DNA of 37,183 nucleotides from Ignavibacteria bacterium GWF2_33_9 (lineage in GTDB: Bacteria; Bacteroidota; Ignavibacteria; Kapaibacteriales; UBA2268). Shown here in pieces: positions 1 through 37,183 of the stretch. The stretch's first letter is position 1; each line of letters starts with the position of its first letter. The translations under genes were made by a program, and so were the position numbers. The notes under the pieces are model-generated. The model ran no database searches. It had not been told where the DNA came from and saw only the letters and a list, made by a program, of their open reading frames with translations. The stretch spans positions 1-37,183 of the forward strand of contig MHAC01000016.1 in the NCBI GenBank assembly GCA_001804565.1. Reading direction: 5' to 3'.

Positions 1-519
1 AATATTTCTTTGAACAATAATTATAATAAAGAATTTAAATATCTATATAAGATAATTGATATAGAAAGAGGTCAAATATATATCTTAGGTTCAAGTTCAA
101 ATAAAAATTTTAAAGTTCCGAAATACTTTATCAAACCTAGTAGAAAATTAAGATTACAAGTTGAAGTATCAAATCAGGATACAATTTTTAATCTTTTTTC
201 TAATAATTTTTTTTATATTCTTAACGATTTAGTAGTTAACCAATCACAGAACAATATTAATTCAAACAACACAAATAATATTTTGATATATCCAATTCCA
301 TTTAAGAATTATGTTACCTTAAATATTGGAAATTTTACAAATATTTCTAAATTTCAAATTTATGATTTATTAGGAAATGAAGTTTTATCTTATAAAGTTA
401 TAGATTGTTCCTGTAAGTTATTTTCAATTAAAACTGATTTTTTGCGTTCTGGTTACTATCTATTTGTTGTTGATGATATAAACGGTGTTAAGTTTTCATT
501 TAATATTTTCAAACAGTAA
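1..519 (+). CDS. T9SS type A sorting domain-containing protein, 5'-truncated by window edge
   Basis: Frame is open to the window start (the listed start at 10 is TTG). The C-terminus has the por-secretion layout: 'ILIYPIPFKNYVTLNIGNF...FQIYDLLGNEVLSY...LRSGYYLFVVDDINGVKFSFNIFKQ'. Confidence 0.7.
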   Translation, partial: NISLNNNYNKEFKYLYKIIDIERGQIYILGSSSNKNFKVPKYFIKPSRKLRLQVEVSNQDTIFNLFSNNFFYILNDLVVNQSQNNINSNNTNNILIYPIPFKNYVTLNIGNFTNISKFQIYDLLGNEVLSYKVIDCSCKLFSIKTDFLRSGYYLFVVDDINGVKFSFNIFKQ

Positions 520-545
520 TTTTTTAAATTCATAAAGGTATTGGA

Positions 546-1034
546 ATGAAAAAATCGTTTTTGTTATTGTTGTTTTCATTGCTTTTTATGTCGTGTGGTG
601 AATATTCAGAGGAGCCATATTCATTCAAAGCTAATTTCTTAGGCACTTATTATGGTGATGTTAAACTACATATATCTGATTCGAATCATTATATGTACTT
701 TGGATATGAGAGCGGTAGATATGCTGTACTTAAAAATAATTCAAATTTGGAGTATCCTGATTTACCTCCAAGAACAATAATTTGTGATATTTATAAGCAT
801 GACACTACAAAATGGTTTAATCATATTCTCAGAGCATTAAGTCGTTATGAATATGATGAAATAACGAATTATTATTGGGATCATGATGATTTGAATAAAA
901 ACAAAGATACTGTGATACAAAGCATTACATTATATGAATGTGAAGAAGATTCAATAAGTATTATTATTTGCTATAAAGCAAAAAGTATGAGTTTTGGATA
1001 TATTTTTTACGGTGCAAAAGTAAAAGAAAAATAA
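546..1034 (+). CDS. Small predicted lipoprotein, unknown function
   Basis: Signal peptide with lipobox: MKKSFLLLLFSLLFMSCGEYSEE. Confidence 0.65.
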   Translation: MKKSFLLLLFSLLFMSCGEYSEEPYSFKANFLGTYYGDVKLHISDSNHYMYFGYESGRYAVLKNNSNLEYPDLPPRTIICDIYKHDTTKWFNHILRALSRYEYDEITNYYWDHDDLNKNKDTVIQSITLYECEEDSISIIICYKAKSMSFGYIFYGAKVKEK

Positions 1035-1159
1035 TTGATATAATTAATGTGAAAAAGCAGAATATTACATATAATTTTAAGACTTTGTCTAATAAGTATC
1101 AATAAACAATTTGCATTCGCTCATTATTAATGGGTACACTCAGTTCATACATCACTGGG

Positions 1160-1254
1160 TGTACCTTTTGATTTGAAAAAATGTCAACGCCCTGCCGCCG
1201 GGAGTATATTTTGTGAGAATTGTGGACGTGGTGCAGAAATTTGTGAAGATGTGA
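1160..1254 (+). pseudogene. Remnant of a T9SS C-terminal sorting domain
   Basis: The frame from 1183 reads VNALPPGVYFVRIVDVVQKFVKM*, matching the 'LPxGVYFVRIG..v.KFVK' end of T9SS type A domains. There is no start, and the upstream half (VPFDLK) is in another frame across an A6 run. Confidence 0.7.
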
Positions 1255-1345
1255 TGATAGTGAACGGAAAAGGGGACGAAGTCCCTGGCATTTCGACACT
1301 CAGGTAGAAATCTGGGCTATTTTGTATGTGACCTCTCCCTAAATC

Positions 1346-1363
1346 CCTCTCCTTAAAGAGAGG
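1346..1363. repeat. Inverted repeat in intergenic debris (CCTCTC...GAGAGG)
   Basis: Sequence CCTCTCCTTAAAGAGAGG; a near-direct repeat of CCTCTCCCTAAATCC lies just upstream. Confidence 0.5.
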
Positions 1364-1460
1364 AACTTTTATTTTATGTCATTCCGACTCGCAGGGTGAA
1401 ATCCAGAAATATAGCCCACGATTTTAATCATGGGAAAAGGAAAGCAACACACCCCCTCGC

Positions 1461-1478
1461 CCCCTCTTGTTTGAGGGG
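1461..1478. repeat. Inverted repeat in intergenic debris (CCCCTC...GAGGGG)
   Basis: CCCCTC TTGTTT GAGGGG, in a C-rich stretch atypical of the surrounding AT-rich DNA. Confidence 0.5.
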
Positions 1479-1588
1479 AAAAGAAATCACGAAGTGGTTC
1501 AATAAATAATCAGTTCAAAATAAAAGGAAATTTGTAATTTTGTGAATATTTTTGACTTTGATTTATTCAATTAAAAATAAGGATTTAA

Positions 1589-2086
1589 ATGAAAACAAAT
1601 AATCCCTTGCAAATATGCCTTTGGTTCGATAATCAGGCAGAAGAAGCAGTTAACTTTTACTCTTCTCTTTTTCCGAATTCGAAAATTGGAAAAATTGCTC
1701 GTTACACTTCCGAAGGAAAGGAAATTCACGGACAGGACGAAGGTAAAGTAATGACAATAGATTTCGAATTGAACGGAATGAAGTTCATTGCTCTAAATGG
1801 TGGTCCAATATTCAAATTCAATGAGTCAATGTCCATTTGTGTGATGTGCGATACTCAGGAGGAAATTGACTATTACTGGTCTGAGCTTACTAAAGAAGGT
1901 GCTGAAAGTTATTGCGGCTGGTTGAAGGATAAATTCGGAGTATCCTGGCAGATTGCTCCAAATGTATTGAGCAATATGCTTTCTGATGAGAATCCGAGGA
2001 AAGTTCAAACAGTTACAGCTGCTTTTATGCAGGTTCGTAAGTTTGTCATTGCAGATTTATGGACGGCATTTAATTCAGTGAAATAG
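1589..2086 (+). CDS. VOC family protein, PhnB-like (3-demethylubiquinone-9 3-methyltransferase-type fold)
   Basis: 'ICLWFDNQAEEAVNFYSSLFPNSKIGKIARYT...VMTIDFELNGMKFIALNGGP...YCGWLKDKFGVSWQIAP' is typical of PhnB-like proteins. Confidence 0.85.
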   Translation: MKTNNPLQICLWFDNQAEEAVNFYSSLFPNSKIGKIARYTSEGKEIHGQDEGKVMTIDFELNGMKFIALNGGPIFKFNESMSICVMCDTQEEIDYYWSELTKEGAESYCGWLKDKFGVSWQIAPNVLSNMLSDENPRKVQTVTAAFMQVRKFVIADLWTAFNSVK

Positions 2087-2144
2087 TTTTCAAACTATGT
2101 ATTACTAAGGAATCTCAACAATTCACCAAATTTATATATCAAAA

Positions 2145-2163
2145 AAGGGGCTCATTGCCCCTT
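2145..2163 (-). terminator. Intrinsic terminator of katG (possibly bidirectional)
   Basis: AAGGGGC TCATT GCCCCTT. On the minus strand the stem is followed by TTTTTT. Confidence 0.75.
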
Positions 2164-2185
2164 CTCTAATATTGTACATCCTATT

Positions 2186-4399
<2,214 letters not shown>

Positions 4400-4403
4400 T
4401 TAT

Positions 4404-4427
4404 TTTTATATAAAATTTTATATAAAA
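4404..4427. promoter_or_regulatory. Doubled 12-bp palindrome upstream of katG, candidate operator
   Basis: TTTTATATAAAA occurs twice back-to-back, 44-67 bp upstream of the katG start codon. Confidence 0.4.
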
Positions 4428-4708
4428 GAATCTTAAATTGTTATTAATTTTAGAGAAATTAACATACTTGTTATTACGAATTAATACAATATTATTGAAT
4501 TAATATACACATCTATTTTAAAATGTACTAATTAGTGAAGATACCTAAAATTATTTTTATTTACTAATCGTAATTCATTCATACAATTAATATTTTGTGC
4601 GTTCCTACAAATAAGTATTAGTAAGTATTAAATAAATAAGCATGCAAAAGAAAAACATAATTAAGAATAAGACCCGTGCAATTCCTCAAAATGCGTAATT
4701 TTGTTATT

Positions 4709-5962
4709 ATGAAAATTCCACAAATCAATATAAATGATTATAATTATTATCTCCCATCTGAACGAATTGCACAATTTCCACTTCAGGAGCGGGATAACAG
4801 TAAATTGCTCTTTGCAGATTGCAGTTCCAAGAGTATTGAGCATTACTATTTTCGTGATATTCCGGGAATAATTCCTTCGGAATCGCTTCTGATAAGGAAT
4901 GATACCAAAGTATTTCCTGCCAGGCTTTACGTGCTGAAGCCAACAGGCGGGAATGTGGAAATATTGATTGAATCTCCTGTTTCGCACTTGGAACCACAAA
5001 TTGCACTGAAAGAACAAGGTCCGCAAAGCTGGCTTTGTACAGTACGGGGTAAGCATTTGCATGAGGGACTGGATTTGCGGGGTGATTTTTTTTCAGATAA
5101 ATACGGCAAGCTCATTCTCAATGCAAAAATCCTGGAAGTAAAGGAAGGCAAGCGTGTAATAGAATTTACTTGGGAACCGGGGAATCTTGCTTTCGCTGAT
5201 TTTTTAGATATAATAGGGAAAGTGCCACTGCCGCCATATATTCACAGGGTTGCATTAGAATCGGATACAAATACATATCAAACTGTGTTTGCTAAAGTGG
5301 AAGGTTCAATTGCTGCCCCAACAGCAGGTTTGCACTTTACTCCCAATGTTGCTGAAAATCTTGCTGAAAAAGGTATTCAAACGATTGATATAACGCTGCA
5401 TGTGGGGTCGGGTACATTTGCACCAATGAAAAGCGATAATGTGGAAGGACATTCCATGCACTACGAGCAATTTTCCGTAAATTTAGCTAAACTCGAAATA
5501 CTGCATAAGTATTTGAATGATAACAAATTATCTGAAATAAAAAGAAGGATAATTAGCACAGGAACGACTACTACACGAACGCTTGAAACATTGTACTGGC
5601 TAGGGATGAAGGTTCATCTGGGTAAAACAAAAAATCTGAATGATTTCCGGCAGTGGGATTGGGCAGAACTTAATGATGAAAACTTACTCAACCCGGCTGA
5701 TGCAATAGAGGAATTTGCTAATTATTTACATAAGTTAAATATTAAAAATTTCCAGGGAGAAACAAGTATGTTCATTGTTCCGGGATATGATTTTAAGATT
5801 ATTAATGGATTAATCACAAACTTTCACCTGCCGAAGAGCACTCTGCTGCTTCTGATTGCATCATTTGCAGGAAGTGATTTCTATAAAAAAATATATACAT
5901 CCGCACTGGAAAATGATTACAGATTTCTAAGTTATGGCGATAGTTCCATATTATTCAGATGA
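4709..5962 (+). CDS. queA: S-adenosylmethionine:tRNA ribosyltransferase-isomerase
   Basis: QueA motifs 'YYLPSERIAQFPLQERDNSKLL', 'IIPSESLLIRNDTKVFPARL', 'GSIAAPTAGLHFT', 'LHVGSGTFAPMK', 'TNFHLPKSTLLLLIASFAG'. The listed ORF starts at GTG 4676; ATG 4709 looks better. Confidence 0.95.
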   Translation: MKIPQININDYNYYLPSERIAQFPLQERDNSKLLFADCSSKSIEHYYFRDIPGIIPSESLLIRNDTKVFPARLYVLKPTGGNVEILIESPVSHLEPQIALKEQGPQSWLCTVRGKHLHEGLDLRGDFFSDKYGKLILNAKILEVKEGKRVIEFTWEPGNLAFADFLDIIGKVPLPPYIHRVALESDTNTYQTVFAKVEGSIAAPTAGLHFTPNVAENLAEKGIQTIDITLHVGSGTFAPMKSDNVEGHSMHYEQFSVNLAKLEILHKYLNDNKLSEIKRRIISTGTTTTRTLETLYWLGMKVHLGKTKNLNDFRQWDWAELNDENLLNPADAIEEFANYLHKLNIKNFQGETSMFIVPGYDFKIINGLITNFHLPKSTLLLLIASFAGSDFYKKIYTSALENDYRFLSYGDSSILFR

Positions 5963-6041
5963 TAGAAAAGGAATAAATATTAAATATCTCTTGTAGTTAA
6001 TTTGTTTATCCCTTTTCTCGTTAATTCAATTATTTTCTTAC

Positions 6042-7226
6042 TTAATTTATAATTTCACTAAATATAATTTGTGAATAGAGATTAGAAATCGTCTTGTAAT
6101 ATTCTAATTCATTTATTAGAATATTATCTAATATCTCATAATATAATTGATTGTCTAAATAATACTGTGTTAATGAGATATGTCCAAGTTTGTATGATTT
6201 TTCATTTAATTCGAGTTGCGAAAAATCAATTAATTCTTTTTGTTCGTCCATCGATTTTTTCAATTCAATAGATTTTTCGAAGAGTATTTTCTTTTTAATA
6301 GATAATCCTGACAAATAGGATTGTTTGTTTAAATTAATGAAATTAATATCACTCAATGCCTTAGGAACTTTGTTTGAGTTTTCAAAAAGAGGGATTGACA
6401 TCTGAAGTTGAATTCCTCTATATTCAAATTCAGGTTCATTTTCATAGCGATAACCTATATCAAAATTCGGCAGCCAACCACTTTTGGCCAAACTTAATTT
6501 TTTATCAAATAATTTCTCTTCATAGATTAATGTATTTAAATAATTATCTAAATCTTTAATTTTGAGAAATAATGAATCGAAGTTAGAAATAAGTTCAACT
6601 TGGAAATATTCGTTTAGATTTATTTCAAATGATTCGCCTCCATTTAAATTTATCAATTCGAATTTGAAAGAGCGTAAATTTAATTTCGCAATATTTAACT
6701 TGGTTTTATCAACCGAATAAGAAGATTTTACCTTATTTAATTCTAAAATACCAACATCTCCTGCATCAAATCTTGTTTGAATTGTATTTAACATATTTTC
6801 AGAAGAAATACTCCTTTGTTCTAACTCTGCCACCAGTTTAGTTTGATAAATATAGTTCATCAAAATATCCTGTGCATTTTCAAAAACTTGGAGCATTAAT
6901 TCTTTGAATTTATTTTCATAATATTTTATTTGGTAAGAAGCTATATCAGATTTTAGAAAATAAATACTAGGGAATTCAAATGGTTGAGAAATTGTTAATT
7001 CTTGTTTATTACCGGGAATGAGACCAATTCCAGATAAATATGAATATTCAATAGATGGATTTTGGGGTAATAAACCGGTTTTGCTTTCAAATTTAATTGA
7101 GTTTAATTGCTCTCTGTAAGCTTTAATTTCCAGATTATTTTTAATAATATTTCTCAGAATATCATTATAAGATTGAGAGAAGGCAATATTAAATGAAATT
7201 AGAATTAAAAATATATATTTGATCAT
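6042..7226 (-). CDS. TolC-family outer membrane efflux protein of metal-type RND operon
   Basis: Signal peptide and coiled-coil OEP architecture; overlaps the end of the RND pump gene by 4 bp. Confidence 0.85.
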   Translation of the reverse strand: MIKYIFLILISFNIAFSQSYNDILRNIIKNNLEIKAYREQLNSIKFESKTGLLPQNPSIEYSYLSGIGLIPGNKQELTISQPFEFPSIYFLKSDIASYQIKYYENKFKELMLQVFENAQDILMNYIYQTKLVAELEQRSISSENMLNTIQTRFDAGDVGILELNKVKSSYSVDKTKLNIAKLNLRSFKFELINLNGGESFEINLNEYFQVELISNFDSLFLKIKDLDNYLNTLIYEEKLFDKKLSLAKSGWLPNFDIGYRYENEPEFEYRGIQLQMSIPLFENSNKVPKALSDINFINLNKQSYLSGLSIKKKILFEKSIELKKSMDEQKELIDFSQLELNEKSYKLGHISLTQYYLDNQLYYEILDNILINELEYYKTISNLYSQIIFSEIIN

Positions 7227-10200
7227 GATATTTTCCTATTTAATATTCTACTTTTTTGAGTAATATAATATACAATTGGTAGTACGATTAAGTTCAAAAA
7301 TGTGGAACTAAACAGTCCTCCAAGGATAACTTCAGCCATCGGACTTTGAATCTCATTTCCGGGCTTATCACCTGCCAGAACTAATGGAACCAACGCTAAT
7401 GCAGCAGTGAGAGCAGTCATCAATACGGGATTTAGTCTATCCAAAGAGCCTTGAATAATTGCATCTTTTAATGCTAATCCATCGTCTATGAGTTTGTCAT
7501 AGCGTGAAACCATTAAAATACCATTTCTGGTAGCTATCCCAAAAAGAGTTATAAATCCAATTAAAGATGGTATGCTTATGATTGAGGATGAGAACCAAAT
7601 AATAATAATTCCACCAATCAAAGCTAATGGTAAATTTATTAAAATTACTCCAGCAGTAAGATAATTCTTGAATTCCTGATAGAGAATAAAGAAAATTAAA
7701 AGAATGGAAACAATTGAAACTAAGATTATAATTCTAGAAGCATTTTCCTCACTTTCGAATTGACCTCCATATTCCACATAATAATTATCAGGCAGCTCTA
7801 TTTTAGTATTAACTACCGATTTAATTTCGTTAACAGCACTCCGTACATCCCTATCTGCAACATTTGCAGAAATAATAATTCTTCTTTTTACATTTTCACG
7901 GTTTATTACATTAAGTCCTTTTGCAGAACGAATCTCGGCAATATCTCCTAATTTAATTATTTCTCCCTCTCTGGTATCTACCGGAACATTTTTCAAAGTT
8001 AGATAATCATCTCTATATTCTTTTTTTAACCTTAAGAGCAAATCGAAAGATTTTTCGTTTTCAAACACATTTCCAATAATTTCGCCTCCTAAAGCAGTAT
8101 TGATGATTTCATTAAAATGACCAAGAGAAATTCCATATCTGTTTAGAACTTCACGTTTAGGAATAATGTGAATTTGAGGTACCGACATGATTTGTTCAAC
8201 ACTCAGGTCTGCAACACCATCTATTTCAGAAATTTCAGTATTGATTTTGTTCGCAATTGAATACATCAAGTCCAGATTCGTGCCAAAAAGTTTAATAGCT
8301 ATGCTTGTTTTCACACCGGAAATAATATGATCTATTCTATGACTGATTGGTTGACCAATATTGAAAACGATGCCTGTTATTGATGATAATTTACTCCTCA
8401 CGTCTTTCAGAAATTCCTTTCTGGATCTGTTGGTTAATTTAAATGGGGTTTCAATTTCAGAGATACTGGAGCCGAAGGAATGTTCAGAAAGTTCTGCCCT
8501 TCCGGTTTTTCGGGCTGTAGAGATAACTTCCGGAATGGATAAGAGTGCTCTTTCTGTTTGAACGCCAATTTTATCAGATTCTTCTAGTGAAATACCGGGT
8601 GTAGTAGCAACATTAATTGTTAGCGAGCCTTCGTTGAAAACCGGTAGAAAATTTCTTCCGAGAAATTTAATTGAAATTAATGAACCTATTAATATTATTG
8701 CAACAGTAACGATAATTTTCTTTCGATGCGAAAATGATAAAGAGAGTACTTTCAAATAAACTTTCTTAAGAAAAGTGATTAAGAAATTATCGCTTTTTTG
8801 CCTGCCAAGTAGTTTTTTGTCGGTTAATAAATAACTGCATAATACGGGAGTAATCGTAATCGAAACAATTAATGAGGCAAATAATGAAATCACAAATGAA
8901 ACACCAAGAGGTTGCAGCATTCTGCCTTCCACACCACTAAGGAAGAATAATGGCAGAAAAGCAATAATAATAATGAACGTTGCTTTAATTATGGATGCCC
9001 TAATTTCCATTGATGCATCATAAACTACTTTGAAAGTGCTTTGTTTGAGTGAATCAGGTAAATAATAATTTTCTTTTAATCTCTTGAATACATTTTCCAC
9101 ATCAATAATTGCATCATCCACAAGAGAACCAATTGCTATGGCCATTCCGCCCAAACTCATAGTATTTATACTAAGTCCAAAGATTTTCATTATAATTATT
9201 GTAGTCAGTAATGAAAGTGGTATGGAGATAATAGAAATAATTGTTGTCCTAAAGCTCATTAAGAAAATGAATAGAATAATTATTACAAATATTGCACCTT
9301 CTAATAAAGCATTCTGGACATTGTCAATTGATGTGTTAATAAAATTGGCTTGATGAAAAGGTTCTGTCTTGAATTTAATATTTCCGGGTAAATTCTTTGA
9401 AAGATCTTGAATATTAGCAGTAATTTTTTTAGTTAAATCAATTGTGCTTACTCCTGATTGCTTTGTAACAGTAATTATAACTGCAGGTTTTTCATTATAC
9501 GATGCTTTGTTTAAGCTCTGAGCAGGCATGATTTGGACTTCTGCAATGTCCTTTAACCTAACAGGAAATCCATCAATCATTTTAATAACACTCAGGGCAA
9601 TTTCTTCGGGATTTGTAGTTCTCGATAGACCTCTTATGATATATTCATTTCCGAATTGATTGAAAAATCCTCCATTAGAATTTACATTCATATTTTTGCA
9701 AGCTTCAAGTATATCATCAACAGAAATTCCATAAGTTTGCATTTTCTGGGCATCAATTAATATCTGAAATTGCTTTTCATCACCGCCCATAACGGAAACT
9801 TGTGCAACTCCTCCCAAAGCAAGTAATCTTGGTTTCACATTCCAATCTGCAATTGTACGTAAATCCATTTGCGAAAGGGAATCCGATGTCATGGCAAATA
9901 CGAATATTTCTCCAAGCAAGGATGTTTGTGGTGCAAGTATTGGTGCAGATGTACCTTCGGGTAATTTACCGGAGATCTGCGATAATTTTTCGGTAACGAT
10001 CTGCCTGTCTCTGAATACATCTGTTCCCCAGTCAAATTCTACCCAAACAATAGAAAATCCCATTGTAGAATTTGATCTTACTCTACGCACACCCGGTGAA
10101 CCATTCATGACAGTTTCTATCTGAAAGGTTATCATTTTTTCAACTTCTTCTGGGGCCATACCTTGGGCTTCTGTCATTACTACAACGGTAGGTGCACTCA

Positions 10201-10327
10201 AATCAGGGAAAATATCTACGTCCATGTTTGAAGAAATTACTATACCGCTAATCATTACTATTATCCCGAAGATCAATACAGGAATTTTATTTGTTAATGA
10301 GAAATTTAAAATTTTATTTAGCATCAT
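7223..10327 (-). CDS. Efflux RND permease, CusA/CzcA (heavy-metal efflux) type
   Basis: 1034 aa with 12-TM RND layout. TM4 'AIGSLVDDAIIDVENVFKRLKEN'; TM10 'GIATRNGILMVSRYD'; 'RLNPVLMTALTAALALVPL'. Confidence 0.93.
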   Translation of the reverse strand: MMLNKILNFSLTNKIPVLIFGIIVMISGIVISSNMDVDIFPDLSAPTVVVMTEAQGMAPEEVEKMITFQIETVMNGSPGVRRVRSNSTMGFSIVWVEFDWGTDVFRDRQIVTEKLSQISGKLPEGTSAPILAPQTSLLGEIFVFAMTSDSLSQMDLRTIADWNVKPRLLALGGVAQVSVMGGDEKQFQILIDAQKMQTYGISVDDILEACKNMNVNSNGGFFNQFGNEYIIRGLSRTTNPEEIALSVIKMIDGFPVRLKDIAEVQIMPAQSLNKASYNEKPAVIITVTKQSGVSTIDLTKKITANIQDLSKNLPGNIKFKTEPFHQANFINTSIDNVQNALLEGAIFVIIILFIFLMSFRTTIISIISIPLSLLTTIIIMKIFGLSINTMSLGGMAIAIGSLVDDAIIDVENVFKRLKENYYLPDSLKQSTFKVVYDASMEIRASIIKATFIIIIAFLPLFFLSGVEGRMLQPLGVSFVISLFASLIVSITITPVLCSYLLTDKKLLGRQKSDNFLITFLKKVYLKVLSLSFSHRKKIIVTVAIILIGSLISIKFLGRNFLPVFNEGSLTINVATTPGISLEESDKIGVQTERALLSIPEVISTARKTGRAELSEHSFGSSISEIETPFKLTNRSRKEFLKDVRSKLSSITGIVFNIGQPISHRIDHIISGVKTSIAIKLFGTNLDLMYSIANKINTEISEIDGVADLSVEQIMSVPQIHIIPKREVLNRYGISLGHFNEIINTALGGEIIGNVFENEKSFDLLLRLKKEYRDDYLTLKNVPVDTREGEIIKLGDIAEIRSAKGLNVINRENVKRRIIISANVADRDVRSAVNEIKSVVNTKIELPDNYYVEYGGQFESEENASRIIILVSIVSILLIFFILYQEFKNYLTAGVILINLPLALIGGIIIIWFSSSIISIPSLIGFITLFGIATRNGILMVSRYDKLIDDGLALKDAIIQGSLDRLNPVLMTALTAALALVPLVLAGDKPGNEIQSPMAEVILGGLFSSTFLNLIVLPIVYYITQKSRILNRKIS

Positions 10328-10338
10328 TTTTCCCTATA

Positions 10339-11862
10339 TTAATGAACATGAGAGTGTGAAGGTAATTCTGAGTTTTTCGATGCAAGCATAACTTTATAAG
10401 TACCCTTGCTCACAATTACATCGTTAAGAGCAATACCGGATTCAATTTTATAGTTTACGCCGTCAAAGCCTGAAATTTCCACTTCTCTTTTTTCAAATAA
10501 TTCTCCATTTTTCTGAAGAAAGACATAAAAATGTCCTTGATCTTCCCAAATTGAGGATTTTGGTACAAGAAGTGAATTAGTATTAATTTTCCCTTTTAAA
10601 TATGCAGTTAAAATTGTATTTGGGGTTATTCCAAATTTATTTTCTATTTCAAAATACAAGCTTACATATGTGGATGCATTATAGACAGGTCCTCCGGTAA
10701 TTTTGGCTTTTAATTCCTGTAAATTATATACTTTATTTCCTATTTCGAAGTTAGCATTACTCACAAAAGCCAATTCCAAATATTCATCATTTGGAATGTC
10801 CACTCGAATAAATAATTTGTTATTATTAGTCAGAATTGCCAGGGGAGTGCCTGCTTCTACAAATTGACCTTCATTAACCAAAACTTTTTTTATAAATCCT
10901 GACTTAGGGGCATTGACAGATATTTTGCCCCCTTTTATCAATTGGGAGAGTTTATTATATTCAGCAGTTGACTTTTCCAATTCAGTTTTGGCATTTAGGT
11001 ATTCACTTTCTGAAACAATTTTTGATTCGTACAATTTTGAAATTCTATCAAAGTCTTTAATATTTTTATCCATATCAGATTTTGCATTTGCGAATTTGAC
11101 TTGAAAATTATCATCTCTTGTACTATTGGCTGAAATTTTGAAAAGCTGCTCACCTGCTTTTATTTTTTTGCCGGGTATAGTAGAATTTGAATTAATACTC
11201 AAAATTCCTGAAGCGGTAGAATTGATATATATCTCCTCTGATGTTGGCAATTCTGTTATTCCGGTTGCCTTATAGGATTCTGCAAAATGATGCAAGGTAA
11301 CTTTGGTGAGAGCAAAATCAATTTTCCATGCTTCTTCTTTCAAGAAGGTAATTCCATCTTCCGCAGGCAAAGTATGATGTTTTGCTTCTGATTCGGATGC
11401 AAAACATTGTTGTGAAGCCACTTTAATGGTATCGCTAAATTCTCCATTTTCATAAATAAAGGCAATATTTACAGCCCCAGATTTTTTCGGAGTATATGAG
11501 GCAAGAAAAATTCCGGCTCTAGCGATAGAATCAACATATATTTCTGAATTTAAATCGCCTGATAAAACAATCCTGAGAGCTCCTTTTGTAATTGCTTTGA
11601 AATCACTCAATTTTGTAAAATGTACCACAAATTCACTTTCTTTATTTATGATTAATGGAGTCATTTCAGCAAACAATTCATGAGCATCAGAAAATACTGT
11701 GAATTTGATATTTTCGAGGTCACCTGATCCATGCCCATGCCCTTCATGCTCCTGACCTGCATCGTCATTTCCATTTTCTGAATGGTCATGGGTTTCAAAA
11801 TCTGTTTTGGAGCATGCTGCAAATAATATTATAAACAAAACTAAACTAAAATATTTAGTCAT
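10339..11862 (-). CDS. RND periplasmic adaptor (MFP), CusB/CzcB-like lipoprotein with His-rich termini
   Basis: Lipobox 'LFAACSK'; His-rich 'HDHSENGNDDAGQEHEGHGHG'; lipoyl/barrel-sandwich segments; C-terminal 'SHSHVH'. Confidence 0.88.
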   Translation of the reverse strand: MTKYFSLVLFIILFAACSKTDFETHDHSENGNDDAGQEHEGHGHGSGDLENIKFTVFSDAHELFAEMTPLIINKESEFVVHFTKLSDFKAITKGALRIVLSGDLNSEIYVDSIARAGIFLASYTPKKSGAVNIAFIYENGEFSDTIKVASQQCFASESEAKHHTLPAEDGITFLKEEAWKIDFALTKVTLHHFAESYKATGITELPTSEEIYINSTASGILSINSNSTIPGKKIKAGEQLFKISANSTRDDNFQVKFANAKSDMDKNIKDFDRISKLYESKIVSESEYLNAKTELEKSTAEYNKLSQLIKGGKISVNAPKSGFIKKVLVNEGQFVEAGTPLAILTNNNKLFIRVDIPNDEYLELAFVSNANFEIGNKVYNLQELKAKITGGPVYNASTYVSLYFEIENKFGITPNTILTAYLKGKINTNSLLVPKSSIWEDQGHFYVFLQKNGELFEKREVEISGFDGVNYKIESGIALNDVIVSKGTYKVMLASKNSELPSHSHVH

Positions 11863-11909
11863 AATAATCCTTTTTAAATTAAATTAATGAAAAATTAAAA
11901 AATCTTAAA

Positions 11910-12326
11910 TTAGGAGAAACTGGGCGGTGCTCTTAATTTGAGAGGCGTAGTTATTATGGATTCAAGCCGAGTTATACTTTGTTTTACAATTCTTTCTTTA
12001 AAGTTTGGTGGATTTTTGAATATTTCTTGAGCATCAAAGATAACAAATGTTTTTTCATAAGAAGAATTTTTATCTGATAGAGGTTTATACTTAACTAAGT
12101 CATAAATCTGACGAAAATGTTCCAGATGGTTTACATCACTTTCGGAATTTTCATGATTGGGCAAATTAGAATCATGATGTTCGCTTTCAAATATACCAGA
12201 AAAGAAATCGTTTAATTTGCAGATTTCAACATTCATAACCCTGATATGGACATGTGGGAACAATTCATGAGCAAAATTCACGAATATGGCTGATATTAAA
12301 ACAAATATTATTACTTTTTTCTTCAT
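11910..12326 (-). CDS. Small secreted or membrane-anchored His-rich protein leading the RND operon, unknown function
   Basis: 138 aa with N-terminal hydrophobic segment, 'HELFPHVHIRV', 'ESEHHDSNLPNHENSESDVNHLEHF' and terminal 'LKLRAPPSFS'; same strand, 47 bp upstream of the adaptor. Confidence 0.65.
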   Translation of the reverse strand: MKKKVIIFVLISAIFVNFAHELFPHVHIRVMNVEICKLNDFFSGIFESEHHDSNLPNHENSESDVNHLEHFRQIYDLVKYKPLSDKNSSYEKTFVIFDAQEIFKNPPNFKERIVKQSITRLESIITTPLKLRAPPSFS

Positions 12327-12611
12327 CAGGATTGTTTGAAAAATTCTTTTAAATTGAATTAATTACTTCAGATTTAATTTGCAAATAAAACGCAAATCTA
12401 AAGAATAATATTTTAATAGAACCAAAAATTTTTTTTTATTTCAGATTTTACATACATTAAAATTGACCAGGGCAAAAAAAAATAACTTAAATTGAAAGTC
12501 GCTGGAATGCAAGATTGGGATAGAAAAAAATAAAATTTACGTAAAAATTACACAAAAAGAATCAAATCCAAGAAGCAAAATTAAATAAATGTGGAAAAGT
12601 TTCAAAAAAAG

Positions 12612-12643
12612 TTTTGTAGATTTATAAAGTTTTCGTAATTTTG
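12612..12643 (+). promoter_or_regulatory. Bacteroidota-type promoter (-33 TTTTG, N19, -7 TAATTTTG) for the tRNA cluster
   Basis: TTTTG at 12612-12616, exactly 19 nt, then TAATTTTG at 12636-12643, which fits TTG-N19-TAnnTTTG; it lies 15 bp before tRNA-Tyr. Confidence 0.7.
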
Positions 12644-12658
12644 TATTCTTTTCAAAAT

Positions 12659-12742
12659 GGGCAGGTACCGAAGTGGTTAAACGGGACAGACTGTAAATCT
12701 GTTAGGCTGCGCCTTACGGAGGTTCGAATCCTTCCCTGCCCA
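12659..12742 (+). tRNA. tRNA-Tyr (GTA)
   Basis: Acceptor GGGCAGG/CCTGCCC, anticodon loop CTGTAAA, long variable arm, GGTTCGAATCC T-arm; no encoded CCA. Confidence 0.95.
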
Positions 12743-12799
12743 CAGATTTTGGAAGTAGAAGAAGGAAGCAGATTAGAATAAGAAGTTGGAGATTGATAA

Positions 12800-12872
12800 G
12801 CGGGAGTAGCTCATTCGGTAGAGCATCAGCCTTCCAAGCTGAGGGTGGCGGGTTCGAGTCTCGTCTCCCGCT
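12800..12872 (+). tRNA. tRNA-Gly (TCC)
   Basis: Acceptor GCGGGAG/CTCCCGC, anticodon loop CTTCCAA, GGGTTCGAGTC T-arm. Confidence 0.95.
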
Positions 12873-12991
12873 CGAGAAAAAAAACTTGCAGGATATTCAT
12901 TTGGAAAATATACTGCAATAGTTCTTTAAAGTATGTTAAATACTCAGATTTAGTGGGAGGAAGCTCCGATCAGAATATCGCAAAGGATTCT

Positions 12992-13063
12992 GCGGGAATA
13001 GCTCAGAGGTAGAGCATCAGCTTCCCAAGCTGAGGGTCACGGGTTCGATCCCCGCTTCCCGCT
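12992..13063 (+). tRNA. tRNA-Gly (CCC)
   Basis: Acceptor GCGGGAA/TTCCCGC, anticodon stem TCAGC/GCTGA with loop TTCCCAA, GGGTTCGATCC T-arm. Confidence 0.93.
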
Positions 13064-13069
13064 CTCGAC

Positions 13070-13142
13070 GCTGATGTAGCTCAGCTGGCAGAGCACTTCC
13101 TTGGTAAGGAAGAGGTCACGGGTTCAAGTCCCGTCATCAGCT
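13070..13142 (+). tRNA. tRNA-Thr (GGT)
   Basis: Acceptor GCTGATG/CATCAGC, anticodon loop TTGGTAA. Confidence 0.95.
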
Positions 13143-13156
13143 CAAAGCGGTACCAC

Positions 13157-13229
13157 ACGGGTGTAGCTCAATTGGTAGAGTGGCGGTCTCCAAAACCGTA
13201 GGCTGTGGGTTCGAGTCCTACCACCCGTG
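13157..13229 (+). tRNA. tRNA-Trp (CCA)
   Basis: Acceptor ACGGGTG/CACCCGT, anticodon loop CTCCAAA; immediately precedes secE, the usual location. Confidence 0.95.
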
Positions 13230-13253
13230 CGAAATTTATTTTTTTAAAATATT

Positions 13254-13436
13254 ATGGTAAAAAAGATTAAATCATTTGTAAACGACGTAGTTGTTGAAAT
13301 GAAGAAAGTTACTTGGCCAACAAGGGAACAGCTTATGGAATCAACCAGAGTTGTTATTGGTACTTCATTGATAATCACTTCTATCGTTTTTGTAGTTGAC
13401 CAGGTTACTACCTGGGTTTACTCGTTTCTTTTTTAA
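13254..13436 (+). CDS. secE: Preprotein translocase subunit SecE
   Basis: 'FVNDVVVEMKKVTWPTREQLMESTRVV' SecE signature; located before nusG. Confidence 0.96.
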   Translation: MVKKIKSFVNDVVVEMKKVTWPTREQLMESTRVVIGTSLIITSIVFVVDQVTTWVYSFLF

Positions 13437-13445
13437 TTTGGTGTT

Positions 13446-14084
13446 ATGATGGATGAAATTCAAAATATGGATGAACTTCAAAATACTGAGGAACTTCAAA
13501 ATACTGAAGAACTTCAAAATGCTATTCCTGAAGAACAACAAGAAGAAGTTGAGGCTAAGTGGTATGCACTTAGGACTTATACAGCACACGAAAATAAAGT
13601 AAAAGCTCAAATTGAGGCTGAAGTCAAAAGATTGGGCATTGAAGAAAAAGTGGTTGAAATTGTTGTTCCTGAGGAAACTGTATTCGAAGTACGTAATGGG
13701 AAGCGTCGCACCAAAGTGAAAAATTTTCTTCCTGGTTATATAGTTCTAAAATGTATTCTCAATAAAAAATTGAAGGATATTATCGTTGCATTGCCATCGG
13801 TTGTGTCTTTCGTTGGCCGCAGGAATGAACCTACAGCTTTGCAGCAAATCGAAGTTGACAGAATTTTGGGTCGTGTGGAAGAACGTAAGGACGTTTCCAC
13901 AATCGAAACAGCATTCCAGACCGGAGATCCGGTGAGAATAATTGACGGTCCTTTCAATACATTTTTGGGAACAGTAAAGGAAGTGAATTTAGAAAAGCAA
14001 AAACTCAAAGTTGAAGTTGGAATTTTGGGTAGAAAAACTCCTGTCGAACTTGATTTTACTCAAGTCGAGATGGAAACACACTAA
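13446..14084 (+). CDS. nusG: Transcription termination/antitermination protein NusG with acidic N-terminal extension
   Basis: 'KWYALRTYTAHENKVKAQIE', 'NFLPGYIVLKC', 'GDPVRIIDGPFNTFLGTVKEVN' KOW domain; synteny secE-nusG-rplK. Confidence 0.96.
   Translation: MMDEIQNMDELQNTEELQNTEELQNAIPEEQQEEVEAKWYALRTYTAHENKVKAQIEAEVKRLGIEEKVVEIVVPEETVFEVRNGKRRTKVKNFLPGYIVLKCILNKKLKDIIVALPSVVSFVGRRNEPTALQQIEVDRILGRVEERKDVSTIETAFQTGDPVRIIDGPFNTFLGTVKEVNLEKQKLKVEVGILGRKTPVELDFTQVEMETH
13449..13520 (+). repeat. 18-bp tandem repeat, 4 units, within nusG 5' coding region
   Basis: atggatgaaattcaaaat / atggatgaacttcaaaat / actgaggaacttcaaaat / actgaagaacttcaaaat, encoding (M/T)(D/E)E(I/L)QN x4. Confidence 0.9.
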
Positions 14085-14116
14085 CAAAGAAAGTAAAAAG
14101 ATAAACAGAGAATAAA

Positions 14117-14542
14117 ATGGCAAAGAAATTATTAGGAACATTTAAACTTCAATTGAATGCAGGTCAAGCATCAATGTCACCTCCTGTGGGTCCCGCATTT
14201 GGTCAGAGAGGTTTGAATGGTATGGAGTTTGTAAAGCAATTCAATGCTAAGACTCAAAAACAAGCCGGAACACTATTGCCGGTAGTTGTTTCTTACTATT
14301 CAGATAAGAGTTTTACTTTTTTGGTAAAAACTCCTCCTGCAGCAGTTTTGCTCAAAAAAGCAGCAAATCTTAAGTCAGGTTCAGCTGAATCGAATAAGAA
14401 AAAAGTGGGCAAAGTAACACTTGCTCAAGTTCAAGAAATTGCAGAATTAAAAATGGTGGATTTAAATGCATTCACAATGGAATCTGCTATGAGTATGATT
14501 AAAGGAACTGCCCGTTCAATGGGCGTTGAGATTGAAGGTTAA
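14117..14542 (+). CDS. rplK: 50S ribosomal protein L11
   Basis: '[36 protein letters not shown]' and synteny. Confidence 0.98.
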
Positions 14543-14553
14543 GGTGAAGAGAA

Positions 14554-15252
14554 ATGAGAAAATTTAGTAAAAGATTTGAAGTTGTATTTAAAGCTGTAGA
14601 CAAAGCTAAAGCTTACGATGTGCTAGAAGCTATCTCTTTGGTAAAGAAGAACGCTACTGCTAAATTTGATGAATCATTCGAAGTTGCAATTCGCTTGGGT
14701 GTAGATCCTCGTAAAGCAGATCAAATGGTTCGTGGTACAGTTTCCCTTCCAAATGGAACCGGAAAAACTGTAAGAGTTCTCGTACTTGCAAAAAGTCCGA
14801 AAGATCAGGAAGCATTGAATGCTGGTGCTGATTTTGCAGGACTTGATGAATACGTAGAAAAAATCAAAGGCGGCTGGACTGACGTTGACGTGATTATCGC
14901 TACTCCCGACGTAATGGGTGAAGTTGGTAAATTAGGTCGTATTTTAGGCCCACGTGGTTTGATGCCAAATCCTAAGGTTGGTACAGTTACTTTCGATGTG
15001 GAAAAAGCTGTTAGCGAAGTAAAAGCAGGTAAGATTGAATACCGTGTGGATAAATCCGGTAATGTTTCTGCTGCAATTGGTAAATGTTCATTCAATGATG
15101 ACCAATTATTGCAAAATTTCGTAACGTTTTTCAATAACATATTAAGAGCAAAACCATCAACAGCTAAAGGAAGATACATCAAGCACATCAGTATTAGTTC
15201 CACAATGGGACCAGGTGTGGCAATAAGCGAAAGCACTATACCGGTTGAATAA
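14554..15252 (+). CDS. rplA: 50S ribosomal protein L1
   Basis: '[22 protein letters not shown]' L1 signature. Confidence 0.98.
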
Positions 15253-15357
15253 GATTTAACTTACAGAAGTTAAGTTTTGCAAAAAACGAAGTTATTTGAA
15301 AGTACGAAAGAAATTTTAACAATAATAAAATTATAAATAAGGCTATTACGCTACTTG

Positions 15358-15398
15358 CAGTAAGCTTCTACTTGCAATTTAAAAATTGCATGTTACTG
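15358..15398 (+). promoter_or_regulatory. Candidate L10 leader RNA structure upstream of rplJ
   Basis: Nested inverted repeat: outer CAGTAA/TTACTG, asymmetric internal loop (9 nt vs 2 nt), inner TGCAATTT-AA-AAATTGCA; ends 29 nt before rplJ. Confidence 0.55.
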
Positions 15399-15427
15399 TG
15401 GGTGACAAATAAATCAACGGAAATGCT

Positions 15428-15952
15428 ATGAAAAATTTAGAATCAAAAAAGCAGATCGTTGGGGAATTAGTTGAACAACTCCGCAATGCGAATGGGGTGT
15501 ATTTCATCAACTTTGAAAAAATGGATGTTGCGTCCGTTGTGAATTTACGTGGTCTTTTCCATAAAGAAAACGTATCCTACAAAGTTGCAAAAAATACACT
15601 TATCTGGAGAGCGCTCAATGAAGCAGGATTCGAAGGACTCGAAGAAAGCTTTTTGGTAGGCAATACAGGACTTGCATTCGGGAGTGATGACCCATTAGTT
15701 CCGGCAAAAATTCTGAAACCAATCCTGGACAAAAGCGATAAGCCAAAGTTCAAAGGTGCATTGGTGGAAGGAGTTTTCTACGGTGCGGATCAACTGAAAA
15801 CATTGGCATCATTGCCATCGAAGACAGATTTGATTGCCGGTATCCTAGGCAGCTTGAATTCACCAATTTCAGGTATTGTCGGTTCGATCAATGCAGTAAT
15901 GCGTGATTTGGCTTCAGTTATTGAAGAAGCCGCTAAAAAAAGAAGTGCATAA
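15428..15952 (+). CDS. rplJ: 50S ribosomal protein L10
   Basis: L10 N-terminal 'KKQIVGELVEQLRNANGVYFINFEKMDVASVVNLRGLFHKENVSYKVAKNTLIWRAL'; position between rplA and rplL. Confidence 0.97.
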   Translation: MKNLESKKQIVGELVEQLRNANGVYFINFEKMDVASVVNLRGLFHKENVSYKVAKNTLIWRALNEAGFEGLEESFLVGNTGLAFGSDDPLVPAKILKPILDKSDKPKFKGALVEGVFYGADQLKTLASLPSKTDLIAGILGSLNSPISGIVGSINAVMRDLASVIEEAAKKRSA

Positions 15953-15980
15953 GCACTCTAAATAAGTGCTAAAGCACTAG

Positions 15981-16007
15981 TATCGGTGGAATTCCGATAG
16001 ATTTTTT
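15981..16007 (+). terminator. Terminator/attenuator-like hairpin between rplJ and rplL
   Basis: TATCGG TGGAATT CCGATA followed by GATTTTTT. Confidence 0.55.
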
Positions 16008-16039
16008 AAAATGTATAAAAATATTTTTGGAGTAATAAA

Positions 16040-16429
16040 ATGTCTGAAAAAATTGAAAAATTATTAGAAGAGATTTCCTCTTTAACATTAGTTGAAGCTT
16101 CTGAATTAAAAACAGCTTTAGAAGATAAGTTTGGTGTAACTGCAGCTGCTCCTATGATGATGGGCGGTGTTATGCCAGCAGCTGGCGCAAGTGCTGATGC
16201 ACCTGTAGCTGAAGAACAAACTGAATTTGATGTTGAATTAACTGAAATTGGCGCAAACAAAATCAACGTTATCAAAATTATCCGTGAAATCACTGGATTA
16301 GGTTTGAAAGACGCTAAAGATTTAGTTGAAGCTGCACCAAAAGTAGTTAAAGAAGCAACTTCAAAAGCAGATGCTGAAGATTTGAAGAAGAAAATCGAAG
16401 AAGCTGGCGCTAAAGTAACTCTTAAGTAA
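16040..16429 (+). CDS. rplL: 50S ribosomal protein L7/L12
   Basis: '[43 protein letters not shown]'-type C-terminal domain. Confidence 0.98.
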
Positions 16430-16451
16430 TTACTTTTTTTCTTAATGGAAT

Positions 16452-16486
16452 TACCGGGGAATCTCACCCCGGTATTTCTTATTTTT
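16452..16486 (+). terminator. Terminator/attenuator-like hairpin after rplL
   Basis: TACCGGGG AATCTCA CCCCGGTA followed by TTTCTTATTTTT. Confidence 0.75.
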
Positions 16487-16673
16487 ATGAAATCGTAATA
16501 TTCTCATATTTTTCGTAGATTTTATTATTTATTAACAATATTTATGTAAATTATTGCTGATATAATAAAATTAATTAACTTACGTTACTAATAATCTATA
16601 ATTATTATTTTTCTGAAGAAAAAATCAATAAACAATTGATAAAAGTAAAGTTTGAACAAACTGATTTTTTCAT

Positions 16674-16731
16674 AGGGTTTTTGATGTTCGATCAAGTAAA
16701 TTGAACATCAAAGGTCCTTTTTTTTATTTTT
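16674..16731 (+). terminator. Second terminator/attenuator-like hairpin immediately upstream of rpoB
   Basis: AGGGTTTTTGATGTTC...GAACATCAAAGGTCCT: 10 Watson-Crick pairs extended by three G-U and three more pairs, 13-nt loop, then TTTTTTTATTTTTT. Confidence 0.7.
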
Positions 16732-16747
16732 TGCAAAGGAGGTTCCG

Positions 16748-19700
16748 GTGGGAACACTAAACGGTCAAAATGAAATTACTAATGTTGATTACTTGTTAAA
16801 TACTTACAAGGACGCAACATACGATAAAGATGCAGATATAAAATTGATGGAAAGCGATTCCGGAATTATACGTTTACGCAGAAGAATTGATTTTTCCAGA
16901 TTTGGCAAAACTGACCATTATCCTGATTTGCTCGATATTCAAATCCGCTCTTACAAGGATTTTTTGCAAGATGATGTTCTTCCTTCAAAAAGGGGAATGC
17001 AAGGTTTGCAAAAAGTCTTCAATAATAATTTCCCAATTGAGGATGCTTCCTCAGTTTACCAGTTGGAATTTGTTGAATATAGCATTGAGCGCCCAAAATA
17101 TTCTGAAAAAGAATGTCGTGAACGTGAGTTGACTTTTTCAAAACCATTGAAAGCTAAATTGCGTTTATCCAGCAAAGCAGATCCGGAATCTGAAGATTTT
17201 ATCGAAGCTGTTGAACAAGAAGTATATCTTGGTAATATTCCTGCAATGACTAATCGTGGGACATTTATCATTAATGGTGCTGAACGTATTATCGTTAGCC
17301 AAATTCACCGTTCACCCGGAGTATTTTTTGATGATACAATGCATCCGAACGGAATGAGAATATATTCAGCAAGAATTATTCCTTTGCGTGGTTCATGGGT
17401 AGAATTTACTACAGATATTCACGAAGTGCTATATTGCTATGTGGATCGTAAGAAAAAATTCCCAGCAACTTCACTTTTGCGTGCTTTGGGATTTTCTTCT
17501 GACGTGGACATTTTGAAATTGTTCGATTTGATGGATACAGTAAATCCTGAAGATATTGATGAATCTCATGTGAACAGACGTGTTGCATCCGATATCGTAG
17601 ATTTGAATACAGGTGAAATAATTGCATCCAGAGATGCTGTGCTTACTGAAGCATTGTACAAACAGATTAAAGCAACCGATATTTTGCCGATAAGTTTCTT
17701 CAAACAATTTGATCCGGGCGAAGAACCTGTGATTGCAAAAACTTTGCAGAAAGATACTACTCGCAACCGTGAAGAAGCCCTGGAAACAATTTACCGTACA
17801 ATCCGAACAACTGAACCACCTGATTTAGAAACAGCTGCAGGACTTTTGGATAAACTATTCTTTACAAATCAGAGATACGATTTGGGTGCTGTCGGCAGAT
17901 TCAAAATTAAAGATGTTTTGCATGTTGATATTGCCGATGATGTACATGTGCTCACAATCACAGACTTTGTGGAAGTTATTCGCCATCTGCTATATCTCCA
18001 TGATAATAAATTGACCGGAGACGATATTGACCACTTGGGCAACCGTCGTGTACGTACAGTTGGCGAACAGTTTGCAAATCAGTTCAATATTGGTTTGGCA
18101 AGAATGGCTCGTACTATTAAGGAAAAATTAGGATTAAAAGATAATCAGTCGCTATCTCCTACAGAGTTGGTGAATGCAAGAACAATATCATCGGTAATAA
18201 ATCAATTTTTCGGAACAAATCAGTTGTCACAGTTCATGGATCAAACAAATCCACTTGCTGAACTGACGCACAAAAGAAGAGTGTCCGCATTAGGACCGGG
18301 CGGTTTGAGTCGTGAAAGAGCAGGCTTCGAAGTACGTGACGTTCACTATACTCACTATGGCCGCTTATGCCCGATTGAAACACCTGAAGGTCCAAATATC
18401 GGTTTGATTTCATCTTTGGCAATTCACTCCGATATTGATGAATTAGGTTTTATTATTACACCGTACAAAAAAGTAATTGATGGCATTGTAACTGATGAAA
18501 TCGTTTATCTTACTGCCGACGAAGAAGATGCTTACACTTTAATTCCTGCTTCAACAAGAATTGAAGCTAACGGGAAAATAGTGGAACCTAAACTTAGGGC
18601 AAGGAAATCCGGTGATTTTGTGCTGGTTACTCCTGAAGAAGTTAACTTCATGGATATTTCTACAGACCAAATTTCTTCTGCTGCAGCCTCACTCATCCCA
18701 TTCCTGGAACATGATGATGCGAACCGTGCACTTATGGGTTCGAATATGCAACGTCAAGCTGTTCCATTATTGCGTCCGAACGCTCCAATTGTTGGGACAG
18801 GTATGGAAGCACGTGTTGCAAAAGACTCACGTTCAATTGAATTTGCCCGTGGTAATGGTTATGTAAAATACGTTAGTGGTGATAAAATTATCGTTGAATA
18901 CGATGATGAAAGAGATGAACGAAATAAATATTGCTCCTGGGGACATGAAAATGTTATTTCTTATGAATTGAAAAAATTTGAAAGAACAAATCAGGACACA
19001 ACAATAAATCATAAACCACTCGTTAAACAAGGTCAGAAAGTTGTGAAGGGAACCCCATTAGTGGATAATTCCTCATCAGAAAAAGGCGAATTGGCACTTG
19101 GTAAAAATGTGTTGGTAGCATTTATGCCTTGGCGTGGTTATAACTTCGAAGATGCGATTATTATCTCTCAGAAATTAGTTGCCGAAGACGTGTTTACTTC
19201 AGTTCATATTGAAGAATTTACTTTGCAGGTACGTGACACAAAACGTGGCGAAGAAGAATTTACTCGTGAAATCCCTAATGTTAGCGAAGAAGCAGTTAAA
19301 GATTTGGACGAAAAAGGCATAATCCATATAGGTGCTAAAGTCAAAGAAGGAGATATACTTATTGGTAAGATTACTCCTAAAGGAGAAACTGACCCTACAC
19401 CTGAAGAAAAACTACTACGTGCAATATTCGGTGATAAAGCAGGAGATGTGAAAGATGTTTCACTCAAAGCAACTCCTGGTTTGCGTGGTATAGTTATGAA
19501 TACTAAAGTATTCTCACGCCGCCAGATTACACAGGATAAATTGACAAAAGAAAAAGATAAAAAAGCTCAGGAAAATCTGAACAAGAAGGAAAAATCGGAA
19601 CTAGCAGCTTTGGATAATGAAGTAATCGCAAGACTCGGTAAATACCTAAATGGTCAGGTTACTTTGGGAATCAAACTCAAAAACGGAGTACAAGTATTCC

Positions 19701-20650
19701 GTAATGGCGCAAAAGTTTCTGAAGAAAGACTTCTTGAAGCATATACAAAGAGTATGCTTAAACCTGAATTCCTTGATCCTGATGCAGATTATCTCGCTGA
19801 TGAAGAAAAGAATACATTAATTAAAGATATGTTAAGCAATTTTATAAACTTCAGAACTGATAAGAAAAATGAATATCGTGCTGAAAAGAATAAGATTGCA
19901 TCAGGTGACGAACTTCCTCCGGGAATTTTGGAAATGGCTAAAGTTTACATTGCGAAGAAGAGAAAATTGCAGGTAGGCGACAAAATGGCCGGTCGTCACG
20001 GTAATAAAGGTATCGTTTCCAAAGTGGTGCATCGTGAAGATATGCCGTTCTTACCGGATGGTCAACCAGTGGATATCGTATTGAATCCTCTTGGTGTGCC
20101 TTCACGTATGAACCTCGGACAGCTTTATGAAACTGCACTTGGTTGGGCAGGTCAGAAGCTTGGTGTATATTTTTCAACACCAATTTTCGATGGTGCAACA
20201 TGGGATCAGGTTGGTGATTTCTTAGAAAAAGCCGGCTTACCACGTTCAGGAAAAACGCCACTCTTCGATGGTAGAACAGGTGAACCATTCAAAGAACAAG
20301 TAACAATCGGTGTGATTTATATGCTTAAATTATCGCACATGGTTGACGATAAAATGCACGCACGTTCCATTGGACCTTACTCACTCATTACTCAGCAGCC
20401 ACTTGGCGGTAAAGCACAATTTGGTGGTCAGCGTTTAGGAGAAATGGAAGTTTGGGCTTTGGAAGCTTACGGTGCTTCGAATACTTTGCAAGAAATGCTC
20501 ACAGTGAAATCCGATGACGTTCCGGGACGTTCCAGAATGTATGAATCAATTGTGAAAGGCGATAATGCTCCGGATGCAAATGTTCCGGAATCTTTCAAAG
20601 TACTCGTAAGAGAACTCCAGGGATTAGCCTTGGATGTTGTTTATAAATAA
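16748..20650 (+). CDS. rpoB: DNA-directed RNA polymerase subunit beta
   Basis: 1300 aa with full RpoB motifs (e.g. 'GRLCPIETPEGPNIGLI', 'VGDKMAGRHGNKG'). GTG start preceded by AAAGGAGG. Confidence 0.99.
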   Translation: MGTLNGQNEITNVDYLLNTYKDATYDKDADIKLMESDSGIIRLRRRIDFSRFGKTDHYPDLLDIQIRSYKDFLQDDVLPSKRGMQGLQKVFNNNFPIEDASSVYQLEFVEYSIERPKYSEKECRERELTFSKPLKAKLRLSSKADPESEDFIEAVEQEVYLGNIPAMTNRGTFIINGAERIIVSQIHRSPGVFFDDTMHPNGMRIYSARIIPLRGSWVEFTTDIHEVLYCYVDRKKKFPATSLLRALGFSSDVDILKLFDLMDTVNPEDIDESHVNRRVASDIVDLNTGEIIASRDAVLTEALYKQIKATDILPISFFKQFDPGEEPVIAKTLQKDTTRNREEALETIYRTIRTTEPPDLETAAGLLDKLFFTNQRYDLGAVGRFKIKDVLHVDIADDVHVLTITDFVEVIRHLLYLHDNKLTGDDIDHLGNRRVRTVGEQFANQFNIGLARMARTIKEKLGLKDNQSLSPTELVNARTISSVINQFFGTNQLSQFMDQTNPLAELTHKRRVSALGPGGLSRERAGFEVRDVHYTHYGRLCPIETPEGPNIGLISSLAIHSDIDELGFIITPYKKVIDGIVTDEIVYLTADEEDAYTLIPASTRIEANGKIVEPKLRARKSGDFVLVTPEEVNFMDISTDQISSAAASLIPFLEHDDANRALMGSNMQRQAVPLLRPNAPIVGTGMEARVAKDSRSIEFARGNGYVKYVSGDKIIVEYDDERDERNKYCSWGHENVISYELKKFERTNQDTTINHKPLVKQGQKVVKGTPLVDNSSSEKGELALGKNVLVAFMPWRGYNFEDAIIISQKLVAEDVFTSVHIEEFTLQVRDTKRGEEEFTREIPNVSEEAVKDLDEKGIIHIGAKVKEGDILIGKITPKGETDPTPEEKLLRAIFGDKAGDVKDVSLKATPGLRGIVMNTKVFSRRQITQDKLTKEKDKKAQENLNKKEKSELAALDNEVIARLGKYLNGQVTLGIKLKNGVQVFRNGAKVSEERLLEAYTKSMLKPEFLDPDADYLADEEKNTLIKDMLSNFINFRTDKKNEYRAEKNKIASGDELPPGILEMAKVYIAKKRKLQVGDKMAGRHGNKGIVSKVVHREDMPFLPDGQPVDIVLNPLGVPSRMNLGQLYETALGWAGQKLGVYFSTPIFDGATWDQVGDFLEKAGLPRSGKTPLFDGRTGEPFKEQVTIGVIYMLKLSHMVDDKMHARSIGPYSLITQQPLGGKAQFGGQRLGEMEVWALEAYGASNTLQEMLTVKSDDVPGRSRMYESIVKGDNAPDANVPESFKVLVRELQGLALDVVYK

Positions 20651-20733
20651 GCTTAAACTTTTTAGGTTTGCAGTGGATTTAGTAAAAAGTTATAAGCAAT
20701 TTAAAAAATAGAAATTTATAAGAGGCAATATAT

Positions 20734-23700
20734 ATGCAACCAATTTCAATGCCAAAGGGTGGCTTCAGGGAAATAGTTATAAAGCTCGCTTCTCCGGATA
20801 AAATTTTAAATCGTTCCAACGGTGAAGTTACAAAACCTGAAACGATAAACTATCGTTCATTTCGCCCAGAAAAAGATGGGTTGTTTTGTGAAAAAATCTT
20901 CGGACCTATTAAAGATTGGGAATGTGCATGCGGCAAATATAAGAGGATAAGATACAAAGGGATTGTATGCGACAGATGCGGTGTGGAAGTTACAAGCAAA
21001 AGCGTTCGACGTGAAAGAAACGGCCATATTATGCTTGCTGTACCGGTAGTTCATATTTGGTTTATGCGCTCTTTGCCAAGCAAAATCAGTGCTGTACTAG
21101 GTATGCATACAAAGGACATCGAAAGAATAGTTTATTACGAATCTTACGTTGTTGTTCGTCCCGGGAGCACCAGTCTTGCATCAAAAGATTTGATGACTGA
21201 AGAAGAATATTTGAAAACTTTATCGCAGTTACCGAAAGAAGAATTGGAACTCGACGATGATGATCCGAATAAGTTCTTTGCTGCAATAGGTGGTGAAGCA
21301 ATTAAAGAATTGCTCAGAATGGTAGAACCGGACCGTGATTATGCTCATTCAAAAGAAGAATTGAAAAATGAAACTTCACAGGTGAAAAAAGCTGAATTGC
21401 TCAAACGCCTTAGAGTTTTGGATGCTTTCCGCAGAAAGGAAGATCAGGAATATATAAATGAACCTAGCTGGATGGTACTGGACGTTGTTCCGGTTATTCC
21501 TCCTGACTTGCGTCCTCTTATTCCTTTAGATGGTGGTCGTTTTGCAACATCAGATTTGAATGACCTTTACCGTCGTGTGATTATTCGTAACAATCGACTA
21601 AAAAGATTAATTGACATCAAGGCACCGGAAGTTATTTTGCGTAATGAAAAACGTATGCTTCAGGAAAGTGTTGATGCTTTATTTGATAGTACTAAAAAAG
21701 CTAATAAAACAGATTCATCCCGTTCATTAAAATCATTGGCAGATACTCTGAAAGGTAAGACCGGTCGTTTCCGTCAGAACCTTTTAGGTAAACGTGTGGA
21801 TTATTCAGGTCGTTCAGTAATCGTAGTTGGTCCTGAACTTAAACTTCACGAATGCGGTTTGCCGAAAGATATGGCAGTGGAACTGTTCAAACCTTTCATC
21901 ATTCGTAAATTGATTGAAAAAGGTTTTGTGAAAACGGTGAAGAGCGCAAAAAAACTAGTTGAACGCAAAACAAATGAAGTTTGGGATATTTTGGAAATGG
22001 TGATTGAAGGGCATCCTGTTATGCTTAACCGTGCTCCGACACTTCACCGCTTAGGTATTCAGGCATTCCAGCCAAGACTTATCGAAGGTAAAGCAATCCA
22101 GCTTCACCCTCTCGTTTGTACAGCATTCAACGCCGACTTCGACGGTGACCAAATGGCCGTTCACGTGCCTTTAGGTCATGAAGCACAGCTCGAAGCATTG
22201 CTGCTTATGCTTGCTCCGAACAATATTGTGCATACTCAAAATGGTGATCCTATTGCTGTACCGTCTCAAGATATGGTGCTTGGACTTTATTATTTAACCA
22301 AAATGCGTCCCGGTGCTCTAGGGGAAAACAAACTTTATAGTTCAGTTGACGAAGTTATTATTGCAGTAAATTCCGAAAAACTAGATATGGGTGCATTAAT
22401 TAAAGTTCGTCACATGGGTACAACAATCGAAACTACTCCTGGTAGATTAATCTTTAACGTAATAGTTCCTAATGAATTAGGCTATGTGAATGAACTTTTA
22501 ACCAAGAAACGTCTCCGCTTTTTCATTGGAAAGAGTTTCCGTGTTGCCGGATTAGGCAGGACTGTAGAATTTTTGGATGATATGAAAAATCTCGGTTTCG
22601 AAATGGCAACTCGTGGAGGTTTGACTGTAAGTATCCATGATGTTGTTATTCCTGCGGAAAAGAGAGAAATTATCGAACAAACACAAGCTAGTATTGATAT
22701 TTTCGAAAAATCATTCCGAAAAGGTATGCTTTCCGGTGGTGAAAGATATAATAAAATCATTGACCTTTGGTCCAGTGCAACTCACCGTGTAGCGGATAAA
22801 CTTTACAATGAATTGCAGAAAGATAAACAAGGTTTCAATACATTTTATATGATGCTTGATTCCCAGGCTCGTGGTTCTAAAGAACAGATTCGCCAGCTTG
22901 CAGGTATGAGAGGCTTGATGGCAAAACCGAAAAAATCAGTTTCCGGTTCGTCAGGTGAACTTATCGAAAATCCAATTATTGCAAACTTCAAAGAAGGTTT
23001 GTCAATTTTGGAATATTTCATTTCTACTCACGGTGCACGTAAAGGTTTGGCCGATACAGCACTCAAAACTGCAGATGCCGGTTATCTTACTCGTCGTTTG
23101 CATGACGTTGCTCAGGATATGATTATCAGGGAAATCGATTGCGGTACTATTCGTGGCGTAGATACAACTGCTCTGAAAGATGGCGAGGAAGTAAAAGAAA
23201 GTTTGAAAGAAAGAATTCTTGGTAGAGTGTCTCTCGTTGACGTTGTAGATCCACTCACCGACAAATTGATTCTGAAAGGCGGTGAAGTAATTGATGAAGA
23301 AATTGCTGAAGCAATTGAATCATCAGCAATTGAATCCGTGAAAATCCGTTCGGTACTTACTTGTCAGTCCAAGCAGGGAACTTGTGCAAAATGTTATGGT
23401 AGAAATATGTCAAGCGGTAAATTGGTTGATGTGGGAGAAGCTGTTGGAACAATTGCCTCTCAATCAATCGGTGAACCGGGTACACAGTTGACACTTCGTA
23501 CATTCCACACAGGTGGTGCTGCAGCATTATTTGCATCTCAATCATCTATTATAGCAAAATTCGATGGTAAAGTATCATTCGAAAATATTCGAACAATCGA
23601 AGTTGAAAGCGAAGAAGGCGAAGATGTTCTCATTTCCGTTAGCCATAGTGGTGTAATTAAAGTGATGGATGATAAGAATAACCGTGAATTGAATAAGTAT

Positions 23701-25041
23701 GATGTTACTTACGGTGCTGAAATTAAAGTGAAAAATGGAGACCAGATCAAAAAAGGTCAAATACTTTATGAATGGGATCCTTATAATACTACTATTATTT
23801 CGGAATTCAAAGGTACTGTTCGTTACCGTGATTTGGAACATAATGTTACTTATCGTGAAGTGAATGATGAACAAACCGGCCATACAACAAAAATCGTATT
23901 TGATTCCAAAGATAAAACAAAAGCACCTGCAATTGACATTGTTGATGAAAAAGGTGAAATATTTAAAACATACAATATTCCATCCAAAGCACAATTGCGT
24001 GTTGATGACTACGATCAGGTTGGCAAAGGTCACCACCTAGCTAAAATCCCAAGAGATTATGGTCGTACTCGTGATATCACAGGTGGTTTGCCACGTGTTA
24101 CAGAACTTTTCGAAGCTCGTTCACCTCAAGCTCCGGCCGTTGTTGCTGAAATTGACGGTATTGTTTCCTTCGGTAAACCAAAACGTGGTCAGAGAACAAT
24201 TTTGATTACATCACATGACGAATTGACTGAAACAGATTACAATGTACCATTCAGTAAACACGTATTGGTACAGGATAAAGATTATGTGAAAGCAGGTGAT
24301 AAGATTACAGAAGGTTCAATAAATCCTCACGATATTTTGAGAATCAAAGGTCCTTTCGCAGTACAGGAATATCTAGTGAATGAAATTCAGGATGTTTACC
24401 GTATGCAAGGTGTTAAAATTTCCGATAAACATATCGAAGTAATCGTACGTCAAATGATGCAGAAAGTAAGAATCAAAGAATCCGGGGACTCAATCTTCTT
24501 GGAAAATGATTTAGTTGACCGTATTAAATTCGATGCTGAAAATCAGAAACTCAAAAATATGGTTGTTATCACTGATGTTGGCGAAACTAATCTTTCTGAA
24601 GGTCAATTGCTCTCACGTAAGAAATTCCGTGAAATCAATGGTTCTATCAGAAAGAAAGATGCTCAAATTGCTGAAGCACGACAGGCAGAAAATGCTATCG
24701 CTGAACCGGTACTTTTGGGTATTACTCAGGTTTCACTCCAAACAGACAGCTGGCTTTCTGCAGCTTCATTCCAGGAAACTACAAAAGTACTTTCCGATGC
24801 AGCAATTCATGCTCGTTCTGATAAATTCCAGGGATTGAAGGAAAATATCATCGTTGGACAACCGATTCCGGCAGGTACTGGTCTAAGAAAATATACTACT
24901 ATAAATATTGAAAGCGATATAGGAGATATTTTCGGTCGTACTAACCGTGTTCTTCACAATGAAAAATACGACGACAGAGTGGAATATGACAATGCTCAGG
25001 AAATTGTTAAAGAAGAAATTCCTGCTGTAACTGAAGATTAA
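20734..25041 (+). CDS. rpoC: DNA-directed RNA polymerase subunit beta'
   Basis: 1435 aa with '[14 protein letters not shown]' catalytic motif and zinc-binding '[23 protein letters not shown]'. Confidence 0.99.
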
Positions 25042-25065
25042 TTAATTTAATCTGTATATATTTTA

Positions 25066-25097
25066 AAAAGGGAAGTTATTTACAACTTCCCTTTTTT
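25066..25097. terminator. Bidirectional terminator between convergent rpoC and antiporter gene
   Basis: AAAAGGGAAGTT ATTTAC AACTTCCCTTTT followed by TT; the right arm encodes the antiporter C-terminus. Confidence 0.85.
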
Positions 25098-26234
25098 CTT
25101 ATAAAATAATTTTGCAATTTTATTTGAAAAATAGGAAGTTGCAATTCCAATTACGGCAAGTATCAAAATATAAAGCGAGGCAATCGGAGCAATTGCGAGT
25201 GACATATGTTGAGAAATTGCAATCGAAAACTCTCCACGATTCACAATACCCAAACCAGCTATAAGTGACTTACGCTTAGAAAGCCCGAAAATCCTGCCGC
25301 CAATAATTCCTGTTAGTATTTTCCCAAGAATTGATAAAATCACAATTGCAATAAGAGGCCAGAGAAATTGTGTAAAATTAGGGAATATGAAATGAATTGA
25401 TGAACCGAAAATCAGGAAGAAGTAAGAAACTGTAATATCTCTAATTGGTACAATGAGCGATTCCACTTGATAAGATTTTCCGGATTCAGCAACAATTATA
25501 CCTACCAGGAATGCACCAAGTGCTTCGGAAAGTCCAAGTTCTTTCGTTACCCCAGAAGCAAATATGACAAAACCGATTACCATAATCGTGAGAATTTCAT
25601 CCTGCAAATATTTATCAATAAATGAAGACAATTTCTTTTTAATCAAAAATGAGAAGAGAATTGCTGAAATTATTACTAAAAATATCTTAAATAATATCCA
25701 AAAAGTAAGTGAAATATTTGGCATGGCTCCAACTGAAAATGCCGTAGCAAATGCAATGATTATTGGTGCTACCATATCTTCAAATACCATTAAACCAAGG
25801 ATAAATTCTGTTTCCGAATTGGCCATCCTATGCTCATCGATGATTATTTTAGTAGTAATTGCCGATGAACTTGCATAAGCAACTCCTGCAAGAGTAAAGG
25901 ATACTATGAAATTAAATCCGAATAATGACAGTACGAGAAATATTAATAAAAAATTAAAAGCTATATCAAGAACGCCCCCTATCCACACTTTTTTGGCTAT
26001 GTTCAATACTTTGCTTAAATTGAATTCCAAACCTAAGAAGAAGAACAAAATAACAATCCCAATTTCTCCAAAAATAGCAATATTGGAACCCAGTGGCAGC
26101 AATTCGGAAACTATCACACCGGCAAAAATATAAAGTAAAAGCATCGGGATTTTGAATAATTTCCCGATAAATCCTGCTACAAAAAGAGCAATTCCGGTTA
26201 GACCGAATATCAATAGGAATGAAACATCATGCAT
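25080..26234 (-). CDS. Monovalent cation:proton antiporter (CPA2, KefB/KhtU-like)
   Basis: Polytopic Na+/H+ exchanger fold: 'EIGIVILFFFLGLEFNLSKV', 'GEFSIAISQHMS'. Confidence 0.9.
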   Translation of the reverse strand: MHDVSFLLIFGLTGIALFVAGFIGKLFKIPMLLLYIFAGVIVSELLPLGSNIAIFGEIGIVILFFFLGLEFNLSKVLNIAKKVWIGGVLDIAFNFLLIFLVLSLFGFNFIVSFTLAGVAYASSSAITTKIIIDEHRMANSETEFILGLMVFEDMVAPIIIAFATAFSVGAMPNISLTFWILFKIFLVIISAILFSFLIKKKLSSFIDKYLQDEILTIMVIGFVIFASGVTKELGLSEALGAFLVGIIVAESGKSYQVESLIVPIRDITVSYFFLIFGSSIHFIFPNFTQFLWPLIAIVILSILGKILTGIIGGRIFGLSKRKSLIAGLGIVNRGEFSIAISQHMSLAIAPIASLYILILAVIGIATSYFSNKIAKLFYKKKGKL

Positions 26235-26240
26235 AATGGA

Positions 26241-26726
26241 TTATTCAGATATATTGAACAATTCTTTGAATCTTCGTGTTTGTTCTCTTGAACCCACAAC
26301 AACCAATGTATCATCCAGTAAAAGTTGAGTGTCCGGTGCTGGATTGATTATTGTATCATCATTTCTGATGATGGAAATAATTGTTATACCTGTTTTTTTT
26401 CGAATACCACTTTCCAGAATTGATGAATTCACCAAACTTGAATTTTCAGTCAAATTTACCCATTCAATCGAAAGTTTATCAATGAGTAATTGTTTCTGTT
26501 TTTCTTGTTCAGGTTTGAAATAATTACCCATCAAAATCGAACCAAGCAAATTTGCTTCTTCTTCATTAAGGAGAAAGTGAAATTTCGCATCGTCTTCCGG
26601 ATCATCGAACAGGAAGATTTCTCTTTTACCGTTAATAAGTACAACTACCGATAAATAGGCTCCATTAACAATTTGAAAAGTGAATTTTTTCCCGATTCCG
26701 GGCAATTCCATTTCTTTAAAAATCAT
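26241..26726 (-). CDS. Antiporter regulatory subunit with TrkA-C/RCK_C domain (KhtT-like)
   Basis: 'ELPGIGKKFTFQI' N-terminal part plus C-terminal 'TGITIISIIRNDDTIINPAPDTQLLLDDTLVVVGSREQTRRFKELF'; 6 bp from the antiporter gene. Confidence 0.85.
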   Translation of the reverse strand: MIFKEMELPGIGKKFTFQIVNGAYLSVVVLINGKREIFLFDDPEDDAKFHFLLNEEEANLLGSILMGNYFKPEQEKQKQLLIDKLSIEWVNLTENSSLVNSSILESGIRKKTGITIISIIRNDDTIINPAPDTQLLLDDTLVVVGSREQTRRFKELFNISE

Positions 26727-26902
26727 CTTTATAAGTCCACAACTAATTTTGTTAAATAAATATGTATAAAATTACAAAAAAATCAGAAAAAAATACAATT
26801 ATTAAAATAAATATTCGTAAACTAATTTTACGAAAATAGTTTTTTGGGTTTTTATAGTTTTTCTAGTTTCCTCGGTTTCCTGATGAATTCCGAAAAACAA
26901 AT

Positions 26903-27625
26903 ATGAATTATATTAATGGAGAAAATATGGCAAAAGCAGCTCAAATGAAAGAAAATGCTAAGATGGAACTTAAGGATAAGATTCTTAATACTTCAATTGA
27001 ACTTTTTAGAACAACAGGTCTGAAAAGCGTGAATACTGACCTTATTGCTAGTGAATGCGGTATTAGCAAAAAGACACTTTACGAAGTATTCAATAGCAAA
27101 GAAGAATTAATTTCTTATGTGATAACAACATCTTTAGGTAAATTAGAAGCAGATTTGAAAGCTTTGGCTGAAGAAATTGAAGAGAAGCATGTTTCTGACT
27201 TTGGAGAAGTGTTTCATCATTTAATGCATGGCGTGAATAAAATCATCATTGTTTTCTCCAAACAATTTCTGACTGACCTAAAGAAATACTATCCTAATTT
27301 ATGGGTAGATATACGTGAATATAAAAAAGAAAGAATTAGAAATTACTTCGGATTGATTTTTAAAATTGGTCAGAAGCATGGGTATATCCGTAAAGATATT
27401 AATCCAGAACTTGCGTATTATATTCACCATTATATTTTGGATAATATTGTTTCTCCAGAAGTACTCGCAGAATTACCACTCAGTTCAAAGGACGTCCTGA
27501 ATGGGATTTACAATATATTGCTTTTCGGAATTCTCACTGAAAAGGGTGTTGAAAAATCGGATTTCAGTACAAAACTAAATAAAATGTACGAACATGGCAT
27601 CAACCGAAATATGAATGAATCTTAA
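26903..27625 (+). CDS. TetR/AcrR family transcriptional regulator
   Basis: N-terminal HTH: 'ILNTSIELFRTTGLKSVNTDLIASECGISKKTLYEVFNSKEELISYVI'. Alternative start at 26927. Confidence 0.9.
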   Translation: MNYINGENMAKAAQMKENAKMELKDKILNTSIELFRTTGLKSVNTDLIASECGISKKTLYEVFNSKEELISYVITTSLGKLEADLKALAEEIEEKHVSDFGEVFHHLMHGVNKIIIVFSKQFLTDLKKYYPNLWVDIREYKKERIRNYFGLIFKIGQKHGYIRKDINPELAYYIHHYILDNIVSPEVLAELPLSSKDVLNGIYNILLFGILTEKGVEKSDFSTKLNKMYEHGINRNMNES

Positions 27626-27727
27626 TAAAAAATTAATGCAACAGGAAAACAAAAATTTCGTATTAAACAATTAAAAAATAGAAAAATAAAATTACAATAA
27701 AAATTAAAAAATAGAATTAATAAAATT

Positions 27728-29149
27728 ATGTTTCAAACTCAATCAAAATGGTTGTTTTTTCTCATCCTTATAGTTGCAGTTTCATCAATTAATCAAATAC
27801 AGGCAAGGCAAATGACCCTTGACAGTGCTATTAATTATGCTATAGCAAAAAATAATGATGTGAAACTCGCAAAACTGGAATTGGAAAAATCAAAATTTGC
27901 CATAAAAGAAGCATTTGGCTATGCTTTGCCATCGCTTGACTTTACAGGACAATTTTCGCATTTTATCGAAAAACCGAAAATGGCATTTCCTGATTTTAAT
28001 GCTATGCTGAACAATTCAGTGTATGGAGTTATGTTCAAAGAAAATTTACTTCCTGAAGATGATTCCAAGTTTTTACCAATGGATTTTGTATTGCAATCTT
28101 TTGCTTTGGCAAATAGTTACAATGCACAACTTTCACTTACGCAAGTGCTTTTTAGTTCTACAGTTTTTAAAGGAATTTCATCAAGCGGAATTTATAAAAA
28201 TTTAGCAGAGGAAGCACTTTACGGGAAAATATCTGCAGCAGTTCTTAATACTAAAAGAGCCTTTTACGGTGCCTTGCTTTCCAAAGAAGTGTTAAATATC
28301 ACAAAAGCAAGTTTCGAAAATGCGCAGCAAAATTTTAAGAGCGTGAAAGCATTACAGTCGCAAGGAATGGTTGCTGAATTTGATGCAATTCGTGCAGAAG
28401 TGCAAGTGGAAAATATTCGACCTGTGATTTTGCAAATGCAAAATAATTATGAAGTAGTTCTGAATAATCTAAAATTAGTTATGGGTATGGATCAATCAGA
28501 AAATCTTGAATTGACAGGGGACCTGGATTATTCTGAATTGCCTGTACCAGACAGACAGGAAGCTATTGCTGCTGCTACAAAGAATAACTTTGATTTGAAG
28601 ACATTGCAAACAAAAAGAGATTTTGATGAAGCTCTAATAGATTTGGATATTTCGACTTATTATCCGACACTTGCCGCATTCGGGAATTATGCATTTGCAG
28701 GTTCTGCTGATGATTTCAATTTTCAGAATTATCGTCAATCAATGGTTGGACTTAATTTCTCCATTAATCTTTTCAATGGATTCCGCACGACTCAAAAGGT
28801 ACAACAAGGTCATATCAATGTGATGAAATCTGATGAATCTGTGAATCAATTGAAAGAGTTTATCATTTCACAGATAACTACCAAAATAAGTGAAATAGAA
28901 AGAATTAAGAGCAATCTGGAAGCACAGGAAAGAAACATCACTCTCGCCCAAAAGGCTTATAATATATCCAATTTGCGTTACAAAGAAGGTACCGGCAATC
29001 AGTTGGAAATTGAAAATGCTGATTTGGCTATGCGTCAGGCCAAAACAAACAGACTACAGTCAGTATTTCAGTATATTTCCGCTTATGCAGAGCTCGAAAA
29101 TCTGATGGGTAATCTCGATGCAAAATACAGAAAAATTAAAATTGATTAA
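27728..29149 (+). CDS. TolC-family outer membrane protein (second RND system)
   Basis: Signal peptide; OEP repeats, e.g. 'MTLDSAINYAIAKNNDVKLAKLELEKSKFAIKEAFGYALPSLDFTGQFSH'. Confidence 0.92.
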   Translation: MFQTQSKWLFFLILIVAVSSINQIQARQMTLDSAINYAIAKNNDVKLAKLELEKSKFAIKEAFGYALPSLDFTGQFSHFIEKPKMAFPDFNAMLNNSVYGVMFKENLLPEDDSKFLPMDFVLQSFALANSYNAQLSLTQVLFSSTVFKGISSSGIYKNLAEEALYGKISAAVLNTKRAFYGALLSKEVLNITKASFENAQQNFKSVKALQSQGMVAEFDAIRAEVQVENIRPVILQMQNNYEVVLNNLKLVMGMDQSENLELTGDLDYSELPVPDRQEAIAAATKNNFDLKTLQTKRDFDEALIDLDISTYYPTLAAFGNYAFAGSADDFNFQNYRQSMVGLNFSINLFNGFRTTQKVQQGHINVMKSDESVNQLKEFIISQITTKISEIERIKSNLEAQERNITLAQKAYNISNLRYKEGTGNQLEIENADLAMRQAKTNRLQSVFQYISAYAELENLMGNLDAKYRKIKID

Positions 29150-29169
29150 TAACTTAAAAAAAAATTAAT

Positions 29170-30204
29170 ATGAAAAAGACAATATTCTTAATTATAATTG
29201 CATTATTTGCTGGTCTGACTTTGCAATCTTGCAAAAAGGAAAATAAAGTAGTTTCCAAAACCATGGAAGAAATCCAAAAAGAAAATGGTGTTCCTGTAAA
29301 ACTAACTAAAATTGAAACTCAGGAATTGACTATTCCCTTGAAATATATGTCCACTTTGGAAGGAATTAAACAAACTACAGTTACTGCTCCTGTGGCAGAC
29401 AATGTTGACTTATTTAAAGGAAAAGTGGGCAAAGTAGTTAAGGAAAAAGATGTAGTTGTTACTTTCCCTACAGATAATCCTGCATTGCAATTCGAGCAAG
29501 CAAAATTATCTTTTGAAAATTTCAAAAAAATGTATGAAAGAATGTCTGCATTACTAGCCGGAGGAGAAACATCACAGCAAAATTACGATAATATTGAAAC
29601 TCAGTATTTGGTTGCAAAAAGAAATTATGAATCCCTCAAGCAGATGCTTTTTGTGGAAGCACCCATAAGTGGTACTATTGTTGAAAAATTTGTTGATGAA
29701 GGTTTCAAAACAAAAAGTGGAGACAAACTTTTCACTATTGCGCAGATAGACAGAATGAAGGCGATTTTCTGGGTAAGTGATGAAGAATTGATTTATATCA
29801 AAAACGGTATGCCTGTTCAAATTACCAAAAATGATAAAGTTTATAATGGCAGAATTTCCGAAGTTGCTCTTGCACAGGATGAAATGAGAAAAGCATTCAA
29901 AATTGAAGCAGATTTTCCAAATCCAAAGCGTGAATTGAAAGTAGGCATGACTGTGGAAATTCAATTTGATTCATACAAAAATCCTTCTGCTATAGTAATA
30001 CCAAGAAGCTCTATCGTTGTGAAAGCCGGTAAAAGTTATGTGTTTGTGTCTGATGGAAGTAATGCACAGGAAAGAGAAATAACATTAGGTAAAACTATTG
30101 GGGAAATGGTGGAAATCACTTCCGGACTGAATGTTGGAGATGAACTAATTACCGAAGGTGTAAGTATTTTGACTAGTGGTGCAAAATTAAATATAAAACA
30201 ATAA
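29170..30204 (+). CDS. RND periplasmic adaptor subunit (lipoprotein)
   Basis: Lipobox 'TLQSCKK'; 'VEAPISGTIVEKFVDEGFKTKSGDKLFTIAQIDRM' lipoyl half-motif. Confidence 0.92.
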   Translation: MKKTIFLIIIALFAGLTLQSCKKENKVVSKTMEEIQKENGVPVKLTKIETQELTIPLKYMSTLEGIKQTTVTAPVADNVDLFKGKVGKVVKEKDVVVTFPTDNPALQFEQAKLSFENFKKMYERMSALLAGGETSQQNYDNIETQYLVAKRNYESLKQMLFVEAPISGTIVEKFVDEGFKTKSGDKLFTIAQIDRMKAIFWVSDEELIYIKNGMPVQITKNDKVYNGRISEVALAQDEMRKAFKIEADFPNPKRELKVGMTVEIQFDSYKNPSAIVIPRSSIVVKAGKSYVFVSDGSNAQEREITLGKTIGEMVEITSGLNVGDELITEGVSILTSGAKLNIKQ

Positions 30205-30214
30205 CGGAGTAAAT

Positions 30215-33200
30215 ATGAGAATAGCAGACATTGCCGTAAAAAGACCGGTTCTTGTATCCGTAATTGTAATTGTATTCGTTCTGTTCGGATTTATTGCGTT
30301 CAGAACACTTAATTTGAACTTATTTCCGGATGTGAAAATACCGTTTGTTACGGTACAATGTATTTATCCGGGTGCCGGACCGAAAGAAATCGAATCTCTT
30401 GTTACCAAAAAGATAGAAGATGTTATCACAACGATTGAAGGTGTAGAAGCAATTGATTCATATTCACTTGATGGTGTTTCCATTATTGTAATTGAATTTG
30501 GATTAGGCAAAGATGTAGATGTAGCAAATCAGGAAGTGAAGGACAAGATTGATCAGATTGTAAATAATTTACCGACAGATGCGAAGAAGCCGATTATTAC
30601 TAAAGTTGACTTCCGTGCATTCCCAGTTGCAAACTTAATTTTAAGTGGTGATGCTTCTCCGGTGGATATGTATGAATTTGCAGATAAAGTTGTAAAAAAT
30701 AAATTATCGCAGGTTGCTGGTGTTGCAAATATTACATTGGATGGTGGACAAGAAAGAGAAATTCAAGTTACTCTTTCGGGTAAGACAGTTTATGAAAATA
30801 TGATGTCTCTGCCTGCTTTTATGGGAATTTTGGGTCAACAGAATTTTGATATTCCCGGAGGAACATTCGAAATCGGGAATCAGGATTATTCTGTTCGCTT
30901 GAAAGGACAATATGATTCCTTGAATACAATTTTGGAAACAGAAATTCCGACCGCATTTGGTGTTAAAAAAATCAGAGAATTGGCAAAAGTCGAATTTGCT
31001 GGCAAAAAAGTAGCTGCAAAGACTATGTTCTATGATGTGAAAAATAACATCAAGTATGAAAATGCGATATTGTTAGGTCTAATTAAGAGTCCCGATGGTA
31101 ATGTAGTGGAAGTTGTGAAAGCAGTAAAGGAAAAATTACCCGAAATTTTGCGTGAGCTGCCTAAAGGTATGGAATTGAAAGTAGTGAATGAATCTGCTGA
31201 TTTTGTGGAGAGTACTTCCTCTGATACTTTAAGTAATATATATCTTGGTATCTTACTCACCGCATTAGTATTGCTTTTCTTCCTGCATGATATTCGTTCT
31301 ACAATTATTGCCTCGATCACAATGCCTGCATCAATCATTTCTGCTTTCGTTTTATTCCAGTTCGCAGGATTGGATTTGAATATGATGTCGCTAATGGGTA
31401 TTTCTGTAACTGTGGGTGTGCTCGTTGCGAATGCTGTTGTGATTATCGAAAATATATTCCGCTTCAAAGAAATGGGAATGCCTATCAAAGAGGCTGCGAT
31501 TAAAGGTACAAATGAAGTGTTTGTGGCGGTGCTTGCATCTACAATGACTAACTTGGTTGTATTTATTCCATTAGCAAATCTGAGCAGTACTGTAGGTCAA
31601 TTCCTTAAAGCACTTGCTCTTTCCGCTACATTTACTACACTCTTTTCGCTTATTTATTCCTTTACTTTAACTCCTATGTTGAGTTCTCTCTTATTTTCGG
31701 ATAAAGCAAAAGAAAAAGGAAAATTTGCTAAGTTCTTATCTGCTCATATTGATAAATATTTGATTGGTCTCTACGGTAAAACCTTACGAATAATTTTGCG
31801 TAATAAGAAACTAGCCATAGCAACTGTAGTGAGTGCAATTATCTTATTTATAGTTGTGCTTATGGGATTGGGACCAAAAATCGGTTTTGAATTTCAACCA
31901 ACATTCGACCAGGGCGTGATAACAGCAAAAGTTGAACTACCAACAGGATATAATGTTGAATCTACTGAACAAGTAATTAAGCAGATTGAAGATAAGATTA
32001 AGCATTATCCGGAAGTGACAGAAATTGTTTCTTCAATTGGGAAATCCAGCAATGTTGATATTGGTACAAACCTGGCAACAGTAAGCATATACATAGTTGA
32101 CAAGAAAGAAAGAACAATTGGAATTGATGAAATGGTTATTAAAGTTACCGATGAACTATCTTCTATACCAAATGCGAAAATACAAGTATTTTCTGGTGAA
32201 GGTGGCGGACAAGGTGGTACTGCTCCTGTAGAATTCTTCATTTTGGGTCAAAATTCCGTAAAATTGCAAAGAATTACCGATGAACTATACGATTCATTAA
32301 AAACAATACCCGGACTAATCAATTTCGAACAATCCACCAGGGAAGGTAAACCGGAAATGACTGTTTATCCAAACCGCAGCAAACTTGCTGATGTTGGTTT
32401 ATCAGTATCGGAACTTGCAATGTCATTACGCCTTTCAGTGGAAGGTATGGCTAGTTCTAAATATAAATACGAAGGTGAAGAATACGATATTACAGTGAAA
32501 TTGAATGATGATGAAGTTAATTCTCCAGAAAAAATCAGTCAAATACCGATTGCAACACGTGCAGGCGTATTCAAGATTTCCGATTTAGCTGATATTAAAT
32601 TCACTCCCGGGCCGACTAAGGTACTTCACCGCAATAAATATATAACGATTAAGTTTTCAGGTGCCCCCGGAGCAGGTGTACCTCTTGGGGATATTACCTC
32701 CGAAGTGGAAAAAAGAATTGCAAAATTCAATTTGCCAAAAGGTTATCAATTCGCATGGGGTGGGTCTGCAAAACTTTTCAAACAGATGGTAAGCGACTTA
32801 TCATTTGCATTTATGGTCGGCATTTTGTTGACATATTTCCTTATGGCAGCAATTCTGGAAAGTTATATACAACCGCTTTATATTATGATTACTATTCCGA
32901 TGGGTATGATTGGTGTAATCACATTCTCTTATTTAACAGGCACTACGATGAGTATAACTGCAATGATGGGTGTGATTTTGCTCACCGGTATTGTTGTGAA
33001 TAATGCGATTTTGCTGCTTGACTTTGCTAATCAGATGATTAGGGAAAAAGAGATGAACGTGCATGATGCATTAATAGAATCAGGTGAGACAAAATTGATG
33101 CCGATCCTGATGTCCAACGCTGCATTGGCACTTGGTGTACTTCCTCTTGCACTTGGAATTGGTGATGCAGGTGTGGAAATGCGTACTCCTTTAGGAATTG

Positions 33201-33328
33201 TTACAATAGGCGGTATTTTTGCTTCAACGTTACTTACATTGTACGTAATTCCGGCACTTTACCTAATTTTTGCAAAATTGAAAAAGAAAAATAAAAATTC
33301 AAATATAGATTTGATTGCTGAAAATTAA
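30215..33328 (+). CDS. Efflux RND permease (HAE-like) with non-canonical TM4/TM10 relay residues
   Basis: 1037 aa RND layout: 'MRIADIAVKRPVLVSVIVIVFVLFGFIAFRTLNLNLFPDVKIPFVTV...'. TM4 'VTVGVLVANAVVIIENIFRF'; TM10 'GIVVNNAILLLDFANQM'. Confidence 0.95.
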   Translation: MRIADIAVKRPVLVSVIVIVFVLFGFIAFRTLNLNLFPDVKIPFVTVQCIYPGAGPKEIESLVTKKIEDVITTIEGVEAIDSYSLDGVSIIVIEFGLGKDVDVANQEVKDKIDQIVNNLPTDAKKPIITKVDFRAFPVANLILSGDASPVDMYEFADKVVKNKLSQVAGVANITLDGGQEREIQVTLSGKTVYENMMSLPAFMGILGQQNFDIPGGTFEIGNQDYSVRLKGQYDSLNTILETEIPTAFGVKKIRELAKVEFAGKKVAAKTMFYDVKNNIKYENAILLGLIKSPDGNVVEVVKAVKEKLPEILRELPKGMELKVVNESADFVESTSSDTLSNIYLGILLTALVLLFFLHDIRSTIIASITMPASIISAFVLFQFAGLDLNMMSLMGISVTVGVLVANAVVIIENIFRFKEMGMPIKEAAIKGTNEVFVAVLASTMTNLVVFIPLANLSSTVGQFLKALALSATFTTLFSLIYSFTLTPMLSSLLFSDKAKEKGKFAKFLSAHIDKYLIGLYGKTLRIILRNKKLAIATVVSAIILFIVVLMGLGPKIGFEFQPTFDQGVITAKVELPTGYNVESTEQVIKQIEDKIKHYPEVTEIVSSIGKSSNVDIGTNLATVSIYIVDKKERTIGIDEMVIKVTDELSSIPNAKIQVFSGEGGGQGGTAPVEFFILGQNSVKLQRITDELYDSLKTIPGLINFEQSTREGKPEMTVYPNRSKLADVGLSVSELAMSLRLSVEGMASSKYKYEGEEYDITVKLNDDEVNSPEKISQIPIATRAGVFKISDLADIKFTPGPTKVLHRNKYITIKFSGAPGAGVPLGDITSEVEKRIAKFNLPKGYQFAWGGSAKLFKQMVSDLSFAFMVGILLTYFLMAAILESYIQPLYIMITIPMGMIGVITFSYLTGTTMSITAMMGVILLTGIVVNNAILLLDFANQMIREKEMNVHDALIESGETKLMPILMSNAALALGVLPLALGIGDAGVEMRTPLGIVTIGGIFASTLLTLYVIPALYLIFAKLKKKNKNSNIDLIAEN

Positions 33329-33337
33329 TTATAAAAA

Positions 33338-34522
33338 ATGGACATAAAAAAAATGAACGTACCATTATTAGATTTGAAATTACAATATGCTCAGATTCAA
33401 GAAGAAGTTGAGCAGGAGATTTTAAGAGTATCACGTTCGCAAATGTGCATACTCGGAAAAGACGTTGAATCATTCGAAGAAAATGCTGCAAAATATCTTG
33501 GCGTAAAGCATGCCATTGGTGTTTCCAGCGGGACTGACGCACTTTTAATGGGCTTGATGGCTTATGATATCGGTCCTGGAGATGAAGTGATTTTGCCGAC
33601 ATTTTCGTTTTTTGCAACTGCGGGAGTAGTGGCAAGAACTAATGCTACACCTATTTTCGTGGATAGTATTGCAAATACATATAATATTGATCCAAAAGCT
33701 ATTGCTGCAAAAATTACTGAAAAGACAAAAGCAATTATTCCTGTTCATCTTTTCGGTCAAGCAGCTGAAATGGACGAAATAATGGCGATAGCACACAAGC
33801 ATAATATACCTGTAATTGAAGACGGGGCTCAATCTTTCGGAACTCAGTACAAAGACGGTAAATTTGCAGGTAGTATTGGTGAAATAGGATGTTTTTCATT
33901 TTACCCATCTAAAAATTTGGGAGCATTTGGTGATGGAGGTCTGGTTACGACTAATGATGATGTATTAGCCGAGAAATTGCGCCAGATGCGTAATCACGGA
34001 ATGTATCCTAAGTATTTCCATAAATTTATTGGGGGTAATTTCAGATTGGATGCAATTCAGGCTGCAGTGCTGAATGTGAAATTAAAACATCTCGAAGATT
34101 GGCACAAAGCTCGCCGAAAAAATGCAGATTTATACAGGAAATATGCTCAAAAGGAAGGTTTGGAAATTGCTAACAATGTTCAGAATTTTATTAACAGCAA
34201 TCAGATTTATTTACCGGAACCTATTTACGCAGAAACCGGCATTAACAATAATCATATTTACAATCAATTTACAATTAGGATTGCACGCAGAGATAAGATT
34301 AAAGATTACCTGTCAGCAAATGGTATTGGATCGGATATATATTATCCTGTACCATTCCATCGCCAGGAATGTTTCTCTTATTTGAACAATCCTGATAGGG
34401 ATTTTCCAAATGCAAATATGCTAGTAAGTGAAGTTCTTTCTCTTCCTATTTTCCCGGAATTAACTGAAGAACAAATTGCTTACACAGTGGAAAAACTTGC
34501 AGAAGCAATAAATATAACATAA
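33338..34522 (+). CDS. DegT/DnrJ/EryC1/StrS family aminotransferase
   Basis: 'VSSGTDALLMGLMAYDIGPGDEVILPTFSFFATAGVV', 'PVIEDGAQSFGTQYKDGKFAGSIGEIGCFSFYPSKNLGAFGDGGLVTT' PLP-Lys region. Confidence 0.95.
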   Translation: MDIKKMNVPLLDLKLQYAQIQEEVEQEILRVSRSQMCILGKDVESFEENAAKYLGVKHAIGVSSGTDALLMGLMAYDIGPGDEVILPTFSFFATAGVVARTNATPIFVDSIANTYNIDPKAIAAKITEKTKAIIPVHLFGQAAEMDEIMAIAHKHNIPVIEDGAQSFGTQYKDGKFAGSIGEIGCFSFYPSKNLGAFGDGGLVTTNDDVLAEKLRQMRNHGMYPKYFHKFIGGNFRLDAIQAAVLNVKLKHLEDWHKARRKNADLYRKYAQKEGLEIANNVQNFINSNQIYLPEPIYAETGINNNHIYNQFTIRIARRDKIKDYLSANGIGSDIYYPVPFHRQECFSYLNNPDRDFPNANMLVSEVLSLPIFPELTEEQIAYTVEKLAEAINIT

Positions 34523-34578
34523 TCTTCCATCTCTTCTTATTGAAAAAGAATAGGGTATAAAAATATTCGAAATTGAAT

Positions 34579-34609
34579 AAAAAAGACACATCATTGATGT
34601 GTCTTTTTT
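34579..34609. terminator. Bidirectional terminator between convergent aminotransferase and M28 peptidase genes
   Basis: AAAAAAGACACATCA T TGATGTGTCTTTTTT near-perfect palindrome. Confidence 0.85.
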
Positions 34610-34640
34610 ATCTTTTTCAATCAAATAAACCACTGATGAA

Positions 34641-36470
34641 TTATTCACTACCTGTGAGTATTACATCAGTAGTCATTTCTTTACCCTTGCGAAGGAAAGT
34701 TACTTTTATTTTGTCCCCGGGTTTAGATTCACGCAGAAAGAAAGTGAAATCGTGCAAATTCATGATTCCGGTATCATTAAGTTTTGTGATTATATCATCG
34801 CCCTGCAAACCTGCTTTTTCGGCAGGACTTCCCGGAGAAGCACCGGAAATTTTCATCCCTAAAGGTTCTCTATCGAAATTGGGGACAATGCCGAATTTCA
34901 CTTTGCTGCCACTTCTGTTTTCTCCATGAGCAGGAGATTTCTCAGATACTTTATGAAATGGAGGTCGATTGTCCAGATTGCCAAATTTTTGGACTGCAGC
35001 ATCCAGAAAATTAATAATTGTTTCCATTCCGTCAAAATTGATTTTGTCAACGTCATCACTTGGTTTATGATAATCCAGGTGTACACCGGTGAAGAAGAAT
35101 ACTGAAGGGACATTTTTCAGATAGAATGCTGTTTGGTCACTTGCACCAAGTGGTGAATCGCTTTTATTCAGTGTTAATACTGAATCTGCGGCATCCAATT
35201 CATCGAAAATCGGTTCAAATGCAGGTGATGAACCAGTGCCCATCAGATAAATTGAATTATCATGAAAGCGGCCAACCATATCCAGATTAATCATCATTGC
35301 AATATTCTCAGGAGCAATAATTTTCTGATTAACAAATGCATTAGAACCGATTATACCAAGTTCTTCCGAAGTAAATGCAACAAAAACAAGAGAACGCTTC
35401 GTTGGATTTTCAGCAGCATAACGAGCAAGTTCAATCACTGCAGAAGTTCCCGATGCATTATCATCAGCACCATTATGAATTTTGGGAGTTTTGCTCTGAT
35501 ACATTGAAGTTGGTCCGCCCCATCCGAGATGGTCGTAATGGGCTCCCACAACAATATATTCATTTTTCAGTGTTGCATCGGTTCCTTCCACCATACCGAA
35601 AACATTGTCAGTTTTAGCAATTTTGTCCTTCAATTGTACTTTTATATAAATTTTTGAATTAGGAATATCGAAGCTGTTAGGTTTTTTTGTTTCCATAATC
35701 TTCATTTCGGTAGGGTATAGCGACCTACGAGGGAAATATTCGGAAATTTTAGTTCGATTCACTTGAATTGCAAGCAGACCGGTATTCCTTTCGAAGCGGT
35801 CTTTTTCGAGTGGTTCGAAAACACTAGCGGAATCACCGTTAATTTTCACAAATATTATTCCTTTAGCGCCATGATCACGTGCATTCGTTGCCTTATAACG
35901 ATAAGATTTGTAAGGTTCAAAAGGATCATCTTTCATTTCACCATTCGGGGAATGAGTGAGAATGATTACAATTTTGTCCTTTACGTCAATACCTTCATAA
36001 TCGTCATATTTCAAATCTTTGGAAGAAATACCAAATCCACAGAATGCTAAAGGAGCTTCTAATTCACCATCATCGCTAATACTTAACGGCAACCAGTCAC
36101 TTGTCAGATCCCATGACTTTCGCATTGGACGAGACATTTCAATTGGAACGCCGGGTTTAGGGATGATTACATTGAAGTAAACTTCATTTTTTTCTCCAAG
36201 TTCATATCCAATCGGCACTTCCAATTGCTGCAAGTAACTTCCATTTATGGGTTTAAGTCCAAATTCTTTAAATTTATTAAGAATATAATCACGTGCTTTA
36301 TCCATTCCGGGAGTACCTGGAAAACGACCTTCTAATTCATCACTTGCTAAATATGTGAGATGTTCTTTTGCTGCAGTATAAACTAGAGATTTCTCGGTTT
36401 GTGCAAATAAATTCAGCGTTGATACCAGAATTAAAATTTGCACAAAATTTGTTAAGCGTTTAAAATTCAT
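34641..36470 (-). CDS. Secreted M28 family zinc peptidase with C-terminal PDZ domain
   Basis: Signal peptide; 'VVGAHYDHLGWGG', 'HNGADDNASGTSAVIELAR', 'AFTSEELGIIGS'; PDZ 'MKISGASPGSPAEKAGLQGDDIITKLND'. Confidence 0.92.
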   Translation of the reverse strand: MNFKRLTNFVQILILVSTLNLFAQTEKSLVYTAAKEHLTYLASDELEGRFPGTPGMDKARDYILNKFKEFGLKPINGSYLQQLEVPIGYELGEKNEVYFNVIIPKPGVPIEMSRPMRKSWDLTSDWLPLSISDDGELEAPLAFCGFGISSKDLKYDDYEGIDVKDKIVIILTHSPNGEMKDDPFEPYKSYRYKATNARDHGAKGIIFVKINGDSASVFEPLEKDRFERNTGLLAIQVNRTKISEYFPRRSLYPTEMKIMETKKPNSFDIPNSKIYIKVQLKDKIAKTDNVFGMVEGTDATLKNEYIVVGAHYDHLGWGGPTSMYQSKTPKIHNGADDNASGTSAVIELARYAAENPTKRSLVFVAFTSEELGIIGSNAFVNQKIIAPENIAMMINLDMVGRFHDNSIYLMGTGSSPAFEPIFDELDAADSVLTLNKSDSPLGASDQTAFYLKNVPSVFFFTGVHLDYHKPSDDVDKINFDGMETIINFLDAAVQKFGNLDNRPPFHKVSEKSPAHGENRSGSKVKFGIVPNFDREPLGMKISGASPGSPAEKAGLQGDDIITKLNDTGIMNLHDFTFFLRESKPGDKIKVTFLRKGKEMTTDVILTGSE

Positions 36471-36675
36471 TAAATCACCAAAAAATGATAAGTATAAAAA
36501 AACAAAATTAAGAATAATTAAATTAATTCCCTTTTAAAAATCGGATAAGCAGTCCTAATATTTTATGAAATGCATTTAATTCATTATAATTTATATATTA
36601 AAATAAAATAAATCCTTAATTTTGTAAAATTTTTTCAATACAAATACAAATAAAAAAATAGACAAGGAAATAGAA

Positions 36676-37183
36676 ATGAATGAAGGTACATTAATACAAG
36701 TTATCGGACCTGTAGTTGACGTTCAGTTTTCTGAAGGCAATATCCCCGCTGTACTAAATGCATTGCAAATCCCAAGAAAAAATGCTGAAGGTGCTGACGA
36801 ATTACTAGTTTGCGAAGTACACCAGCACTTAGGTGAAGATAGAGTGAGAGCTGTTGCAATGGATTCTACAGACGGATTGGTGCGAGGAATGAAAGTAATA
36901 GATACAGGTGAACCAATCAAAATCCCGGTAGGACAGGAATTGCTTGGAAGAATGATGAACGTAATCGGTGAACCAATTGATGGTAAGGGCGAAATCAAAA
37001 GTGAAATGGAATATCCTTTGCATCGCCATGCACCTAAATTCGAAGACTTAAGCACAAAGAAAGAAATGTTCGAAACAGGTATAAAAGTAATTGACTTAAT
37101 TCAACCATTTACAAAAGGTGGCAAAACCGGTCTTTTCGGTGGTGCAGGTGTGGGTAAAACGGTTGTGATTCAAGAATTGATCC
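36676..37183 (+). CDS. atpD: F0F1 ATP synthase subunit beta, 3'-truncated by window end
   Basis: My translation from ATG 36676: [30 protein letters not shown]...[55 protein letters not shown] (P-loop). Not in the ORF track because no stop is reached. Confidence 0.97.

Follow-up and report, generated by a model that had tools for sequence, protein, structure and literature searches.

A conserved family of tripartite RND permeases without the aspartates of the AcrB proton relay

Here we describe an intact RND permease, encoded by Ignavibacteria bacterium GWF2_33_9 within the 37,183-nucleotide stretch of DNA that was analysed (contig MHAC01000016.1; the window), in which neither transmembrane aspartate of the AcrB proton relay is present. 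Judged from alignments and trees, the loss of D407 (AcrB numbering) appears not to be accidental; it is a conserved family trait across two deep bacterial groups. In AcrB, K940 bridges D407 and D408 in the L and T states, while in the O state the aspartates are protonated and the two repeats disengage (PMC4359379, PMC5546932). R971 lies close to E414 and N415, is electrostatically tied to D407, and in ordinary pumps is thought to block proton leak, not to carry protons (PMC4359379). AcrB is inactivated by D407A/N, D408A/N, K940A and R971A (PMC4359379, PMC5546932), and D407N or D407A alone leaves it dead (PMC5546932). Pumps that lack these aspartates should accordingly be unable to run the AcrB protonation cycle, and because D407 is missing from a conserved family, its members would be driven differently or not by ions at all.

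Results

The permease and its operon

The open reading frame at 30215-33328 encodes 1037 amino acids and a full-length ACR_tran domain (732 bits over residues 4-1019, curated Pfam cut-off 28). The cut-off of no named NCBIfam RND subfamily was reached among NF033617, NF000282, TIGR00915 and TIGR00914, the best score being 664.6 against a cut-off of 1250. Regulator, channel, adaptor and permease genes form a self-contained cassette:

26903-27625, forward strand: TetR-type regulator, first gene of the cassette (Pfam TetR_N, 7.5e-11; 18 of 21 loci have a gene of this cluster adjacent to the operon)
27728-29149, forward strand: TolC-like outer-membrane channel (Pfam OEP, 1.1e-48; 21 of 21 loci)
29170-30204, forward strand: RND periplasmic adaptor, or membrane fusion protein (TIGR01730 RND_mfp, 164.8 bits, curated cut-off 94.9; 21 of 21 loci)
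30215-33328, forward strand: RND permease without equivalents of D407, D408 and K940 (Pfam ACR_tran, 1.4e-219)

The original prediction of an intact, full-length permease with TolC and adaptor partners is therefore borne out by the reading frame, the Pfam match and the operon. Adaptor and TolC-type channel stand beside the permease in every one of the 21 neighbourhoods, as in a tripartite pump, and each operon holds exactly one RND gene, not the two of the MdtBC type. The outer flanks of the operon vary.

Divergent from the operon, on the reverse strand, are genes for a sodium/hydrogen-exchanger-type antiporter and a TrkA-C protein (25080-26726), a pair kept there in three species of the genus. 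At the other end a DegT/DnrJ aminotransferase gene (33338-34522, forward strand) starts 9 bases past the RND gene and is not beside the cassette in other genomes; beyond it lies the gene for an M28-family peptidase with a C-terminal PDZ domain (34641-36470, reverse strand). In four genomes (L119, at 3612-4397 on the reverse strand, L122, L109 and L110) an enoyl-CoA hydratase-like gene sits directly 3' of the Asp-less RND gene, possibly a hint of a fatty-acyl type substrate.

By the NG86 method, dN/dS comes to about 0.10 and 0.045 in the two least saturated pairs (L009/L010 and L020/L023) and 0.04-0.15 for pairs with dS > 1, which are saturated; Asp-less RND genes are under strong purifying selection. 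Given full-length genes and these low dN/dS values, a purely regulatory role, one of the possibilities raised at the outset, is disfavoured, as is decay.

The relay positions

Alignment with AcrB of E. coli MG1655 (MAFFT) gives A, N, N, K and S in columns 407, 408, 940, 971 and 978. TM4 reads VGVLVANAVVIIEN, TM10 reads GIVVNNAILLLDF and TM11 contains KLMPILMS. The residues of interest, all on the forward strand, are as follows:

31235-31237, forward strand: N341, AcrB T343 (TM2); Asn in the clade, with Asp in one set of DD-K relatives from Bacteroidota
31427-31432, forward strand: A405-N406, AcrB D407-D408 (TM4; codons gcg aat)
31448-31450, forward strand: E412, AcrB E414 (cytoplasmic end of TM4); Glu in all Asp-less members
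31550-31552, forward strand: N446, AcrB L449 (TM5); every member of clade A has Asn here
32999-33004, forward strand: N929-N930, AcrB K940-N941 (TM10; N929 codon aat at 32999-33001)
33092-33094, forward strand: K960, AcrB R971 (TM11; codon aaa); Lys in nearly all members without D407
33113-33115, forward strand: S967, AcrB T978 (TM11; codon tcc)

The five substitutions first read by eye (D407A, D408N, K940N, R971K and T978S) are confirmed, and the canonical carboxylate relay is indeed absent, A405 and N406 occupying its place in TM4. E414 is kept, as had been stated, and is Glu in 60 of 60 aligned Asp-less sequences. VDDAII is preserved in the CusA-like pump that the window also encodes (7223-10327, reverse strand), and this pump holds good as the internal control proposed for it. 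None of the residues that characterise a proton-driven HAE-1 permease, namely a TM4 carboxylate (at least one Asp of the D407-D408 pair), the TM10 Lys (K940) and the TM11 Arg (R971), is found, the corresponding residues being A405/N406, N929 and K960.

It had been suggested that an acidic residue might have been relocated within the membrane. This does not hold for the window protein: a scan of its 12 TM segments, with helix boundaries transferred from AcrB by alignment, revealed no Asp or Glu in any TM interior, and acids lie at helix ends (D337 and D861 periplasmic, E412 and D936 cytoplasmic). Nor is there a shared substitute acid for D407, because D337 is conserved only in Bacteroidota-like members, and a second Asp-less lineage, described below, has Asp at the AcrB-343 position instead. 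One distant Asp-less RND (L180, genome G685) has Asp at the position of AcrB N941 (VINDAI), possibly a relocated acid in a single lineage. At columns 343 (TM2) and 449 (TM5) the clade has Asn, and one set of DD-K pumps from Bacteroidota has Asp; both columns lie outside the classical relay since they are T and L in AcrB.

The Asp-less state is conserved and arose at least twice on the tree

When 149 related genomes were searched, the best matches grouped at 44-65% identity, after which identity fell to about 33%, and 23 of 396 genomes drawn across the phylum have a member at E <= 1e-200. Asp is absent at both 407 and 408 in all 52 close homologues from the same phylum; when aligned, these have A, S or T at 407 (52/52), N at 408 except for one S, N at 940 (52/52), K at 971 in 49, and S or A at 978. 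Together with distant members from an Elusimicrobia MAG (L037) and related genomes, clade A comprises 58 aligned homologues from the Bacteroidota-like phylum and Elusimicrobia-type MAGs, with A, S or T followed by N in TM4 and N-N in TM10. The Bacteroidota-like affiliation is read from the RpoB of the window, whose nearest PDB matches are two RpoB chains of 1269 residues, and from the order of the genes. The supposition that the 'VAN...VNN' pair defines a conserved clade is upheld (support 100). Its membrane core varies unusually little at N406, E412, N413, N446, N929 and N930. Eight further relatives are also Asp-less at 407 and 408, one with R971 (L179) and one with Asp at 941 (L180). The equivalents of N415 and S481 are retained in Asp-less members, as is N941 outside L180, and Arg at 971 is kept in few (3 of 59, plus L179).

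An independent second Asp-less lineage consists of two sequences (L123/L124), whose sister L129 is D-N-N-R-T at the five relay columns and so keeps Asp and Arg. Two changes are needed to explain the Asp-less state, on the branch to the main clade (support 100) and again in L123/L124, on trees computed by fast maximum likelihood in which some branches are long and phyla are partially sampled; R971K is found in both lineages. A plasmid search for named close homologues gave matches at most 32% identical, and the 14 that were fetched all keep D407; a scan of genome contigs returned two distant loci only. No report of an Asp-less RND pump was found in the full-text literature searched, whose coverage is partial, and novelty is provisional in that sense; we know of no structure of any member of the clade.

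Loss of D407 goes with R971K

D-D-K is the pattern in 47 of the 138 RND sequences in the comparison, and many of the remainder have D407 together with N, A, C, S, G, Y or F at 408 and N, S or D at 940; N408 and N940 occur alongside D407 in, for example, 13 D-N-N sequences. Absence of the Asp pair and of the TM10 Lys had been presented as jointly odd. Because RNDs with D407 often carry N408 and N940, what is unusual is confined to R971K and the loss of D407, and D408N and K940N are ordinary. D407 is constant in all 78 compared RNDs outside the Asp-less groups. The states at 407 and 971 are paired: 76 sequences are D-R, 56 are Lys without D407, three are Arg without D407 and one is D-V (Fisher p ~1e-34 for the four-cell table, which omits the D-V case and ignores relatedness). 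We consider the tree to be better evidence for this pairing than the Fisher test. Base composition was rejected as the sole cause of the Arg-to-Lys change, as K is also present in a locus of 56% GC (L125); R8 stays Arg, and R418 stays Arg in Bacteroidota members, despite R971K. A plasmid of Leptospira noguchii (L160, 1031-4084) encodes, as the first RND of a tandem pair, a protein with the odd relay D-S-D-V-N, with Val at 971 and Asn at 978.

Structural model and known relatives

An AlphaFold2 model built from 34 sequences (pLDDT 82.9, pTM 0.74) has the full RND architecture with all TM helices. Foldseek matched it to AcrD, AcrB, CmeB, BpeF and OqxB (TM 0.83-0.91), an AcrB-like fold of 12 TM helices with porter and docking domains. 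In asymmetric AcrB entries, where chains A, B and C correspond to the L, T and O states, the highest score was that of chain C (0.89-0.90, against 0.83-0.85 for chain A), which for a single monomer prediction would weakly fit a core that is neutral, as in the O state with its protonated Asp.

AcrB and AcrD share with the permease their fold (TM-score about 0.84-0.90), the ACR_tran domain, tripartite partners and E414, N415, S481 and N941, but are only 21-23% identical to it and have D407, D408, K940 and R971 where it has A, N, N and K. The closest solved structure by sequence is MdtB (9lyq; best phmmer match, 380 bits over full length), which is D-D-K-R-T and works in a mixed trimer, whereas the window operon has one RND. 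Single-Asp 'D-N-N-R-T' RNDs of Fusobacterium, Acetoanaerobium and Elusimicrobia (L155, L156, L129) share N408 and N940 with the permease but keep D407 and R971, and probably represent the evolutionary step that preceded loss of D407 in the second lineage. Fusobacterial RNDs were ruled out as Na+-driven analogues of the Asp-less pumps since they keep D407. The CusA/CzcA-type metal pump at 7223-10327 belongs to the same superfamily and genome, but scores above the TIGR00914 cut-off and keeps VDD.

Discussion

How might such a pump be energised? The explanation towards which we lean, tentatively, is that the permease works as a tripartite exporter whose site of energy coupling has been remodelled, and that a proton-coupled switch at E412-K960 would be reached through an Asn-lined path. 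Where the two membrane repeats meet, E412 (TM4) and K960 (TM11) form the only remaining pair of an acid and a base, and E414-R971 is the natural pair to remain because AcrB R971 lies near E414/N415 and is tied to D407. According to this model the proton motive force is still used, with E412-K960 acting as a switch near the cytoplasmic side, and access from the periplasm would be provided by a water path lined by N406, N929, N930, S478 and S967. With the neighbouring Asp gone the pKa of the lysine would be lowered, so that E412 or K960 could gain or lose a proton during the cycle. In favour of the model are the unvaried Glu at 414, the pairing of D407 loss with R971K in two lineages and the strong purifying selection. 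Against the model, ordinary pumps too have E414 and R971, a change of D407 to N or A is by itself fatal to AcrB, and Lys would not be a universal carrier, given that a few members keep Arg at 971.

Both the choice of ion and the titrating residue are what we infer from this arrangement. Na+-type ATP synthase c-subunits have Gln and Ser as Na+ ligands, and the organism's own c-subunit is without them and reads as H+-type. Its genome, a 94% complete draft, lacks NQR/Rnf, which just 4 of 53 relatives have, and a search of the same draft for an OAD Na+ pump was negative. Because of these three findings protons are the likelier currency than Na+. The genome also encodes a membrane pyrophosphatase (L167) with the motif GNTFKATAK.

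The E412-K960 proton switch has two close rivals. The first, possible although somewhat doubtful, is that the system is an uncoupled tripartite conduit, in which substrate binding alone would drive the porter cycle and periplasmic compounds would be released through TolC passively or down a gradient. Single changes of this kind in the relay abolish proton-driven efflux by AcrB (PMC4359379, PMC5546932), the membrane interior holds no titratable acid, and the model lies nearest to the AcrB chains of the O state, where the Asp is neutral, although this last point is a weak one. However, a passive scaffold would not need a membrane core as unusually invariant as that of the clade, and R971K has recurred in two lineages.

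Neutral Na+ sites are found in VcINDY and in the Na2 site of LeuT, and the second rival, which we think unlikely, is coupling to another cation, with an Asn/Ser-lined core binding Na+ (or K+) between the two repeats. Conserved neutral residues that offer oxygen ligands (N406, N929, N930, S478, S967, N341 and N446) enclose that core, which tolerates K or R at 971, three species of the genus have the antiporter pair upstream in divergent orientation, and Na+ use is recognised in other members of the RND superfamily (PMC8277102). The H+-type c-subunit and the lack of NQR/Rnf and OAD in the draft genome speak against it, as does the absence of N341 and N446 from the second Asp-less lineage; moreover, the nearby charged Lys would repel a cation.

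It is improbable that the permease is instead a mixed-trimer subunit energised by a normal RND partner. There is a precedent in MdtB2C, where a relay mutation matters more in MdtB than in MdtC (PMC4338810), and the genome encodes three other full-length RNDs elsewhere, but these are only 26-30% identical to the permease, and each of the 21 operons holds a single RND. A pseudo-pump or decaying gene without transport function, for which the loss of nearly every relay residue essential in AcrB might speak, is very hard to reconcile with genes that are full length in dozens of species, with low dN/dS and a conserved operon.

For the family as a whole, we regard it as evenly balanced whether this widespread clade of Asp-less tripartite RND pumps is ion-coupled without a membrane-embedded core carboxylate, through a site, either Lys/Glu or neutral and built on Asn, with two or more origins. 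The recurrent loss of D407 together with R971K provides evolutionary evidence that the two residues function together. Multidrug resistance depends heavily on RND pumps, whose energy coupling is attributed to protonation of the TM4 aspartate; with a natural Asp-less family under selection, it can be asked directly which elements of that coupling model are indispensable.
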